Translations under genes and position numbers: made by a program
Part shown: piece after piece, positions 1-64,000 of the stretch
Position numbering within the stretch: the first letter of the stretch is position 1
How the letters are laid out: each line of letters starts with the position of its first letter
Notes under the pieces: generated by a model
Told to the model about the DNA's origin: nothing
Seen by the model: only the letters and a program-made list of their open reading frames with translations
Database searches by the model: none
Source: Clostridia bacterium
GTDB lineage: Bacteria > Bacillota > Clostridia > UBA1381
NCBI GenBank assembly: GCA_017935675.1
Contig: JAGBHE010000061.1
Coordinates: 62,001-126,000, forward strand
DNA length: 64,000 nucleotides
Direction of reading: 5' to 3'

Positions 1-2
1 GT

Positions 3-869
3 GAATGTGTTGCTGAGAACAAGCCTCTTGCCCTCCTGTGGAACGAGTATTTTTACAGGAAGCCGGACGGAACGGAATTTGCGTGTGAGTATACCTTTTA
101 TGTTGATAATTTCGATAGTCAGCGGCTGACGGCTGTAATCGAATGTGCACAGAATCTCGGCAGGATTTCCCTGAACGGAACCGAACTGACGCCGCTGCGC
201 AGAAAAAATGCGCCGGAGGTGTTTAATGATGCCGAAAATTATAAGGACGTCAATTTTGTAAGGGTTCCAATGAATGGTGTTGTAAACGGGAAGAACGTCC
301 TTCGCATAGAGGGAGTAAAGATAAATAACACCAACGGTATGGGCGGACACAGGAGAATAGCTGATTTTGAAGGTTATAATTCAACCGAGCTTGACGCTGT
401 TTATATTCTCGGTGATTTTAAGGTTACGGAAAGGGATAATTCGGACTTCCGGATTAATTTCGGCATCGGCGGCTGCGACGGGAAAAATCTTACCGACAGC
501 GGTTATCCTTTTTATGCCGGCAGTGCGGTGTACAGGTATGAGGCAGATTATAAAAAGGGTGATAAAAAGCCGTACCTGCGTTTAAACAGCGCAAATTGTA
601 CATATGCAAGAGTCAAGATAAACGGAAAGGACTGCGGCTTAAGATATATGCGGCCGTTTATTTACGATGCAGAGCTGAAGGATGGGAAAAACATAATAGA
701 GATTGAAATCTCGTCCACGCTTTTTAATCTTCTCGGCCCGAACTGGATAGACGGGCTTGATGAGATTCTTTACGTCTCGCCTGAGGTTTTTGTGAATGAT
801 GAAAAATATACCGACACCTACAGGTTTATACCGCTGGGAATAAAGTCTGCGGAAATTGTCGGCATTTAA
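3..869 (+). CDS. C-terminal part of a large glycoside hydrolase (5' end outside window)
   Basis: The reading frame is open from the first bases of the window to a TAA at 867-869, so this is the 3' part of a larger gene; the internal ATG at 219 is not the start. About 288 residues are visible and look all-beta. A stretch containing GYPFYAGSAVYRYEADY, then VKINGKDCG, then IIEIEISSTLFNLLGPNW resembles the C-terminal galactose-binding-like module of very large alpha-L-rhamnosidase-type (GH106-like) or GH2-like hydrolases, where the pattern 'N-T-L-x-N-L-L-G-P' is common. That assignment rests on family knowledge and no catalytic domain is in view. It is followed within two bases by a terminator shared with the convergent gene at 891-1316. 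It is probably the last gene of a further glycan-use locus to the left. Confidence 0.7.
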   Translation, partial: ECVAENKPLALLWNEYFYRKPDGTEFACEYTFYVDNFDSQRLTAVIECAQNLGRISLNGTELTPLRRKNAPEVFNDAENYKDVNFVRVPMNGVVNGKNVLRIEGVKINNTNGMGGHRRIADFEGYNSTELDAVYILGDFKVTERDNSDFRINFGIGGCDGKNLTDSGYPFYAGSAVYRYEADYKKGDKKPYLRLNSANCTYARVKINGKDCGLRYMRPFIYDAELKDGKNIIEIEISSTLFNLLGPNWIDGLDEILYVSPEVFVNDEKYTDTYRFIPLGIKSAEIVGI

Positions 870-870
870 A

Positions 871-909
871 AATAAGGAGGAACAGCAATTTTACTGCTCC
901 TCCTTATTT
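871..909. terminator. Bidirectional rho-independent terminator between convergent genes
   Basis: AATAAGGAGGA at 871-881 pairs with TCCTCCTTATT at 899-909, with a further short CAG/CTG pairing inside and an AT-rich loop. It is followed by TTT on the plus strand and preceded by an A run, so it can stop both the plus-strand gene ending at 869 and the minus-strand gene whose 3' end (891) lies inside the stem. Confidence 0.75.
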
Positions 910-1316
910 TCAATATCTGCAAGAATAACAACGCCGCCCGGGCTGCTTTCCGCGTCTGCGGGGGGCTCGCACCATCCGAAATCGGACTGCAGCAGAAATT
1001 TTGCGCCGGAGGCTGCGGATTTGTCAAACAGCATTATTTCAGTATACGCCTCTACCCTGAGCAGAGCTCTTGCTATGATATTGGCGTATGCCCTTTTTTT
1101 GCGCAGCTCCATAAACTCCTCCTTGGAGGTAAGACCGACTGCATATGCCATTGATGATATGGTTGCCGGCTTTCGCTCCGTCATAACCGGTGCTCCCGAT
1201 TTGTCGGTTATGATTTCACCGTTCGAATCATACATGAATTCCGGTTCAAGCCCGGAAAAATAATTATCAATAAGCCCCTGCAGCTCATCGGAATTTTTAA
1301 ACGTCTGTTTTTTCAT
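891..1316 (-). CDS. Phage P22 gp3-like DNA-packaging (terminase small subunit) protein
   Basis: A 141-residue soluble protein beginning MKKQTFKNSDELQGLIDNYF. It has the outline of the gp3 DNA-packaging family: an N-terminal 'F-K-N/S-x-E-E-L-x-x-x-I-D-x-Y-F' segment, a variable linker, a helical HTH-like middle (ISSMAYAVGLTSKEEFMEL), then IIARALLRVEAYTEIMLF and a 'GAKFLLQSDFGW' motif. In phages this protein recognises pac DNA and hands it to the large terminase. The start at 1316 is chosen because GGGAG lies nine bases upstream; an upstream in-frame ATG at 1343 has no good site. No large terminase, portal or other phage gene is near: the neighbours are glycan genes. It may be a prophage remnant or a domesticated DNA-binding protein. 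The reading frame looks intact. Confidence 0.75.
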   Translation of the reverse strand: MKKQTFKNSDELQGLIDNYFSGLEPEFMYDSNGEIITDKSGAPVMTERKPATISSMAYAVGLTSKEEFMELRKKRAYANIIARALLRVEAYTEIMLFDKSAASGAKFLLQSDFGWCEPPADAESSPGGVVILADIENKEEQ

Positions 1317-1360
1317 CTCAAAAAACTCCCTTCTCAAACACAAGAATCTATATATATTTA

Positions 1361-1369
1361 ATTATACCA
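1361..1369 (-). promoter_or_regulatory. Extended -10 promoter for the gp3-like gene
   Basis: On the minus strand the sequence reads TGGTATAAT, an extended -10 (TGn-TATAAT), about 45 bases before the ATG at 1316. No good -35 hexamer sits 17 bases upstream, which is common for extended -10 promoters. Confidence 0.55.
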
Positions 1370-1410
1370 TGCCCGAGGGTGGAAGAACGTTCAATATTTC
1401 AATTAAAAAA

Positions 1411-1439
1411 AACACAAGGGGACGGTTAGTCTGAATACC
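1411..1439 (+). repeat. REP-like half-element (AACACAAGGGGACGG type with TAGTCTGAATACC tail)
   Basis: AACACAAGGGGACGGTTAGT followed by CTGAATACC. The first 15 bases match the arm and loop of the full hairpins at 26941 and 51561. The tail matches the copy at 31044 (AACACAAGGGGAAGGGTAGT then ATGAATACC). The surrounding 1344-1625 has no gene: the promoter and leader of the gp3-like gene lie at its left, and I see nothing recognisable in 1450-1625. Confidence 0.65.
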
Positions 1440-1625
1440 ACCTGCCAAATACATATCCGGCGCTTTCCGGCTCGGGCAATAAGCAACCCGAACTTCCCTT
1501 CTTAACCGTAGTTTGCGTCAAGCAATGCTCCGCCAATTACATATAAATCTACTTTATCTATAATTCGCCTTTCCGTGAAGTGCCATGATAAGGTTATAAA
1601 AGCGAGGCTCAATCTTTCGACTATT

Positions 1626-2795
1626 TTATATGTTTGTGTTATGAAATAGTTTTTCCACAAAGCATCTGTAGTTTTCCATCTCAGAGCACATCAATATAAA
1701 CGCTCCTCCGCCATGAAGGTCGTTCTTTACCTGCCCTCGGCTTATATAATGTTCGTATGTTCCTTCATCTATACAAGTGCCTGCACATATTTTATCTATA
1801 ATTAAATTACCTCTATCATCTATGTAAGTAGATTGTATGCTCCCCTCGTAAGCTTTTTCTATTATCTCTCCGTATTCCTCTATACTGATAATTCCTTTAC
1901 GGACAGCTTTGGCATAAGAATATATAAAGAGATTGGTGCATGAGCTTTCCGTCCAATTTCCCTTTTTCTTCGGTTTATCAAGCACCTCATACCACATACC
2001 GCTTTCTTTATCCTGCACCTTCGCAAGCGCCTTCAATAAATCTCTTACTATCTGCTTCAATCGGCAAACGGCAGGATGATCGGGAGAAATATAATCAAGC
2101 ATATCGAGAATTGCAACAACATACCAACCGACCGCTCTTCCCCAAATCTGACCTGACAATCCGGTTTTTTTGTCCGCCCAATCCGCTTCCTTTGAAGCAT
2201 CCCAGCCATGATAATATAATCCGGTTGTTCTATCTTTCATATAATCATCCATGAGGAATACTTGATTTATTGCCCTTTCACGAAGAACATCATCATTAAA
2301 TCTCTTTGCGTACATAACAGACAGAGGTCCTGCCATATATGCGCCATCAAGCCACATTTGATTATGCTGAGTCATCATATGCCAATATCCGCCATAGTCA
2401 TTTACAGGCCAAAAATACATAGACTCAGCAATAACCTTTAGTGCAGTAAGATACTTTTTTTCCCCTGTTTCGTCATAAAGATTATAAAACAAAATGCTTG
2501 GCTGTTTGTGATCAAGCATCGTTAATGCCTGTTTAGCAAGACTTGGCGTTTTATCATTACACAGTTCATGACAAAAGCCAATGATTTCACCATTCTCTCC
2601 TATCACACTATCTACATATGTTCTGATATAATCAAAATACTTTTTCTCCCGGCTTATAAGATAAATTCTTTGCATACCGGATAAAAGTACACCTTGATGA
2701 TAAAATAATGTTCCTGCCGGAGGCAGTTGTTCCGGGAGATACATATCCATAAATGTGTCACAAGCTAATTTTCCATACTCCAAAGGTGTTTTCAT
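1626..2795 (-). CDS. GH105 unsaturated uronyl (rhamnogalacturonyl-type) hydrolase
   Basis: A 389-residue (alpha/alpha)-barrel protein with no signal peptide, so it should act in the cytoplasm. It removes the 4,5-unsaturated uronic acid left at the end of oligosaccharides by polysaccharide lyases. Family marks seen: the motif WLDGAYMAGP with the presumed catalytic Asp150, YYHGWD, and SGQIWGRAVGWYVVA, all typical of YteR-like GH105. Length is normal for the family (about 370-390). ATG at 2795 is chosen because AAAGGAGC lies seven bases upstream; the longer frame to 2963 overlaps the previous gene and has no ribosome site. It is the last gene of glycan locus 1, 58 bases after the gene ending at 2854. 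Its presence implies that a lyase-cleaved, uronate-containing substrate enters the cell. The exact sugar cannot be told from sequence. Confidence 0.85.
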   Translation of the reverse strand: MKTPLEYGKLACDTFMDMYLPEQLPPAGTLFYHQGVLLSGMQRIYLISREKKYFDYIRTYVDSVIGENGEIIGFCHELCNDKTPSLAKQALTMLDHKQPSILFYNLYDETGEKKYLTALKVIAESMYFWPVNDYGGYWHMMTQHNQMWLDGAYMAGPLSVMYAKRFNDDVLRERAINQVFLMDDYMKDRTTGLYYHGWDASKEADWADKKTGLSGQIWGRAVGWYVVAILDMLDYISPDHPAVCRLKQIVRDLLKALAKVQDKESGMWYEVLDKPKKKGNWTESSCTNLFIYSYAKAVRKGIISIEEYGEIIEKAYEGSIQSTYIDDRGNLIIDKICAGTCIDEGTYEHYISRGQVKNDLHGGGAFILMCSEMENYRCFVEKLFHNTNI

Positions 2796-2853
2796 TGCAA
2801 TAGCTCCTTTATAATTATTATTTATCTTACAAAATATCCATATAAAAAGTTCA

Positions 2854-4545
2854 TTACCTATGCCCGGTGGTATGCTCCCATATTTCATCCAACGTAGATG
2901 GGCAGGAAAGCGTATCCACAACAAGATTAGCCCATTCGGCATGGATTGATTGATTTGTTTCATGCCATTGTATCAAAGATTCGTTCTCAGGTTTTCCTGC
3001 CTCTTCTATAGCCAACGTCAATATAGAAAACGCCCGGCTAAACCCCAAAAGATTAATTTCCCGTTCCTCACCGCTATACAATACGATATCAAAAAATAAA
3101 TGTTTCTCATCTTTATGAAACTCTGTCCTTATTTGCCAGTCATCCATAACAGTGGCAACATTCTTTATTTTAAAACACAGTCCACCGGAAACAAAGGATA
3201 GCATTCCGTTTTGCCATGAATGTATTTGTTGTATTCCCTCCAAATTTCCGCCTACCTCAAAGCGCAGTCGCAAATCTCTCGTATGAATGACAGCATTCTC
3301 TATTTTATCCAATGATGGGTGCGTGTCTCCGCAATCATATGCAAAATTCAAGACAGTAAGCACCCTATTTGTATCCTGCATCGCATTGCACTTGACCCCG
3401 CAAAAATCATAGTCATTATGTAAACACCGCAGACGCAGATAAAACGGTTTTTCTTCGCTTCCCCAATGTGCAATAAGGTTACCGTTTTGATTCCACATAA
3501 TATTACAGAAAAAGGTTCCTAAAGAGAATTTATCATTCATATAACAATAACCGCTGCGAGTTGGTGCGGAACGATTCTCTTTCTTAAAATCAAATTCTAC
3601 ACACTTTTCCCGTGCCTGCTGAAAATAGCACAAATAACCGGGAGGACATTTTAAATTTATTCGGAATAATTCTATGGTTGCCTCTGTAATAGGCAGCCCA
3701 ACAGCATATTTAATATAGGTCTTGATATCCTTTGTCATTAGCGGTGCATAGGCTCTGCCGTGAGGACCTGACCATTCAAACGCCGGATAGAAAAAATGCT
3801 CTGCGACACATTTCCAGCAAAAATCGGAAAGCTGCTGAAGGTTTTCCTTTGCATCTGTATCCTTGATATATTGCAAAGCAATACTGATATCTTTCAATAC
3901 AATCAATGTATAAGTAGGACTGTTATACTCGTTTAACCCCTCTGTTGAGATGTGCTGCCATACCCGCTGTATCTTTTCTCTTCCATACTGTAAAAATTCA
4001 GCATTTTCTAATAGTTCACCTGCAAAAATTGTAACGACCGAATCCATCACGGCAATATTGGTATAATTTATTGCAGCATTGCGCCTGATAATAGAACGAC
4101 AGCACCGATAAATGCATTGCCGCACTTCGTTTAACCGCTGTGCGCCAAGTATCTCGGGATAATCAGAGGCAATCTGTAAAAAAATTTTTCCTAAAAAATC
4201 CGCCCAATTCCAATCCGGTGGGTCCATCTTCTCTAAGGGCTCCTCAAAATACCACGACCAAATCCCAAATGTATCACTGTCCGGGTCGGTATTCTGCAAA
4301 GACAATATCTGATCAATGATGTTGTTTGCCCGGTCGTAATACGCCTCTGTTTCTGTATCCAAAAGAGCCAACGCATATACTGTACTCTCAAAGGTGGGAT
4401 GCACCGTATCCCCATTATAATGTGTATGATATCCCTTGGGAACATATTTTTGCCGCACCATGTGGTAATCTTCCTCATACATTTTATGATAAGTTTGCAC
4501 ACAGTTTAAGAACAGTGCGCGATTCTCGTCTGTAATATTATTCAT
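2854..4545 (-). CDS. Unassigned, probably toroid-fold (lyase- or heparinase-like) intracellular enzyme
   Basis: A 563-residue protein without a signal peptide that I cannot place in a named family with confidence. The N-terminal 350 residues are helix-rich with repeated aromatic motifs (PDWNWADFLGKIFLQIA, GLNEYNSPTYTLIVL, FEWSGPHGRAYAPLM), which suggest an (alpha/alpha) toroid. The C-terminal part (about 360-560) is beta-rich (LRLRFEVGGNLEGIQQIHSW). A toroid followed by a beta-sandwich is the layout of many polysaccharide lyases and heparinase II/III-like proteins. Three ATGs stand in tandem at 4551, 4548 and 4545; AAGGGCGG is seven bases from the last, so 4545 is preferred. It lies in locus 1 between a GH-A hydrolase and GH105, so an intracellular lyase or hydrolase that feeds GH105 is an inference. 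The 177 bases before it hold no gene. Confidence 0.55.
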   Translation of the reverse strand: MNNITDENRALFLNCVQTYHKMYEEDYHMVRQKYVPKGYHTHYNGDTVHPTFESTVYALALLDTETEAYYDRANNIIDQILSLQNTDPDSDTFGIWSWYFEEPLEKMDPPDWNWADFLGKIFLQIASDYPEILGAQRLNEVRQCIYRCCRSIIRRNAAINYTNIAVMDSVVTIFAGELLENAEFLQYGREKIQRVWQHISTEGLNEYNSPTYTLIVLKDISIALQYIKDTDAKENLQQLSDFCWKCVAEHFFYPAFEWSGPHGRAYAPLMTKDIKTYIKYAVGLPITEATIELFRINLKCPPGYLCYFQQAREKCVEFDFKKENRSAPTRSGYCYMNDKFSLGTFFCNIMWNQNGNLIAHWGSEEKPFYLRLRCLHNDYDFCGVKCNAMQDTNRVLTVLNFAYDCGDTHPSLDKIENAVIHTRDLRLRFEVGGNLEGIQQIHSWQNGMLSFVSGGLCFKIKNVATVMDDWQIRTEFHKDEKHLFFDIVLYSGEEREINLLGFSRAFSILTLAIEEAGKPENESLIQWHETNQSIHAEWANLVVDTLSCPSTLDEIWEHTTGHR

Positions 4546-4722
4546 CATCATTCCGCCCTTCCAACCTATAAAACTAAAATTTCCCTTGTGCCTTACTACA
4601 AGCCTGGTAGCCATAACGCACGTTTTCAGGCGGGGTTCGGCTGTGTGTATTATAGCTAAGTATATACACAACACTGCACTCTCATCTGAAAAGCACCCTC
4701 CGGCAACATTGAGCCTTTAATT

Positions 4723-7392
4723 CTATTCCACTTCATAATTTGTCCATTCATTTGAGTAAACAAAAATCGGTGCACCGTTAATTTTTACTGTTGCAGAACA
4801 ATTCTCCGCCGCAGCGTAAAAAACACGTCCGTCAATCCCTATCACTTTCAAATTTGTCTCATTCGGCTGCACAGAGATTTTCACTGTCCTTTGCTTCTCA
4901 TCCGCCGCCCATAACGCAGTAATATACTGATTGTTTTCTTCTGACCAATAACGGTACCCGTAATTTGGATGTGTGATATTATCCGCCGCACCGATAAACT
5001 GCGCATTATTCAATACACGGGATAAGATATAGTACCCATAATAGGACTCCTTTGGATTTCCGTTCCAATCAATAAGTCCGAAATTATGCTCCATATTGGC
5101 AGTGTTTAGCCCATCATCCTGAAAAGAATACCAGTGCAGTCCCTTTACTCCTTTAGCATAAGCGTGCATATACGCCCGCGCCAAATAGTTACGCTGCGTC
5201 TCCCGATCCACAGCCTTTAAATGACTGCCTCCGGTATATGTACTCCAACCGAGTTCGGTAAATACGATAGGTTTTTCTTCATCCCCATATTTACGCATCA
5301 CTGATCTGACATCATCTGTTTTTCCAAGCAGCATTTCGGGCGCCCCCGCGCTCAGTCCTTCCAAAGTGCCGTTCTCATACTTGCAATACGGATGAATATC
5401 AACAGCATCAAAATAATCCTTGACGTCACTTTCACTCTGATAAAACCTCTCCAAAAAGTCTAACGATCTCTGCTCTGTCCCGCCTAACGCAGGTTCCAGC
5501 AGAACATTACGGCTATCCTGCGCTTTAAGCTCTGCCCCGTTCTTTTTTACAGCTTTGGCATACGCCTCAGGTGAAGTGCCTTTTAAATCCGGCTCATTGG
5601 CAGTGGAAAAACTCCATATTCCATACATATGATCTTTCTCAAGGTACTCTGTCCCATGATAAAACATCTGGAAATTAATTCCCACCGAAGCATATTTTTT
5701 ATATGTATTTATATCATGGTTATACCATCTGTTTCGGTTAACACCGTCCAACTGTCCCAAAAGCTCCAATTTTTTCATCAGGTTTTTTTCTTCTAGCGTA
5801 TTGTCCTCCGCTGTGTTATGGCTGACATAATTTCCTCCGCCATAGGGAGAGTCATTGATATGCATTATATCTCCGAAGCGGTCCGCATCTAAAACGGCGG
5901 GAGTATAAAATGTGACAGGGGTTACCGCCTTATCTTCTGTTCCGTCTTTTAGTACAGGCGTAACTGCAGCATAATATTTCTGTTCCGGTTTTAGTCCCGC
6001 ATAGGTGTGAAACCGGAGCGTTTTTCCGCTCACTTTAGCGGCTAACCCTTCCACAGATTGAAACGGTTTCTCCTCAATATAAATATTATACGTCTTAACT
6101 TTATCGTTAGAATAACCGGACCAGTCCAGATATACCGTCGAAAAATTTTTCACCGTAGGTCTTACCGCAATCTTTTCTCCATAAGCAGTTCCCTGCTCCG
6201 CCTTCCACCCATGTATTTCCATTCCTGTGTATAATGCGGATTTCTCAGCCTGTTCTTGATGAAGAGTCAGCTTAACATAGCGTGCGTTTTGTCCGGAAAG
6301 TCCGGGTATTACTATTCTGCCGTCCGGCTCCGGCAGATAATATCCTCCCGAAAAATACTTTTTTCCGTCTACACTGTACTGAGCTTCCAATCCTGAAGAC
6401 GGATTCATAACGGCATCTACATCAATTGAGGAAATCGAATAACACTCCTGTAAATCAATTACTTTTGACTCATACCTGTCTATTGCCGTGTTTTGTGCTT
6501 TCTCTGAATAGAGAAGCTCCTCCGACTCCTTTTCACAGCCATAGAGCGCTATCTCATTTACACATAAGTTCTGCGCCCCGTCAGCCTTTTCCATAAGCAC
6601 TTTTACGTAACGCCCTGTGACCCCGGGAGAAAGCGGAATATTCATAACAGGCTCAAAACCCTCCTGTAACTGAACTGCCTGCGTGTAATGTAAATTATCA
6701 AAGCCGGTAAAGACTTTAATCTTTTTAACGCTCTTTGCGTCAATCCAAAGCCTGACCTCTGATACTTCATAGGCATTCTGCAAGTCGTAAATCACATTAC
6801 ATTGATTACCGATAAATTGTATGAGATTATCTTCTTTCCCGTCTGAAAGCGCCGCCGGTATGGCAAAATCCTCTTCCTGAAAGGAAACTCCGTTTTGCTG
6901 CAAAACGGAGTTTCCGCCGGTGTAAACAGACGGAGTGCCCAAGGGAAACAAAGGCGTATCCAAACGATTTCCGCTCAACAGCTTTTGTTTATTCTGTGAC
7001 TTTTGCTGCAATATTACATAATCTCTGATGGGTCTCAAGGAGTTCTGTTCCCATGTCATTATCTTTGCAAAATCGCCGTTCTCTATCCCTTTTACATCAA
7101 TGTCAGCAGTCATTTCTACCGCGGAAGCTGAGGGAGAAAATACAGCCTCTTTCAGCTTTTTTTCCCGATCGTAAATACCGACCACTAAAGCTGCTTCATC
7201 CAACCCCGTGCCCGTAGCTGTAATTCGCCATTCCCCGTCCTCGGGCAGATATCCTATCCTGTTCTGATACCGGTCCGTGGAAGATGTCGCATATATCTGA
7301 TCAACGTGCATACTGTCAGCTCCAAATACCACGGGGTAATATAAATTCAGGGCTGCACTTACAGTCAATATCAAACATAGTTGTTTTTTCAT
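4723..7392 (-). CDS. Secreted multimodular clan GH-A glycoside hydrolase (GH39-like), shorter paralog
   Basis: An 889-residue exported protein: signal peptide (MKKQLCLILTVSAALNLYY), a beta-rich region with two discoidin (F5/8 type C)-like modules at about 130-290 and 290-400 (RYVKVLMEKADG, RYVKLTLHQEQ), a fibronectin III-like module at about 410-505, then a TIM-barrel catalytic domain to about 800 and a small beta C-terminus. Clan GH-A residues are visible: acid/base Glu600 in STANEPDLKG and nucleophile Glu713 in FTELGWSTYTGG. The barrel is very similar to that of the next upstream gene (DSRNxLxEPALGGTE, HWYS..DDGL), so the two are tandem paralogs. GGAGG seven bases before ATG 7392 fixes the start. 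It should cut or bind polysaccharide outside the cell. No anchor is visible, so it may be released. Family-level assignment (GH39-like) is inferred. Confidence 0.8.
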   Translation of the reverse strand: MKKQLCLILTVSAALNLYYPVVFGADSMHVDQIYATSSTDRYQNRIGYLPEDGEWRITATGTGLDEAALVVGIYDREKKLKEAVFSPSASAVEMTADIDVKGIENGDFAKIMTWEQNSLRPIRDYVILQQKSQNKQKLLSGNRLDTPLFPLGTPSVYTGGNSVLQQNGVSFQEEDFAIPAALSDGKEDNLIQFIGNQCNVIYDLQNAYEVSEVRLWIDAKSVKKIKVFTGFDNLHYTQAVQLQEGFEPVMNIPLSPGVTGRYVKVLMEKADGAQNLCVNEIALYGCEKESEELLYSEKAQNTAIDRYESKVIDLQECYSISSIDVDAVMNPSSGLEAQYSVDGKKYFSGGYYLPEPDGRIVIPGLSGQNARYVKLTLHQEQAEKSALYTGMEIHGWKAEQGTAYGEKIAVRPTVKNFSTVYLDWSGYSNDKVKTYNIYIEEKPFQSVEGLAAKVSGKTLRFHTYAGLKPEQKYYAAVTPVLKDGTEDKAVTPVTFYTPAVLDADRFGDIMHINDSPYGGGNYVSHNTAEDNTLEEKNLMKKLELLGQLDGVNRNRWYNHDINTYKKYASVGINFQMFYHGTEYLEKDHMYGIWSFSTANEPDLKGTSPEAYAKAVKKNGAELKAQDSRNVLLEPALGGTEQRSLDFLERFYQSESDVKDYFDAVDIHPYCKYENGTLEGLSAGAPEMLLGKTDDVRSVMRKYGDEEKPIVFTELGWSTYTGGSHLKAVDRETQRNYLARAYMHAYAKGVKGLHWYSFQDDGLNTANMEHNFGLIDWNGNPKESYYGYYILSRVLNNAQFIGAADNITHPNYGYRYWSEENNQYITALWAADEKQRTVKISVQPNETNLKVIGIDGRVFYAAAENCSATVKINGAPIFVYSNEWTNYEVE

Positions 7393-7443
7393 TTGGTTTC
7401 CTCCCATCAAACACCTGAAATAACTTTCACACATCGTACCTGC

Positions 7444-10400
7444 CTATTTTATAAAAATCAAATCCGCAAACTGGTTGGTATTTTTGCTGGAGCCGATTCC
7501 GCCTGCGTACTCAGCCCAACCCCGTCTTCCGGAACCGTCATTGTCATTTAACAGAATAGAAAAGCCCAATATATCCCCGGCGGACGGAGCGGAACGATTC
7601 GGCATTAAATCACTCCATGGTATTGCTATCTCATAAACAGTATGTCCGTCTGTGCGAACCGCCTCTCCTTTTGCGGAGGTCAGCTTTCCTTCCTGCGCCT
7701 TTTCAGGTGCCGTCCACCTCCAGGCGGAAAAACCGTTATCACTTAAAGATATTCCGATTTCATGGTATACCGTCCCGCCTGTTCCGTTTTCTCTTGAAAC
7801 GTCCAAAGCAAACTGAACGCTGTCCCCTTGCCACATTTCAGCGCCGGAGCTGACAGGATTATGCTTGTTATCCTTCGCATCCACTGCAAGATACAGATTT
7901 TTCTCATCCCATTTATTATACACCGTAAAGCTCAAATCATCTTCACCGTCCCAATTTGCAATTCTGGCAGCCTGATCCTGTCTGTTGACCTTTATCGGTA
8001 TGGCTGATGTCCATTCACCGTCCGAAATCACGCCGTCCACTGCCGGCGTTTTTCCATCGTTGATTGAAGCAGTAAAATTAAACATACGCTGTATCTTTTT
8101 CACGTATCCTCCCGCATCGATACTTACCTTTAACCTTACCGTATTATTCTCCGGCATTTTTGTAATAGGAATCTGTATTTGTTCTGACTCTTTTGGAGGT
8201 AAAACGATTGTTTCAAATGCCTTTGACTGATCAACCGCAAAATTTTCGGTCTCAATTTTAGCAATCTTCACTTCCATTGCTTCATCAGTCAGATTTTCCA
8301 GCGCAATATTTACAAACCATTCCTCCGGCGCGGTTTTTTGTGCAGTATAAGGGGTAATTTTTATCTCAAGCGATTGCACAACCTCAACCGATGCCATCAT
8401 GGACGCCTCAATATTGCCGCCGGAAACTACCTGCAGTTTAATATCATATATTTTTTCTTCCGTATTTAGCGGTACCTGCAGCTTTACCTCAATATTGGAG
8501 GCATTTTTCTCGACTGTTGTCCCGCTAAGTACGCTCCAGCCCTCCGGCAGTTTAAGCCGTAAATCGCCTGCAATTCCTGCACCATTGGAGGTTCTGTCCA
8601 CGCAAAGCGTCACGGTATCGCCGCGTTTGACCGCAAAGGTATTATCACGCAAGGTAAATGTATCATCTGCAGAGTGTATCTTGATACCGCCTTTGGAATA
8701 AATAAATCCGGGCATTCCGGAAATGGTAACTCTGCCTGTTCCGTTTTCCACAGGAATGGTTTGATTTGTTCCGTCTCCGCCCACCATCAGCAGTTCCGTC
8801 TCATTCTTATCCAAGGTGGAAAAAGTCATTGTCTTGACCTCCTCATTTGCCGCCCAAACGGAAGTAATACATCGATTTTTTCCCTCATCCCAAAATTCAT
8901 ATCCATAGTACGGATGGCTGATATACGGCACTGCGCGTACATATTGTGCATCCTTAAGAACATTAGACAGGATATACCAGCCGTAATACGCGGGCTTGGG
9001 TACACCGAACCAGTCAATGACTCCCAAATTATGCTCCAGATTTGTCTCGTCCACACCATCATCAATACCGGAATACCAATACACCGCTTTCAAATCCTTC
9101 GCGATACAATGCATATAGCCCCGCAGCAAATACTTACGCTGCGTCTCCCTATCCACAATTCGTAAATAGCTCTTGCCTGTATAAGTACTCCATCCAAGCT
9201 CGGTAGAAAGCAGTGGTTTATCCGCGTCACCGTGACGTGCCATCAGCTCCCGCACCTCATCAATCTTCCCAAGCAGCATCTCAGGCGCGCCTTCCACCAA
9301 GCCGGGAAGCTTGCCATCAATAATTTTACAATACAAATGAATATCCATCGCATCAAAATATGTTTTGGTCAACGCGCCGTTTTGTCCGTCCGCGTTATAC
9401 ATATTCTCCAGCCAGGTCATACACGCCGGCTCTGTTCCTCCGAGCGCGGGTTCTATCAGAATATTGCGGGAATCCACCTGCTTCATCTCTTTATACGCCT
9501 TTTCAATCGATCTGTAATATTCATTAACATCTGTTCCCTTTAAGTCGGGTTCGTTACGAGTTGAAAAGCTATAGACACCGCTTCCGTTATCTACAGGTAA
9601 ATTCTGCGTTCCATGCCAATATGTGTGAAAATTCATTCCGTATTTTCCATAGCTGTCCATGGTGGCTTTCCCGTGTTCCCACCAACGATTGTTGTTGATT
9701 CCGTCTATTTCACTGAGAAGCCGCAAAACCTCTGCCTTTACGTTTTCCTCCTCAGTACCATGCTTGTTATAGTTACCGCCGCCGGCAGGAGGCTGATTAA
9801 TGCTGAAGATATCTCCAACCTTTCCTCCTCCCAGTACACCAAGCGGCTGCAGCTTCGTAGTCGTTACATCCTTTCTCTCTTCACCGTCAACAGTAAATGG
9901 GGTCACCGCTGCATAATAAGTGGTCTCCGGCTTTAAATCAAAATAAATACTTGCCTTTCCCAACGCTTCCCGGCTATCTGCCTCAAATATCTTTTTCGGA
10001 GTTCTTCCGTTCACATTGGAAAAGTCGCTTGTTTCAACATAAAGCGCATATTTGTTTACGTTGTTCCCTTCAGCGTTATACGCTGACCAGTCCAAATACA
10101 CGGTATCATAGTTTTTTCTGTAATAGGACAGAATAACCCGCTCCGTCTCTGTTGTTTTTACACTGCCGTCATACAGCGGCCGGCCATAAATTGCAATTTC
10201 ACTGATAGACATTTTTTGAGCATTACTATGTGGAATAACTTTGACATATCGTGCATTTCTCCCAGGAACACCATATCCGACAGTTTTGCATATCCGTGCA
10301 GACTGCTTGTCATTGGAATTGGCAAAATAACCGACAGAAAAATATTTAAACCCATCACTGCTGAACTTTAACTCGAATCCATCCATAAAGCTATTGGCTT

Positions 10401-11214
10401 CAATTTTTGACCAAACCTCCGCGGTATCAATTTGATAGTGCTCGCCCAAATCAAAAAGAATGTTCGCGTATTCTCCCTCGGTATCTGCTGTTACATTGGT
10501 ATCGCCGTCATGGAGCAATGCTTGCTCTGTATCACAGTCAATCATATCTTCGCCGGTGGCAAAGGGCAGCTCGGTCACATAGGAATAGTCTGCATTTCGG
10601 CTAAGCAAAGCAGTCTGAGGCGCCTGTTTTCCGTAAATCGCGGTTTCGCTTACCCGAAACTGTCCGGCAGACTCGTCTTTTTGAAATATTAGCTTAATAT
10701 ACCGTGCGAAAAAAACAGGCATATCCTGTAAAGACAAAAGTTCTACAGCGCCGCTTTTCTGATTCGCATTTTCTTTTGTGGCAATAAACTGATAATCTTC
10801 CCCGTTAATGCTTGCGTAAACCTCAAAGCATCCCATGCAGTTACCGCTGTTGCACTCTGTCCAAACATCAATTTTCGAAATTTCGTAAGTATCCTTCATA
10901 TCAAATACTACTGCGGCCTGCCCGCTCGTACAGCATAGCATATCCCTGCCGTTTCCGTTGATTAAGGCTTGCTCGCTGTCAGCAGACAGCAAATCGTCCG
11001 GCGCAGCACTGTTTCCGTATTTCTGCCACGTATATTCCGCCTTTGTATCCGGTCTGGGGATGTCCTCCCCGAACAAGCTGCCGACAGCATTGCCGCTCAG
11101 CAAAAATACCGTGCCTTCCTCCGGTGAAACATTTTTCTCTGTGGCTGCAGCGACGGTAACAAAATTTAATCCAATAACACACGCACATAAAAATGCAATG
11201 ATATTCCTTTTCAT
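7444..11214 (-). CDS. Secreted multimodular clan GH-A glycoside hydrolase with C-terminal CBM9-like domain
   Basis: A 1256-residue exported protein. Order of modules: signal peptide (IIAFLCACVIGLNFVTVAAA), two discoidin-like domains (about 50-190 and 195-345, each with ARYIKLIF or ARYVKVIP), a fibronectin III-like module, the GH-A barrel (about 475-770) with acid/base Glu555 in STRNEPDLKG and nucleophile Glu672 in LSTELGWSTYTG, an NEW3/NPCBM-associated-like module (LPEGWSVLSGTTVEKN), and a C-terminal carbohydrate-family-9-like domain (DGVISDGEWTSAI ... WAEYAGGIG). The same C-terminal CBM9-like domain ends the GH-A protein of locus 2 (38595-42119). Two ATGs stand in tandem; AGGAG is seven bases before 11214 and four before 11217, so either could be used. 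It should act on extracellular polysaccharide. Substrate is unknown. Confidence 0.8.
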   Translation of the reverse strand: MKRNIIAFLCACVIGLNFVTVAAATEKNVSPEEGTVFLLSGNAVGSLFGEDIPRPDTKAEYTWQKYGNSAAPDDLLSADSEQALINGNGRDMLCCTSGQAAVVFDMKDTYEISKIDVWTECNSGNCMGCFEVYASINGEDYQFIATKENANQKSGAVELLSLQDMPVFFARYIKLIFQKDESAGQFRVSETAIYGKQAPQTALLSRNADYSYVTELPFATGEDMIDCDTEQALLHDGDTNVTADTEGEYANILFDLGEHYQIDTAEVWSKIEANSFMDGFELKFSSDGFKYFSVGYFANSNDKQSARICKTVGYGVPGRNARYVKVIPHSNAQKMSISEIAIYGRPLYDGSVKTTETERVILSYYRKNYDTVYLDWSAYNAEGNNVNKYALYVETSDFSNVNGRTPKKIFEADSREALGKASIYFDLKPETTYYAAVTPFTVDGEERKDVTTTKLQPLGVLGGGKVGDIFSINQPPAGGGNYNKHGTEEENVKAEVLRLLSEIDGINNNRWWEHGKATMDSYGKYGMNFHTYWHGTQNLPVDNGSGVYSFSTRNEPDLKGTDVNEYYRSIEKAYKEMKQVDSRNILIEPALGGTEPACMTWLENMYNADGQNGALTKTYFDAMDIHLYCKIIDGKLPGLVEGAPEMLLGKIDEVRELMARHGDADKPLLSTELGWSTYTGKSYLRIVDRETQRKYLLRGYMHCIAKDLKAVYWYSGIDDGVDETNLEHNLGVIDWFGVPKPAYYGWYILSNVLKDAQYVRAVPYISHPYYGYEFWDEGKNRCITSVWAANEEVKTMTFSTLDKNETELLMVGGDGTNQTIPVENGTGRVTISGMPGFIYSKGGIKIHSADDTFTLRDNTFAVKRGDTVTLCVDRTSNGAGIAGDLRLKLPEGWSVLSGTTVEKNASNIEVKLQVPLNTEEKIYDIKLQVVSGGNIEASMMASVEVVQSLEIKITPYTAQKTAPEEWFVNIALENLTDEAMEVKIAKIETENFAVDQSKAFETIVLPPKESEQIQIPITKMPENNTVRLKVSIDAGGYVKKIQRMFNFTASINDGKTPAVDGVISDGEWTSAIPIKVNRQDQAARIANWDGEDDLSFTVYNKWDEKNLYLAVDAKDNKHNPVSSGAEMWQGDSVQFALDVSRENGTGGTVYHEIGISLSDNGFSAWRWTAPEKAQEGKLTSAKGEAVRTDGHTVYEIAIPWSDLMPNRSAPSAGDILGFSILLNDNDGSGRRGWAEYAGGIGSSKNTNQFADLIFIK

Positions 11215-11282
11215 CATCAGACTCCTATTCCTTCCGATAAAAGTTTTTCCTGTAGCAGAAACCTTCTGCGTTTTTTTCCGAC

Positions 11283-12266
11283 CTACTCCCGAATTGCATT
11301 TGCCTTGATAAAGGCAATCAATTCGTCTACTTGAGCATATGCAAGGCATACTACAGTATCTGCTCCTCCGTAATATATCGCAATCCGTCCGGTCTCCGCG
11401 TCAGTGAGCGCCGCGCACGGGAACACAACATTCGGTACATCACCGACACACTCGTATAATTCCTTGGGCGCAAGCAGGTATGGTTCACATCGGTACTTCA
11501 CTTTCCACGGCTTGTCAATATCCAAAATTGCCGCGCCGACACTGTAGACAAAGCCGCTGCATGATTGATTGACACCATGGTAAATCAGCAGCCAGCCCTC
11601 CGTTGTCTCTATAGGAACAGGTCCCGCTCCCACTTTTAAATTCTGCCAAACTCCCGTTGGCGCCATAACGTGCTTGTGCTCGCCCCAGTGAACGAGATCC
11701 GGACTTTCACTATAAAAGATATCCCCAAACGGTGTGCTTCCGTTATCACTCGGTCTGCTGAACATTGCATATTTTCCACCGATTTTACGGGGGAACAAAA
11801 CACCGTTTCTGTTAAATGGAAGCAAAACGTTGCCAATTTCATAAAAATCCTCAAAATCCTTGGTATATGCCAGTGCAACAGTCGGCCCTCCTACACAGTT
11901 ACAAAACGAGATGTAATAAGTATCTTCAATCTTACATACACGCGGGTCATAGCCCATCACTTTATGCCTGACACCATCCTTACCGATTAAACGGATAGGC
12001 TCTTCGTCCAGCTCCCAATTATACCCGTCTTTGCTTTTTCCTTTGTGCAGACGAAGCATCCTTGCGGTATCGTCCACGCGGAATACCCCTGCAAATCCAT
12101 TTTCAAACGGAACCGCAGCACTGTTGAAAATACTGTTGGAATTGGGCAAAAAGTCTCTCGGTATAATCGGATTATGCGCCGAGCGCCAGACAACTCCTTT
12201 GTATCCTTCCGGCTTTTCCTCCCACGGAATATTCGGCAATGAATTGCCTATGATTGTTTGTTTCAT
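11283..12266 (-). CDS. GH130 beta-mannoside phosphorylase-family protein
   Basis: A 327-residue cytoplasmic protein (no signal peptide) of the five-bladed beta-propeller GH130 family, which splits beta-mannosides with inorganic phosphate to give mannose 1-phosphate (some members are hydrolases). Blade motifs seen: NPIIPRDFLPNSNSIFNSAA, GVFRVDD, KVMGYDPRVCKIEDTYYISF with the family's conserved Asp, VLFPRKIGGKYAMFSRPSD, VGAGPVPIETTEGWLLIYHG and IYYGGADTVVCLAYA near the C-terminus. GGGGAG lies eight bases before ATG 12266. With GH105 it points to an imported oligosaccharide holding both a uronic acid and a beta-linked mannose-type sugar; that is an inference from the pair, not from any single residue. 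It sits 14 bases after the stop of the small gene at 12281. Confidence 0.88.
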   Translation of the reverse strand: MKQTIIGNSLPNIPWEEKPEGYKGVVWRSAHNPIIPRDFLPNSNSIFNSAAVPFENGFAGVFRVDDTARMLRLHKGKSKDGYNWELDEEPIRLIGKDGVRHKVMGYDPRVCKIEDTYYISFCNCVGGPTVALAYTKDFEDFYEIGNVLLPFNRNGVLFPRKIGGKYAMFSRPSDNGSTPFGDIFYSESPDLVHWGEHKHVMAPTGVWQNLKVGAGPVPIETTEGWLLIYHGVNQSCSGFVYSVGAAILDIDKPWKVKYRCEPYLLAPKELYECVGDVPNVVFPCAALTDAETGRIAIYYGGADTVVCLAYAQVDELIAFIKANAIRE

Positions 12267-12280
12267 TTTTTTTGCTCCCC

Positions 12281-12712
12281 CTACTTTGTTGAAATTTCTA
12301 CCGTTTTCGTTGATTCTATCCACTCTGCCGTTGCCCCCGTTGATTCCGCAATGAAGCGAACGGGAACCATTGTTCTGTTGTTGATGATTTGCGGAGCCAC
12401 CTCCAGCATAATCACCTGATTGCTATTCTTATTTACCATCCTGCTGCCAATGCGAAACGTCAAATCCCCTTGCGCCGTTTTGGTTTTAATCATTTGCGGA
12501 TCCTCCAGCCACCTGAGCGGAAGGTTCAACGCATCAAAGATTCCTCTCATCGGTACCAGTGTTCTGTCCTTGATGATTACCGGCTGCTGATCAGGAAATA
12601 CCACCTGTTCACCATTTACAATCACCATGATCGGCATATCATCCTGCTCAGCATAAGCCGAAAAACAGCACAAAATTAATATTGAACAAAAAATAAGAAG
12701 TATTCGTTTCAT
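12281..12712 (-). CDS. Small exported protein made of copper amine oxidase N-terminal-like domain
   Basis: A 143-residue protein: signal peptide (MKRILLIFCSILILCCFSAYA) followed only by a copper amine oxidase N-terminal-type domain. The two half-repeats are clear: VIIKDRTLVPMRGIFDALNL and QIINNRTMVPVRFIAESTGA, followed by ATAEWIESTKTVEI. Despite its name this domain carries no oxidase activity. In Clostridia and Bacilli it is a common extracellular module, usually attached to enzymes or SLH proteins, and is thought to help hold proteins at the wall. Here it stands alone, directly after the SLH-B gene (13 bases apart) and before GH130. GGAG lies seven bases before ATG 12712. A role in stabilising the locus 1 surface layer is a guess from position. 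Confidence 0.75.
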   Translation of the reverse strand: MKRILLIFCSILILCCFSAYAEQDDMPIMVIVNGEQVVFPDQQPVIIKDRTLVPMRGIFDALNLPLRWLEDPQMIKTKTAQGDLTFRIGSRMVNKNSNQVIMLEVAPQIINNRTMVPVRFIAESTGATAEWIESTKTVEISTK

Positions 12713-12725
12713 CTCTGATCTCCTT

Positions 12726-15374
12726 TTATTCATAGATTACCAAAGTGTGCGGGTCCCCAAATAACGTAAATACAAACAGCTTGCTGCATCCGTCATAAAA
12801 ATGGAGATAATCGCAGATATCGTTTGCCGTCCCTTTGCTTACCTTTTTCGTCTCACTGTCGAATCGATAAATCTGCGGGTATTGACCGGCGTAAACAAAC
12901 TCCATATCCGTCTTTTTCAGCTTTTGAACCGGATCGTTACTGTTAATGGTCTCGGCAATGTTTTTTGTTGTAAGCCGCACCAGTCCTTTTACATTGCTGT
13001 AAACCTCACCGTAAATATTTCTGTTTAAATCGTCGTAAGTGGTTTTGGAAGGATTGGAACCGACCATTTTGCGTTCGCTTTCATCAAAGGTTTTCTCTAC
13101 TCTGGTTAGCTCGCCTTTTGAATTTGTGTTAAAACGCAGAATGTCACCCGGCTCGACCGGCATCACACTGTCCAAAACCGGTTTGTTCTTTGTCAGTACG
13201 GTTGTAACCTTTCCCGCCTGCATCCCGGTAAGAGAGTAGGTTTCCTCATCATCTGAATTTAGTGCGAAACCGACATTTTCTACAACAAATAACTCTGACC
13301 GGTGTCCTATTGCCTCACCGCCGTCGGAAAGGTGAATAATAAGATATTCCGAATACGGCTGCGTATAAGAAGTACTGTAAGCCGAAATGGTATACGATGT
13401 ATCATTTTTTAAGTATCCTAATTTTTCTATCCGATATTCATCCGTTTGTGTTTTATCTCTTGGTACGATGAAAATGACGGTACTCGGATCAATTTTAACA
13501 TTTTGCGCAAAATTCTGTGCCGCTGATTTATACTTTCCGGAGGCGGACATCGGCGTAAAATCATAATGCAGCCCTTCCGTTTCTTCCAGCGCTGCCGGGT
13601 CATAAGGCGGCACCAGCTGTATCGTACATACCTTATTCTCCGTATTCAGCTCATACCCAATTAACTGCGCAGGAGCTGCATCTGCATTCACGGCAGTTTC
13701 TGCCATCGTATTCAGAATATTCCGATGGTCTGTAACCTTTTTGCCGTTCAGTTTCACAGACGGTGTCGCGTCATATATCTCAATGCTGTTCTGTGAAGTC
13801 AGGATTCGCAGTGTCAGGACCTCATCCATCTCGTTTAGACCTGCGCTAATGACATATCCAACATGCATTCCGTTTTTCCTTTTTTTCTCAAAACCGACGA
13901 CTCTGCCGTCTGTATCCAAATAAAACGTACCTGCATTTCCTGCCTGCAGCCGTTCTTTTATCAGTTGAGCAAAATATGGATATGGCTTTCCATCCAGATA
14001 TACATATCCGTCCCCATCACTCACCTGTGTAACAGTTGCATCAATCCTCTTTTTTGACACAAGTATATTAATATAAGTCTCGTCCTGACTCTTTGCAACA
14101 GAAAGGACATCACCGACAGCGATATTGGAAAAATATATCGGATTGCCCTGATTATCCTGCATTGTGCAGCGAACCGTCGGATCTGTCGGATCCAACTTCA
14201 GAACGCGGTAATTGCCGTTTTGATCCACTACCTCATAGGAGGCCTGATCCAGTCCTCCGACTACATATTCCTCATAATCTTCAATAAATAACACATCATA
14301 GCCGCCGCCGTCATTATCCAACAGCGTTATTGTTCCCACAGACGGAACATATTGTTCAAAATTCCCTTCGATCGTTTTTCCGTTATAAATAACGTGCATT
14401 CCGCCGCCTATCTTTACAGTTTTCGTCCTTCCGCTGCCGGGATCTGTGTAGGAGTATTGCTGATTTTCAAACCCCATTAAATCTTCTGATTTAATTTCCA
14501 GAATTTTGTTGTTCTCATAAGGTCTTATATATAGGATAAACTGCTCGTCCTTCTCACCCTCCGGATTGGTGTAGTAAAAATCAACGTTATATCCTAAATA
14601 TTTTTCCGCACCGGAGCTGCCCGCAAGGTATTCTGTTCCTCCGATTTTCACATATCCGTCTCCCAGCTCTCCTCCGCCCGGAAACTGTGTCACATCAGTG
14701 GCGGAAACAATTCCTTTTTCGTGTCCCACCTCACATACGCGCAATAAAAATGTATTACCTTCTTGTGTTTCATAAACAATATTGCTGCCGGACATTCTTG
14801 CCTCTAATACGTCAACATCCAAGCAGTTAAAAATAAGCTTAACCGCACTGCTGAGATTTATCGCCTCTCCTATCTGAGCCGTTACCCCTTTCAATAATCC
14901 CAGAGCTCGCGCCACTGACAGATACCCCTGTGGGTATCCTCCTTTTCCTTCAGCTGTCGTCCGATATCCCAGTGCTTTGACCAAAATCGTCACTGCCTCG
15001 TCAAGGGTGATAAACTGATTGGGATAAAAGCTTCCCCCATCACCGGAAATAAAGTTCATTTTACTTGCGCAGTAAATCTCCTCCGCATACATACTGTTAG
15101 GCAAAACATCCGTAAATACGCTGTTTGTTTGATCATAGTGCGACTTCAAATCATCGGATACTCCTCCCATCAGGATAGCAACAAACTGCGCCTTTGTCAG
15201 CTCCAGTTGTCCTGTCTCTGCATGAAAAGCTTTATCCTTTAAAAAACCAAGTCCCGTTAAAATCTCAATCTCTTTTTGCAAAACACGGCTGTCCGCAGCT
15301 GCCTGAACCGAAAAAAGCGGCAGACACATGAGCGCACAAAGCAGCAACGCTGTTATTTTTGTCTTATATTTCAT
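12726..15374 (-). CDS. SLH-B: surface protein with N-terminal SLH-like repeats (locus 1 copy)
   Basis: An 882-residue exported protein: signal peptide (ITALLLCALMCLPLFSVQAAA), then SLH-like repeats over about 30-190 (VFTDVLPNSMYAEEIYCASK, ISGDGGSFYPNQFITLDEAV, VARALGLLKG), then about 690 residues of beta-rich sequence with no family I recognise. SLH repeats bind pyruvylated wall polymers. It is homologous along its length to the locus 2 protein at 46814-49405 (882 vs 863 aa). Matching points include YLGYNVDFYY / WLGYEIAAYC, YTDPGSGRTKTVKI / YTPSGSRSKTLKL, FIEDYEEYVVGGLD / IIESYENYTVSSID, and the C-terminal LVIYE / AVMIYK region. AGGAGG lies eight bases before ATG 15374. It is 13 bases downstream of SLH-A, so the two are co-transcribed. 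Function unknown; a wall-bound scaffold or glycan-binding layer is likely. Confidence 0.75.
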   Translation of the reverse strand: MKYKTKITALLLCALMCLPLFSVQAAADSRVLQKEIEILTGLGFLKDKAFHAETGQLELTKAQFVAILMGGVSDDLKSHYDQTNSVFTDVLPNSMYAEEIYCASKMNFISGDGGSFYPNQFITLDEAVTILVKALGYRTTAEGKGGYPQGYLSVARALGLLKGVTAQIGEAINLSSAVKLIFNCLDVDVLEARMSGSNIVYETQEGNTFLLRVCEVGHEKGIVSATDVTQFPGGGELGDGYVKIGGTEYLAGSSGAEKYLGYNVDFYYTNPEGEKDEQFILYIRPYENNKILEIKSEDLMGFENQQYSYTDPGSGRTKTVKIGGGMHVIYNGKTIEGNFEQYVPSVGTITLLDNDGGGYDVLFIEDYEEYVVGGLDQASYEVVDQNGNYRVLKLDPTDPTVRCTMQDNQGNPIYFSNIAVGDVLSVAKSQDETYINILVSKKRIDATVTQVSDGDGYVYLDGKPYPYFAQLIKERLQAGNAGTFYLDTDGRVVGFEKKRKNGMHVGYVISAGLNEMDEVLTLRILTSQNSIEIYDATPSVKLNGKKVTDHRNILNTMAETAVNADAAPAQLIGYELNTENKVCTIQLVPPYDPAALEETEGLHYDFTPMSASGKYKSAAQNFAQNVKIDPSTVIFIVPRDKTQTDEYRIEKLGYLKNDTSYTISAYSTSYTQPYSEYLIIHLSDGGEAIGHRSELFVVENVGFALNSDDEETYSLTGMQAGKVTTVLTKNKPVLDSVMPVEPGDILRFNTNSKGELTRVEKTFDESERKMVGSNPSKTTYDDLNRNIYGEVYSNVKGLVRLTTKNIAETINSNDPVQKLKKTDMEFVYAGQYPQIYRFDSETKKVSKGTANDICDYLHFYDGCSKLFVFTLFGDPHTLVIYE

Positions 15375-15387
15375 TTCCGCTTCCTCC

Positions 15388-17148
15388 TTACTTCTGCAAA
15401 TTGATTAGCCCAAACAGAATCTTTGCTGCTTCCGCTCTGGTGGCGTTCTCCTTAGGAGCAAAACAGTTCTTCTCTCTGCCCTGAATTACACCGCTGTTCT
15501 TCATTGCATAAACTCCTTCTTGCGCATACTCGCTGATTGATGTATCATCACTAAACGGCTCATATTTGCTTGTGTCCGGCGTTATTTTCGCTTTGTCAAG
15601 TATTACCCGATATGCCAATGTTGCTAAGTCCTGACGGGAAATCAAATCACCGCCGCCAAACATTCCGTTGTCATATCCCGCTGTAATCCCTTTCACCTGT
15701 GCGCTCGCAACATACGGATATGACCAGTCATCCCTTGATACATCGCTGAAGCTGCAAGCCGCATCTTCCTCCAGCAAGTCAAAAGCAAGAATCAGCATCT
15801 TAGTAAACTCCGCACGTGTGACAGCTTTCTCCGGTGCAAAGGTTCCGTCGCCGTTCCCGGATATGATTCCTGCATGATATAAAGCCTCAATGCTCTCTTT
15901 AGCCCAATAAACGCTGTCTAAATCCGAAAAAGCCTCGGTTTTCTCAGCTTCCGGTGTATTCGCGGGAGGCTGTGTCTGCGGCATAAATACACTGGTATTA
16001 TACTTGTCACCACCGGAGCCGCCTCCGCCGCCGTTATTGCCGGAAGGCTGTTTGTCCGGAGTATTTTCTACCTGTCTTATCGCGTTGTTAAATATCTGCT
16101 TTAGCTCAGCTATCGTATCTGCATTTTTTCCTTCTAAAATTGCGGTATCAATCAGATATCGCTGATTGTTTGTCAAATCTGAACTGAGGTACCCTTCGAA
16201 ATTAAAGCCCTGCAAATATGTCTCACAATGCTCCAGCATCGGGCGCACTTGAACATAATTGTTCATTTGCCGCAGACTGTATAAAATAACCTTGTCAAAA
16301 AAGTCCTTTTCGAACGCGTGCATACTTTCATACGCCTGCCCCGCAATCCCGCGGCAAAATTCTATCTGCTGTGCACCTGATAAAATTTTCCTGAATACCT
16401 GTGTATATATCGGCTGATCGGCAAATCCTAACTTTGCCGCATTGCTGTCCAAAAAGCCCGGCAAGTCTTGTGCTGACAGACCAACAGCTTTTTTCAGCAG
16501 CAATTCCCGCTCAAAACATTCTATCACCTGCTCGGTCGTTGTGTACCCGTCATAGGTAAGCATCCCTTTTGCGACATTATCCAAAAATGTTTTTTCGGGA
16601 TCTGCCGCCTGTAACTCTTTATATACTGTAATTTCACTCAGAAGTACATCATACTCCGTGAAAATTGTTTTCATTTTATTAATATCCCGTTCCCTCACAG
16701 CAATATTGATATCCCGAATCAAGCTGTCTGCCATCTTTTTATCAATATATACAAAGCTGTCCGTATACGGCACGGTGCTGTTCGTTAAAAAGACGCGCAC
16801 CAAATGAGTTCCCTGCACACTGTCTATATGGCAGGAATATGTGTAATTCCCGTTCACATCAGGAGTCACCTGATCCTGATGCGCAATGATATCATTCCAA
16901 TAGGACGGAGTGATATTTTTCAAATCTTCTCCCGCCTTGCCGGGCTTTAACACCTGCAATGTAATATCATTGAGATAGGAGGCTGTATTCGGAGAAATGC
17001 TCCCCTGTACCGTCAAAACCTGTGTCGCCTCATCAAAGTTCAGCTTATCAATAGGTGCGGCAAAAGCCGTAACAGATACCGCCAAATATGCAGCAAATAT
17101 CGCAGCGGTTTTTATTCCTCTTTTTATCATCGATTGCATAGCAAGCAT
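15388..17148 (-). CDS. SLH-A: surface protein with C-terminal triple SLH anchor (locus 1 copy)
   Basis: A 586-residue exported protein: signal peptide, an N-terminal beta module (about 30-135, KLNFDEATQVLTVQGSISP), a helical region (about 140-370), a glycine-rich linker (NNGGGGGSGGD) and three C-terminal SLH repeats (about 410-583: SVYWAKESIEALYHAGIISG, DWSYPYVASAQVKGITAGYD, ISEYAQEGVYAMKNSGVIQG). SLH triplets attach proteins to pyruvylated secondary wall polymer. The locus 2 protein at 45174-46817 has the same order of modules and similar length. AAAGGCGAAGG precedes ATG 17148; an internal ATG eight codons later (MIKRGIK) could also start a normal signal peptide. It is transcribed between the triple-discoidin protein and SLH-B, the same order as in locus 2. 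Confidence 0.82.
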   Translation of the reverse strand: MLAMQSMIKRGIKTAAIFAAYLAVSVTAFAAPIDKLNFDEATQVLTVQGSISPNTASYLNDITLQVLKPGKAGEDLKNITPSYWNDIIAHQDQVTPDVNGNYTYSCHIDSVQGTHLVRVFLTNSTVPYTDSFVYIDKKMADSLIRDINIAVRERDINKMKTIFTEYDVLLSEITVYKELQAADPEKTFLDNVAKGMLTYDGYTTTEQVIECFERELLLKKAVGLSAQDLPGFLDSNAAKLGFADQPIYTQVFRKILSGAQQIEFCRGIAGQAYESMHAFEKDFFDKVILYSLRQMNNYVQVRPMLEHCETYLQGFNFEGYLSSDLTNNQRYLIDTAILEGKNADTIAELKQIFNNAIRQVENTPDKQPSGNNGGGGGSGGDKYNTSVFMPQTQPPANTPEAEKTEAFSDLDSVYWAKESIEALYHAGIISGNGDGTFAPEKAVTRAEFTKMLILAFDLLEEDAACSFSDVSRDDWSYPYVASAQVKGITAGYDNGMFGGGDLISRQDLATLAYRVILDKAKITPDTSKYEPFSDDTSISEYAQEGVYAMKNSGVIQGREKNCFAPKENATRAEAAKILFGLINLQK

Positions 17149-17257
17149 CCTTCGCCTTTCCGACTCACTTAATTCAAAGTTATTACATTCTTACTGTGAG
17201 CCTGATAATATATTGTGATTTGCAGGGCGCGGAGTCCACGCCCTTGCCCATTTCTCT

Positions 17258-19780
17258 TTATTTTCCAAATTCCTGTACCACGGTCAGCGGAATGCATTGC
17301 TCCAAGCTATCCCATGCAAAGACCCTCAGCCTGTACTGTTCGGTCACACCAGACAAACCGCCCAGCTTTAAATGATAAGTGCTTCCTGCTCCGCCTACCT
17401 CTATATTCTGCGTATTAAAATCCATTGCCACCAAAAGCCCCTCCGCATTATATAACCCTGTAATCACGGTTACATCCTTGGCAGCAGCAGAATCGTTTTT
17501 AACAACGGCATCAATATTGATGTCGGTCACTCCGTTCAACTCGGTTAACTGCGCGCCGTCGGCGTCTGTAAACTTTAACTCTGTGAAGTCAAAATCCTTA
17601 ACATACTCCCCTACGGCCTCTGTTCCGAATAAAACGATTTCGCCTAAGGTGAACATAACTGCGCCTTTACCTTTCGGAATCGAAACCTTGACAAATTTAG
17701 CCCGTGAAAGCGGAAATTCTGCTTTTGTCACTACCATTATGTTGTTATTTTCAGCAACATTGGATTCGTTGGTCGCCTTTGCCACTTCTGTCCAGTCAAC
17801 ACCGTTGATGCTTACCGAAACGGTAAATTCGTCTACTGCCTGTCGGGAACTGATGACGTATTTGCTCCATACATCCACCCGATTAATATAGTACAGCTTG
17901 TTAAACTTATAGATGATATCCGCTTTTGACGGACTGTTTTCCCATTTGGAATTGGTAACATCCTTGCCCTCTGTACCGGCAACATTTCCATTTTTCAATT
18001 TGTCATTCTTTGAATCAATCTTGATAATATCGGCGTCTGTTCCTTCGCCGTAGCTGTAGGTTACACCTGTCGTTATTATATCTACACTGCCGTACTGCTG
18101 ATTGTCAACATTAGATGCAAAGCTGTTATCCGACAAAATTCCGGTTTTTACATTCGCAACCAATCCGCTGATGGCGGAGGACAATGCCGTACACGCAGCG
18201 TTGACTTCGTCCTTGCTTGCCTCATCATTGTGCGCAACATTCTTAGCCTGTTCAAGCTGCGCAGTCAATACTGCAAAGCTGTCGGGAGTATATAAATATG
18301 CCTTGCAATCCTCACCTTTGGCAATCAATCGGTTCAGCTCTGTTTTATCAGCTGTGTTGTCAGCTCCGTAAATGACAATCTCACCCAAATTGAATTGTTT
18401 GCTTCCTGCTGCGGGATTCATAACTATCTTTACATACCGCGCCTTCTGCGGCTCAAACTGTCCGACTGTCTTTACCCCGACAGAGATCTTGCCCGTTTCG
18501 AGATATCCGGCAGTATTTCTGTGATTTGTAAAGGTTATCGGCTCAGAAAATGTCTCTCCGTCCGTACTGAATGCTGCGGAAAAATCTAACATTTTGCCAT
18601 ATCCCGGATAATAATTTGACCAAACATCTACTTGGCTGACATCATATACTTTTTTCAGATCAAAGACAACCGCACCGCTTTTATATGATTGCCATGTTCC
18701 GAAAACGAGATCGCTGCCGCTTGTCCCCGCTACTGTTCCGCCTGTCATTTTACTGTTTTGGGGATCGCTTGCAGAAAACGCTGCATCATAAGGCTCGTAG
18801 GTAATCCAGGAATATGTCGCACCCGTATCCAGCTTAGTTTTAGGATATAGATATATGTCCTGGTCAGTTGATGTAAATTTATTTTCACTCAGCACAAATT
18901 GTTCAAAGGAGGGCTCCAAGCCTGCTATCGCCTTTTCCAAATCCGAAACGGCGGTATTAACCTCCTCCTGAGATTCCTTCTTCGTCAGCGCAGCTTCTGC
19001 CTTGCTGACCGCATCGGAAAACGTCTGATAACTCACCGGCGTATAGTGCGTGCTGCTGTAGTCGTGTACTGTTGTGAGCAGCAGCTCCAGCTGCGACGTA
19101 TTAACCTCAGCTACCGAACTATCGGGGTCCTCCTGTCCGAAAATCAACACTTCGCCAAGAACGTTCTGCCAAGAAGCATCCTTGTTATTATTCATCCGCA
19201 CCTTTACATACCGTCCCTTGGCGTTCTGAGCGCTGAAATCGCCAGAGGTATTTACCATTTCCCCGCCGGGATATTCCGTAGAAGGAGTGGTATTTGTTAT
19301 TGTACTAAGCTCCGTATAGTTAATGCCATCCGCACTTACGGAAACCGTAAAATTAGCCATCTTTTTTATATAGCCGCCCGGTTTGCCGCACAATGACCAT
19401 ACATCCACTCGATTGATGATATAGCTGCTTTTCAAATCAAACACCGCTGTGGCAAAGGTCGCTTTTCTCCATTCTCCTATCATAGCGTCATCATTACTCT
19501 GACCTTTCAGGTTACCATTTTGCAGTTTTTCGCACTTACTGTCGTTATCCGGCAAATTGGCATCGTCACACTCCTTCGTCAGCCATGAATACGCAGCTCC
19601 TGTTTTCAGCTCCTTTAAACCGGGATAGGATGTTGTTTTATCATCATCAGACAATTTGTTGTCGCTAAGTAAATAGTTCTCACCCTCCGCAGAGATTTCC
19701 GGAGGAACGCAAACCAAACCGGAAACGGCAAGTGCCGCCGAGCAGGCAACCGCACAAAAATGTTTAAAAAATTTTTTCAT
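17258..19780 (-). CDS. Secreted triple-discoidin, FIVAR-like carbohydrate-binding protein
   Basis: An 840-residue exported protein without a catalytic domain. After the signal peptide (MKKFFKHFCAVACSAALAVS) come three F5/8 type C (discoidin)-like modules at about 35-195, 290-450 and 540-710, each opening with a 'LLSDNKLS'-type line and ending 'GRYVKVRM..GEVLIFG', 'ARYVKIVM..GEIVIYG' and 'AKFVKVSI..GEIVLFG'. They are separated by two FIVAR-like three-helix modules (LEKAIAGLEPS, ALSSAISGLVA endings). The last 120 residues form a beta module that ends LRVFAWDSLEQCIPL, a signature shared with the ends of the proteins at 32820-34757 and 42140-45133. It probably captures glycan at the surface. It heads the triad with SLH-A and SLH-B. 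The ribosome site is AAGGAG 11 bases before ATG 19780. Confidence 0.78.
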   Translation of the reverse strand: MKKFFKHFCAVACSAALAVSGLVCVPPEISAEGENYLLSDNKLSDDDKTTSYPGLKELKTGAAYSWLTKECDDANLPDNDSKCEKLQNGNLKGQSNDDAMIGEWRKATFATAVFDLKSSYIINRVDVWSLCGKPGGYIKKMANFTVSVSADGINYTELSTITNTTPSTEYPGGEMVNTSGDFSAQNAKGRYVKVRMNNNKDASWQNVLGEVLIFGQEDPDSSVAEVNTSQLELLLTTVHDYSSTHYTPVSYQTFSDAVSKAEAALTKKESQEEVNTAVSDLEKAIAGLEPSFEQFVLSENKFTSTDQDIYLYPKTKLDTGATYSWITYEPYDAAFSASDPQNSKMTGGTVAGTSGSDLVFGTWQSYKSGAVVFDLKKVYDVSQVDVWSNYYPGYGKMLDFSAAFSTDGETFSEPITFTNHRNTAGYLETGKISVGVKTVGQFEPQKARYVKIVMNPAAGSKQFNLGEIVIYGADNTADKTELNRLIAKGEDCKAYLYTPDSFAVLTAQLEQAKNVAHNDEASKDEVNAACTALSSAISGLVANVKTGILSDNSFASNVDNQQYGSVDIITTGVTYSYGEGTDADIIKIDSKNDKLKNGNVAGTEGKDVTNSKWENSPSKADIIYKFNKLYYINRVDVWSKYVISSRQAVDEFTVSVSINGVDWTEVAKATNESNVAENNNIMVVTKAEFPLSRAKFVKVSIPKGKGAVMFTLGEIVLFGTEAVGEYVKDFDFTELKFTDADGAQLTELNGVTDINIDAVVKNDSAAAKDVTVITGLYNAEGLLVAMDFNTQNIEVGGAGSTYHLKLGGLSGVTEQYRLRVFAWDSLEQCIPLTVVQEFGK

Positions 19781-19795
19781 TTTACATTACACTCC

Positions 19796-21331
19796 TTATT
19801 TCGTAGTCAATAAATCCTTATTTTTTTGATACCATTCATTAACGGCCTTTTCCACATCTTCACCGCCTAACCGTTTCCATTCCGCTCTCATTTTTTCCAA
19901 TCCCTGCTCCGGCGTCATTGCCGAACCGCCAACGATAACATCCATTCTCACCTTATCCTTAATCGGCGCAAATTCAGTATTGATTTTTGTAAATTCCGGA
20001 ACTGCGGGCTCGTACGGAATATCCCGTCTGAACTCATTCTTGAGCGCGGTTTCCAAGCTCTGTGCTCTCAGCGCTGCAATCTTCTGCGAAAACTCGTCCT
20101 TGGCTGCCATTTTGGGAATCCACTCCGGCTTGACGTTCCACTGTGTCAAAATTCCATAGTCAATAGCATAGTTCAGTTCCTTTTTATTCTTATCCGCATT
20201 AATTACCTGTGGTACATTGTCTGCCATTTGATAATGTTCACCCTCAATACCGAATTTCAGAGTAAACCAGCCCTTATCAATCATCCAATCCATAAACTCA
20301 ACCGCGGTTTGTGGGTTTTTAAGCGTATTGGTGAATACACAATACCTATTGGCAACCGTCTCCTGCCATAAACCGTTTTTACCATATTGTGTAGAAATAT
20401 TCTCCAAAGGAACAGGTCTTGCAGCCGGATCATTCTCCATCAAATCCCTTGCCAAATCCGTATTATAGTTATTGGTCAAAATACCGGTCTTTCCCGTAAC
20501 CCAAAGCTGCTTTTGATTGCTGGAATCCTTGTCGGTGATAAATTCTTGATCGATCAGCTTTTCATCATACAAGGTTTTAAACAGCGCCATAGAATCCGCA
20601 AAACGGTCTGTCAACGGTCCGTATACCAGCTTGCCGTCTTCCAAATACCACAATGATGACGCCTGATACATTGCTTGCGTAATTTCCTGCCACTGTATGA
20701 CAGACAACCCAAGCGTATCATTTACTCCATTTTCGTCCGGATCTCGGTCACGGAACGCTTTTGCCACTTCAATCAATTCTTTGTCCGTGGTCGGAGCGGA
20801 AAGTCCCAGCTTATCCAACCAATCCTGTCGAATCCACAATCCATGATTTGCGATAGAATCAATAGAACGCCTATCTGTAAAAGCGTACATCTTTCCATCG
20901 CCAAATACAACATATGGCAGCAGCTCCGGATGATTTTGCAGATATTCTTTATAAGCGGTACTGTATTGCTGAATATAATCATCAACCGGTAAAAGAACGC
21001 CCTGTTCATATAAAGAGTTGATAAAGCCCTGCTCGTACTCCGTAATGATATTCGGTGCATCGCCGGAAGCTACTAAAAGACTCAGCTTTTGCTTGGCGTC
21101 GTTTCTCGGAATGGGTACCCACTTTACTTTAATTCCGGTCTCTTCCTCAATCCATCTTGTCCAACGATTGTCCGAATATGTCCCCTCCGATGTTGAAATT
21201 GTTCCGCGGTCATATACGGAAACAGACAGCTCCTTTATCTCCTTCTTTTCTTCGTCTGTACCGCAGCCGACCAGCATAAAACCCGCAAGCGCGATACACG
21301 CGATTCCTCCTACTAAGATTTTCTTTTTCAT
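19796..21331 (-). CDS. Extracellular solute-binding lipoprotein of a CUT1 oligosaccharide ABC importer
   Basis: A 511-residue LplA-type binding protein. The lipobox is clear (ALAGFMLVGC), so it is tethered to the outer face of the membrane. The mature part has the usual family 1 marks: early 'VSGDAPNIIT'-like motif (LLVASGDAPNIITEYEQGF), VDDYIQQYS, the GLWIRQDWLDKLGL segment and the Ca-site-like RDPDENGVNDTLGL, where residues DPDENGVND resemble an EF-hand-like loop common in these proteins. It delivers an oligosaccharide to the two permeases encoded just upstream (21393-23262). GGAGG lies eight bases before ATG 21331. There is no ABC ATPase in the locus; such systems usually share one MsmX/MsmK-type ATPase encoded elsewhere. 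Substrate is inferred only from its neighbours. Confidence 0.88.
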   Translation of the reverse strand: MKKKILVGGIACIALAGFMLVGCGTDEEKKEIKELSVSVYDRGTISTSEGTYSDNRWTRWIEEETGIKVKWVPIPRNDAKQKLSLLVASGDAPNIITEYEQGFINSLYEQGVLLPVDDYIQQYSTAYKEYLQNHPELLPYVVFGDGKMYAFTDRRSIDSIANHGLWIRQDWLDKLGLSAPTTDKELIEVAKAFRDRDPDENGVNDTLGLSVIQWQEITQAMYQASSLWYLEDGKLVYGPLTDRFADSMALFKTLYDEKLIDQEFITDKDSSNQKQLWVTGKTGILTNNYNTDLARDLMENDPAARPVPLENISTQYGKNGLWQETVANRYCVFTNTLKNPQTAVEFMDWMIDKGWFTLKFGIEGEHYQMADNVPQVINADKNKKELNYAIDYGILTQWNVKPEWIPKMAAKDEFSQKIAALRAQSLETALKNEFRRDIPYEPAVPEFTKINTEFAPIKDKVRMDVIVGGSAMTPEQGLEKMRAEWKRLGGEDVEKAVNEWYQKNKDLLTTK

Positions 21332-21392
21332 TACCTTTTCCTCCTTCTTTTTATGGTAGAAAAATTATCCTGCATCTTTTATCCTCCTATTT

Positions 21393-22274
21393 TTATCCTT
21401 TTACTGAACCTATCATAACACCCTTCACAAAATATTTTTGTAAAAACGGATAGACACACATGATAGGAATGGTTGTAATAACAATTGCCGCCGATTTAAC
21501 CGCCTCCGGCACAAGCTGCTGATCGCTCGTTACTCCTTCTCCGCTCTGCAGCAGGGTATCATTAAAATTATTTATCATTTGCATGATTTTTACCGTCATA
21601 GTTATCTTTTCACTGTCTGTAATATAAATCATAACATTAAAATAGTTGTTCCACCAGCCAACGCAATAGAATAGGGAGACTGTCGCAATTACAGGCACAG
21701 ACAGCGGTAAAACTATTTGGAATAAAATGCAGATATCGTTTGCACCGTCAATCTGTACCGCCTCAATCAGACTTGGCGGAAGATTTTCAAAAAAGTTTTT
21801 CATAATAATCATATTGTACACGCTAACCAGAGCGGGCAGCCACAACGCCCAAAAAGAGTTCATAATGTTCAGATTTTTGACCAGAACAAAGCTTGGAATC
21901 AATCCGCCGTTAAATAGCATCGTAAATACTATAAGCGCGGTAATCAGCTTTCCGCCAACCAAATGCTTTCTGGATAACGGATATGCAATCATTACAGTTC
22001 CAAGAATGTTAAAGAGTGTTCCGACCAATGTAACTATCACCGTGTTTTTCAACGCATAAAACAGCTGCCCGTCTTCAATCAGATTTTTATACGCTCTCAC
22101 CGTTACATCAACAGGCCAAAGAAAAACCTTTCCGGTCATAATTGCCTGACTGCTGCTCAGGGAAACCGCAATCACATTGATGAATGGAAAAAGCGCGATA
22201 CCGGCCGCCAAAGCAAGAAATATGTAATTGATCGCGTGGAATATTTTTTCTCCTGTCGTTATTCTATGCCGCAT
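21393..22274 (-). CDS. ABC sugar importer permease, MalG/LplC-type
   Basis: A 293-residue membrane protein with six predicted helices, starting with IFLALAAGIALFPFINVIAVSLS and carrying the EAA loop 'SLIEAVQIDGANDICILFQI' that docks the ATPase. It ends in the typical FVKGVMIGSVKG of the LplC/YtcP group. With LplB-type permease (22291-23262) and the binding lipoprotein (19796-21331) it forms one CUT1 importer. AAAGGAGG precedes ATG 22274 by about ten bases. The locus 2 permease at 37679-38572 ends in nearly the same residues (FVNGVMIGAVKG), so the two importers are close relatives. Confidence 0.9.
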   Translation of the reverse strand: MRHRITTGEKIFHAINYIFLALAAGIALFPFINVIAVSLSSSQAIMTGKVFLWPVDVTVRAYKNLIEDGQLFYALKNTVIVTLVGTLFNILGTVMIAYPLSRKHLVGGKLITALIVFTMLFNGGLIPSFVLVKNLNIMNSFWALWLPALVSVYNMIIMKNFFENLPPSLIEAVQIDGANDICILFQIVLPLSVPVIATVSLFYCVGWWNNYFNVMIYITDSEKITMTVKIMQMINNFNDTLLQSGEGVTSDQQLVPEAVKSAAIVITTIPIMCVYPFLQKYFVKGVMIGSVKG

Positions 22275-22290
22275 AACTCATTCGCCTCCT

Positions 22291-23262
22291 TTACCATAAT
22301 CCGTTTTCGCCCAACCTGCGGACAATATAATTTGTGCTCGTTATCAAAATCAAGCCTATCAGTCCTTTGAATAATCCCAATGCAGCAGTATAGCTGTACT
22401 GCATTCCTTCCAAGCCGACGCGGTACTCATAAGTACTGATTACATCAGACACATTCAACACTGCATCATTTTGCAGCATATAAATCTGCTCAAATCCAAC
22501 GTCCAGCATCTGACCCATACGCAGAATCAACATAATTGCTATTGTCCCGCGAATACTTGGCAAAGTGATTTTTGTAATTTGCTGCCACTTATTTGCCCCG
22601 TCAATGACCGCCGCATCATACTGCTCTGCGTCGATAGAAGTAATTGCCGCCAAATAGACGATAGTCCCCCACCCGGCGGTCTGCCATATGGTAGAACATA
22701 CAAATACTACGATCCACCAAAAGCTGCTGCGCATAAAGTAAATAGGCTCTGCTCCGCACGCTTTCAAAATCTGATTGATTACACCGGAGCTCGGCGATAA
22801 AATGTTGATAATAATACCGCCCAGCACAACCCACGAAATAAAATGGGGAATATACAAAATACTTTGGATGGATTTTTTAAACCATCTATTCCTCACTTCA
22901 TTTAAAAGAATTGCCAAAATAATCGGTACAGGGAAGGAAAAGATGACATTGTACACATTAAGAAGCAATGTGTTGGCAAATATTCTGTAAAAATCCTCAC
23001 TGGAAAACAACCGAATAAAATGTTTCAGGCCAACGAATTCACTTCCCATAATTCCGTCTACAAACCGAAAATCCTTAAATGCAATGATTGTGCCGTACAT
23101 CGGTATATACTTAAATATGAAAAAGAACACTAAAACCGGAAACATCATCAGATAGAGGTATCTGTCTTTATACATACGTCCCAGAGTTTTTCTTGCTCTT
23201 TTCTCTTTTGCCTTTGGCAACACCTTGCGGCTTTCTTCTACTGTTGTCTGTTTTAAAAACAA
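22291..23262 (-). CDS. ABC sugar importer permease, LplB-type (probable TTG start)
   Basis: A membrane protein of about 323 residues, LplB-type, with the marks LMMFPVLVFFFIFKYIPMYG (first helix), IIAFKDFRF, and the EAA loop YDAAVIDGANKWQQITKITL. It ends STNYIVRRLGENGLW, typical of the family. Start: the longest frame begins with GTG at 23271, but AGGAGG (23271-23276) lies against or over that codon. A TTG at 23262 is eight bases downstream of AGGAGG and is much better placed, so I give 23262. First gene of the transporter-to-GH105 operon, behind the promoter at 23292-23320. Confidence 0.88.
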   Translation of the reverse strand: MFLKQTTVEESRKVLPKAKEKRARKTLGRMYKDRYLYLMMFPVLVFFFIFKYIPMYGTIIAFKDFRFVDGIMGSEFVGLKHFIRLFSSEDFYRIFANTLLLNVYNVIFSFPVPIILAILLNEVRNRWFKKSIQSILYIPHFISWVVLGGIIINILSPSSGVINQILKACGAEPIYFMRSSFWWIVVFVCSTIWQTAGWGTIVYLAAITSIDAEQYDAAVIDGANKWQQITKITLPSIRGTIAIMLILRMGQMLDVGFEQIYMLQNDAVLNVSDVISTYEYRVGLEGMQYSYTAALGLFKGLIGLILITSTNYIVRRLGENGLW

Positions 23263-23281
23263 AGCTTTCACCTCCTCGTTG

Positions 23282-23298
23282 TTATAATCAGATTATAA
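23282..23298. promoter_or_regulatory. Perfect 8+1+8 palindrome over the -10 of the locus 1 operon
   Basis: TTATAATCAGATTATAA is a perfect inverted repeat with a one-base centre. It covers the -10 hexamer (23292-23297) and the likely transcription start. A dimeric repressor or activator could bind here. The AraC regulator next door is the obvious candidate but AraC sites are usually direct repeats upstream of -35, so the binder is unknown. Confidence 0.5.
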
Positions 23299-23320
23299 CA
23301 CGAGACATAAACTTTGACAA
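23292..23320 (-). promoter_or_regulatory. Sigma-A promoter of the locus 1 transporter operon
   Basis: Minus-strand -35 TTGTCA (23315-23320), 17-base spacer, -10 TATAAT (23292-23297), about 30 bases before the TTG start at 23262. The hexamers are near consensus, so control may rely on the overlapping palindrome at 23282-23298. Confidence 0.75.
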
Positions 23321-23467
23321 TATGACAAATTTAAGATTGTTATTCAGTTTTATTATAATTCTTAAAAATATGATTAAGACAGTACTTTTCGCAGAAATGT
23401 TCCATTTCGATTATTCTTATCCATCTTTAAGATGCAACCACATTTTTTACTTTAAAAATCGAAAAGA

Positions 23468-23490
23468 GGGTGTTACGATAAGCAACACCC
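23468..23490 (-). terminator. Terminator after the locus 1 AraC regulator
   Basis: GGGTGTT (23468-23474) pairs with AACACCC (23484-23490) across a nine-base loop; on the minus strand the stem is followed by TCTTTTCGATTTTT. It separates the regulator gene from the transporter operon. The rest of 23263-23579 holds the operon promoter and palindrome; the remaining part has no gene I can see. Confidence 0.6.
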
Positions 23491-23579
23491 CCTGCTGGGA
23501 CTGAACGAGTTTAGATACAGAACAGACGAAGCGAAGCATAATGCGGCCTTGTCCGCAGTTTGCGGTATAAATGACATAA

Positions 23580-25910
23580 TTACTGTATAGGAGTCGTCTT
23601 CTCCCATGCCTGATCATAATTTACAGCTTCTCGACGGTATTCTCCGGGTGTCTTGCCCGTGTATTTTTTAAATATTTTAATAAAACTCGGCAGACTGGTA
23701 TATCCGACTTGCTCCGCAATTTCATTAATCTTCATATTGGTATTAATCAAAGATTTTTTAGCAGCTTCTAATCTTGTGCGAATCAGATAATCAATAAAAT
23801 TCATCTCAGTTGTTTCCTTAAATATTTTACTCAGGTACGGTGCACTGATATGAAACGTATCAGCCAGCAAATTAAGGGACATCTCCGGCTCCTTATAATT
23901 TTTCCGGATATATTGCATCACAGAGGAAATCAACTCTGCAGATGCGTCGCCGGACGGCTTGTTCTGCCTGAACTGAACCACCAAATTTGTGAAATCCCTC
24001 AGTACAGTACAGATAAAGTTTTTCATTCCATCTAAGTCCTTACAGCGATTTAACACTTCATAAATGCTGACATCCTCCACTACCATATTTGTTTCGATTC
24101 CCATATCCTTCAATTCGCGAATGCTTAGAATCATCAGATGAATACATACCTGATAAATCAACTCCGGCGAAAGTTTAGATCCCACGATTTTATCAAACAT
24201 CCGCCCCGCTTCTTTTGTGCAGCCCTCTGTGTCACCCTTTTTCACGAATTCTACAATACGGGGGGCAAAATTCATGATATCATAGAGTTCCGTATCGTCC
24301 GGACTTGCAATGTCCTCCATACTGATAATTGAGTTTTTACCCATTAGAACGCTGTACTTCATTGCCTCCAGTGCTTCATAATAGGAATCACTGATATCGG
24401 GAAAGGCACTTTTAATGTTTCCGATACCGATGGTGACATTGGCATTCTGTTTGATGTTGATAAGATTTTTAATCATATCGGCAATAGCAATAGCGACCAG
24501 CATATTTTTGTCTTCCTCATATTCTTCAAAGCTCAATATGACGCCGATACGTTCTTCATACAGAGAAACTGCAACGCCTTTATTATCCTGATTGACGATT
24601 TCTTCAACCGCGTCGCACAATGACAAAATATCCTCTGCTGCAGCATGCTTTGTCATTTCCGCAACCATAACACAAAACGAGTTTTGGTACAATGTAATAT
24701 CCAAATATTCCAGCTTTGACTCAACTTCTGTATAATTTGTAATATTGTGCATCAATACGTCCATGATTACGCGAGATTTCATAATGGGAATATAATTCTT
24801 CATTTCATCTTTAACTTTTTCATAATCTAAAATAAAATCTCCGAACATTCCCTCTAATTCCTGTATGGATGCCGCTTCTCCATGTGCCTTATCCTTTATT
24901 GTATGAACAGTCGACATTTTATTTGCAACAGAAGTCACAAATTTATCCATGGGCATAAGCACCATTTTCAACACAATAATCACCAATGCGACAACACCAA
25001 TTAAAAGCAGCAGTAAACCCCACAGTATGATAATCCTTGCTGCCCCATACAGTTTTCCCATCTCCGCATCCGGTATCACGCTAATATACTTCCACTTAGT
25101 CTGTTTTGATGTGGCATAAAACACAAAATTACCGCCCAAGTTTTGATACCCTGTTTCATCACTGTTCAGAACACACTTCATATAATCCTTGTTAGCATAA
25201 TCTGCGTTAATTTCGTTCTTATCCGTATGTGAAACGATAATTCCATCCTCATTTGCAATAAAAATATTAAAGGCACGCTCCTCATGATTTTGAGAAATAA
25301 CCTCATTTAGCAACTTCTCGTCAATGTTGACCACTACCGCGCCCTGAACCTTATCACGGTATGCGGTAATGGGATAAGGCCGAATAATACTGATAATATT
25401 TTTGTCATTGCCAGTACTCTCCACTTTTACTTTTCTTGTATACATCACCTGATATATCGTAGGATTTTTTAAAAATTCATCAATCCAAACCGTATCGTAA
25501 AATTTTTCTCTGGGCTTGTAACTGCTTTCTGTCAAAATTTTCTGCGTCTTGATGGAATAAGCATAAATGGACTCAATATTATCATTGACATATTTAATGT
25601 TACGCATCCTGTCCTGCAAATCATCCAAAGTATTGATCCGTTCAAGTGTCCCGTTATACTCTCCGTTCATCAGATCATTGATTTCTTCGCACTGCATAAA
25701 ATTGATGATTTCGTTATCGATTACCTTCAGTACCTGATCTATATTGTCATTAACCTGATTTAATAAGGTGAGATTAATATCTGTATACTCATCCTTGAGC
25801 TTATTACGTGGCATAATGTATCCTATTACAATAGTCAGTGTTATCATCGCCAGAAATAAAAGAAACAGATAAAAATAAATGTTCTTTTTCAGCATTTTCG
25901 TAAACCGCAT
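23580..25910 (-). CDS. Membrane-bound AraC-family transcriptional regulator (locus 1)
   Basis: A 776-residue protein with an extracellular sensor between two membrane helices (about 11-33, IYFYLFLLFLAMITLTIVIG, and about 290-315) and a C-terminal AraC DNA-binding domain of two helix-turn-helices (about 660-765: SLNLLADTFHISAPYLSKIF and INEIAEQVGYTSLPSFIKIF, ending YTGKTPGEYRRE). The sensor region (40-285) looks like a Cache-type domain (VVNIDEKLLNEVISQNHEE, IFIANEDGIIVSHTD). The middle 330-650 is a cytoplasmic linker typical of the group. There is no histidine kinase or receiver. This one-piece type is frequent beside CUT1 importers in Clostridia and Paenibacilli. It is read from its own promoter (26065-26093) and lies directly upstream of the operon it probably activates. 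GGGGGAG lies six bases before ATG 25910. Confidence 0.87.
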   Translation of the reverse strand: MRFTKMLKKNIYFYLFLLFLAMITLTIVIGYIMPRNKLKDEYTDINLTLLNQVNDNIDQVLKVIDNEIINFMQCEEINDLMNGEYNGTLERINTLDDLQDRMRNIKYVNDNIESIYAYSIKTQKILTESSYKPREKFYDTVWIDEFLKNPTIYQVMYTRKVKVESTGNDKNIISIIRPYPITAYRDKVQGAVVVNIDEKLLNEVISQNHEERAFNIFIANEDGIIVSHTDKNEINADYANKDYMKCVLNSDETGYQNLGGNFVFYATSKQTKWKYISVIPDAEMGKLYGAARIIILWGLLLLLIGVVALVIIVLKMVLMPMDKFVTSVANKMSTVHTIKDKAHGEAASIQELEGMFGDFILDYEKVKDEMKNYIPIMKSRVIMDVLMHNITNYTEVESKLEYLDITLYQNSFCVMVAEMTKHAAAEDILSLCDAVEEIVNQDNKGVAVSLYEERIGVILSFEEYEEDKNMLVAIAIADMIKNLINIKQNANVTIGIGNIKSAFPDISDSYYEALEAMKYSVLMGKNSIISMEDIASPDDTELYDIMNFAPRIVEFVKKGDTEGCTKEAGRMFDKIVGSKLSPELIYQVCIHLMILSIRELKDMGIETNMVVEDVSIYEVLNRCKDLDGMKNFICTVLRDFTNLVVQFRQNKPSGDASAELISSVMQYIRKNYKEPEMSLNLLADTFHISAPYLSKIFKETTEMNFIDYLIRTRLEAAKKSLINTNMKINEIAEQVGYTSLPSFIKIFKKYTGKTPGEYRREAVNYDQAWEKTTPIQ

Positions 25911-26064
25911 AAATCTCTCCCCCTATATTTCTCCTTAACTCGCATCTTTATATTTCATAACTTTTTAATCCGGATCTTTCCAAGCATCAATAACAAGTAA
26001 CCGCACAAAAGTTTCTCTGTTTTTCCATATACCCCCTATACCTGTGTATATTTATCTTGTTCCT

Positions 26065-26093
26065 ATTTTATCATATTTATTTTAGAATGTCAA
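26065..26093 (-). promoter_or_regulatory. Promoter of the locus 1 regulator gene
   Basis: Minus-strand -35 TTGACA (26088-26093), 17-base spacer, -10 TAAAAT (26065-26070). This predicts a leader of about 145 bases before ATG 25910. I see no obvious riboswitch in that leader. Confidence 0.7.
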
Positions 26094-26149
26094 CTCTCTT
26101 ATGTTATGGTACTACGGCTTTTGAAACAGTTAACATCCTGTGAATTTTG

Positions 26150-26178
26150 TTGACAAAATGCTATTAATATGTTATACT
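26150..26178 (+). promoter_or_regulatory. Promoter of the RAYT transposase gene
   Basis: -35 TTGACA (26150-26155), 17-base spacer, -10 TATACT (26173-26178); the ribosome site GAGGTG lies just before ATG 26198. It is divergent from the regulator promoter 60 bases away. Confidence 0.75.
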
Positions 26179-26197
26179 GTTACTGAGGTGATAAAAA

Positions 26198-26941
26198 ATG
26201 CCAAGACAAGCGAGAAAAAAAAGCGAGAGTGGAATATACCATATAATGCTTCGGGGAATAAACAAACAGAAAATATTCAGGGACAAACAGGACTATTGGA
26301 GGTTTCTTGAAACCTTAGGCAAGTACAAGGCTGAAAGCGGATATACGATTTATGCCTACTGTCTTATGAAAAATCATGCGCATATACTTCTTAAAACGGG
26401 TAAAGAGGATCTGAGCATGATATTAAAGCGCATATCGGGAAGCTATGTGTATTGGTATAATTTGAAATATGGCAGAGTCGGACATTTATTTCAGGACAGA
26501 TTCAGGAGTGAACCCGTAGATGATGATACATATTTTCTGACAGTATTAAGATATATTCATCAAAATCCGGTGAAAGCAGGCTTTGCTGAAGCTCCGGAGG
26601 GCTATGCATACAGCAGCTACTGGGATTATATTAACAAAAATGATGATTTAGTTGATATAAGCTTTGCAGCTTCAATACTTGGTGATATGGATTTTGCGGA
26701 ATTTCATAATGAAGCAAATAATGATGAATGTCTTGATTGTGAGAAAAAATCCAGAATTACAGATAAAGAAGGAATGTCTGTGCTTAAGCGGATACTGAAA
26801 ACCCGCAATGTGAATGATATAGTTAATTTTGAGGAAAATGAAAAACAGGAATTAATAAGAAAGATGAAATCGGCAGGTATGTCAATAAGGCAAATAAGCC
26901 GATTAACCGGCCTGGGTGTCGGGATTGTCAGAAAATATTGA
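26198..26941 (+). CDS. REP-associated tyrosine transposase (RAYT, Y1 HUH family)
   Basis: A 247-residue IS200-like (Y1) transposase. Marks seen: MPRQARKKSESGIYHIMLRG at the N-terminus, the HUH motif in YCLMKNHAHILLK, GHLFQDRFRSEPVD, and the tyrosine helix TYFLTVLRYIHQNPVKAGFA. It nicks single-stranded DNA and joins to it through the tyrosine. The C-terminal 65 residues end in an HTH-like segment (SIRQISRLTGLGVGIVRKY), an extension not found in minimal IS200 TnpA. No second gene and no classic IS ends surround it; instead a REP-like hairpin begins on the last base of its stop codon. This is the arrangement of domesticated RAYT/REP systems, in which the enzyme moves or maintains short hairpins elsewhere in the genome. 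At least seven REP-like sites are in this window. Confidence 0.9.
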   Translation: MPRQARKKSESGIYHIMLRGINKQKIFRDKQDYWRFLETLGKYKAESGYTIYAYCLMKNHAHILLKTGKEDLSMILKRISGSYVYWYNLKYGRVGHLFQDRFRSEPVDDDTYFLTVLRYIHQNPVKAGFAEAPEGYAYSSYWDYINKNDDLVDISFAASILGDMDFAEFHNEANNDECLDCEKKSRITDKEGMSVLKRILKTRNVNDIVNFEENEKQELIRKMKSAGMSIRQISRLTGLGVGIVRKY

Positions 26942-26967
26942 ACACAAGAGAACCGTCCCCTTGTGTT
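26941..26967 (+). repeat. REP-like hairpin at the 3' end of the RAYT gene
   Basis: AACACAAG (26941-26948) pairs with CTTGTGTT (26960-26967) around the loop AGAACCGTCCC. The first base is the last base of the RAYT stop codon. The element at 51561-51589 is the exact reverse complement of this 27-base hairpin plus one extra pair at each end. Confidence 0.85.
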
Positions 26968-27018
26968 TTGAGCATATTTCGGCGCAGACTGTCATAACAA
27001 TAACTATGGGGTGGTCTG

Positions 27019-27435
27019 ATGAGCAAGGAATTTCACACTTTAAAGGGTTATGATATTTTAGAGGGCAAGTCTGTTACATACGCTATGGAGGATTATCTTG
27101 AAATGATTTGCAGGCTTGCAGGTGATAGCGGGGTTGTCAGGAGCAGCGAGCTTTCGGAAAAGCTTAACGTAAAGCCCTCCTCGGTGACAAAGATGGCAAA
27201 TAATCTGAAAAATGCAGGGCTTGTGCAATTTGAAAGATACGGTTATATTCGCCCGACGGAAAAGGGCATATTGACAGGTGAATATCTTATTCATCGCCAT
27301 AATGTTATAGAGCGGCTGCTTTGCATGATAAACGGCAGTGACGATGAATTGGAGCAGGTTGAAAAAATAGAGCATTATCTTAATGCGGAGACAATAGAAA
27401 ATATTGAAAAATTTCTTCGCGGCAGAGATAGCTGA
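27019..27435 (+). CDS. mntR: MntR-type manganese-dependent transcriptional repressor (DtxR family)
   Basis: A 138-residue DtxR-family protein: N-terminal winged helix (SSELSEKLNVKPSSVTKMAN, YIRPTEKG) followed by the helical dimer domain; there is no SH3-like third domain, so it is MntR- rather than DtxR-like. All six metal ligands of Bacillus MntR are in place by alignment: Asp25 and Glu28 in MEDYLE, His94 in IHRHNVIERL, and Glu115, Glu118, His119 in VEKIEHYL. It should bind DNA when Mn(II) is plentiful and shut down manganese uptake genes. None of those is next to it; the MgtC-like gene follows 82 bases later under its own promoter. GGGGTGG is a weak ribosome site before ATG 27019. Confidence 0.9.
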   Translation: MSKEFHTLKGYDILEGKSVTYAMEDYLEMICRLAGDSGVVRSSELSEKLNVKPSSVTKMANNLKNAGLVQFERYGYIRPTEKGILTGEYLIHRHNVIERLLCMINGSDDELEQVEKIEHYLNAETIENIEKFLRGRDS

Positions 27436-27450
27436 ATGTGAAATATTTGC

Positions 27451-27479
27451 TTGACAATGCTGAAAAATTATGTTACACT
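27451..27479 (+). promoter_or_regulatory. Promoter of the MgtC-like gene
   Basis: -35 TTGACA (27451-27456), 17-base spacer, -10 TACACT (27474-27479), placing the start near 27486 and leaving a leader of about 30 bases. Confidence 0.7.
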
Positions 27480-27516
27480 ATTGAAAATAATAAGGTAAAG
27501 GACGGGATAAAAAGAA

Positions 27517-28197
27517 TTGAGTAGTTTAAGTATTTTTTTTGATTTTGAGCTTTTGCTGCGTGTAATACTTTCCGGAATCTGCGGCGTTATAATAGGCTAT
27601 GAACGCAAAACGAGGGGAAAGGGAGCCGGAGTGCGGACGCATATGATTGTGGCGCTTGCAGCGTCGCTGATGATGGTTATTTCAAAGTACGGATTTACCG
27701 ATATGGCTGACGTCGTTGGTTCAAGGGGCGCTGATTCCTCCCGAATTGCGTCTCAGATTGTAAGCGGCGTGGGATTTCTCGGAGCGGGAATGATTTACGT
27801 ACATAAAAACTCTATAAACGGACTTACAACAGCGGCGGGAATCTGGGCAACGTCGGGAATAGGCATGGCAGTAGGTGCCGGAATGTATTTTATCGGTATT
27901 GCAACAACTGCTGTGATTTTCATTTCACAGATAATTCTCCATAAGAATCTGAAATTTATGCAGATGCCTCAGGAGGCATCCGTAACAATATCGGTGCTTG
28001 ACACGCCTGAGGCGGTATCATTTATAAATGAGCGCATCAGCGGCTCAGGCTGGCAGATTGATAAGCTGAAGACAAAGCGCCATGACGGACTTGTTGACAT
28101 CAGCATGGATATGACGGTGCCTGCGGGATTTAATCCGAAGGATTATCTTGAGATTATTGAGAATGACAGTTACATTCAGGCTGTTGAGATACAATGA
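27517..28197 (+). CDS. MgtC/SapB-family inner membrane protein
   Basis: A 226-residue membrane protein with four to five helices in the first 145 residues and a soluble C-terminal ACT-like domain (ASVTISVLDTPEAVSFINERI). Family marks: FELLLRVILSGICGVIIGYERKTRGKGAGVRTHMIVALAASLMM, then ASQIVSGVGFLGAGMIYVHK and GLTTAAGIWATSGIGMAVGAGMYF. The MgtC/YhiD family is linked to magnesium homeostasis and, in pathogens, to control of the F1Fo ATPase; the role in Clostridia is not settled. It starts with TTG (27517); GGACGGG upstream is a modest ribosome site and no nearer ATG exists before the first helix. Confidence 0.85.
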   Translation: MSSLSIFFDFELLLRVILSGICGVIIGYERKTRGKGAGVRTHMIVALAASLMMVISKYGFTDMADVVGSRGADSSRIASQIVSGVGFLGAGMIYVHKNSINGLTTAAGIWATSGIGMAVGAGMYFIGIATTAVIFISQIILHKNLKFMQMPQEASVTISVLDTPEAVSFINERISGSGWQIDKLKTKRHDGLVDISMDMTVPAGFNPKDYLEIIENDSYIQAVEIQ

Positions 28198-28211
28198 TGC
28201 CGGAGAGATAA

Positions 28212-28319
28212 GTTTGGAAAAAGATAAGCGTCGCATCTCACCGCCATCAGCGACTTGAAGTATAAACATACGTCGGCATCGCTTCCGGCGGTAATCTGCT
28301 TGCTTCTCTTTCTCCAAAC
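28212..28319 (+). ncRNA. Structured intergenic repeat, copy A (candidate RNA element)
   Basis: A 108-base element between the MgtC-like gene and dprA. The ends pair: GTTTGGA-a-AAAGA-t-AAGC with GCTT-c-TCTTT-c-TCCAAAC, leaving A.C and T.C mismatches. The interior holds GCATCTCACC, then AGTATAAACATACG. Copy B (36575-36678) has the same interior motifs and the same two mismatches but a different outer stem sequence (AACGTG/CACGTT), so pairing is kept while bases change. It is oriented like the genes on both sides. Confidence 0.6.
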
Positions 28320-28350
28320 GGCATTGGTGAAAGGAGTTCGGAATATAAAA

Positions 28351-29451
28351 ATGGAGCATATACTTTATTGGTTATGGCTTACGGATGCGATATCCTTTTC
28401 AAAGATAAAACGGCTGCATAAATATTTCGGGAATGCAGAGAAAATATATGAACAGAGTGATTATACCGATTTTCCGTATCTTAAGGCGGAGGACACTTTA
28501 AAGCTTAAGGATAAGAGTCTTGACAATGCGAAGCTGCGTTATAACCTTTGTCTGCAGAAGGGGATAAGAATTATTGTTTGGGACAGTCACGATTATCCGC
28601 CGCTGCTTCGCCATATTTCCGAGCCTCCGCTTATTTTGTACGCCCGCGGAATTATTCCGGATTGGAGATCGATTTTCACGGTTGGAATAGTCGGAACAAG
28701 GTCTATGACAAATTACGGACGGGAGGTTACGGAGAAATTTGCCTCGGGACTTATAAACGAAGGCGTCACCATAGTAACAGGCTTTGCATACGGAAACGAT
28801 ATATCCGCAACAAGGCTTGCAGTAGAGAGGGGCGTGTTTTCAATCGCCCTTCTCGGCGGCGGGGTTGATGTTATTTATCCCCGTATACATGAGCAGCTTT
28901 ATAATAAAATGGTAAGCTGCGGCTTGTTTCTTTCAGAGCAGCCGCCGGGCACTCCTCCCTATGGATACAATTTTCCGAAGCGCAACAGAATTCTGTCGGG
29001 GATATGCCGCGCGGTGCTGATAACGGAGGCGCCGGAGGTCAGCGGTGCCATAATAACCGCGCATATGGCGTCTGATCAGGGACGTGATGTGTTTGTTGTT
29101 CCGGGAGCGATTAATGCCTCTTCGTCAAAAGGAGCAAACATGCTTATTCAGGAGGGTGCTTATCCCGTTCTTGACAGCCGGGATATTATAGGAAAATATC
29201 CGGTGTTTGAGGAACGGCGAAAAAGAAAAGCGGAGATTCAGGCTTCTCCGCCTGAGGCTGACAAGCCCCCGCAGCCGGTTACGGACGCTGAGGGCGCAAT
29301 TTTGTCGGCTCTTGAAAAACGTGATATGAATACAGATGACTTATCGTCTGAAACGGGAATGCCTATGACGGAATGTAATTCCTGCTGCCTTATGCTTGAA
29401 ATTTCGGGAAAGATAATGAGACTTCCCGGCAATGTTTATCATAAGAAATGA
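28351..29451 (+). CDS. dprA: DNA processing protein DprA (Smf)
   Basis: A 366-residue DprA: N-terminal helical part (ILYWLWLTDAISFSKIKRLH), Rossmann-like core at about 60-280 (VGIVGTRSMTNYGREVTEKF, GFAYGNDISATRLAVERG, LLGGGVDVIYPRIHEQLY, FPKRNRILSGICRAVLITEA, SGAIITAHMASDQGRDVFVV) and a C-terminal winged-helix (ILSALEKRDMNTDDLSSETG). It loads RecA on incoming single-stranded DNA in transformation. The usual 'SGxARGID' loop reads TGFAYGND, a mild departure. Start 28351 (MEHILYWLWL) is chosen because family members begin there; the longer frame to 28255 runs into the structured repeat. The AAAGGAG is 14 bases away, rather far. A terminator (29481-29507) follows. Confidence 0.9.
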   Translation: MEHILYWLWLTDAISFSKIKRLHKYFGNAEKIYEQSDYTDFPYLKAEDTLKLKDKSLDNAKLRYNLCLQKGIRIIVWDSHDYPPLLRHISEPPLILYARGIIPDWRSIFTVGIVGTRSMTNYGREVTEKFASGLINEGVTIVTGFAYGNDISATRLAVERGVFSIALLGGGVDVIYPRIHEQLYNKMVSCGLFLSEQPPGTPPYGYNFPKRNRILSGICRAVLITEAPEVSGAIITAHMASDQGRDVFVVPGAINASSSKGANMLIQEGAYPVLDSRDIIGKYPVFEERRKRKAEIQASPPEADKPPQPVTDAEGAILSALEKRDMNTDDLSSETGMPMTECNSCCLMLEISGKIMRLPGNVYHKK

Positions 29452-29454
29452 GGT

Positions 29455-29477
29455 CTTGTGTTACGTCCCCTTGTGTT
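29455..29477 (+). repeat. REP-like element after dprA, first copy
   Basis: CTTGTGTTACGTCCCCTTGTGTT: the right arm and part of the loop of the REP hairpin, with the left arm replaced by a direct copy of CTTGTGTT. It begins four bases after the dprA stop. Confidence 0.7.
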
Positions 29478-29480
29478 AGA

Positions 29481-29507
29481 AATAAGGCTTTATGGCCTTA
29501 TTTTTTT
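29481..29507 (+). terminator. Rho-independent terminator of dprA
   Basis: AATAAGGC (29481-29488) and GCCTTATT (29495-29502) with loop TTTATG, followed by seven T and GCGC. It is sandwiched between two REP-like copies. The terminator at 31751-31778 is nearly the same sequence, including the loop and the TTTTTTTGCGC that follows. Confidence 0.85.
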
Positions 29508-29511
29508 GCGC

Positions 29512-29530
29512 AGAACCGTCCCCTTGTGTC
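29512..29530 (+). repeat. REP-like element after dprA, second copy
   Basis: AGAACCGTCCCCTTGTGTC: the loop and right arm of the REP hairpin with the last base changed. An AGGCTA/TAGCCT inverted repeat of unknown role (29540-29545, 29560-29565) follows. Nothing else is recognised before the abiE promoter. Confidence 0.7.
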
Positions 29531-29624
29531 ATAGTCAGTAGGCTACTGCATTTAAGTGATAGCCTCTATTGTTTAAAACTAAATATGTCATATAATGCAA
29601 TCTCGTACCCAAATTTTGAATTTT

Positions 29625-29681
29625 GTGTTCAAAAAGTCATTGACGAACAATAGATTTTATGGTATAATACTTTTTGAACAC
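29625..29681 (+). promoter_or_regulatory. abiE promoter framed by perfect 13-bp inverted repeats
   Basis: GTGTTCAAAAAGT (29625-29637) and ACTTTTTGAACAC (29669-29681) are a perfect inverted pair. Between and beside them lie -35 TTGACG (29640-29645), a 17-base spacer and -10 TATAAT (29663-29668); the likely start of transcription lies in the right arm. AbiEi proteins are known to bind inverted repeats in their own promoter and repress it, so this is a strong operator candidate. Confidence 0.8.
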
Positions 29682-29718
29682 TAATAATTTGATTTTTGTT
29701 TGGAAAGTCGGTGAAACC

Positions 29719-30324
29719 GTGAGCAAAAAAATAATTGCAAAAAACGTAATAGAAAATTCAAAAGGCATAGCAAAAACAACAAAGCTTATTGCTGCAGGAC
29801 TTAGTAAATCTGATATAAGCAATCTTTTGGGTAACGGATATATTGTACGTGTAAGACATGGATATTATTCTCTTGCAGATGCAAATGATGTTCAAGAAGA
29901 ACAGTTGATACAAACTCTGCTCCCTGAAGCTATTGTGTGTGTAGAATCAGCGCTGTTCCATTACGGATATAGCGACTTTGCTCCTCGCATATGGACACTT
30001 GCTGTTCCCCGCACAATGACAAAAACAAAAATAAATATGGATGCAATTGTTTATAAACCATATTACATTCAGAATAAATTGCACGAACTCGGGAAAACAT
30101 TTGCAGATTTCGATGGAGTAAAACTTCCTGTTTACGATCGCGAACGAACAATATGTGATTGTTTCAAATACAGGACAAAGCTTGATAATGAAATTTTCAA
30201 CAAAGCAGTAAATGCCTATGTCGTTGATGATAACAAAAATCTTTCAAACCTTTCTAAATATGCAAAAGAAATGAAGATATACAAAAAAGTTATGGACTTG
30301 ATGGAGGTGCTACTCAATGGCTGA
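29719..30324 (+). CDS. abiEi: AbiEi-type antitoxin and transcriptional repressor
   Basis: A 201-residue protein of the type IV toxin-antitoxin antitoxin family AbiEi. The N-terminal winged helix is clear (IAKTTKLIAAGLSKSDISNLLGNGYIVRVRHGYYSLAD), followed by the AbiEi C-terminal domain (VESALFHYGYSDFAPRIWTLAVP, VKLPVYDRERTICDCFKYRT). It represses its own operon and counteracts the AbiEii nucleotidyltransferase. I place the start at GTG 29719; the TTG at 29674 coincides with the predicted transcription start (about 29675), so it could not have a ribosome site. The stop overlaps the toxin start by eight bases. The gene is intact although its toxin partner is broken. Confidence 0.85.
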   Translation: MSKKIIAKNVIENSKGIAKTTKLIAAGLSKSDISNLLGNGYIVRVRHGYYSLADANDVQEEQLIQTLLPEAIVCVESALFHYGYSDFAPRIWTLAVPRTMTKTKINMDAIVYKPYYIQNKLHELGKTFADFDGVKLPVYDRERTICDCFKYRTKLDNEIFNKAVNAYVVDDNKNLSNLSKYAKEMKIYKKVMDLMEVLLNG

Positions 30325-31043
30325 TATGGCTGCATCTGTGCTTGCACGGCTTAAAAACAAAGCAAAAGAATCAGGAAGAAGCCATCAACTATGCTTGCAA
30401 CTCTTTTGTCAGGAAGAATTTTTGCGTCGCTTGGAAAAATCTGAGTATGCTGAAAACCTTGTTCTTAAAGGCGGTTTGTTTATCTATTCACTTACCGATT
30501 TTGACAGCAGAGTAACTGTTGATGTTGACTTTTTGCTTCGTAAAATACCCAACACACCTGAACAATTAAAGGTGATTCTCGAAAAAATTTAAATCGGAGC
30601 AATGCTCTGCTTTGCTTGCAAGGAGCAGAGCTTGCGACAGATTGCAAGCAAGCGCAGGAAGCGTCAGTGGGAGATTATAACTCCCACTGAAATTCTGAGA
30701 TGGGACCCGCCTTTATAGGCGGGGGACATCTGCGCGTAGGTTATAGCGGTAGATACCGGAAATGACTTTGTGACATTTGAAATCAAGGATATTTCACCTA
30801 TTGCCGTTGCTAAGAAATACGCGGGAATTGGGGTATCAATAATCACCCATATAAAGAATACAAAAACACCATTCAGTATTGATTTTGGTGTAGGCGAGAT
30901 TCACCTGTTATAAACACATATTCCATTGAAACTACCGTTGCTGAAAAAATAGATGCAATTCTCAGCTTAATGGAATTTTCAAGCAGAATGAAGGATTATT
31001 ATGATATTTATTATCTTGCTGATAAATTTGATTTTGACGGTAT
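30317..31043 (+). pseudogene. AbiEii toxin (nucleotidyltransferase), broken in three ways
   Basis: The first 91 codons are a normal AbiEii start with the nucleotidyltransferase core: NLVLKGGLFIYSLTDF and VTVDVDFLLR (the Asp-x-Asp pair). An inserted element (30593-30738) then ends the frame with TAA at 30590-30592. Homology resumes after it in the same frame (VIAVDTGNDFVTFEIKDI, YAGIGVSIITHIKNTKTPFS) up to a stop at 30911-30913, where bases are missing. A shifted frame then gives NTYSIETTVAEKIDAILSLM and SRMKDYYDIYYLADKFDFDG. The last part of the gene is lost where a REP-like element begins at 31044. The toxin cannot be active. It overlaps abiEi by eight bases, as usual for the pair. Confidence 0.85.
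30593..30738. mobile_element. Compact hairpin-rich insertion inside abiEii (IS200/IS605-like derivative or omega/HEARO-like RNA)
   Basis: About 146 bases that interrupt a coding frame, with no protein of their own. Four hairpins are visible: GCTCTGCT/AGCAGAGC (30604-30611, 30624-30631); GCTTGC/GCAAGC (30630-30635, 30644-30649); a 10-bp stem TCAGTGGGAG/CTCCCACTGA (30664-30673, 30681-30690); and CCCGCCT/AGGCGGG (30706-30712, 30717-30723) inside GATG/CATC. I see no flanking direct repeat, as expected for IS200/IS605-type insertion. The left junction follows TTTAA. It may be a non-autonomous IS605-type element or the RNA part of an IscB/TnpB-type unit. The exact ends are inferred from where AbiEii homology stops and resumes. 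Confidence 0.55.
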
Positions 31044-31072
31044 AACACAAGGGGAAGGGTAGTATGAATACC
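31044..31072 (+). repeat. REP-like half-element that truncates abiEii
   Basis: AACACAAGGGGAAGGGTAGT then ATGAATACC, a variant of the copy at 1411-1439 with the same TAGTnTGAATACC tail. AbiEii homology stops at its left edge. Confidence 0.6.
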
Positions 31073-31166
31073 ATACCGACTGAATAATTTATTGCACGCA
31101 AATTAAACCAATCCTTAAATTGCAAATAAGAGAAATAAATTATTTGAAATATTTTTGCAAAAACTA

Positions 31167-31202
31167 TTGACAAATTCAAAGCTTTGTAATACAATGTAAT
31201 AC
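31167..31202 (+). promoter_or_regulatory. Promoter and operator-like repeats of the RelBE-type pair
   Basis: -35 TTGACA (31167-31172), 17-base spacer, -10 TACAAT (31190-31195). GTAATAC occurs at 31186-31192 and 31196-31202, one helical turn apart, and TTGTAATACAA (31184-31194) is a palindrome over the -10. This fits autorepression by the ribbon-helix-helix antitoxin. Confidence 0.7.
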
Positions 31203-31217
31203 GAGAGGTGAAGTAAA

Positions 31218-31439
31218 ATGACGATTTCTTTAAGATTATCAAATGACGATACAATGCTTATCAAAAAATACGCTGAAATTAACAATATGTCAGTTTCAGA
31301 GTTGATTCGGCAGTCTGTTTTGGAGCATATTGAAAACGAATATGATCTTGAAATGTTTGATAAAGCTATGGCTGAATACAAAGCGAACCCTGTTACTTAT
31401 TCGCTTGATGAAGTTGAAAAGGAATTGGGGCTTAAGTAA
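31218..31439 (+). CDS. RelB/DUF6290-like ribbon-helix-helix antitoxin
   Basis: A 73-residue protein. The first 45 residues form a ribbon-helix-helix DNA-binding fold (MTISLRLSNDDTMLIKKYAE, MSVSELIRQSVLEHIE). The C-terminal tail (YSLDEVEKELGLK) is the sort that wraps the toxin. It should neutralise the RelE-like toxin and repress the operon. Its TAA stop shares one base with the ATG of the toxin gene, which gives tight coupling. AGAGGTG lies before ATG 31218. Confidence 0.87.
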   Translation: MTISLRLSNDDTMLIKKYAEINNMSVSELIRQSVLEHIENEYDLEMFDKAMAEYKANPVTYSLDEVEKELGLK

Positions 31440-31705
31440 TGTATAAGGTTGAGTTTACGGAACGAGCATTAAAAGATTTGAAAAAGCTTGATAAACAAAC
31501 TGCAGCGTTGATTTTGGGTTGGATACGCAAAAATCTTGATGGGTGCGAAAATCCAAGACAGCACGGCAAGGGATTGACCGCAAACAGAAGCGGTGAGTGG
31601 CGTTACCGTGTAGGAGATTACAGGCTTCTTGCCGAAATCAAAGATAGTGTTGTAACGATTCTGATATTAAATGTTGGACACAGACGTGATGTTTATGACA
31701 AATAA
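31439..31705 (+). CDS. RelE/ParE-family toxin
   Basis: An 88-residue protein with the RelE fold marks: MYKVEFTERALKDLKKLDKQ, NPRQHGKGLTANRSGEWRYR, VGDYRLLAEIKDSVVTILIL, NVGHRRDVYDK. The RelE subgroup cleaves mRNA in the ribosome and the ParE subgroup poisons gyrase. The pattern GEWRYRVGDYRLL...HRRDVY is the RelE (YafQ/RelE-like) kind, so mRNA interferase activity is likely. The frame is intact and length is normal, so unlike AbiE this pair can work. A REP-like element and terminator follow at once. Confidence 0.87.
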   Translation: MYKVEFTERALKDLKKLDKQTAALILGWIRKNLDGCENPRQHGKGLTANRSGEWRYRVGDYRLLAEIKDSVVTILILNVGHRRDVYDK

Positions 31706-31720
31706 AACTGCTGCAGCGCA

Positions 31721-31744
31721 GCGAACCGTCCCACCTGTGTTCGC
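31721..31744 (+). repeat. REP-like hairpin variant after the RelE-type gene
   Basis: GCGAACCGTCCCACCTGTGT then TCGC; GCGAAC and GTTCGC pair. It keeps the GAACCGTCCC core of the family but the stem differs, so it is either a diverged or a related second type. Confidence 0.65.
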
Positions 31745-31750
31745 TGTGTT

Positions 31751-31778
31751 AAATAAGGTCTTATGGCCTTATTTTTTT
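31751..31778 (+). terminator. Rho-independent terminator of the RelBE-type operon
   Basis: AAATAAGG (31751-31758) and CCTTATTT (31767-31774) with a loop of TCTTATGG, then a T run and GCGC. It is nearly the same as the dprA terminator at 29481-29507 and, like it, stands next to a REP-like element. Confidence 0.8.
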
Positions 31779-31831
31779 GCGCGGAAACGGGAGCCGGTTT
31801 TAATATTCCGTTTTTATTCCTTTTTTTCCTA

Positions 31832-31861
31832 TTGCGCACCTTGCGGAAGTGGTGATAAAAT
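31832..31861 (+). promoter_or_regulatory. Candidate promoter of glycan locus 2
   Basis: -35 TTGCGC (31832-31837), 18-base spacer, -10 TAAAAT (31856-31861), about 38 bases before ATG 31899. The weak -35 would fit a promoter that needs an activator such as the AraC protein at 49456-51558. Confidence 0.4.
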
Positions 31862-31898
31862 TATTTAAGAAACAAAAAACCAAGGAGAGTAATTTGCT

Positions 31899-32765
31899 AT
31901 GGAAAGATTTAAGGTAGACGGACACGCGGACAGCTTTCTTCCGGAGGGGAAGCACTGGAAGCTTGCATGGAGCGATGAGTTTGACGGTGACACCCTTGAT
32001 GAATCAAAATGGAATTTCCGCCGCTTTTTCTGGGGCAGGAAATCACCCACCTTTACCGATGAAGGGGTGGAGGTCAGAGACGGAAGCCTTCATATCAGCC
32101 TTATAAAAAAGGACGGAAACTTTTATTCCGCTCATTTGCAGACGGGCTCGCTTACATATGATATGCCAAAGGACACAGACGGCTTCTGGCCCTTTGGGGA
32201 ATTTCAGCCGGCGAAGTTCATGCATCGGTACGGATATTACGAAATACGGTGTATCCTGCCGAAAAATTCCGGATGGCATGCGGCGTTCTGGCTGCAGGCT
32301 CCCGGAATCGGCAGTCATCCCGACCCGGGGCAGTGCGGTGTGGAAACGGATATTATGGAAAACTATCCGCAGCACACAAAGGGACAATTGCTGTGCGGAA
32401 ACGGTTACGGCGGCTACGGGAAAAACACTGTCTGGCCTGGGCATTTCGCATTTCCGTATAAGGAAACGGCGGACGGATGGCACTATTACGGCGTTGACTG
32501 GAGCCCTGAGGGGTATATATTCTATGCTGACGGTGAAATGATAGGCAGACAAGGACCGCCGGAGGTTCCCGTTTCCCATGTTGAGCAGTTTATTCTTGTG
32601 AGTACCGAATGTCACGGTTATCACAGATGCTTCGGCGAAAACTGCGGCTTTGAGGGCTCCGGAGACGTCTGGGCGGGAAGTCCGGTTGAAGAGCTGAAAA
32701 GGGCTGTGCTTCCCGATGAGTTTACAGTTGACCATGTACGTGTGTTTGACAGGGTGGAGAAGTGA
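31899..32765 (+). CDS. GH16-family beta-glycanase without signal peptide
   Basis: A 288-residue single-domain GH16 protein (beta-jelly roll). The catalytic E-x-D-x-x-E motif is present as ETDIMEN: nucleophile Glu149, Asp151, acid/base Glu154. Other marks are HWKLAWSDEFDGDTLDESKW at the N-terminus, YGYYEIRCILPKNSGWHAAFW and DEFTVDHVRVFDRVEK at the end. GH16 enzymes cut beta-1,3/1,4-glucans, galactans, agar-type and related polymers; specificity cannot be read here. It lacks a signal peptide, which is unusual since most GH16 enzymes are exported; an oligosaccharide-cleaving role in the cytoplasm is possible. AAGGAG is 11 bases before ATG 31899. It appears to be the first gene of locus 2. Confidence 0.88.
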   Translation: MERFKVDGHADSFLPEGKHWKLAWSDEFDGDTLDESKWNFRRFFWGRKSPTFTDEGVEVRDGSLHISLIKKDGNFYSAHLQTGSLTYDMPKDTDGFWPFGEFQPAKFMHRYGYYEIRCILPKNSGWHAAFWLQAPGIGSHPDPGQCGVETDIMENYPQHTKGQLLCGNGYGGYGKNTVWPGHFAFPYKETADGWHYYGVDWSPEGYIFYADGEMIGRQGPPEVPVSHVEQFILVSTECHGYHRCFGENCGFEGSGDVWAGSPVEELKRAVLPDEFTVDHVRVFDRVEK

Positions 32766-32766
32766 T

Positions 32767-32793
32767 AACGTGAAAAATAAGCTGCGCATCTCA
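32767..32793 (+). repeat. Structured intergenic repeat, copy C (5' arm only)
   Basis: AACGTGAAAAATAAGC followed by TGCGCATCTCA, identical to the first 16 bases of copy B (36575-36678) and then like copy A. The 3' arm is missing; a T run replaces it. It begins one base after the GH16 stop and has the same orientation as the genes. Confidence 0.6.
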
Positions 32794-32819
32794 ATTTTTT
32801 TCAGAAATGGAGGATTACA

Positions 32820-34757
32820 ATGAAAAGAGTTTTATCGGCGGTTATTGCCGCCGCATTGGTTTTCCAAATGGCTGTTGCCGGAGCTGAGGGCTATATAAGC
32901 TTTTCCGGTCAGGCACCGGCAGGCTATTCGGGCAAATGGCTGACATGTATGACGGTAAAAAACGGCGCCGATACGGAAACGCCGGCTGCGGAGGATATAG
33001 GCTGGATAGGACAGGAGCGTATATCGAAGAACGGAAGCTACAGCATAAAAATACCTGCATCTCAGTTTGGCGGAGAATTTGAGCTTCTTTCGTCCATAGC
33101 TTTTGTGAATAAAATCTATGTAAGCGAACTGCAGGGCTCAGATACGGCAAACGGCGGGGAGCAAACGCCCGTAAAGACCCTTAACGCCGCCCTTGCACGC
33201 GCCGGAGAAGGAGATACTATAGTTTTGACCGATATGGTTTCGGTTCCGAAAAACATGGTCTGGCGAACGGATAAAAAGGTGACGCTTACAGGAAAAAATC
33301 CCGTCACCGGGCAGATTACGGGCGGTCTCAATCTCACAGGCACGGTTTCCTTGAGAATACTTTCGGAAGCAGTATTTGAGAATATGACCCTTGAAACGCT
33401 TAAGACAAATTCAATTTCCGAAAATGCAAATAAGCTTTTTGCCTGCGGAAACCGTATTGTTATGGGTGAAGGGCTTACCATGACAAATCCCATAGATATT
33501 TTCGGAGGAAATACCATAAACAATTCGGCAAACGGTACGGAGCTTACAATAATGAGCGGCTTATATCGCAGAATTTTCGGCGGCGGAGAAAATTCCCCGA
33601 CCTACGGAGATACGCATGTGACAATAAAAAATATGAATGTAGGCATGTCTGCGAATGACAGCTCCAAGGCATACTATGACAGCCGTATTTACGGAGGCGG
33701 AAAAAATCCAGGCTCAGATGTAGACGGCAGCTCATATATTAATTTCCTCGGCGGAACGGCAGCATATATATCCGGCTGCTCAAGCGCTTCGTCTCTGTCG
33801 GGAGATACGCACATTTTTGTAAGCGGCGGCAGAGTTATGAACATTTACGGAGGAAGCGTTGACGAAAAAACGGTTCATTCGGGAAATACGTATATTGAAA
33901 TGACGGGAGGAACTGCGGAATCGATTTTCGGAGGCTCTTCCAGAATCGGCTTTAAAGGAAACACGTTTATCAGGGTGTGCGGAGGAGAAATTCTGCGGAG
34001 GATTTACGGCGGCTGCTATAATGATTATGACGGCGGCTGGGGCAGTGATCATTTCGTAACCGGAAGCTGTGCGGTTGTTATAGGACCGGAGGCAAGGCTT
34101 ATAACCAAAGGGGATCTCAGTGTGTTTAACACGATGAATTCCGGCATATTCGGCGGAAGCCGCGCGGCGGCAAATCACGGTGAGGAAACGGGCATACTGA
34201 TTTTTGAAAATGACGCTTATAAGGCTCACGGCGATAAAATCGGCGAGCAGAGCGGGTATTTTGCAAATGCGCTTTTATCCCATCATGATTATCTTGTGCG
34301 TGCCGGAGCGGGGGGCAGGGTTGTCCCCGAAAACAAATCTGACATACGCATAATCCCCGACGCCGGAAAAGCGGCTGTTGCAAACGGGGTAAAGCAGTAC
34401 GGCGGTCTTTATACTCTTTCCGGAATGGAAACGGAAATAGTATTTGAGGACGGATATACAATTACCGGTGCCCTCAGCGAAAAATCAGGAGATAAAGCTG
34501 TTATAAATGCCGAGGTTGTTGCTGGAAATCCGGCAGGATTAAACGGTATGCAGGTGATAATTGCCGCGGTTTATGACAGTGCCGGAAGATTTGCCGGAGC
34601 GGCAGTTTCGGAGATTACGGAAAACGGAAGCAAGGATCTTAATATCAAGCTTCCGGAAACGGGGGAAAGCTTTAACGTAAGGCTTTTCATCTGGGACAAA
34701 AATGAGCTGAAGCCTCTTGGCACAGGCTGCAGCTTTATTCTCGGAGAAGGGATTTAA
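32820..34757 (+). CDS. Secreted beta-helix-like protein with repeated IYGG motifs
   Basis: A 645-residue exported protein: signal peptide (MKRVLSAVIAAALVFQMAVA), an N-terminal beta module, then a long stretch (about 100-530) that starts VNKIYVSELQGSDTANGGEQ with PVKTLNAALARAGEGDTIVL, the usual entry to a right-handed parallel beta-helix. Repeats of about 25-35 residues with an IFGGG, IYGGG, IYGGS, IFGGS, IYGGC pattern follow. This fold is used by pectate lyase-like enzymes and by non-catalytic surface proteins; I cannot see a catalytic set. The C-terminal module ends FNVRLFIWDKNELKPLG, the signature shared with 17258-19780 and 42140-45133. GGAGG lies before ATG 32820. Likely glycan binding or lyase-like; function not assigned. 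Confidence 0.65.
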   Translation: MKRVLSAVIAAALVFQMAVAGAEGYISFSGQAPAGYSGKWLTCMTVKNGADTETPAAEDIGWIGQERISKNGSYSIKIPASQFGGEFELLSSIAFVNKIYVSELQGSDTANGGEQTPVKTLNAALARAGEGDTIVLTDMVSVPKNMVWRTDKKVTLTGKNPVTGQITGGLNLTGTVSLRILSEAVFENMTLETLKTNSISENANKLFACGNRIVMGEGLTMTNPIDIFGGNTINNSANGTELTIMSGLYRRIFGGGENSPTYGDTHVTIKNMNVGMSANDSSKAYYDSRIYGGGKNPGSDVDGSSYINFLGGTAAYISGCSSASSLSGDTHIFVSGGRVMNIYGGSVDEKTVHSGNTYIEMTGGTAESIFGGSSRIGFKGNTFIRVCGGEILRRIYGGCYNDYDGGWGSDHFVTGSCAVVIGPEARLITKGDLSVFNTMNSGIFGGSRAAANHGEETGILIFENDAYKAHGDKIGEQSGYFANALLSHHDYLVRAGAGGRVVPENKSDIRIIPDAGKAAVANGVKQYGGLYTLSGMETEIVFEDGYTITGALSEKSGDKAVINAEVVAGNPAGLNGMQVIIAAVYDSAGRFAGAAVSEITENGSKDLNIKLPETGESFNVRLFIWDKNELKPLGTGCSFILGEGI

Positions 34758-34798
34758 CATGCGGTTTTAATTTTCAGACAGATTTCCTTTTTTTCCGG

Positions 34799-34827
34799 TT
34801 GACTTTGCTGCTGCCGGATGTTAGACT
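34799..34827 (+). promoter_or_regulatory. Candidate internal promoter before the locus 2 binding protein
   Basis: -35 TTGACT (34799-34804), 17-base spacer, -10 TAGACT (34822-34827), about 47 bases before ATG 34874. An extra promoter here would raise binding-protein output over the genes upstream. Confidence 0.45.
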
Positions 34828-34873
34828 GTTATTATAGGAAATCGGAAAACTTATATATAGTGGAGGTATTGTA

Positions 34874-36523
34874 ATGAAAAAAATAAGCAGAATTTTTGCA
34901 GCAGCAGCTGCTGCAGCTCTTTTGTGCACCGGCTGCGGAGATAAGCCGTCCGATACGGCGTCAACAAACGAGGTTTACACTCCGGACGAAAATCTTAATG
35001 CACCCGGCGAATTTCCTGTGTGTAAAAAAGAAGTTACAATAAAGGTCGGTATTCCGAAGGATCCCCTTGTAACCGACTATGAAACAAATCTTTATACAAA
35101 AGCTATTGAGGAAAAAATGAACTGCAATGTTGAGTTTTCTTATCTTCCGGCTTCTGTCGAGGAGGCGAAGCAGAAGGTTGAGCTTATGATTTCAGCCGGG
35201 GGAGGCGACCTTCCGGATGTAATCGTAAATGTGCCGCTGAGCGACAGCACAATTTCAAGATACGCCTCAAAGGGCTTTATCAGGAAATTAAACGATTATT
35301 ATGAAAAGTCCTCATATTATCTCAAGGACATTCTTGAAAAAGAACCGGAGCTTGAAAAGATGATAACCATGACGGACGGAAATATCTATGTAATTCCGAG
35401 ATATCAGAAAATTATGCAGAACGAGCTTGGTTATCGCATGTGGATTTATGAGCCGTGGCTTGAAAAGCTTGGTCTTGAAACGCCGAAAACAATTGACGAT
35501 TTTTACAATGTGCTGAAAGCGTTTAAGGAGAAGGATCCGAACGGCAACGGAATAGCGGATGAGGTTCCCTTCCTCGGCGCAACCAACGGCGGTGAATCGT
35601 GGTTCAGAGATTTTATAACGGCGGCATATATCCCCATAGACCCGCAAAGCAAGTACCTGTATCCCGATAACGGAACCATTAAGGCGGCGTATATGGAGCC
35701 TGAATATAAGGAGGCCATTAAATATCTCAATAAGCTTTGCAGCGAAGGGCTTCTGTCACCTTCTTCCTTTACTGCTGACGGCGCACAGGCGAGACAGACT
35801 GTTCAGAATCCGAACGGTGTTCAGGTAGGCTGCTTTACAACTATGGCGCCGACATACTTGTCAGGCGCGGACGACAGGAAGGACGGCTATAAAATTCTTC
35901 CGCCTCTTGCCAAGGCAGACGGTACGGGATATGCGGTTTACGCCGCAAGCATTCCGGTAAACGCATTTTTCATTACGAAAAACTGTCAGAACCCGGAGGC
36001 TGCTTTCCGTATGGGTGATATAATGATGAGCGAGGAAATGACGATTCATTCGCGCTTCGGACAGAAGGGTACAGACTGGCTTGAGCCTGCCGAGGGAGAA
36101 AAGAGCATGTTTGACGCTATGGGCTATGAGGCTAAAATCAAGCCTGTGCTTACCTGGGGTGCGCCTCAGAATTCTCATTGGCAGAACGGCGCTCCGGGCT
36201 ACAGAAGCTATGAGATTTCCTTCTCAACGGTTGACAGCGGAACAAATATTTTTGAAACGGAAATAGCGAATAAGCTTCAGTTTTATATCGATAAGATGCC
36301 GAAGGAATATATCACAAAGCTGATTTATACCGAGGAGGAAATGGATACGGTAAATGAAATTCAGCAGAATGTTGAAGCATATCTTAAGGACAGCCTGACG
36401 CGGTTTATAATCGGAGACATGGACATTGAAAGCGGCTGGGACGGCTATTTGGAAGAGCTGAAAGCAATCGGCGTTGATGAAATGCTTAAGATATCCCAGG
36501 ATGCATATAACAGAATGAAATAA
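34874..36523 (+). CDS. Extracellular solute-binding lipoprotein of a CUT1 ABC importer (locus 2)
   Basis: A 549-residue lipoprotein with lipobox AALLCTGC, so it is membrane-anchored outside. The mature part is an LplA-type family 1 binding protein: LMISAGGGDLPDVIVNVPLS, IRKLNDYYEKSSYYLKDILE, YRMWIYEPWLEKLGLETPKT and the calcium-loop-like KDPNGNGIADEVPF. It captures the locus 2 oligosaccharide for the permeases at 36721-38572. GGAGG lies seven bases before ATG 34874. It is followed by two structured repeats (36525-36678), the position where many binding-protein genes carry a hairpin that protects their mRNA and keeps their level above that of the permeases. Confidence 0.88.
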   Translation: MKKISRIFAAAAAAALLCTGCGDKPSDTASTNEVYTPDENLNAPGEFPVCKKEVTIKVGIPKDPLVTDYETNLYTKAIEEKMNCNVEFSYLPASVEEAKQKVELMISAGGGDLPDVIVNVPLSDSTISRYASKGFIRKLNDYYEKSSYYLKDILEKEPELEKMITMTDGNIYVIPRYQKIMQNELGYRMWIYEPWLEKLGLETPKTIDDFYNVLKAFKEKDPNGNGIADEVPFLGATNGGESWFRDFITAAYIPIDPQSKYLYPDNGTIKAAYMEPEYKEAIKYLNKLCSEGLLSPSSFTADGAQARQTVQNPNGVQVGCFTTMAPTYLSGADDRKDGYKILPPLAKADGTGYAVYAASIPVNAFFITKNCQNPEAAFRMGDIMMSEEMTIHSRFGQKGTDWLEPAEGEKSMFDAMGYEAKIKPVLTWGAPQNSHWQNGAPGYRSYEISFSTVDSGTNIFETEIANKLQFYIDKMPKEYITKLIYTEEEMDTVNEIQQNVEAYLKDSLTRFIIGDMDIESGWDGYLEELKAIGVDEMLKISQDAYNRMK

Positions 36524-36524
36524 A

Positions 36525-36564
36525 ACGGGGAAATAAGCGGCGTCTGCTTGCTTCTTTTCCGCGT
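36525..36564 (+). ncRNA. Structured intergenic repeat, short copy B'
   Basis: ACG-g-GGAAA-t-AAGC pairs with GCTT-c-TTTTCC-g-CGT around a loop of about ten bases. It has the base stem and the conserved T.C mismatch of copies A and B but none of their inner region. It starts two bases after the binding-protein stop. Confidence 0.55.
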
Positions 36565-36574
36565 ACGGAGGATT

Positions 36575-36678
36575 AACGTGAAAAATAAGCGGCGCATCTT
36601 ACCTCCTTTCGGGACTCGGAGTATAAACATACGCCGTCGTCTCTCAAGAAGGCAACCTGCTTGCTTCTTTTCCACGTT
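36575..36678 (+). ncRNA. Structured intergenic repeat, copy B (candidate RNA element)
   Basis: A 104-base element between the binding-protein and permease genes. Ends: AACGTG-a-AAAA-t-AAGC pairs with GCTT-c-TTTT-c-CACGTT. Inside are GCGCATCTTACC, AGTATAAACATACG and CTGCTTGCTTC as in copy A (28212-28319). The outer stem differs from copy A by several base pairs yet stays complementary. Confidence 0.65.
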
Positions 36679-36720
36679 ATGTGTTTGAGAAGTCGCAAGG
36701 CGGCTTCATGGAGGATTAAA

Positions 36721-37665
36721 ATGAGAGCTAAAACCGGCATAAAGTCAGGCAGGAGCAGGTCTTTTGCAGAAATAAGAAAGCATTGGCAGCTTTTTGTGTT
36801 TCTGATTCTGCCCCTTGCATACATAATAATATTCGCATACGGTCCAATGGCCGGACTTCAGATTGCTTTTAAAGACTTTGACGCGTCAAAGGGCATATTC
36901 GGCAGTCCGTGGATAGGGCTTGATCATTTTCAAAAATTTATAAAGTCGTATCAGTTCGGAAGGATAATAAGGAATACCTTTGTTATTTCGCTGTATTCGC
37001 TGGCGGCACGGTTTCCCGTGCCGATTATCCTTGCCATATGCATAAACGTAATGCGCTGCCGCTTTTATAAAAAGGCGGCGCAGATGATAGTATACATTCC
37101 CCATTTCATATCGGTTGTTGTGCTTGTGGGAATGATAAATCAGTTTTTCAATCCGTTTGTGGGGCTGTACGGCAATATTTATAAAATGATTTACAGCTCA
37201 AACGCACCTGACATTATGACAAATCCCTCCTCCTTTCTGCACATGTATGTGTGGTCGGGAATCTGGCAGAACATGGGCTGGGATTCCATAATATATCTTG
37301 CTGCCCTGTCCTCCGTATCACCGGATCTGCATGAGGCGGCGCAGGTGGACGGAGCTTCAAGACTGAGACGTGTATTCAGCATTGATTTTCCCGCTATTGT
37401 GCCGACGATTGTAATACTTCTTATTTTAAACATAGGTCAGGTTATGAATCTCGGCTTTGAAAAGATATATCTTATGCAGAACAATATCAATCTCAGGCTG
37501 AGCGAGGTCATATCAACATATGTGTATAAAACCGGAATTTCATCAAGCGGCGGGAACTATTCCTACGCAACGGCAATAGGGCTTTTTAATTCGGTTGTTA
37601 ATTTTGTTCTTGTTGTAACCGTAAATAAAATTGCGTCAAAATGCAATAATACGAGCCTGTGGTAG
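36721..37665 (+). CDS. ABC sugar importer permease, LplB-type (locus 2)
   Basis: A 314-residue membrane protein with six predicted helices: WQLFVFLILPLAYIIIFAYG, then MAGLQIAFKDF, and the EAA loop HEAAQVDGASRLRRVFSIDF. It ends VNKIASKCNNTSLW, as LplB-type proteins do. Start 36721 is fixed by GGAGG six bases upstream; the longer frame to 36661 runs into structured repeat B. It pairs with the permease at 37679-38572. It is a close relative of the locus 1 permease at 22291-23262. Confidence 0.9.
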   Translation: MRAKTGIKSGRSRSFAEIRKHWQLFVFLILPLAYIIIFAYGPMAGLQIAFKDFDASKGIFGSPWIGLDHFQKFIKSYQFGRIIRNTFVISLYSLAARFPVPIILAICINVMRCRFYKKAAQMIVYIPHFISVVVLVGMINQFFNPFVGLYGNIYKMIYSSNAPDIMTNPSSFLHMYVWSGIWQNMGWDSIIYLAALSSVSPDLHEAAQVDGASRLRRVFSIDFPAIVPTIVILLILNIGQVMNLGFEKIYLMQNNINLRLSEVISTYVYKTGISSSGGNYSYATAIGLFNSVVNFVLVVTVNKIASKCNNTSLW

Positions 37666-37678
37666 GAGGGGGAAGCCA

Positions 37679-38572
37679 ATGAGAAAGAAAGTAAAAAATT
37701 CGACGGAGGACAGGATATTTTATGCGGCGGTAAATATAATTATCGCGGCGGTTCTTGTCGTTGTCCTGTGGCCTCTTATATTTATAGTTTCCTCCTCGTT
37801 TTCATCAAAGGAAGCCGTGCTTGCCGGGCGTGTACTGCTTCTGCCGGTGGATTTCAGCCTTGAAGGGTATCGGGCGGTTTTTAAAACGGGCGAGGTTCTG
37901 ACGGGCTACAGGAACACAATTTTATATACCCTGTTCGGAACAACGCTGAACGTGCTGCTGACGCTTATCGCGGCATATCCCTTATCAAGACGTGACATGC
38001 CGTACAGACGCGGGTTTATGTTTGTATTTACATTTACCATGATTTTTTCGGGAGGTATGATACCTACATATATTATCGTCAGCGAGCTGCATTTGCTGAA
38101 TTCGCCTCTTGCGATGATACTGCCAACGGCTCTTTCGGTGTATAACCTGATTATAACACGGACATTTATCGAGAACAGCATACCGGGTGAGCTTTTGGAA
38201 GCGGCGGTCATTGACGGCTGTGATGATTTCGGGTACTTTTTCAAAATACTGCTTCCTCTTTCGGCGCCGGTAATTGCAGTTATAACGCTGTATTATGCGG
38301 TGGCGCACTGGAATTCGTATTTTAACGCATTTTTGTATATAACCGATTCGCGCCTGTATCCGCTGCAGCTTGTTCTCCGGAATATACTGATAGCCAATCA
38401 GATGGATTCGGCAATGACAACGGATTTTGACAGCATGACGTCTAAACAAGGGCTTGCAGATTTGCTTAAATATTCACTTATTGTCGTGAGCTCTCTGCCC
38501 GTGCTCCTGATGTACCCCTTTGTACAGAAGCATTTTGTAAACGGCGTTATGATTGGTGCGGTCAAGGGCTGA
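37679..38572 (+). CDS. ABC sugar importer permease, MalG/LplC-type (locus 2)
   Basis: A 297-residue membrane protein: first helix AAVNIIIAAVLVVVLWPLIF, then SSFSSKEAVLAGRVLLLPVD, the EAA loop GELLEAAVIDGCDDFGYFFK, and the C-terminal FVNGVMIGAVKG of the LplC group. AGGAGGGGG precedes ATG 37679; the frame to 37631 overlaps the previous gene and has no ribosome site. As in locus 1 there is no ATPase gene, so a shared ATPase from elsewhere in the genome is needed. Confidence 0.9.
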   Translation: MRKKVKNSTEDRIFYAAVNIIIAAVLVVVLWPLIFIVSSSFSSKEAVLAGRVLLLPVDFSLEGYRAVFKTGEVLTGYRNTILYTLFGTTLNVLLTLIAAYPLSRRDMPYRRGFMFVFTFTMIFSGGMIPTYIIVSELHLLNSPLAMILPTALSVYNLIITRTFIENSIPGELLEAAVIDGCDDFGYFFKILLPLSAPVIAVITLYYAVAHWNSYFNAFLYITDSRLYPLQLVLRNILIANQMDSAMTTDFDSMTSKQGLADLLKYSLIVVSSLPVLLMYPFVQKHFVNGVMIGAVKG

Positions 38573-38594
38573 TGCAAGGGGGATGATATAATTA

Positions 38595-41500
38595 ATGAAT
38601 TTGTTTAAGAAAATAACAGCTTTGTTTGCGGCTGTCTGTCTTGCACTTCCGGGAAGCGCCGTCTGCCTTGCATCGGAAACGGAGTATGCAATCACCTCAT
38701 CGCTTAACGGCGGATGGCACAATGACCATATCGGACGGACGCTTGCCGCGGCAGGAACATTCGGCTCAAGCCCGGTATTTTCAGGACTTACAGCCCGGGT
38801 GGGAGACGACCCGGAGGCTGTTTCCGTATCGCGGCTTCTCGGAAGAGAGGGCTGGGTTATAACGCCGAATAAGGGAGAAAAGGCACGGTATATAAATATC
38901 GATATAGACAAGAGCGTGGCATACAATGTTACGGACGGTCAGAGCTTTGCCGTGGAGGTAGACTATTATGACGACAATGCCATGTCAAGCCTTGCGTGTG
39001 AGTATCATTCCATGGACTACCAGCCTCTTGTCAAGACGGAAAGCAGCGGCGAAACCTCACAGCCTCAGCTGAACATAGATCCTGCTGTGGGCGAGGGCGA
39101 ATATCTCGTCTTTAACGGTACGGGAATGTGGAAAACATATACATGGTTTTTGCCCAATCCGAAATTTGCGGACGGTCTTGACGACTTTGATCTTCGCATA
39201 GGAATTTACAGCGATACGATGAAGTATTCAAGAGGCGGAGAGGTTATGATATCCGCAGTGCGGATATACAGGCTTGATACAAAAAGCAGAGTGGAAATAT
39301 CCCACGTAACGGGAGAAAATTTAGGCAATATCTTTTTTGAGGGTGATGAAATAGAGCTGAGCACAAAGTTTTCAAGCTGTATTTATCCTCATTTTTCTCA
39401 AATTGACGGCAGCTATCCTCTTGATATAAAATATACCGCAAGAAATGAAGACGGGGATATTGTTGCAGAGGGCAGCGACAGCTTTACGCTGTCACCGCTC
39501 AGCGAGGCGGAGCGCAAATGGAAGCTTCGCGTTGACCGGTTCGGTATATACCGGGTCGATATAGAAGCCGTGTGCGGCGAAAAGAAAATATACAGCCACA
39601 TGGGAACCGAGTTTTCATATGTGCGCTCTGACAAGGGGAAAACCGTTAATCCAAAGGCGGGGATTCAGATAGCTCTTACAAATCCGGAGGATGAACGCAT
39701 TTCACGTCTGACAAGATACGCGGGAGTCCCCAATGTAAGAATGATGCTGTATTACTATAACTACCGCAAAAGCGCCGAGCAATATGAGATTACAAATACT
39801 GCCGTGCCCGAGAGCCACAAATCTCTTTTTAGGGCATTTAAAAAGGCAGGTCTTGAGATTGATGCAAATCTTCACTCCGCTTCATGGATGGGCGCCGCAT
39901 ATAATTTCAGTCCCATTGAGCGAACGCCGCCGTATACGGAGGCAGGGCTCAGGCGCTGGGCTGATTACTGTGCGAGAATGGCGCTGCTTTTCGGGGACAC
40001 GGTTGACCAGTTTGAGATATGGAACGAATATAACTTAGGGCCGAACCACAGCTTTAACATGGAAAACCGTCCGGCGGCGGATTACGGAAAAATGTACGAG
40101 GTGTCAAAAAAGGCGATCAAGGAGGTCAATCCCGATATCCCGGTTATAGGCTTTAATACGTCGGGGGCGGCCGCTTCGTGGATAAGTCAGGTTCTTGATA
40201 CCGGCCTTCGTGATGTTGACGTGATTTCCATACATCCGTATCAGTGGTACGGCGACCCCATTACTTACAATACTGTGGAGCTAGGAATTAACCCGCTGCT
40301 TGACGTCCTTGAAAAGTACGGCATGTCGGATATTCCCATTTGGATAACGGAATACGGCTATTCCTCCCATTATGAGGACGTTAATTCCGACCTTGAGCAG
40401 GGGCTTTATAACGCTCAGGCATATGCCATGATAATGGCGACAGAGAAAATAGACAGATATTATTTCTATTGTCTGCTTGATAAGGATAACAACATAAGAG
40501 CAGACAGAGAAACGAATTTCGGAATGATAAGAGACAGGATAAACAATCCTATCCCGTATATGGTTCCCTACGGCGCAAAGCCCGGCTACCTTATGCTTAG
40601 TCAGCTTAATCTTATGTACCATGACGCGGAGTATATGGACACGATAAAGTTAGGTGAAACCGGCAGGGTAATACGCAGCAGACATAAAACGGACGGCAGT
40701 CAGTTTGCCATGCTGTTTTCAAACCGTGAGGGGGGCGAGCTTGTAACGCTGAATCTCGGCACGGATAAAATAAAGGTTTATGACGCCTACGGAAATTCGA
40801 GTGAGGTTTACGGCAGCAACGGTGTTTTCAGCTTTGACCTCAGCAAGCGCCTGATTTATATTGAGGGCTGCTTTAACAGCTTTGAAAGAGTAATCGGCGG
40901 AGTATATCCTGGAAGAACGGATATTGATGCCGTCTGCGGCGAAGATGCGGAAATCCCGGTTATGAACTACAGCGGAAAAAGCGTTTTTGTAAAGGCTGAG
41001 CCCATGTGCGGCAGTGAGCTTAAGGGCGGTGAGGCGCGTATAGACGGTGAAAGCGGAACGGTAATGCTTGGCGGCGTTTCCTCGGTGAGCGGCACGGAGC
41101 GGGTGCGGCTTACGGTGACGGACGGGACCAGCACATTGTTCTGCGGCTTTGTCTATGTAAATTACCATCCCCGCGCCATGCTGAGAACAACGCTTTTGCC
41201 GACCTCTGACGGCTGGTCAATGCGCTGTACGGTTACAAATCTGTCGGAGAAGTCGGAGGTTTCGGGAAGGCTTACGCTTTTGACGCCCTATGAATGGCGG
41301 GAAAAAGCGCCGGACAGGCAGATATCACTAAAACCGGGAGAGACGGAAACTGTAGATATAGAGCTTCCGGTTGCGCCTGCGGCTGACGACCATGTAATTG
41401 AAATGGGCTTTGTCACTGACGAAAGCAGCGGAATGGGAAGCTATGTGAGCCGCACGTATAATTTCAGTGCGGCACAGAAGGCGGAAGGTCCGATTGTTAT

Positions 41501-42119
41501 CGACGCCCGGGGCGATGAATGGACGGAGGGCTTTATGACCATGACCCGAAGCGATCAGTTCATGAGTCTTTTGAGCCTCGGCAGTACCTATGCAGGACCT
41601 GATGACCTCAGCGTCAGCGCGGCGGTAAAATGGGATGAGGACAATTTCTATTTCTATGCCGATGTTGTTGACAACAAGCATTTTTCAACCGGAGTGAAGG
41701 ATGTTAACATATGGCAGATGGACAGCATACAGCTGGCACTTGTATATGACCCTCTTTCTGAGCTTGAACGCAGTGAATTTGAGGAAATAGCAATAGGGGA
41801 GCTTGACTCAAGACCCGTGCTTTACCGGCATAAAACAAGGTTCAAGGGCGACGGCGATTATACAAAGGTTGAGGGCAGTGAGCTTGCCGTCAGAGTAGAC
41901 GGAGTTCACACATATTATGAGCTTAAAATGCCCTGGAGCAGTCTTATGACAGAAAAGGTTGACATACAGCCGGGTACAGAGCTTAAGTTTGCAATGATAG
42001 TAAATGAAAACGACGGCGTGGGCCGTGTAGGATATATGGCGTTCGGAGACGGGATTGCGGCAACTAAAAACAGCAGTCTCTTCAAGCGTCTTTATATAAG
42101 GGGAGAAATCCAAAAGTAA
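38595..42119 (+). CDS. Secreted clan GH-A glycoside hydrolase with CBM9-like C-terminus (locus 2)
   Basis: A 1174-residue exported protein: signal peptide (ITALFAAVCLALPGSAVCLA), two beta modules (about 35-240 and 245-350), a TIM-barrel catalytic domain (about 355-680) and beta modules ending in a CBM9-like domain (about 975-1174: GPIVIDARGDEWTEGFMTMT ... MAFGDGIAATKNSSLFKRLY). Clan GH-A residues: acid/base Glu478 in FEIWNEYNLGP and nucleophile Glu586 in WITEYGYSSHY. The barrel differs from the two in locus 1 but the C-terminal domain is of the same kind as in 7444-11214. GGGGG about 13 bases before ATG 38595 is a weakly placed ribosome site. Exo- or endo-action and substrate are unknown. Confidence 0.82.
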   Translation: MNLFKKITALFAAVCLALPGSAVCLASETEYAITSSLNGGWHNDHIGRTLAAAGTFGSSPVFSGLTARVGDDPEAVSVSRLLGREGWVITPNKGEKARYINIDIDKSVAYNVTDGQSFAVEVDYYDDNAMSSLACEYHSMDYQPLVKTESSGETSQPQLNIDPAVGEGEYLVFNGTGMWKTYTWFLPNPKFADGLDDFDLRIGIYSDTMKYSRGGEVMISAVRIYRLDTKSRVEISHVTGENLGNIFFEGDEIELSTKFSSCIYPHFSQIDGSYPLDIKYTARNEDGDIVAEGSDSFTLSPLSEAERKWKLRVDRFGIYRVDIEAVCGEKKIYSHMGTEFSYVRSDKGKTVNPKAGIQIALTNPEDERISRLTRYAGVPNVRMMLYYYNYRKSAEQYEITNTAVPESHKSLFRAFKKAGLEIDANLHSASWMGAAYNFSPIERTPPYTEAGLRRWADYCARMALLFGDTVDQFEIWNEYNLGPNHSFNMENRPAADYGKMYEVSKKAIKEVNPDIPVIGFNTSGAAASWISQVLDTGLRDVDVISIHPYQWYGDPITYNTVELGINPLLDVLEKYGMSDIPIWITEYGYSSHYEDVNSDLEQGLYNAQAYAMIMATEKIDRYYFYCLLDKDNNIRADRETNFGMIRDRINNPIPYMVPYGAKPGYLMLSQLNLMYHDAEYMDTIKLGETGRVIRSRHKTDGSQFAMLFSNREGGELVTLNLGTDKIKVYDAYGNSSEVYGSNGVFSFDLSKRLIYIEGCFNSFERVIGGVYPGRTDIDAVCGEDAEIPVMNYSGKSVFVKAEPMCGSELKGGEARIDGESGTVMLGGVSSVSGTERVRLTVTDGTSTLFCGFVYVNYHPRAMLRTTLLPTSDGWSMRCTVTNLSEKSEVSGRLTLLTPYEWREKAPDRQISLKPGETETVDIELPVAPAADDHVIEMGFVTDESSGMGSYVSRTYNFSAAQKAEGPIVIDARGDEWTEGFMTMTRSDQFMSLLSLGSTYAGPDDLSVSAAVKWDEDNFYFYADVVDNKHFSTGVKDVNIWQMDSIQLALVYDPLSELERSEFEEIAIGELDSRPVLYRHKTRFKGDGDYTKVEGSELAVRVDGVHTYYELKMPWSSLMTEKVDIQPGTELKFAMIVNENDGVGRVGYMAFGDGIAATKNSSLFKRLYIRGEIQK

Positions 42120-42139
42120 AATTTCAGGAGGTAATTAAA

Positions 42140-45133
42140 GTGAAAAAGAAAGTATTATTAAAATTAGTTTCCGCATTGGCTGCGGCGGCGCAGATTTTAA
42201 GCTGCACCGCATTGGCGGCGGTGATAAAAGGCGGCGGTGACGGCACGGAATCGGGATTTTATTTATATGAGGACTTCAACGACCTGACAGACAGCAATAT
42301 CGGCAGCTGTTTTATGAAAAAGAGCAGCTCCGGCGCTGCTTTGGCAAGATATGAGGTTGAATCCGGCAATCAGGCTGTTAAAATCACAACAACGGCAGGA
42401 GGTAAAATGGGATACGTTACCCTCGGTAAGCTTGATTTTTCAAAAGGACCTCTTGTTTTGTCATATGATGTTATTTCACCGTCCGGAACTACAATAACCT
42501 ATGGTACTCTGAACTACGGCAGCGCCGGAATAGCTCTGGCGTATCTGCCGAGGTTTGATAATTCATATGTTATAAAGGGATATTCACAGAAAACTCCGTC
42601 TGACCCATACGCAGAGGTGGGGGCGCCTGATAACGCTTCATATCCGAACGGTCTTGCAAGTTCCAACTCGGCTTCAAAATACGCTGCGGGAAAATCATGT
42701 ACAGTTCAGGTATATCTTGATTATGACAGTGATTCGGAAATTCTTACCGTTAAAGAATTTATAAACGGTGAGCCCCTTGTAAACAGTGCCGGGGAACAGT
42801 ACGGCTATAAAATGAAAAGAGCTGACATGGCAGCGGCAATGGGAAGCAGCATGGTTCTGAGATTTAATATGGGAAGCGGGAAAACAGCTGTAATTGATAA
42901 CATAATGCTCCGAACCGAGGGTGAGCTGAGTCTTCCTAAAATAGCATGGGCAGGAGCTTCTACCGTTGGAGTATCATTTTTAGATTCTGTTGTGTACAAG
43001 AATGATGCCGGTGAAGAGGTTTCTCTTACGTATACTAAGTCGAGAAATAATCTTGCTGTAAGCGATTATGTTTTGAAAAAATACAGCCTTGCCGATGACC
43101 CCCTTCTTATGGACGGAACGGTTTCAAGCTCTAAAATCAGCTGGAGCGCGCCAACCGGAGTAACAATTTCAGGCATTGACTTTGCAGCAGCTAACAATGA
43201 TTTTTATGTTCTCAAATTGACCAATCCGGAAAGTGTAACAAATACTTTTGGCAGAAAGGCGATAAACGGAGATTATATGGTAATACAAAGGAGCGGACTT
43301 CATACACCTCAGCTCCGGGAAACTCTGATTTTTGATAAATCCGGGAATCAGGTATCGCTTGACAACGGAAAGCTTCCCACAGATATCGGAAAGCTTGAAT
43401 TCAGATTTGAGGAAGGAGCGTCAATATCTGCAGAGGACGTGACCTTTACAGGCGAAGGGATTAGCGCCGCTGCTGTTGCTGAGGGTAACGCCTATGTGAT
43501 TGATTTGTCGGGATATACCCTTAAGGAGGCTCACGCCTATACCGTAACTGCGGGAGATGCATCGCAGAGTTTGATGACAACCGGAACAAGCCCGTATGCC
43601 TTTGCGTATATTGACAGGATAGATACTGCGGACGCTGTCAGCAAGTATGATAATGGGGATCCTGCAGATATAACCCTTTCATATTCTGACGGAAAGCTGA
43701 AGTATGAGAACAAAAAAACAACGGGAACTGCAAATGTTACACTGGACCTCGGAATGCCCTTTGATTTTTCCAAAGGCGCAATGCTTGTTTCCTTTGATGC
43801 GGAAGCAAATCAGTCCCTCCCATGGCTGGGCTCAGGCTCACATCTGATTTTGCCCGAGGTTCTGGCAGGTTCAAAGTCGGTGGGAATGCTTCCTGCTCTT
43901 GAGCACGGCGGAATATACGGTATAACATTATCATCGGCAGGCGGATATGTCAGAAACACCGGAACCGCAGTTGGTGCGGCGGCAATGAAGCCTGGAACGA
44001 GTTATACCCTGCGTGCTTTGTTAAAATATTATCCCGAGAAGCAGGCAATCGGAGTAACCCAGTTTAAGGGTGATGAAATTCTTCTTGACCGTGACGGTGC
44101 GCCGCTTCCCGAATATTTTATCTCTGTTACGGAGGAGGATCTTCAGGGAAATATTAAATTCAGGCTTGCAGGCAGAAATTTTGCGGACGGCGGTATGCTG
44201 TTTGACAATATCTCCGTTACAACAATAGATAAAATAACTGCGTCAAGTCTTATAAAAACCGTGGGCGGAACGGCAACACCGGAAATAAAGAGCAGCGTTG
44301 TATTTGAGGACGGCACGGATGCGGAGCTTACGAAAGCGAAATATATAAGCACTGTTGATAAGAGCGGTATTATTGTAAACGCATATGAGCCTTCGGATGT
44401 ACTGCTTGCTTCACCAACACCGGTCAGCGATTTTAATTTTGATAAGGACACCTTTACCATATCCGGTCTTGACGACAGTAAGGTTTATACGATAGAGCTT
44501 GAGCCCGGCTCAGTAAAGAGCTTTACGGGCGAAAGCCTTGCCACCTGCTGCTTTAAGGCGGCAGCAAGCCCTGCGGGACTTATAAAAACATCGATTTATG
44601 ACATTAACGGCGAGACAATGACAGCTGATTCAAACGGTCTTTGGCCGGCAAATGCGGCGAAGATAAGCTTTATGTTCCCTGAGGGCTATGTAACAGGCGG
44701 CGTTTCAATCGGAGAGCTTCAGGCAACGGAAAAGGACGGAGAATACAGCTTTGATTTATCCGCACAGCCCCTCAGTGCCGGAACTGAATATCCGGTTACG
44801 GTAAACGGTTCTGTTTACGGTACCTTCACAACGGGAAGCGGAGCCTTTACGGTAGCGATTCCGGTAATAAATAATGATAATACAGCTTCGGTTACGGTAA
44901 GCAATACAGAAGCTTCGCCGAAAACAATGTATATTATAAGCGCTTCCTTTGACGCACAGGATAATCTTATAGACCTGACTTATAAGATAGAAACCGTTCA
45001 GCCGGGGACTACAGGTAATTACAGTATCGGAGTGCCGGATATCACCGGAGCTTCAAAGCTTAAGGTTTTCGTATGGAACAGCTTTAAAACGCTTGAGCCG
45101 TACTGTGCACCGGCTGAGAAAACACTAAATTGA
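42140..45133 (+). CDS. Large secreted modular protein with duplicated jelly-roll-like modules (locus 2 triad member)
   Basis: A 997-residue exported protein that starts with GTG (42140; AGGAGG eight bases upstream). Signal peptide (LLKLVSALAAAAQILSCTAL). Two similar jelly-roll (LamG/concanavalin-like) modules lie at about 35-260 and 490-705. Matching lines: KLDFSKGPLVLSYDVISPSG / PFDFSKGAMLVSFDAEANQS, and RFNMGSGKTAVIDNIMLRT / RLAGRNFADGGMLFDNISVT. Each is followed by Ig-like beta modules (VTISGIDFAAAN, FNFDKDTFTISGLDDSKVYT). The C-terminal 80 residues end LKVFVWNSFKTLEPY, the shared signature. No catalytic residues are recognised. It probably binds polysaccharide at the surface. It precedes SLH-A and SLH-B as its counterpart does in locus 1. 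Confidence 0.7.
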   Translation: MKKKVLLKLVSALAAAAQILSCTALAAVIKGGGDGTESGFYLYEDFNDLTDSNIGSCFMKKSSSGAALARYEVESGNQAVKITTTAGGKMGYVTLGKLDFSKGPLVLSYDVISPSGTTITYGTLNYGSAGIALAYLPRFDNSYVIKGYSQKTPSDPYAEVGAPDNASYPNGLASSNSASKYAAGKSCTVQVYLDYDSDSEILTVKEFINGEPLVNSAGEQYGYKMKRADMAAAMGSSMVLRFNMGSGKTAVIDNIMLRTEGELSLPKIAWAGASTVGVSFLDSVVYKNDAGEEVSLTYTKSRNNLAVSDYVLKKYSLADDPLLMDGTVSSSKISWSAPTGVTISGIDFAAANNDFYVLKLTNPESVTNTFGRKAINGDYMVIQRSGLHTPQLRETLIFDKSGNQVSLDNGKLPTDIGKLEFRFEEGASISAEDVTFTGEGISAAAVAEGNAYVIDLSGYTLKEAHAYTVTAGDASQSLMTTGTSPYAFAYIDRIDTADAVSKYDNGDPADITLSYSDGKLKYENKKTTGTANVTLDLGMPFDFSKGAMLVSFDAEANQSLPWLGSGSHLILPEVLAGSKSVGMLPALEHGGIYGITLSSAGGYVRNTGTAVGAAAMKPGTSYTLRALLKYYPEKQAIGVTQFKGDEILLDRDGAPLPEYFISVTEEDLQGNIKFRLAGRNFADGGMLFDNISVTTIDKITASSLIKTVGGTATPEIKSSVVFEDGTDAELTKAKYISTVDKSGIIVNAYEPSDVLLASPTPVSDFNFDKDTFTISGLDDSKVYTIELEPGSVKSFTGESLATCCFKAAASPAGLIKTSIYDINGETMTADSNGLWPANAAKISFMFPEGYVTGGVSIGELQATEKDGEYSFDLSAQPLSAGTEYPVTVNGSVYGTFTTGSGAFTVAIPVINNDNTASVTVSNTEASPKTMYIISASFDAQDNLIDLTYKIETVQPGTTGNYSIGVPDITGASKLKVFVWNSFKTLEPYCAPAEKTLN

Positions 45134-45173
45134 CCGTAATTAAAAATGCTTTTTGAAAGGTAAGGTTTAATAA

Positions 45174-46817
45174 ATGGCTAAGCTTAGAACACTGCTGATT
45201 ATTGCGGCGGCGCTGCTTTGGACTAATGGCTGCGTTTTTGCTGCCACCGCCGATCTCGGTGCTTTTGACGCCGATGACCGCGCTGTTGTTACGGGCACTG
45301 CGGACAGCGGAAACAAGTATGTTTCCGCTGCCGTATTCGCCTCCGGACTGGGGGCTGAGGACGCCGAAGCGATGGTGCCGGGTGCATTGATTTACGCAAA
45401 CCAGATTATGCCTGACGGAAACGGAGCTTTTTCCTTTCCCGTCAATATGAAGGATTGCCCGACAGGTGAATATGAAATCTCTGTTTATCAGGGCGGAGCG
45501 GAAATTATGAATCGTAAATTTCCGTATGCGGATAATGCTGACAGCAAGATCGCCATAGAGGGGCTCAATGCTGCGGCTGCCATAGGTGTTGATGCAGTTA
45601 AAAGCTATATTGCCGCAAACATGACAGCTCTTGAATTTTCAAGTGATTATGACGGAAAGGCAGACCTTTCTGCCGCAGCTGTTCTTATAAAAAACCGTGC
45701 GCCCTTTGATACGAATGACAAGTCAGCATGCTCCCTTGTTTATAAAAAAGCCATGCTTGCTGCTGCATTTGCAGGAAACATGATAACGGATTTTGAAGCG
45801 GCGGGAGCTGATATGCTTAAGGAAAGTCCCATTAAGGAAATATGGGCGTCCGCATGGCTTACGGAGTCTGCAAGGTCTGCTTTGCCCGGTAAGATATACG
45901 GTCTCGGCGGCTTTGAAACCTTTGAGGAGTTTGACGCGGCAGTCAAGGACGGGTTTATTCTATCGGTAACGCTTTATCCCACAGGCTCCGGGGACGTTGC
46001 CTCCGTGATTAGAGCGGTTTATCCCGGCTATCCCTCGGAATATCTTACCGCTCAGTGCTGCAGAAGCGTTGCGTACAGGGATTTTAAAACCTTTGCGGAC
46101 TTAGAAGCCGCTCTGAAAGCAGCCGCAGGCGGAAGCTCAGTGGGCTCAGGCGGCGGAGGCGGCGGCGGCTCATCCGCCGGATCATCAAAACCGCCGTTTA
46201 CTGCGGTTTCCGACGGAAAGGCATTATCCCCCGGAACGTCTTCCGGAGATACTTTGCCGGCGCCGAAAAGAGGCTTTAACGATATTGAAGCTGTTCCGTG
46301 GGCAGCTGCCGCAATTGAAGCGCTTTCGGAAAAGGGCATTGTCTCCGGCAGAGGCGATAACATGTTCTGCCCCCGGGAAAATGTAACAAGAGAAGAATTT
46401 GTCAAGCTCCTTGTTATGCTTTTCCGGCTTCCGGCAGATGATGTGCCGGAGCATAAATTTACGGACGCAGACAGCGGAGCCTGGTATTATCCGTATCTTA
46501 ATGCGGCATACCTTGCAGGAATAATAAGCGGAAAAACAGACGGCAGCTTCGGTGTGGGAGAGCCTGTTACAAGACAGGACGCTGCTGTAATGCTGAATAA
46601 CTGCATTTCAGCCTACAGCCTTCCGGACAGCAGCGCGGCAGAGTTTACCGACAATGAGAATATTTCGGAATATGCCCGCGAAGCCGTTAAAAAAATAAAG
46701 GCCGCTGGGATAATTTCCGGTTATGAGGACGGAAGCTTTTTGCCGCTTAATCCGATAACGCGCGCTGAGGCAGCAAAAATTCTTTTTGAAACAGATGAAA
46801 GGATAGAAGCGATATGA
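45174..46817 (+). CDS. SLH-A: surface protein with C-terminal triple SLH anchor (locus 2 copy)
   Basis: A 547-residue exported protein: signal peptide (LLIIAAALLWTNGCVFAATA), N-terminal beta module (about 25-120), a helical region (about 125-325), a glycine/serine-rich linker (GGSSVGSGGGGGGGSSAGSS), then three SLH repeats (about 365-545: VPWAAAAIEALSEKGIVSGR, AWYYPYLNAAYLAGIISGKT, ISEYAREAVKKIKAAGIISG). Same order of parts as the locus 1 protein at 15388-17148. Its stop overlaps the start of SLH-B by four bases (ATGA), so the two are translationally coupled and probably made in equal amounts. Confidence 0.82.
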   Translation: MAKLRTLLIIAAALLWTNGCVFAATADLGAFDADDRAVVTGTADSGNKYVSAAVFASGLGAEDAEAMVPGALIYANQIMPDGNGAFSFPVNMKDCPTGEYEISVYQGGAEIMNRKFPYADNADSKIAIEGLNAAAAIGVDAVKSYIAANMTALEFSSDYDGKADLSAAAVLIKNRAPFDTNDKSACSLVYKKAMLAAAFAGNMITDFEAAGADMLKESPIKEIWASAWLTESARSALPGKIYGLGGFETFEEFDAAVKDGFILSVTLYPTGSGDVASVIRAVYPGYPSEYLTAQCCRSVAYRDFKTFADLEAALKAAAGGSSVGSGGGGGGGSSAGSSKPPFTAVSDGKALSPGTSSGDTLPAPKRGFNDIEAVPWAAAAIEALSEKGIVSGRGDNMFCPRENVTREEFVKLLVMLFRLPADDVPEHKFTDADSGAWYYPYLNAAYLAGIISGKTDGSFGVGEPVTRQDAAVMLNNCISAYSLPDSSAAEFTDNENISEYAREAVKKIKAAGIISGYEDGSFLPLNPITRAEAAKILFETDERIEAI

Positions 46818-49405
46818 TACGAAAAAAACTTACAGCGCTGATTTTATCCGTTTGCCTGTCTGCGGTTTATGCAGTACCCTGCGTGAGCGGCGCGGAAAAA
46901 ACATCTGTGGCTTCGGCGGAGCTTGCCTACGGTCTTTTGAATCATCTTGGGATTATTACGTCGGATGCTTCATATGAGCTTATCAAAAACAATGCGGTTA
47001 CAAGAGGCGATTTTTCCCTTTATCTTGCCCGTATGCTCGGTATGAGCGTATCTGAGGAGGAGGCTTCTCAAAAGCTTGCGGATATAGGGGTTCTTCGTGG
47101 CTATGAGGACGGAAGTCTTCGTCCCGAAGCCCGGATAAAGACGGCGGAAATGGCTGTCGCGGCACTTCGCGCCATAGGCTTCAATACCTTTCCGGCGGCG
47201 GAAAGCGCAGATTATACCGCTCTTGCAAGACAGGAAGGAATTTTAAAGGGAGTAAATTTAAGTGAAACAGCTTCCATGTCTGACTGCATTGTTTTGCTTT
47301 ATAACACGCTTCATGCGAATACGGTGACATACATGCGCTCCGGTACAGCCTTTGAAAAAAGGGAAGAAAAGCCGTTGCTCGAAAAGGTGTTTGGTCTTAA
47401 ATATTTTCTCGGACGGGTTACGGCAAATGTGTATACCGGCTTTGACGGAGAAAAAACACTTAAGCCTGAGGATATCAGAATAGACGGAGTTTTGTATAAC
47501 ACGGCTATTGAAGACGCATATATATGGCTTGGCTATGAAATAGCTGCATACTGCTCTGAGGACGACACGGTTGTTTACATAGCTCCCGACTCGGACAATG
47601 ACGAGGTTACGATAGAATCCGGTGAGCTTGACGGCTTTGAAACAGGGGTACTCAGCTATACGCCCTCCGGCAGCAGGTCGAAAACCCTTAAGCTGACCCC
47701 GGACGTTGCCGTTATAAAAAATTCCGTTCTTGTTGAAACAGATTATGAAGGCGCTTTTGATTTTGATTTCGGAACCGTAACATGTCTCGGTTCGGACGGT
47801 AAATACAGTGTAATTATTATAGAGTCCTATGAAAATTATACGGTTTCAAGTATTGACATAAGCAAAAAAATATTGTATACTGAAACAAAGAAAAGTAACG
47901 GAAGCTTTGCTGCAATTAATCTTGATGATGCGGATTACGTGGATATAAGAATGCTCCCCTACGGAAAGCCCGTAAATGAAAACACCATTTTGCCCAAGGA
48001 TCTCTTAAGCCTTGCCATTTCCGCGGACCGGAGCGTTATAAGGGGATATCTGTGCACTGAAACCGTCAGCGGACGAATAGAAGCGGTTTCCGAGGACGGA
48101 AAAGCTTATATAACGATAGACGGTACGGAGTATGAGGCTGACCCGGCGTTTTATGCGGACAAGAAGCCGGCGCCCGGCGACAGCGGCAGCTTTGTTCTTG
48201 ACGCTGCCGGACGGATAGCGGCATATTCCCGATCGGAATCCGGAATGACTGCCGGCTATGTTTATTTTCTGAGTGAGGATGAAAATGACAACATAATACG
48301 CGTCAAGATTTTCAACACAAGCCGTCAGCATATTTTTGCCGAGCTTGCAGACCGCGTCAGGCTGGACGGCGTTACACGGACTGCACAGGAGGTAAAGCGC
48401 GCCCTTTGCACCGGAGCAGGCGCTGCCCTTAAAAGGCAGCTTGTGATGTACAGTCTCGATAAGAACGGAAAAATAACCGGTATTGATCTTGCGGCGGAAA
48501 CCAAGGACAGCCGCGAAAAGGAAAATACTCTTTACAGACAGCTTTCCGCAGGCTCATACACCTGGTATTATCAGGTGAAGTCATTTAACAGAAAATGTAT
48601 TTTATCGAATAATACATATTATATGCGCGTACCTCCCGAAAACGACCCAAACCCTGACGATTCGCTTTTCGGATGTCAGCCCTTCAGCGCCGTAACCTGG
48701 TATAATACCAACGGCTCAAGAAGTATTCTCGGGCTGTACAAAACAAATGACGATACGCCGTATACCGATATTCTTCTTGTCAGCAATACGGAGGGTACAA
48801 CCCTGACAAATCAAACCGAGCTGACGATGGTTTCCTCGGTAAACGCCGCAATCGGACCTGATGACACTGCTGTAACGGCAATACACGGCTACAGGCGTGG
48901 AAATGAGGTTACGGCATATGTTGAGGACAGCGTTTACAGAAACGATGTTGAAACGGGGGATATCATTCGCTTTGCAACCGATGTGCGCGGTTATGTGGGT
49001 GATTATGAAATTGTTTATGACCGGAGCGAGGATAAGGTGATGTGGAAGCAGGGAAGCACTGCGGACGAATATACAAATAATACATCAGCGGTAGCCTCCG
49101 GACTGAGGTATGTGTTCGGATATGTGAATGATTTATATATCGCGCCGTACACAACCGGTCTTAACAGCGTGATTCAGGTAGGGAAAAACCCCGGAGAAAC
49201 CGATGATATTTATCAGATAGACACAAGCTCCGCGGCAACAACAAGGTTTATTGTGTATGATGAAAGCCGTAAAAAGGATAAGGTTTATATGGGCCATTTT
49301 GACGAGATAACGCCGTGGAGCAGCTGTCATGATATTTCCTCGGTGTCAAGGGTATTTGTGCATTCCCGTTCGGGCTGGATAATTGCGGTTATGATATATA
49401 AATAA
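46814..49405 (+). CDS. SLH-B: surface protein with N-terminal SLH-like repeats (locus 2 copy)
   Basis: An 863-residue exported protein: signal peptide (LTALILSVCLSAVYAVPCVS), weak SLH-like repeats over about 35-170 (NAVTRGDFSLYLARMLGMSV, IGVLRGYEDGSLRPEARIKT, ARQEGILKGVNLSETAS), then about 690 residues of unrecognised beta-rich sequence homologous to the locus 1 protein at 12726-15374. Shared lines are listed under that entry; the homology runs to the last residues. AAAGGA lies before ATG 46814. As the only long proteins besides the importers that both loci share, SLH-A and SLH-B are likely general surface machinery rather than substrate-specific enzymes. Confidence 0.75.
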   Translation: MIRKKLTALILSVCLSAVYAVPCVSGAEKTSVASAELAYGLLNHLGIITSDASYELIKNNAVTRGDFSLYLARMLGMSVSEEEASQKLADIGVLRGYEDGSLRPEARIKTAEMAVAALRAIGFNTFPAAESADYTALARQEGILKGVNLSETASMSDCIVLLYNTLHANTVTYMRSGTAFEKREEKPLLEKVFGLKYFLGRVTANVYTGFDGEKTLKPEDIRIDGVLYNTAIEDAYIWLGYEIAAYCSEDDTVVYIAPDSDNDEVTIESGELDGFETGVLSYTPSGSRSKTLKLTPDVAVIKNSVLVETDYEGAFDFDFGTVTCLGSDGKYSVIIIESYENYTVSSIDISKKILYTETKKSNGSFAAINLDDADYVDIRMLPYGKPVNENTILPKDLLSLAISADRSVIRGYLCTETVSGRIEAVSEDGKAYITIDGTEYEADPAFYADKKPAPGDSGSFVLDAAGRIAAYSRSESGMTAGYVYFLSEDENDNIIRVKIFNTSRQHIFAELADRVRLDGVTRTAQEVKRALCTGAGAALKRQLVMYSLDKNGKITGIDLAAETKDSREKENTLYRQLSAGSYTWYYQVKSFNRKCILSNNTYYMRVPPENDPNPDDSLFGCQPFSAVTWYNTNGSRSILGLYKTNDDTPYTDILLVSNTEGTTLTNQTELTMVSSVNAAIGPDDTAVTAIHGYRRGNEVTAYVEDSVYRNDVETGDIIRFATDVRGYVGDYEIVYDRSEDKVMWKQGSTADEYTNNTSAVASGLRYVFGYVNDLYIAPYTTGLNSVIQVGKNPGETDDIYQIDTSSAATTRFIVYDESRKKDKVYMGHFDEITPWSSCHDISSVSRVFVHSRSGWIIAVMIYK

Positions 49406-49455
49406 GCAACATAGGGGCGGCGCCTCATATTGAATTGGGATTTGGAGGGATAGTT

Positions 49456-51558
49456 TTGAGAAAAGGCAAAAAGGACTACGGACGGTTCAGCCATATAGTT
49501 TTGTTTTTTATATTGTTCTGTGCCGTTTTTCTCCTTATTATCCCTCTTTACAAAATATCCTACAGTGCGGCAAAGGACAGAATATACAGTCAGATATCCT
49601 CTGAAGCGCAGCGCGTTACAGAGGCGATAGATTCGGAAATGGTCATGTACCATACGATAAAAATGGAAATGATGTCCGACGCAAGATATATAAAAATGAA
49701 AAATCTGAAGCAGTTTGAAAGCTCTGCACAGTATATATATCTGAAGGATTTTGCCGATTTTTTTATCGGGCGCGCTGCTATGATGAATTTGAATGATAAC
49801 ACGTTTATCTTTTTCAGGAACAATGATACCGTTATATCCAAGGACAGGATTTTTGATAGCTTTTCCGCTCATGCGGACAGCTATCTGAAAATTGACGGCA
49901 TGGGATACGAGGATTTCAGAAACAGTATTTTCCGTGCCGGAACGGGGGTTTCGGTCAGATATGTAAATGATGTAAGGCTTGACGGTGAGCTTTCACCGTC
50001 AATTGTTGTTTTTCATCCTGTAAACTTTAATGTGGGTCAGCCGCCTGAGGCTGTTATGATTGGAATTTACAGTACTGACGCCCTGTTTGAACAGATAGGC
50101 GGCGGTTATCGTGAGGTTTTTGATTACGTTGCAATAAATGACGCTGTGGTATACTCCGGAGGCAGTAAGCCGGATTTATCGGAGGCCGTTGTAACCATGT
50201 GTTCAAACGCAGAGCTCAGGCTTACGCTTGTTATTTCGGAATCATATCTCGGCAGCTATATGCGGGGCTTTACACGGTTTGCCGTTATTTATGTTGCGGC
50301 TCTTTTCCTTATAGTTTTATGCTTGGAATTTTTTGTGAGCTGGTATACCGGCAGGTCGATGCGGAACATGGTGCGCCTTGTGGCAAGTGTTTCCGATGAA
50401 GAAATTCACAGTGAAGAGGATGTAATGGCGTCTCTCGGCAGGCTTAACGAAAACCAGAAAAATTATGAAAAAACCTTGCTTATGATGCTGTTTTTAAAGC
50501 CTCTTGACGAGGATGAATGCAAGCTGGTGCGCAGTAAGCAGCCGGATTTCCCCGAGCCCTTCCTTTTCGCCGTGTTTTACGGTGATAAGCTCAGTGTCGG
50601 TATATTGGAGCTGCTTATGGACAGATTCGGAATAGACAGAAGGTTTGCAATTTCGCCGGAAAAGGGCGAGGTTGTTGTGTTTTTTGAATATTCCGATACC
50701 GTTGATATACCACGGCTGCGCCGCTCTCTTGACGAGCTGTGCTTTGAGGCAAGAAAAAAGGGTGTTAATCTTACTGTACTGATAAGTATTCCCTGCAGCA
50801 GGCTTGGGGATTTTTATCAGATGTATACCCATATTCAAAGCTATTACCGTTTCATAGATTATGAAGGTGTGTTTGAGATGAAGGCTCCGTCTGAGGATAG
50901 CACGTCGGATGAAACGGCTGATTTGACGGGTATAAGGCTTCGGGAGGCCGTGATGTGCGGCGAAGCCTTTGAAGCGAAAAAGCTTGTTTATGAGCAATGG
51001 TACAGTCTGATGATCGGGAACTCCATAAGTGATGCCGATATAGAAAAAATGTTTTACAGTCAGATAGGCATTCTTGCCGAGGTGGCGATTAAGGTTCATT
51101 ATAACGGTGAGCTTGTCCGGTACAGCAGAAAAAAGAAAATTAACGAGCTTGCATTTTCTGTTGCGGATAACATTGATTCAATCTGTGAGCTGATAGACAG
51201 CAGCAGACAGCATAATTCGGAATATGACAAGGTTCTTCTGTATATCAAGGATAATTTCGCCAAGATAGACTTCGGTATACCCGATGTGGAGGCTCAGTTC
51301 GGAGTCACGGGTAAAACCATAAATAAAATTGTAAAAAACAGCACCGGCAGAACCTTTACGGAATATGTTGAGGAGCATAGGCTTATGCTTGCAAAACAGC
51401 TGCTGGAGGAGTCCGGTGAGGAAATAAGAGTTATTTCCGAACGCTGCGGATTTTTTAATTACGATACCTTTTACAGATTCTTCAAAAAACATACAGGTAC
51501 ATCTCCCGCTAAATGGAGAAGAACAAAAATGATAGAAAACAGCTTCGGCACGGAATAA
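49456..51558 (+). CDS. Membrane-bound AraC-family transcriptional regulator (locus 2, TTG start)
   Basis: A 700-residue one-piece sensor-regulator. Two membrane helices (about 13-35, IVLFFILFCAVFLLIIPLYK, and about 275-298, FAVIYVAALFLIVLCLEFFV) frame an extracellular sensor. The C-terminal AraC domain (about 590-690) has two HTHs: FGIPDVEAQFGVTGKTINKI and IRVISERCGFFNYDTFYRFF, ending THTGTSPAKWRR-like residues (KKHTGTSPAKWRR). Start: the frame extends to TTG 49435, but GGAGGG sits about seven bases before the TTG at 49456, which I prefer. It is the last gene of locus 2, while the locus 1 regulator is the first of its locus. A REP hairpin 3 bases after the stop, followed by a T-rich run, could act as terminator. 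Confidence 0.85.
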   Translation: MRKGKKDYGRFSHIVLFFILFCAVFLLIIPLYKISYSAAKDRIYSQISSEAQRVTEAIDSEMVMYHTIKMEMMSDARYIKMKNLKQFESSAQYIYLKDFADFFIGRAAMMNLNDNTFIFFRNNDTVISKDRIFDSFSAHADSYLKIDGMGYEDFRNSIFRAGTGVSVRYVNDVRLDGELSPSIVVFHPVNFNVGQPPEAVMIGIYSTDALFEQIGGGYREVFDYVAINDAVVYSGGSKPDLSEAVVTMCSNAELRLTLVISESYLGSYMRGFTRFAVIYVAALFLIVLCLEFFVSWYTGRSMRNMVRLVASVSDEEIHSEEDVMASLGRLNENQKNYEKTLLMMLFLKPLDEDECKLVRSKQPDFPEPFLFAVFYGDKLSVGILELLMDRFGIDRRFAISPEKGEVVVFFEYSDTVDIPRLRRSLDELCFEARKKGVNLTVLISIPCSRLGDFYQMYTHIQSYYRFIDYEGVFEMKAPSEDSTSDETADLTGIRLREAVMCGEAFEAKKLVYEQWYSLMIGNSISDADIEKMFYSQIGILAEVAIKVHYNGELVRYSRKKKINELAFSVADNIDSICELIDSSRQHNSEYDKVLLYIKDNFAKIDFGIPDVEAQFGVTGKTINKIVKNSTGRTFTEYVEEHRLMLAKQLLEESGEEIRVISERCGFFNYDTFYRFFKKHTGTSPAKWRRTKMIENSFGTE

Positions 51559-51560
51559 CA

Positions 51561-51589
51561 GAACACAAGGGGACGGTTCTCTTGTGTTC
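51561..51589 (-). repeat. REP-like hairpin at the end of locus 2
   Basis: GAACACAAG (51561-51569) pairs with CTTGTGTTC (51581-51589) around GGGACGGTTCT. It is the exact reverse complement of the 27-base hairpin after the RAYT gene, plus one base pair. TTTAATTTT follows, so it may double as a terminator for the regulator gene. Confidence 0.85.
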
Positions 51590-51615
51590 TTTAATTTTAA
51601 AAAAATATTTAACTA

Positions 51616-51644
51616 TTGACAAATATCAAAGGATGTGTTATAAT
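51616..51644 (+). promoter_or_regulatory. Strong promoter of the AAA ATPase gene
   Basis: -35 TTGACA (51616-51621), 17-base spacer, -10 TATAAT (51639-51644): both hexamers are perfect consensus. Such a promoter needs a repressor if the gene is not to be highly expressed; see the palindrome at 51639-51679. Confidence 0.85.
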
Positions 51645-51679
51645 TAACTTTAAAGTAAATTACTTTAAAGTTAATTATA
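51639..51679. promoter_or_regulatory. 41-base perfect palindrome (20+1+20) from the -10 into the leader
   Basis: TATAATTAACTTTAAAGTAA (51639-51658), centre A at 51659, and its exact complement at 51660-51679. It contains ACTTTAAAGT twice (51647-51656, 51662-51671), itself a 10-base palindrome. It covers the -10 hexamer and the predicted transcription start and stops five bases before the ribosome site GAGGTG. It may be a tandem operator or, in RNA, a long hairpin at the 5' end of the message. Confidence 0.75.
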
Positions 51680-51694
51680 TGATGAGGTGATATA

Positions 51695-53095
51695 ATGTTT
51701 ATCGGAAGAGAAAAAGAACTTGCGGCTCTTAATGAAATGTATAAGCAAGATAAATTTCAATTATTTGTGCTGTATGGACGCAGGCGTGTGGGAAAAACTA
51801 CGCTGCTTAATGAATTTTGCAAGGATAAGGACGCTATTTTCTATTCTGCCGAACAGAGCAATAACAAACTGAATCTTGAAAAATTCTCAAGCCTTGTTTT
51901 TCAGTTTTACGGGGAAAGCACACTTGAGCCATTTTCTTCCTGGGGAAACGCGTTATCATACATCAACGACAGACAAAATGATAAAAGACTTATACTTGTG
52001 TTTGATGAGTTTCCTTATTTGGCTAAAAAAAATAAAGCTCTTTTATTTGAGCTTCAGCATTTAATAGATCACAAGCTTCAGTATGGAAATCTTTTTATAA
52101 TTCTCTGCGGCAGCTACATGGGGTTTATGGAAAAAGAAGTACTAAGCTCAAAAAGTCCCCTGTTTGGACGCCGTACGGGACAACTTCACATGAAATCCTT
52201 TGATTACCATACAAGTCTGCGTTTTCTTGAAGGGTTTTCAAATGAGGAAAAAATAAATTTATACGGTGCTTTCGGCGGAACCGCATTATATTTGCAGCAG
52301 GTACAGAAAAACAAGAGCTTTGAAGATAATATCAAAAATACATTTTTGAGAACTACAGCCTATCTGTATGAAGAACCTTTGCTTCTGCTCCGTCAGGAAG
52401 TGCAGGAGCCGGGTGTATACAATGCAATTATAGAAGCAATCGCCGGCGGTGCCGCAAAGTCCAACGAAATTACAACAAAAATAAATGAAGAGCCGGCAAA
52501 ATGTCTGAAGTATATTAACACCCTTTGCGAGCTTGGGATTTTATATAAAGAAACGCCCTTCGGTGAAAAGCAGTCATCCAGAAAAACCATTTACGGTATT
52601 TCTGATTTTATGTTTCGTTTTTGGTATCGTTATATATTTACCAACAGAACCCTGATTGAAACCGGAGCTCAGGAGGTAATATGGAAAAAAAGAATTGAAA
52701 CAACCTATAGTGATTATATGGGGTTGATTTTTGAAAAGATATGCCGCGAATATTTAATGCTGCAAAACATACGCGGAAATCTTCCCATATTGTTTACAAG
52801 GATCGGCAGATGGTGGGGGTCCGATTCCTCCAATCATTCGCAGGTCGAAATTGATATTGTTGCAAATGAAGGCAATGATTATTTAATTTGTGAGTGTAAA
52901 TGGAGAAATGAGAAGCTTGATCTTTCAGTCTTAAAAGAGCTCAGGAAAAAAGCTGATTTGTTTACCAAAAAAAGAAGTAATACCTGGTATATTTTATTCT
53001 CAAAGTCAGGCTTCACAGATGCAGTAAAAAACGAGGCAAAAAACGATGATAACATTATTCTTGTTGAATTGAGCGATATAATAAACGTCGAATGA
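51695..53095 (+). CDS. AAA ATPase with DUF234 / PD-(D/E)XK nuclease-like C-terminus
   Basis: A 466-residue protein. The N-terminal ATPase (archaeal ATPase family) opens MFIGREKELAALNEMYKQ and has Walker A GRRRVGKTT (28-36), Walker B RLILVFDEFPYL (about 97-110) and a sensor-like ILCGSYMGFME. A winged-helix region follows (about 225-295). The C-terminal DUF234 part has a nuclease-like signature: QVEIDIVANEGND with Asp387, then LICECKW with Glu400 and Lys402, i.e. D-(12)-E-x-K. Family function is unknown; suggested roles include mobile-element or defence ATPases. It stands alone between a REP hairpin and the capsule cluster, under a consensus promoter with a long palindrome. GAGGTG lies before ATG 51695. 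The frame is intact. Confidence 0.8.
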   Translation: MFIGREKELAALNEMYKQDKFQLFVLYGRRRVGKTTLLNEFCKDKDAIFYSAEQSNNKLNLEKFSSLVFQFYGESTLEPFSSWGNALSYINDRQNDKRLILVFDEFPYLAKKNKALLFELQHLIDHKLQYGNLFIILCGSYMGFMEKEVLSSKSPLFGRRTGQLHMKSFDYHTSLRFLEGFSNEEKINLYGAFGGTALYLQQVQKNKSFEDNIKNTFLRTTAYLYEEPLLLLRQEVQEPGVYNAIIEAIAGGAAKSNEITTKINEEPAKCLKYINTLCELGILYKETPFGEKQSSRKTIYGISDFMFRFWYRYIFTNRTLIETGAQEVIWKKRIETTYSDYMGLIFEKICREYLMLQNIRGNLPILFTRIGRWWGSDSSNHSQVEIDIVANEGNDYLICECKWRNEKLDLSVLKELRKKADLFTKKRSNTWYILFSKSGFTDAVKNEAKNDDNIILVELSDIINVE

Positions 53096-53102
53096 AACTA
53101 AA

Positions 53103-53133
53103 GGGCATATCGCCATTTTATGGCGGTATGCCC
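53103..53133. terminator. Hairpin terminator between the ATPase gene and ugd
   Basis: GGGCATA-t-CGCCA (53103-53115) pairs with TGGCG-g-TATGCCC (53121-53133) around TTTTA. A second small hairpin (GCCT/AGGC) and a TTTTTT run (53167-53172) follow on the plus strand. It serves two convergent genes. Confidence 0.7.
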
Positions 53134-53171
53134 GGTAACGCTGCCTTTGACAGGCGGGAGTTCAGTTTTTT

Positions 53172-54365
53172 CTAATCTCTGAAAAACAGGTCTCTTGTAT
53201 AAACCTTATCCATAACATCTTCAATTTCTTTATTGTAACGGTTTGCAACAATCACATCACATAAATCCTTAAAGTATTTCAAGTCATGAGTTACCTCTGA
53301 ATTGAAAAAATCCTTTTCGTTTAGAGTCGGCTCATATACTACTACCCTAACACCTTTTGCCTTTATACGCTTCATTACTCCCTGTATGGAGCTTTGCCTG
53401 AAATTATCGCTGCCGGATTTCATGGTAAGCCGGTAAATACCGACAACAGGGTTTTTCTTTGTTCCAAAGCCTGCAAGCTGAAGAATTCTTTCTGCGATAT
53501 AATCCTTTCTCGTACGGTTTGCATCTACTATTGCGCCGATTATATTATTCGGAACGTTATCATAATTTGCAAGCAGCTGCTTTGTATCCTTTGGCAGACA
53601 ATATCCGCCGTAACCGAAGGACGGATTATTATAATGACTTCCGATTCGAGGGTCAAGACAAACACCGTCTATAATGGATCTCGTATTAAGTCCTCTTATT
53701 TCTGCATATGTATCAAGCTCATTAAAATACGAAACACGCAGGGCAAGATATGTATTTGAAAAAAGCTTTACTGCCTCTGCCTCTGTTGTGTGCATAAATA
53801 ATATGGGAACATCCTCTTTTATTGCACCGTTTTTTATAAGTTCGGCAAACTCATGCGCCTTGTCCGACAGCTCCTCACTTGCACCTACAATAATTCTTGA
53901 TGGATAAAGATTATCGTATAATGCTCGTCCCTCACGAAGAAATTCCGGGGAGAACATCAGCTTATTGCAGCCGTATTTTTCCTTCATCTCTTCTGTAAAC
54001 CCCACAGGTACTGTAGACTTTACAACCATAATCGCATTGGGATTCTGCTTCATAACAAGCTGAATAACGCTTTCTACGCTTGAAGTATCAAAGTAATTCA
54101 ACTTCGGGTCATAGTTTGTCGGAGTTGATATAACAACAAAATCAGCATCCTTGTATGCACTTTCACCATCCGTAGTTGCAGTAAGCTTAAGCTCCTTTTC
54201 CAAAAGATATTCCTCAATCTCCTTATCAACAATAGGAGATTTCCTATTGTTAATCATATTTACCTTTTCCGGTAATATATCAACTGCTGTTACGCTGTTA
54301 TGCTGTGATAAAAGCACCGCAATTGACAGACCCACATATCCTGTTCCGGCTACTGCAATCTTCAT
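53172..54365 (-). CDS. ugd: UDP-glucose 6-dehydrogenase family (nucleotide-sugar dehydrogenase)
   Basis: A 397-residue dehydrogenase that oxidises the C6 alcohol of a UDP-sugar to the acid in two NAD-dependent steps. The Rossmann start [75 protein letters not shown] and the active-site loop [15 protein letters not shown] with Cys256 are all present. It most resembles the UDP-glucose dehydrogenases, but UDP-N-acetylhexosamine dehydrogenases look alike, so the substrate is likely rather than certain. AAGGAG precedes ATG 54365. It is the last gene of the surface-polysaccharide cluster and would supply glucuronic acid to the polymer. Confidence 0.88.
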
Positions 54366-54383
54366 AACATCTTCTCCTTATTT

Positions 54384-55580
54384 TTATACCTTTTCAAAAA
54401 ATGTATCTGGTTTATCAGAATTAAACTGCTCGTTCGCCCACATAACTGTAACCAAATTTTCCGTATCACTCAAATTTATAATATTGTGCGTATATCCCGG
54501 CAACATATGTACGGCTTGAATTTTATCACCGGACACCTCAAATTCAATCACTTCATCTGTTCTGATTTTCCTCTCCTGAATTAAACCATGTCCACTGACA
54601 ACAATAAAGAATTCCCATTTGGAATTATGCCAATGCTGTCCCTTTGTTATGCCGGGCTTTGAAATATTCACAGAAACCTGTCCGCAATTAAGCGTCTTTA
54701 TCAATTCAGTAAAACTGCCCCTATCATCCACATTCATTTTCAAATCAAATGCTGCCTTTTCCTCAGGGAGGTAAGACAAATACATAGAATACAGTTTTTT
54801 CTCAAATGAACCATTCGGAATTTCCGGAATAATAAGTGTTTGCGGCTGTGTTCTGAAGCTGTCAAGACATTCCTTAATATGTCCAAGAGTAACCTTGTGG
54901 GTTACGGGTGCGGCACAATATTTCCCATCCTTCTTCAAAACAGTATCTATGCCGTCAAATTCACAATGATGCTCTCTGCCTTCTAAGCAATCCAGCATTT
55001 CATCAATCAAATCATCGATAAACAAAAGCTCAAGTTCTGTGGATTCATCATTTATTGTTACCGGCAAATCATTGGCTGTATTATAACACATGGTTGCCAC
55101 AAAAGAATTGTAGTTCGGCCTTACCCACTTCCCCACAAGATTTGGAAAACGGTACACCAAAACCTTTACATCATTTCTTTGACCATATTCAAAGAATAAA
55201 TCCTCGCCTGCTTTTTTGCTTCTTCCGTATTCACCGTCATATCTTCCGATAAGCGTTGCTTGGATAGATGATGAAATCATAACAGGACACGTATTGTTGT
55301 GCTTTTTTAAAGTATCTAAAAGCATTGATGCAAATCCAAAATTGCCGCTTTGGAATCCCTCCGGATTCTTCGGCCGGTTTACACCTGCCAGGTTGAACAC
55401 AAAGTCGCAGTCCGAGCAAAATTCATACAGCTCTTCTTCTTTATTATCTATGTCATATTCATATATTTTATCAATACATAAATTCGGCCTTGTTTTATTT
55501 CTGCCGTCTTGTATGGTTTTCAGATTTTCTACAAGATTACGTCCGACAAAACCCTTTGCTCCAGTTACTAATATGTTCAT
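54384..55580 (-). CDS. capF: CapF: bifunctional SDR-cupin for UDP-L-FucNAc synthesis
   Basis: A 398-residue two-domain enzyme. N-terminal SDR reductase (1-280): MNILVTGAKGFVGRNLVENL, FVFNLAGVNRPKN, then YGRSKKAGEDLFF carrying Tyr-x-x-x-Lys, VYRFPNLVGKWVRPNYNSFV. C-terminal cupin (about 290-395): SVNISKPGITKGQHWHNSKW with its metal-binding histidines, GYTHNIINLSD. CapF/WbjC epimerises at C3 and reduces C4 to give UDP-2-acetamido-2,6-dideoxy-L-talose. Start 55580 is fixed by GGAG nine bases upstream; its ATG overlaps the capG stop by four bases. Confidence 0.93.
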   Translation of the reverse strand: MNILVTGAKGFVGRNLVENLKTIQDGRNKTRPNLCIDKIYEYDIDNKEEELYEFCSDCDFVFNLAGVNRPKNPEGFQSGNFGFASMLLDTLKKHNNTCPVMISSSIQATLIGRYDGEYGRSKKAGEDLFFEYGQRNDVKVLVYRFPNLVGKWVRPNYNSFVATMCYNTANDLPVTINDESTELELLFIDDLIDEMLDCLEGREHHCEFDGIDTVLKKDGKYCAAPVTHKVTLGHIKECLDSFRTQPQTLIIPEIPNGSFEKKLYSMYLSYLPEEKAAFDLKMNVDDRGSFTELIKTLNCGQVSVNISKPGITKGQHWHNSKWEFFIVVSGHGLIQERKIRTDEVIEFEVSGDKIQAVHMLPGYTHNIINLSDTENLVTVMWANEQFNSDKPDTFFEKV

Positions 55581-56749
55581 GAGTCTTTTCTCCATACCAT
55601 CTTATTCACAACACCCATATATGACTGTATTATCTTAACCACCTTTGTGCTGACATTTTCATCAACATAATTCGGTACAGGTATGCCGTTATCGTTATTT
55701 TTATTCATTTCTACCGCTAAATCAACCGCTTGCAGAAGTCCGACTTCATCTATACCGGAAAGTATAAAGCATGCTTTATCCAAAGCCTCAGGTCGTTCGG
55801 TAGATGTTCTGATGCACACAGCAGGGAAGGAATTTCCCACAGAAGTGAAAAAAGAGCTTTCCTCCGGTAAGGTTCCCGAATCGGAAACTACGCAGAATGC
55901 ATTCATCTGTAAGCAGTTATAATCATGGAAGCCTAAAGGCTCATGCCTGATTACTCTGCTGTCAAGCTTAAAACCGCTTTGATATATACGTTTCTTTGAC
56001 CTCGGATGGCAGGAATAGAGTATCGGCATATCATATTTTTCCGCCATTTTATTAATTGCGTTAAAAAGTGACGTAAAATTCTTTTCGGTATCGATGTTTT
56101 CTTCTCTGTGAGCAGACAAAAGAATATATTTGCCCCTTTCAAGACCAAGCCTCTCATGAATGTCAGAAGCCTTAATGGCTTCTAAATTGTTATGTAACAC
56201 CTCTGCCATAGGTGAGCCGGTTACATATGTTCGCTCCTTTGGCAATCCGCATTCTGCAAGATAGCGGCGTGCGTGTTCGGAATATGCAAGATTGACATCG
56301 GAAATGATATCTACAATGCGCCTGTTAGTTTCCTCCGGCAGACACTCATCTTTACATCTGTTCCCTGCTTCCATGTGGAAAATTGGTATATGCAAACGTT
56401 TTGCTCCAATTACGGACAAACAAGAGTTTGTATCTCCCAAAACCAGAACTGCGTCAGGTTTTATTTCTGTCATTAAATTATATGACGATGCAATAATATT
56501 TCCCATTGTATCTCCTAAAGTGTCGCCTACCGCATTTAGATATACCTCAGGGTCGGCAAGACCCAAATCTTTAAAAAATACTCCGTTCAGATTATAATCA
56601 TAATTCTGTCCGGTGTGTGCAAGTATTGTATCAAAATACTCACGGCATTTATTTATTACAGCAGCAAGGCGAATTATCTCCGGTCTTGTTCCTACAATAA
56701 TTAATAATTTCAGTTTTCCGTTATTTTTCCATTTTGCACTACTACTCAT
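55577..56749 (-). CDS. capG: CapG: UDP-N-acetyl-L-talosamine 2-epimerase (WecB-like)
   Basis: A 390-residue non-hydrolysing UDP-GlcNAc 2-epimerase family protein: LLIIVGTRPEIIRLAAVINK, TGQNYDYNLNGVFFKDLGL, VLVLGDTNSCLSVIGAKRL, IFHMEAGNRCKDECLPEETN, LSAHREENID, VVSDSGTLPEESSFF, CIRTSTERPEALD. By position with capE and capF it should be the WbjD/FnlC/CapG type that makes UDP-L-FucNAc as the last step, rather than WecB making UDP-ManNAc; sequence alone does not separate these. AAGGAG lies six bases before ATG 56749. Confidence 0.88.
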   Translation of the reverse strand: MSSSAKWKNNGKLKLLIIVGTRPEIIRLAAVINKCREYFDTILAHTGQNYDYNLNGVFFKDLGLADPEVYLNAVGDTLGDTMGNIIASSYNLMTEIKPDAVLVLGDTNSCLSVIGAKRLHIPIFHMEAGNRCKDECLPEETNRRIVDIISDVNLAYSEHARRYLAECGLPKERTYVTGSPMAEVLHNNLEAIKASDIHERLGLERGKYILLSAHREENIDTEKNFTSLFNAINKMAEKYDMPILYSCHPRSKKRIYQSGFKLDSRVIRHEPLGFHDYNCLQMNAFCVVSDSGTLPEESSFFTSVGNSFPAVCIRTSTERPEALDKACFILSGIDEVGLLQAVDLAVEMNKNNDNGIPVPNYVDENVSTKVVKIIQSYMGVVNKMVWRKDS

Positions 56750-56803
56750 GATAATCTCCTTATACTGACACTATATTCAATAAGGGCTGAAAACCCATAA
56801 TAG

Positions 56804-57982
56804 TTATAATCCGATTTTCCTTTTAAACTCCTGTACTTTTTTGCTTTCATCGATTTCCACACCGTCATATTCTGAAGCAATTCTTTTAGCTTTCTCCCGG
56901 TCAAACAAAATTGTTTTTACGGCACGATGAATCCAACAAAACGGAAGTAAAAAAGGCAGCTTTCTCAATACCGGATATCTGCCACACATCCATTCATACG
57001 GCTGAAAGAAAAATTTTGTATAATAAACTGCGTTAAACACAAAACGGTTATTAATATTTTGTGACTTTTCAGCCATAGAACACATTTTCAACTGCTTCTG
57101 CGTCCCGAATGTGCCGCTTAAAAGAATATAATTGCTCAGATCTTTTATAATTTCGTCTGATTCACCATTATTAAACCAATAATTCGTCAACTTACGAATA
57201 TTCTCTTCAAATGTTGTCAAGCCACAGCAGTCAAGGCGATGTTTGAGCACATCCCAATCAAGAGAGCTTCTGTATTTATTTATGTAAACCCAGACATCCA
57301 AAACCATTTTTATACCCATACCTGAATACTTCATATGTTTTGCCATATGAGCAATAGTATAAAGGTAATAATCTTCAAGACTCATTTCATAAGAATACTT
57401 TTTACCCTCTGTCAAAATAAGCCTGTCAGTTATTTTCTGACATTCCTCCTGCCATGGGGTTTTATTGGAAACAAGTATTCTATGCAACTCAACATGAATT
57501 TTTTTGTCGATAAAATACACGTCATCCGCGTCATCAAGGTTGTATCGTTCAATTTGAAAACCAATACCTTCCATTATTGCACGTGCTTCTTCTCTGTATT
57601 TCTCATCTACAAAAATATCCAAATCTCCGGATTGCCTGTAATCAGGTCTCGGATATAGCTTTTTTATAACAGGTCCCTTCATAACACTATAGGGAACGGC
57701 GTTTTTTTCAAACAGATCTGTGATTTTTTCAAGATAGTATGTTTGAATTGTGTCATTTGCAATTTTAGCATGGTAAACCACCTTGAATTTTTCAAGCGTT
57801 TCTTTATCAACATTTTCAAGCTTTGATAAAGGCTCATATAACAAATTGGCTATGTTATGCATTATTGACAATTCAAATAAAACAGAAAAATCAACATTCT
57901 CATATGATTCAGAAGGTTCTGTTCCATTAAAAGCTGCTTTTATTAAATCTATCAGGTATTTGCCGTACAACGTTAATTCCAT
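56804..57982 (-). CDS. NTP_transf_5-type nucleotidyltransferase-like protein
   Basis: A 392-residue cytoplasmic protein of the uncharacterised nucleotidyltransferase family (NTP_transf_5). Marks: MKGPVIKKLYPRPDYRQSGD followed by LDIFV, which is the G-D-x-D-x-hydrophobic metal site, and KKIHVELHRILV with a further acidic residue. The rest is helical and ends in a basic segment. Members are frequent in capsule and exopolysaccharide clusters, but no reaction has been assigned. It lies between capE and capG, only two bases after the capE stop in transcription order, so it belongs to the operon. AAAAAGGGAT precedes ATG 57982. Confidence 0.75.
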   Translation of the reverse strand: MELTLYGKYLIDLIKAAFNGTEPSESYENVDFSVLFELSIMHNIANLLYEPLSKLENVDKETLEKFKVVYHAKIANDTIQTYYLEKITDLFEKNAVPYSVMKGPVIKKLYPRPDYRQSGDLDIFVDEKYREEARAIMEGIGFQIERYNLDDADDVYFIDKKIHVELHRILVSNKTPWQEECQKITDRLILTEGKKYSYEMSLEDYYLYTIAHMAKHMKYSGMGIKMVLDVWVYINKYRSSLDWDVLKHRLDCCGLTTFEENIRKLTNYWFNNGESDEIIKDLSNYILLSGTFGTQKQLKMCSMAEKSQNINNRFVFNAVYYTKFFFQPYEWMCGRYPVLRKLPFLLPFCWIHRAVKTILFDREKAKRIASEYDGVEIDESKKVQEFKRKIGL

Positions 57983-57984
57983 AA

Positions 57985-59025
57985 TTATCCCTTTTTCAGT
58001 TCTTCCTGAATATACTTAAGGCTTGCTATCTTTTCCTTCGTTTCCTCTACTGTAAGAAGCTGCGTATTATTTGAATTAAATTCGGTAAGCTTATTTCTTT
58101 CCTTATCACCTTGACTAAAGTATTTATCATAATTCAATCCGCGTTTGTCACTTGGAACGCGATAGAAATTCCCCATATCAACAGCATTCGCACATTCCTC
58201 ATTGGTAAGAAGGGTTTCATACATTTTTTCTCCGTGACGAATACCAATAGTTTTTATATTCTTCTTATCTCCTCCGAACAGCTCACAAACCGCTTCTGCC
58301 TGAGTCTGAATTGTGCAAGCGGGTGCTTTTTGAACCAATATATCCCCGCTTTCACCCTTCTCAAACGCAAATAAAACAAGATCAACCGCCTCATCAAGAG
58401 ACATAATAAATCTGGTCATTGAGCCATCGGTAACAGTTATAGGCTGTCCGTATCTTATCTGGTCTATCCATAAAGGAATAACGCTGCCGCGAGAACACAT
58501 AACATTTCCGTAACGGGTACAACAGATTTTTGTATTTGCAGTTGTACGGGATTTTGCAACAATAACCTTTTCCATCATCGCTTTTGATGTTCCCATGGCA
58601 TTTACAGGATATGCCGCTTTATCTGTTGATAAACAAATTACCTTTTCCACTCCCTCTTCAATAGCTGCAGTCAGTACATTTTCAGTACCTAACACATTTG
58701 TCTTTACCGCTTCGATAGGGAAAAACTCACAAGACGGCACTTGCTTCAGCGCCGCTGCATGAAATATGTAATCCACATTGTGCATTGCATTTTTTACGCT
58801 CTGCATATCACGCACATCACCTATATAAAATGTAACCTTTTCTGCCGCTTCGGGGAATTTCGCTTGAAACTCATGTCGCATATCATCTTGCTTCTTTTCA
58901 TCTCGTGAAAAAATACGTATTTCCCCGATATCTGTTTTAAGAAATCGATTTAAAACTGCATTTCCGAATGAACCGGTTCCCCCTGTTATCATTAATGTTT
59001 TATTTTTGAAAATTGAAACTGACAA
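57985..59025 (-). CDS. capE: CapE: UDP-GlcNAc 4,6-dehydratase/5-epimerase (probable TTG start)
   Basis: A 346-residue SDR enzyme that starts UDP-L-FucNAc synthesis from UDP-GlcNAc. Marks: LMITGGTGSFGNAVLNRFL, IFSRDEKKQDDMRHEFQAKF, YIGDVRDMQSVKNAMHNVDY, HAAALKQVPSCEFFPIEAVK, TNVLGTENVL, CLSTDKAAYPVNAMGTSKAM. The usual Tyr-x-x-x-Lys is Met-x-x-x-Lys (MGTSK), as in the FlaA1/CapE group. The RHGEKMYETLL segment and the LTVEETKEKIASL tail fit CapE/FnlA. Start: ATG 59046 has only A/T bases before it, while AAGGAG lies nine bases before TTG 59025, so I give 59025. Confidence 0.9.
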   Translation of the reverse strand: MSVSIFKNKTLMITGGTGSFGNAVLNRFLKTDIGEIRIFSRDEKKQDDMRHEFQAKFPEAAEKVTFYIGDVRDMQSVKNAMHNVDYIFHAAALKQVPSCEFFPIEAVKTNVLGTENVLTAAIEEGVEKVICLSTDKAAYPVNAMGTSKAMMEKVIVAKSRTTANTKICCTRYGNVMCSRGSVIPLWIDQIRYGQPITVTDGSMTRFIMSLDEAVDLVLFAFEKGESGDILVQKAPACTIQTQAEAVCELFGGDKKNIKTIGIRHGEKMYETLLTNEECANAVDMGNFYRVPSDKRGLNYDKYFSQGDKERNKLTEFNSNNTQLLTVEETKEKIASLKYIQEELKKG

Positions 59026-59084
59026 TTTACCGTTCTCCTTATCCATAAAAATATTTTTATTAATAGTTTATACTAAAAAGCTAC

Positions 59085-61301
59085 TTATATATAAATTTTA
59101 GGAAGCTGTTTTACACACCGTTTCCCTTTTTTTATGAATTTTTTTAATGTACTTTCACCTAAGCATTTTTGTACGGATTTATTAAATCCCGCTCTTTCAT
59201 ACATATCAAAAAACAAATCATAATTTCTGTGTTTAGCCGAAGACTTTGTAAAAGCAGGATTATATTTTATTGCTTCATCAGTTTTTACTGCTTCACATAC
59301 CATTTTTTCTTTCATGCCTTTAAACAAAGCCTGTCCCTTATCTGAATTTAATACAACAAAAGATGTGCCATTATCATCATCCATATCGGGACGAACCTTC
59401 TCAATTCCCCAAAAATCCGCCAGTGTAATATCACTATGTCTTTCCGTTCCTTTGAACTGACAGTCATAACAAGATTCCCTTAATGACAAATTGTTTAAAA
59501 ACACTTTCATATATAAATTATCACTGTTTAATTCAGTATGCTGCGTTCCGTCTTCAAGTTTAAATAATAAAGAGTATCTTTTCCATCCGGGGGTTTTATG
59601 TCTGAATTTAATCTCTCGAATTTTACTTCTCGAAATACTTTCTTTATATTTAACATAGTGATGCCAAACCTTCGGCGATGGCACTCCGTGACAGGCAAAA
59701 TCAACTGTCACCAGATTGTCATAAGACTTCCCTAAATATGATACAAGCCCCGAAATTTGGCAGGAAGTTCCGGAAAACAAAACCTTTTTCCCCTGGGACA
59801 AACATATCTTCGCCTGCTTGAAGGTATCTCCTGTTATGCTTTGAACATACTTTGAACCACACAGCCTCGATAAATCATCCATATTATCAACAAGTATATG
59901 CTTTACATCAAATTCTTCGTCAAATGCTGCACCGAAAACAACGCCGCCCGATTTAATTATGCTTTCTGCCAATAAATAAAACACACCCCCCGATGAGCTG
60001 TCTTCTCTAACTGATTCATCAGAATTAATACAGGCGTAGGAAGCAACAACACTGTTCCCCCTCTTTTTATTGATTACCGGACATACCTTTCGGCACACTT
60101 TACATTCTATACATTTATTTCTGTCAATAACCGGAGTGATGAATCCGTGCAAATCGGGCAACATTTTAATAGCTTCATTGCTGCATACAGCTGTACACGC
60201 ACTGCACCCGGTGCATGAATCAACTGAAGCCAATTCCACCGCATCTGTTTTTTTACATTCTTCATTTAAAAAGTTTTTAGACATCCTTACGTAATCTTCC
60301 ATTTTTTTGTCTGCCTGTGCCCAGTTAATTTCTTTATTCAATGTACTTTCATAGTCTTCATTCTTTATAATCCTGTCCTTCATGCCGAGTACGCTTAACA
60401 ATGTATCAAATCTGTCATTCATTTCCGATAAATTGCCATCCTGCAAAATTATTGCAAACGGTGTATGAAACTTTATTGCAAGCATTGTTCCGTGAAACGA
60501 ATTGGTAATCAAAAATTTTGCGTCACGAATTTGCCTGAGCCAATCCTCCATGGAGGATAATTCAATATTGACAATACTTCCTTTTTCCGACATAGCATCT
60601 GCTACGTTATCGATTAATTGCCGAGTTTTTTCATTCTGGATGCGAAGTATATATTTTGCCACAAATGGTTTTGTCTTTTTTTGCGATGCTAAGCTACTGT
60701 AATCATCGACTTTAAGTAACGCTGTGGGATCACACACCACCGTACCTTCAAATCCCATTTGTTCCAATAATGCTTTACCTATATTTTCACGAACTCCGAA
60801 AGCGTCAAATCTTGAAAGAGCCGGCTTGATAAACTCCTCGATTCTTTTATTTTTGGCTACATATCCGAAGCTTGCCGCATAGGAAATACGTTTGGCCCCG
60901 GGAGAAAACGGTAAATAGTATGCAAGCGTAGGTTTTCCCTCGCCTTGCAATGTGAAATACTTATTCCATATTTGGTCACTGCCTGTTATTAAAACGTCAA
61001 AATCACTTGCCTCATTATATAATTGTTCTGTTGTGTAAAATCTTTTTGTTAAAAGTAATTTTTCACGGAATGGTTTTAAAAGCTTTTCTTTTTTTAATTC
61101 CGTAACTCTTTTCCATGCAACCTTAATATTTTTAGTGTATATCGCCCTAAAAAACGAAGGCTCAAAGTGTTTTGGATAGTAGTTAATAATATACACCTTT
61201 GCATCAGGAATAGATATACTTAAATACTTTTGCAGAGCATATGCCTGCAGAATTGCACCATGATTTGCAGCCCAATGAAATGTCATAATTCCTATTTTCA
61301 C
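59085..61301 (-). CDS. Fusion: polysaccharide pyruvyl transferase, 2[4Fe-4S] ferredoxin, FrhB/FdhB-like domain
   Basis: A 738-residue three-part protein beginning with GTG (61301; GGAGG seven bases upstream). Residues 1-355: polysaccharide pyruvyl transferase (MTFHWAANHGAILQAYALQ, LITGSDQIWNKYF, RISYAASFGYV, FLITNSFHGTMLAIKFHTPF). Residues 360-410: two ferredoxin Cys sets, Cys363/366/369/373 and Cys397/400/403/407. Residues 415-738: F420 hydrogenase/dehydrogenase beta-subunit-like domain (SSSGGVFYLLAESIIKSGGV, KKVLFSGTSCQISGLVSYLG, FACHGVPSPKVWHHYVKY, LADFWGI). Pyruvyl transferases add pyruvate ketals to glycans; FrhB-like proteins bind flavin and pass electrons from ferredoxin. A glycan-modifying step linked to redox is implied but its chemistry is unknown. 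Confidence 0.85.
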   Translation of the reverse strand: MKIGIMTFHWAANHGAILQAYALQKYLSISIPDAKVYIINYYPKHFEPSFFRAIYTKNIKVAWKRVTELKKEKLLKPFREKLLLTKRFYTTEQLYNEASDFDVLITGSDQIWNKYFTLQGEGKPTLAYYLPFSPGAKRISYAASFGYVAKNKRIEEFIKPALSRFDAFGVRENIGKALLEQMGFEGTVVCDPTALLKVDDYSSLASQKKTKPFVAKYILRIQNEKTRQLIDNVADAMSEKGSIVNIELSSMEDWLRQIRDAKFLITNSFHGTMLAIKFHTPFAIILQDGNLSEMNDRFDTLLSVLGMKDRIIKNEDYESTLNKEINWAQADKKMEDYVRMSKNFLNEECKKTDAVELASVDSCTGCSACTAVCSNEAIKMLPDLHGFITPVIDRNKCIECKVCRKVCPVINKKRGNSVVASYACINSDESVREDSSSGGVFYLLAESIIKSGGVVFGAAFDEEFDVKHILVDNMDDLSRLCGSKYVQSITGDTFKQAKICLSQGKKVLFSGTSCQISGLVSYLGKSYDNLVTVDFACHGVPSPKVWHHYVKYKESISRSKIREIKFRHKTPGWKRYSLLFKLEDGTQHTELNSDNLYMKVFLNNLSLRESCYDCQFKGTERHSDITLADFWGIEKVRPDMDDDNGTSFVVLNSDKGQALFKGMKEKMVCEAVKTDEAIKYNPAFTKSSAKHRNYDLFFDMYERAGFNKSVQKCLGESTLKKFIKKGKRCVKQLPKIYI

Positions 61302-61320
61302 AAAAACACCTCCATTCTGT

Positions 61321-62643
61321 CTATTTCAGCAGAAGCTTTATATTTTTCAACGATTTTGGATTGATGCTTTTTAACATGTATATACTGCTTATTCGTATAT
61401 CCTTAATAAAGATGCTTGTAATAAAATTAACGGTCATTTCAGAGAATACTGTTGCAGCAGCAGCACCTATTACCCCAATAGATTTTATCAATATATAATT
61501 TAAAACAACATTTATTACAGCACCGGAAAAGGATAGCCATTTAACATATCTTTGATTATTGGTTGCAACAAACCAATCTCCCTTGGCAACTCCCCAATAT
61601 GTAAAAAGTGAACCAAATGTCAAAACACGTGCTATGCCGCATGCCGGAAGATATGCATCGCCGTATAATACCAATATAACCGGTTTTATTAATACAAATA
61701 TAATTATTGCTACTGTCATACATAAGTAAAATATAAGAGAATATCTTCCCACTAACGCTTTTTCAAATTTACTTTTATCTACTTCAAAATATTCAAGAAT
61801 AACCGGTGTTGTTGCATTTATAATAGCCGCCAAAACAAATGCCCAATATGTTATCAACGAGGAAGAAAGTGTGTAATAGCCCACTTCGGTTTCGCTCAAC
61901 ATATTTTTCAACATGATTTTGTCTGTTTGTAAATAAACAGCAACCATCAAGCCTGAAATAATAAAGCTTTTGCCACGCATCCACAAATGCTTTGCCCGTT
62001 CCGTTGAAATCGTTAGCTTTTGCCCGCCGTTTACTTTATAAAAAATAAAGTATAAAAAACTAAGGACAAAATAATCCAATGCCATTGCCAATGCAAACCA
62101 TGTTACCTTAGCGCCGGTTGCCAACAGATATATCTTATAAATAGAAACCACTATATATGCAATAAATGTTGAAATTGCCGTGTACTTAGATATATAGTGA
62201 ATCTGAAACCATGATTCGAATATCTCGAAGCTTTTAAAAAGCAATTCTGTGCTGTACAAAACAAGCACAAGCTTTGTTGTCATTTCACCGGTATCGAAAA
62301 ATGCTGAAAAAGCAATTGTTCCCAAAACACACAGTATTCCGCTCATCAACCGCATAAAAACAGCTGTTCCGAAAATTTCACCCTCTGCTTTTGGATCGTG
62401 TATACATTCATATGCCATTATACTCGATAAACCGAGATTTGCGACAGGGATTAAAAATGTTACAACGGCTGCGGCATAACCGATAATACCAAAATTACCT
62501 GGTCCCAAATATCGGGCAGAAAAAATAGATATTATAAAGGACAGCACCATTTGTATAATTTTTCCGGCAATTATTGCAGCTGAATTTCTTGCTACTTTTG
62601 ATTCTCTTATACCAGATATGCTTTGAATGATTTTTACAAACAT
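61321..62643 (-). CDS. wzx: Wzx-type polysaccharide flippase
   Basis: A 440-residue membrane protein of the MOP superfamily with 12 or more helices: KIIQMVLSFIISIFSARYLG at the start, PGNFGIIGYAAAVVTFLIPV, LGLSSIMAYECIHDPKAEGE, ILVLYGDAYLPACGIARVL and YILIKSIGVIGAAAATVFSE near the end. It moves lipid-linked repeat units across the membrane in Wzx/Wzy-dependent polysaccharide assembly. AAGGGAAAG precedes ATG 62643. It stops 20 bases before the pyruvyl transferase fusion starts. Confidence 0.9.
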   Translation of the reverse strand: MFVKIIQSISGIRESKVARNSAAIIAGKIIQMVLSFIISIFSARYLGPGNFGIIGYAAAVVTFLIPVANLGLSSIMAYECIHDPKAEGEIFGTAVFMRLMSGILCVLGTIAFSAFFDTGEMTTKLVLVLYSTELLFKSFEIFESWFQIHYISKYTAISTFIAYIVVSIYKIYLLATGAKVTWFALAMALDYFVLSFLYFIFYKVNGGQKLTISTERAKHLWMRGKSFIISGLMVAVYLQTDKIMLKNMLSETEVGYYTLSSSLITYWAFVLAAIINATTPVILEYFEVDKSKFEKALVGRYSLIFYLCMTVAIIIFVLIKPVILVLYGDAYLPACGIARVLTFGSLFTYWGVAKGDWFVATNNQRYVKWLSFSGAVINVVLNYILIKSIGVIGAAAATVFSEMTVNFITSIFIKDIRISSIYMLKSINPKSLKNIKLLLK

Positions 62644-62645
62644 TT

Positions 62646-63620
62646 CTATCTTTCCCTTTTACCAAACAGTATTACTCTGATTTTTGTTTCAAATTTTCTG
62701 TATATCGCAATTCTTTTCGGTAATCCCATTTTTCTGAATACCATCTTGTCATATTCACAATTTCCCATAATATAAACCGGATGCTTAAGTGGGAATTCCA
62801 AATCATAGCTCTTTAGTGTAACAATCCAATGAAGCCCCTTCGGTCGTGTTTTCAGCCCACTTTTTTTATATACAGACCTTGATAAAAATCCAACATTATT
62901 TATCAAGTTGTATTTTGGTACAATGACTAGCTGTGAATATAGGTGACGCAGCATTGCAAACTGATATGTCCATGCCTGTAATTTTCCGTTATTCATCATC
63001 GATTTCCAACGTTCCTTTCCTATTTTTTCATAATGGTCTAAATAATATTTAGGGAGTCCGAGGTTTTTGTATGCTTCCATTACATGCTTATTTTCTCTGA
63101 ATGACATTTCCCAATCATAGTTATCCCAGACCCTTTTCCATGTTGCCCATCCCCAAATTGATCCTGTTTTGCAAAAGCAATAGCTATCTCCGCCAAAATC
63201 ATACTTGCCGGCATGATTCATACCACTTATCATATTAATACGCAAATCATTTTCATATCTGTCAAGCATTTCTTTACAAAAGTAAAAAAAGGATTCATTA
63301 GGTACGCAGTCATCTTCTAATATTACCAGTTTTTCAGTAGATTGAAACGCCCAGTCCAACCCTGTGGATACACGCAATCCGCATCCGAGATTTTTCTCGG
63401 AAAAATTTTTATGCACCTTACATTCCCAGTCAATGTTATTGACTATTTCTCTGCAGGAAAGTATTTTTTCTATATCATGGTCATTTCGCGGTCCATCCTG
63501 TATTAAAAACAATTCTGAAGGAGCAATTTCTCTCACTCGTTCAAAAACCTGTTTAAAATGGTCAGGTCTATTAAAAAAAACCAATGCTATTGATAAATCT
63601 ATTTTATTTGCTCTCATTGC
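62646..63620 (-). CDS. GT-A glycosyltransferase (sugar unknown)
   Basis: A 324-residue cytoplasmic protein of the GT-A fold: IDLSIALVFFNRPDHFKQVF at the start, LFLIQDGPRN, NLGCGLRVSTGLDWAF and LVILEDDCVPNESFFYFCKE with the metal-binding acidic motif EDD. The later SIWGWATWKRVWDNYDWEM segment is typical of a family of capsule glycosyltransferases that includes methyltransferase-fused forms. It should add one sugar to the lipid-linked unit; which sugar cannot be told. ATG 63620 is preferred over 63644 because AGGAG lies about ten bases upstream. It overlaps the 3' end of the preceding gene by 17 bases. Confidence 0.8.
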   Translation of the reverse strand, partial: AMRANKIDLSIALVFFNRPDHFKQVFERVREIAPSELFLIQDGPRNDHDIEKILSCREIVNNIDWECKVHKNFSEKNLGCGLRVSTGLDWAFQSTEKLVILEDDCVPNESFFYFCKEMLDRYENDLRINMISGMNHAGKYDFGGDSYCFCKTGSIWGWATWKRVWDNYDWEMSFRENKHVMEAYKNLGLPKYYLDHYEKIGKERWKSMMNNGKLQAWTYQFAMLRHLYSQLVIVPKYNLINNVGFLSRSVYKKSGLKTRPKGLHWIVTLKSYDLEFPLKHPVYIMGNCEYDKMVFRKMGLPKRIAIYRKFETKIRVILFGKRER

Positions 63621-64000
63621 TCTCTTTCTCCTCTTTATTCCCACTTAACAGATCATTTATAAACGGTGCAAGTATAAATAACGGTGCACATGTTACAACA
63701 ACTGAGATGGGATTCAAAAATCCTAAAATTACAAAAGCTATAAATGTTCTTTTATAAGGCTCCAGGCTTCTATTCCTTGATATAATGCTGTTTTTTATAT
63801 TCATATATGTATTTTTCCAGAAGGCAACAAGCAAAGAAGTCACAAATACCCCATACCTTGCAAGCGTATCAACCCATTCTGTGTGCCAACCAAAAGAATT
63901 CTTTGTTTTCCCCAGAAAACCGCCGATAAAAGGATGCTCTGCAAAAATTCGCAAACTCCATATCATACGGTCAAACCTTTGACCTTTTCCTGTGTAATAT
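63604..64000 (-). CDS. O-antigen polymerase (Wzy)-like protein, C-terminal end only
   Basis: The frame is open past the window edge (residues before the ATG at 63966 read YYTGKGQRFDR), so this is the 3' end of a longer gene. About 131 residues are visible. GKGQRFDRMIWSLRIFAEHP then FIGGFLGKTKNSFGWHTEWV matches the periplasmic-loop pattern of O-antigen ligase/polymerase family proteins (R-x-x-x-W-x-x-x-x-x-x-x-x-H-P-x-x-G), followed by two membrane helices (YGVFVTSLLVAFWKN, FIAFVILGFLNPISVVVTC, LFILAPFIND). With the flippase it suggests a Wzx/Wzy-dependent polymer. Confidence 0.7.
   Translation of the reverse strand, partial: YYTGKGQRFDRMIWSLRIFAEHPFIGGFLGKTKNSFGWHTEWVDTLARYGVFVTSLLVAFWKNTYMNIKNSIISRNRSLEPYKRTFIAFVILGFLNPISVVVTCAPLFILAPFINDLLSGNKEEKESNESK

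Follow-up and report, generated by a model that had tools for sequence, protein, structure and literature searches.

Archaeal ATPases were reportedly treated by Koonin in 1997, and STAND NTPases are said to have been covered by Leipe in 2004. The closest described relatives of the gene studied here are the DUF234 ATPases of system PDC-S27 (Pfam PF01637 + PF03008), whose domains are arranged in the same order along almost the entire protein. They occur by the thousands in bacteria and archaea: 3503 archaeal and 4562 bacterial systems have been counted (PMC12988326, 2026), and 2865 in rumen genomes (PMC13356809, 2026). Unlike our locus, however, these systems come with no mention of a promoter repeat in the available parts of the two papers, and in the literature searched, as far as its text was available, the family is without tested function. 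No paper describing a 15-bp operator was found in that literature (PubMed Central, open licences), and the accessible portion of PMC1189080 does not mention DUF234. A similar plan is known from a published list of archaeal islands, in which arCOG03166 is described as a fusion of an AAA+ ATPase with HTH and RecB nuclease domains, “likely involved in defense” (PMC4158269). By this description it shares the three-part organization of our protein, but the available text mentions no operator (PMC4158269). The best structural matches are the archaeal Walker-type ATPases PAB2304 (2qen, Z 23.8) and SSO1545 (2fna, Z 22.3), which align over about 290 residues with the ATPase and the following domain (residues 1–313). 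Their chains, however, have only about 350 residues, and the alignments end near residue 313 and leave the C-terminal part uncovered. A domain predicted to be similar to SSO1545 also occurs in the mycobacterial signal-transduction ATPase IniR, a transcription regulator that, according to the available part of its description, differs from our protein in its size (818 residues) and in its other DNA-binding and sensor domains (PMC5760070).

The ATPase Gene and Its Promoter

The window analyzed here comprises 64,000 nucleotides of a clostridial genome (contig JAGBHE010000061.1), and it contains one case of a 15-bp-repeat site that is found in the promoters of many bacterial and archaeal relatives of one ATPase gene. 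The product of this gene (51695–53095, plus strand; 466 amino acids) is a DUF234-type ATPase and belongs to PDC-S27, a single-gene defense candidate, as identified by Pfam, PADLOC, alignment, and a structure model. Pfam detected an ATPase_2 domain at residues 2–203 (98.6 bits, cut-off 33.2) and a DUF234 domain at residues 310–405 (92.7 bits, cut-off 22.5), and a match to Mrr_cat stays just below its Pfam cut-off (20.7 vs. 21). The PADLOC models for PDC-S27, from a library used without cut-off, match residues 2–434 with an E-value of 4.3e-60; NCBIfam gave nothing above its cut-offs for the ATPase, and PHROGs only weak ATPase-like matches. In an alignment of 55 sequences the Walker-type residues G28, R29–R31, G33, K34, T35, D104, and E105 are invariant. 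The C terminus, which follows DUF234, contains residues of a nuclease-like kind; those that are invariant in the 55 sequences are D387, E400, and K402, which we read as a putative PD-(D/E)XK motif. The structure model built from the same 55 sequences (mean pLDDT 94.4) has helices at residues 239–250, 256–263, and 267–279, followed by strands at 283–286 and 299–302. As read from this predicted structure, residues of about 239–302 would form a winged helix with 267–279 as recognition helix.

By direct reading of the plus strand, the gene is preceded by a consensus promoter (51616–51644) consisting of a −35 element, TTGACA (51616–51621), a 17-base spacer and a −10 element, TATAAT (51639–51644). 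The ribosome-binding site GAGGTG (51684–51689) and the ATG at 51695 follow downstream. The six bases of the −10 element also open a perfect palindrome of 41 bases (20+1+20; 51639–51679), the predicted operator, which was delimited by inverted-repeat and folding computations and by alignment of homologs. Its arms (51639–51658 and 51660–51679) have 20 nt each, are 100% complementary and leave 1 nt in between. The full-consensus promoter overlaid by a palindrome, as described in the initial annotation, was thus confirmed by direct reading and inverted-repeat computation, and so were the two tandem palindromes 15 bases apart: pattern search located the dyad unit ACTTTAAAGT at 51647–51656 and again, starting 15 bp after the first start, at 51662–51671, the same period as in the homologs. 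These are the only two exact occurrences in the window. A lone unit is nevertheless unremarkable, because five matches were found in the window with one mismatch allowed when 3.0 were expected. The complete palindrome has a score of 20 compared to a shuffle mean of 7.1, and none of 200 shuffled 41-mers folded as well (z −7.8). Considering these shuffle statistics and the 15-bp period across homolog promoters, a chance palindrome was rejected.

The tandem dyad pattern, searched with up to two mismatches, occurs at one place in the whole assembly, and this is the ATPase promoter, where it is exact; the backwards control of the pattern gave one match on each strand of the assembly. The 15-base unit, with up to one mismatch, was found three times inside the palindrome and once elsewhere in the assembly (backwards control: 16 matches). 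Similarly, the close-type operator with up to two mismatches sits only before the ATPase in three other genomes, and its exact pattern had no match in viral contigs; the 13 viral-contig loci (L240–L252) and the phage records lay outside the analyzed set. A dispersed repeat was rejected on these grounds, so that the dispersal over unrelated places which the initial annotation had regarded as contrary evidence was encountered neither in this assembly nor in the three other genomes.

The gene that adjoins the locus upstream (49435–51558) encodes an AraC-type (HTH_18) protein, and the earlier statement that no regulator gene is adjacent was wrong. Between this gene and the promoter lies an imperfect inverted repeat around AGAACACAAGGGGACGGTTCTCTTGTGTTCT (51554–51596), which is terminator- or REP-like. 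The genome of the window (G000) contains further DUF234 paralogs. For the third of them (L084; G000:C8:71981–73366) one stop codon is reported inside the match, and the gene may therefore be broken. A similar hairpin, roughly AAAAATG..CTTGC..CATTTTT, is found upstream of the ATPase gene at L084, L086, L154, and L157, as if a small repeat had been inserted.

A 15-bp Period in the Promoters of Homologs

Of 80 places listed by the homolog search, 30 came with loci and 40 were added by region, while some of the other ten were already in the set. Loci were dropped where the match lacked the N terminus (L041, L052, L067, L095, L096), where they were copies of the window (L081, L082, L102–L104), or where they fell below the cut-off (L097, L098, L101); L105 was dropped as well. 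The resulting 164 loci were reduced to 98 at 80% protein identity, and 96 of these had enough upstream sequence (at least 110 bases). Near-duplicates were removed at 95% protein identity for the operator–protein comparisons and at 97% for the count of flanking repeats. Promoters of proteins less than 80% identical were then compared with themselves at lags 6–40. The mean self-match was 11.2 at lag 15, 5.2 at its harmonic, lag 30, and 3.4–4.6 elsewhere. A score of at least 8 at lag 15 was reached by 68 of the 96 promoters vs. one of 92 control stretches (taken from −600 to −490 upstream, often coding DNA), and lag 15 was the top lag in 64/96 promoters vs. 4/92 controls. Scores of at least 8 were found in all identity classes (16/25 at 60% or more, 26/39 at 40–60%, 26/32 below 40%), and 28 of the 96 promoters stayed below this value. 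In the distant homologs the repeat sequences differ while the layout is the same. For AAA_14-DUF4143 ATPases of this lineage, the promoters had no peak at lag 15 (mean 3.7), with one of 22 scoring at least 8; gene starts in this control were set by a simple rule, and six of its 28 loci went uncounted (five without usable ORF, one with short upstream sequence).

Where a lag-15 repeat exists (114 loci), it extends over 2.7 unit lengths on average. The operator overlaps the promoter at 78 of the 88 loci with a recognizable promoter (at least 9/12 matches), either over the −10 element and start (62) or further upstream only (16). By inspection, the repeat lies upstream of −10 in the subfamily of the L083 type, and L147, L123, and L137 look like direct repeats without overall palindromy. 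Among close homologs, an alignable operator, for which at least 22 positions of the 37-base operator core had to match the upstream sequence, is present in 55 of the 56 sequences of at least 60% identity, the window included; L046 has no match and L042 is marginal. A lack of conservation before close homologs, which was initially seen as an argument against the operator, is therefore not what we found. The second operator half is often degenerate, and the symmetry is lost in the close homologs L002, L003, L005, and L023. On average, the palindrome score upstream of the genes is 10.3 (91 loci), compared to 5.7 for 85 stretches lying 400–520 bases upstream and 5.3 for 91 intragenic stretches.

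The same layout was recovered from plasmid-labeled homologs. Of 155 such records, 22 from ten phyla were sampled (six among the ten top-ranked, and 16 out of 60 listed at intervals along the ranking; six of the 22 also belong to the 96-promoter set). Sixteen of them score at least 8, spanning six phyla and including haloarchaea, and 16 have lag 15 as best lag. Those reaching this score are eight of the ten haloarchaea, two Fusobacteriota, two Bacillota, two Alphaproteobacteria, Rhodothermus, and Protochlamydia. Several haloarchaea have near-identical operators with scores of just 8–9, and Fusobacterium (L174) has 11 at lag 15 and a higher value at lag 13. Examples are the repeats ACTCCAGAGTATAAT-ACTCTCGAGTATAAT in Rhodothermus and GAAATCACGATTTCC-GAAATCGTGATTTCC in Halomontanus. 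Below 8 remained Halobaculum marinum (7, best lag 15) as well as Haladaptatus and the most distant plasmid homologs (Bacteroides, Deinococcus, Malaciobacter, and Desulfosarcina), all of which are without the repeat. Two plasmid copies, L176 and L177, in Natrinema and Vescimonas, are located near partition genes (ParA family; ParM/StbA). Computation thus established the site and its location over the promoter, and it revealed a constant 15-bp period in both bacteria and haloarchaea. Since the transcription machineries of these organisms differ, the common 15-bp rule argues that the protein, and not the host, sets the spacing.

Inheritance of the Operator Sequence

Judged by sequence comparison, the operator is inherited with the protein and not with the host. 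Operator similarity rises with protein identity, from means of 8.7–9.5 below 45% to 21–30 at 60–95% (rho 0.41 over 98 loci). Conversely, in nine pairs of paralogs from the same genome the operators have similarities of 6–10 and are no more alike than those of strangers. Nine of 14 paralogs looked up have a lag-15 operator, and for eight of these nine the operator is similar to the one that the closest relative has in a different genome (17–41); the operator of L123 is not (6). In the genome of the window, for instance, the operator described above resembles those of relatives elsewhere, and the 47%-identical paralog L083 has a different operator common to its own relatives. The matrix test does not single out a reader domain, because the nuclease part correlates with operator similarity (partial r 0.194) about as well as the winged helix does (0.198); the value for the N-terminal AAA part is 0.155.

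One clade links an operator change to a residue. In L022, L027, L031, and L034 the operator is altered at the dyad-related positions C8A, G15T, C23A, and G30T in all four members, and of 102 columns that are invariant in the other 52 close sequences, the only one changed in all four is K272R, which lies in helix 267–279, the predicted recognition helix. Two of the 102 columns lie in this helix and 13 in residues 239–302, so that the probability of a chance hit in the recognition region is not negligible; clade-specific residues occupy ten columns in all. Furthermore, the four loci keep the same genomic neighbors and therefore represent one evolutionary event. Computation thus yielded co-inheritance with the protein, near-absence of the site elsewhere in the tested genomes, and a matched switch in one residue of the predicted recognition helix. 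Three well-preserved solo operators of the L110 type (L265, G408:C1:519; L266, G324:C100:14069; L267, G227:C33:23174) were found in three of ten genomes searched, and their fetched flanks contain no ATPase match. These sites are suggested to be either relics or extra regulated sites.

Proposed Autoregulation and Alternative Explanations

Most likely, the gene is under the control of its own product. The tandem dyads overlapping its promoter are conserved with the gene, and their sequence follows the protein rather than the host, as expected of a self-read operator. We thus consider it quite probable that the palindrome serves as operator for a single-gene module with autoregulation, and that the DUF234 ATPase binds it and represses itself. 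The initial guess of two dimer sites read by the winged helix of the ATPase is strongly supported by the comparison, in which operators are alignable in nearly all close homologs, follow the protein and are not dispersed, and it stands as a prediction. According to this model, the winged helix would bind the operator with one dimer per dyad, the dyads being exactly 15 bp apart and two in number at this promoter. Located over the −10 element and start (elsewhere only over the −35 region), the bound protein would block RNA polymerase and be kept at a low level; the predicted effect is repression rather than activation. Release might occur when the nucleotide or ligand state of the protein changes, or by titration; given the PDC-S27 assignment, the nucleotide state and phage infection suggest themselves as what relieves repression. 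The way in which neighboring protein dimers fit together would determine the 15-bp spacing, which corresponds to about 1.4 turns of DNA.

The site could also be read by a host transcription factor that has no relation to the ATPase, and the AraC-type gene immediately upstream in this genome and the three solo operators without ATPase gene would agree with such a role. However, all nine same-genome paralog pairs have mutually unrelated operators, eight of nine operators recur in a relative from a different genome, and no neighbor is conserved across homologs: no neighboring family is common to more than five of 92 loci (ORFs of at least 80 codons within 1.5 kb). A conserved regulator neighbor was rejected on this count, and the same scarcity of shared neighbors among ORFs of this size means that no two-gene type II toxin–antitoxin operon was recognized. 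A regulator encoded far away would escape the neighbor test; even so, we regard a host factor as quite improbable. Still less credible, and in our view highly improbable, is that an mRNA hairpin (or a cruciform) controls translation. As RNA, the 41-mer does fold at −17.2 kcal/mol (z −7.8), and a long hairpin before the ribosome-binding site had initially been proposed. The transcript start expected from the −10 position, near 51651, however, falls inside the left arm, so that the mRNA would contain a stem of only about 7 bp (z −0.8). Moreover, the degenerate second half in the four close homologs named above argues against any need for a hairpin, the repeat lies upstream of −10 in L083-type loci, and several loci seem to have direct repeats without overall palindromy. 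The RNA hairpin was rejected for the inferred start inside the palindrome and for this lost symmetry or upstream position in homologs.

Alternatively, the repeats might primarily serve the ATPase-nuclease as ends or recognition sites in moving or copying its own gene, with regulation secondary or absent. Between homologous loci in differing contexts, DNA similarity often begins only shortly ahead of the promoter and ceases near the stop codon; in other pairs the surroundings agree as well, and these loci seem to have been inherited without moving. Direct repeats of 32–142 bases flank 10 of 138 loci (L003, L047, L048, L110, L111, L065, L066, L068, L072, L080) vs. 0 of 251 control windows. At L047, a 73-base stretch over the start of the neighboring gene, as read purB, is duplicated on both sides of the ATPase. 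The solo operators and the invariant nuclease-like residues would also fit mobility. Against this, 128 of the 138 loci lack a flanking repeat, L110 and L111, which both have a duplication of the upstream gene's end, probably share one event, and not all ten loci are simple target duplications, because at L066 and L068 the operator is part of the flanking repeat and the DNA around L080 is rich in repeats. An inverted repeat common to both ends was not found in 84 loci (mean longest match 8.0 vs. 7.7 in mismatched pairs), and a shared terminal inverted repeat as in transposons was rejected for these loci. No clean empty site was found for L110/L111 either, as in L211, L212, and L214 the match does not continue past the upstream gene. 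Taken together, we consider it unlikely that mobility is the primary role of the repeats. A combination of both functions is doubtful as well, though slightly less so: DUF234 ATPase-nucleases might be one-gene mobile modules in bacteria and archaea, in which recognition of the private 15-bp repeats by the protein would shut the promoter and would also direct its own insertion, leaving host duplications of roughly 60–140 bp that sometimes preserve the neighboring gene, and sometimes solo operators as scars. Separately, L073 and L074 have a common upstream flank and diverge about 10 bases after the gene, and L071 and L074 have a common downstream flank and diverge 78 bases before it; these edges are either precise cassette edges or assembly joins.

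Comparison with Known Regulatory Systems

For the autoregulatory reading, the 15-bp repeat offers a first handle on DUF234/PDC-S27: for each subfamily it would predict which DNA is targeted, and it would provide a candidate specificity residue (K272) and a reporter of de-repression, including that by phage infection. We know of no operator common to IniR and the ATPase. Tandem dyads over a gene's own promoter that are read by its own product are familiar from toxin–antitoxin and restriction–modification controllers. In contrast to these systems, the presumed reader is here the effector-like ATPase itself, and the module consists of a single gene without conserved partner. In iteron-regulated replication initiators, direct repeats of constant period precede the gene of a self-repressing winged-helix initiator. 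The ATPase promoters resemble them in having constant-period repeats at the gene's own promoter, but differ in the period, which is 15 bp.
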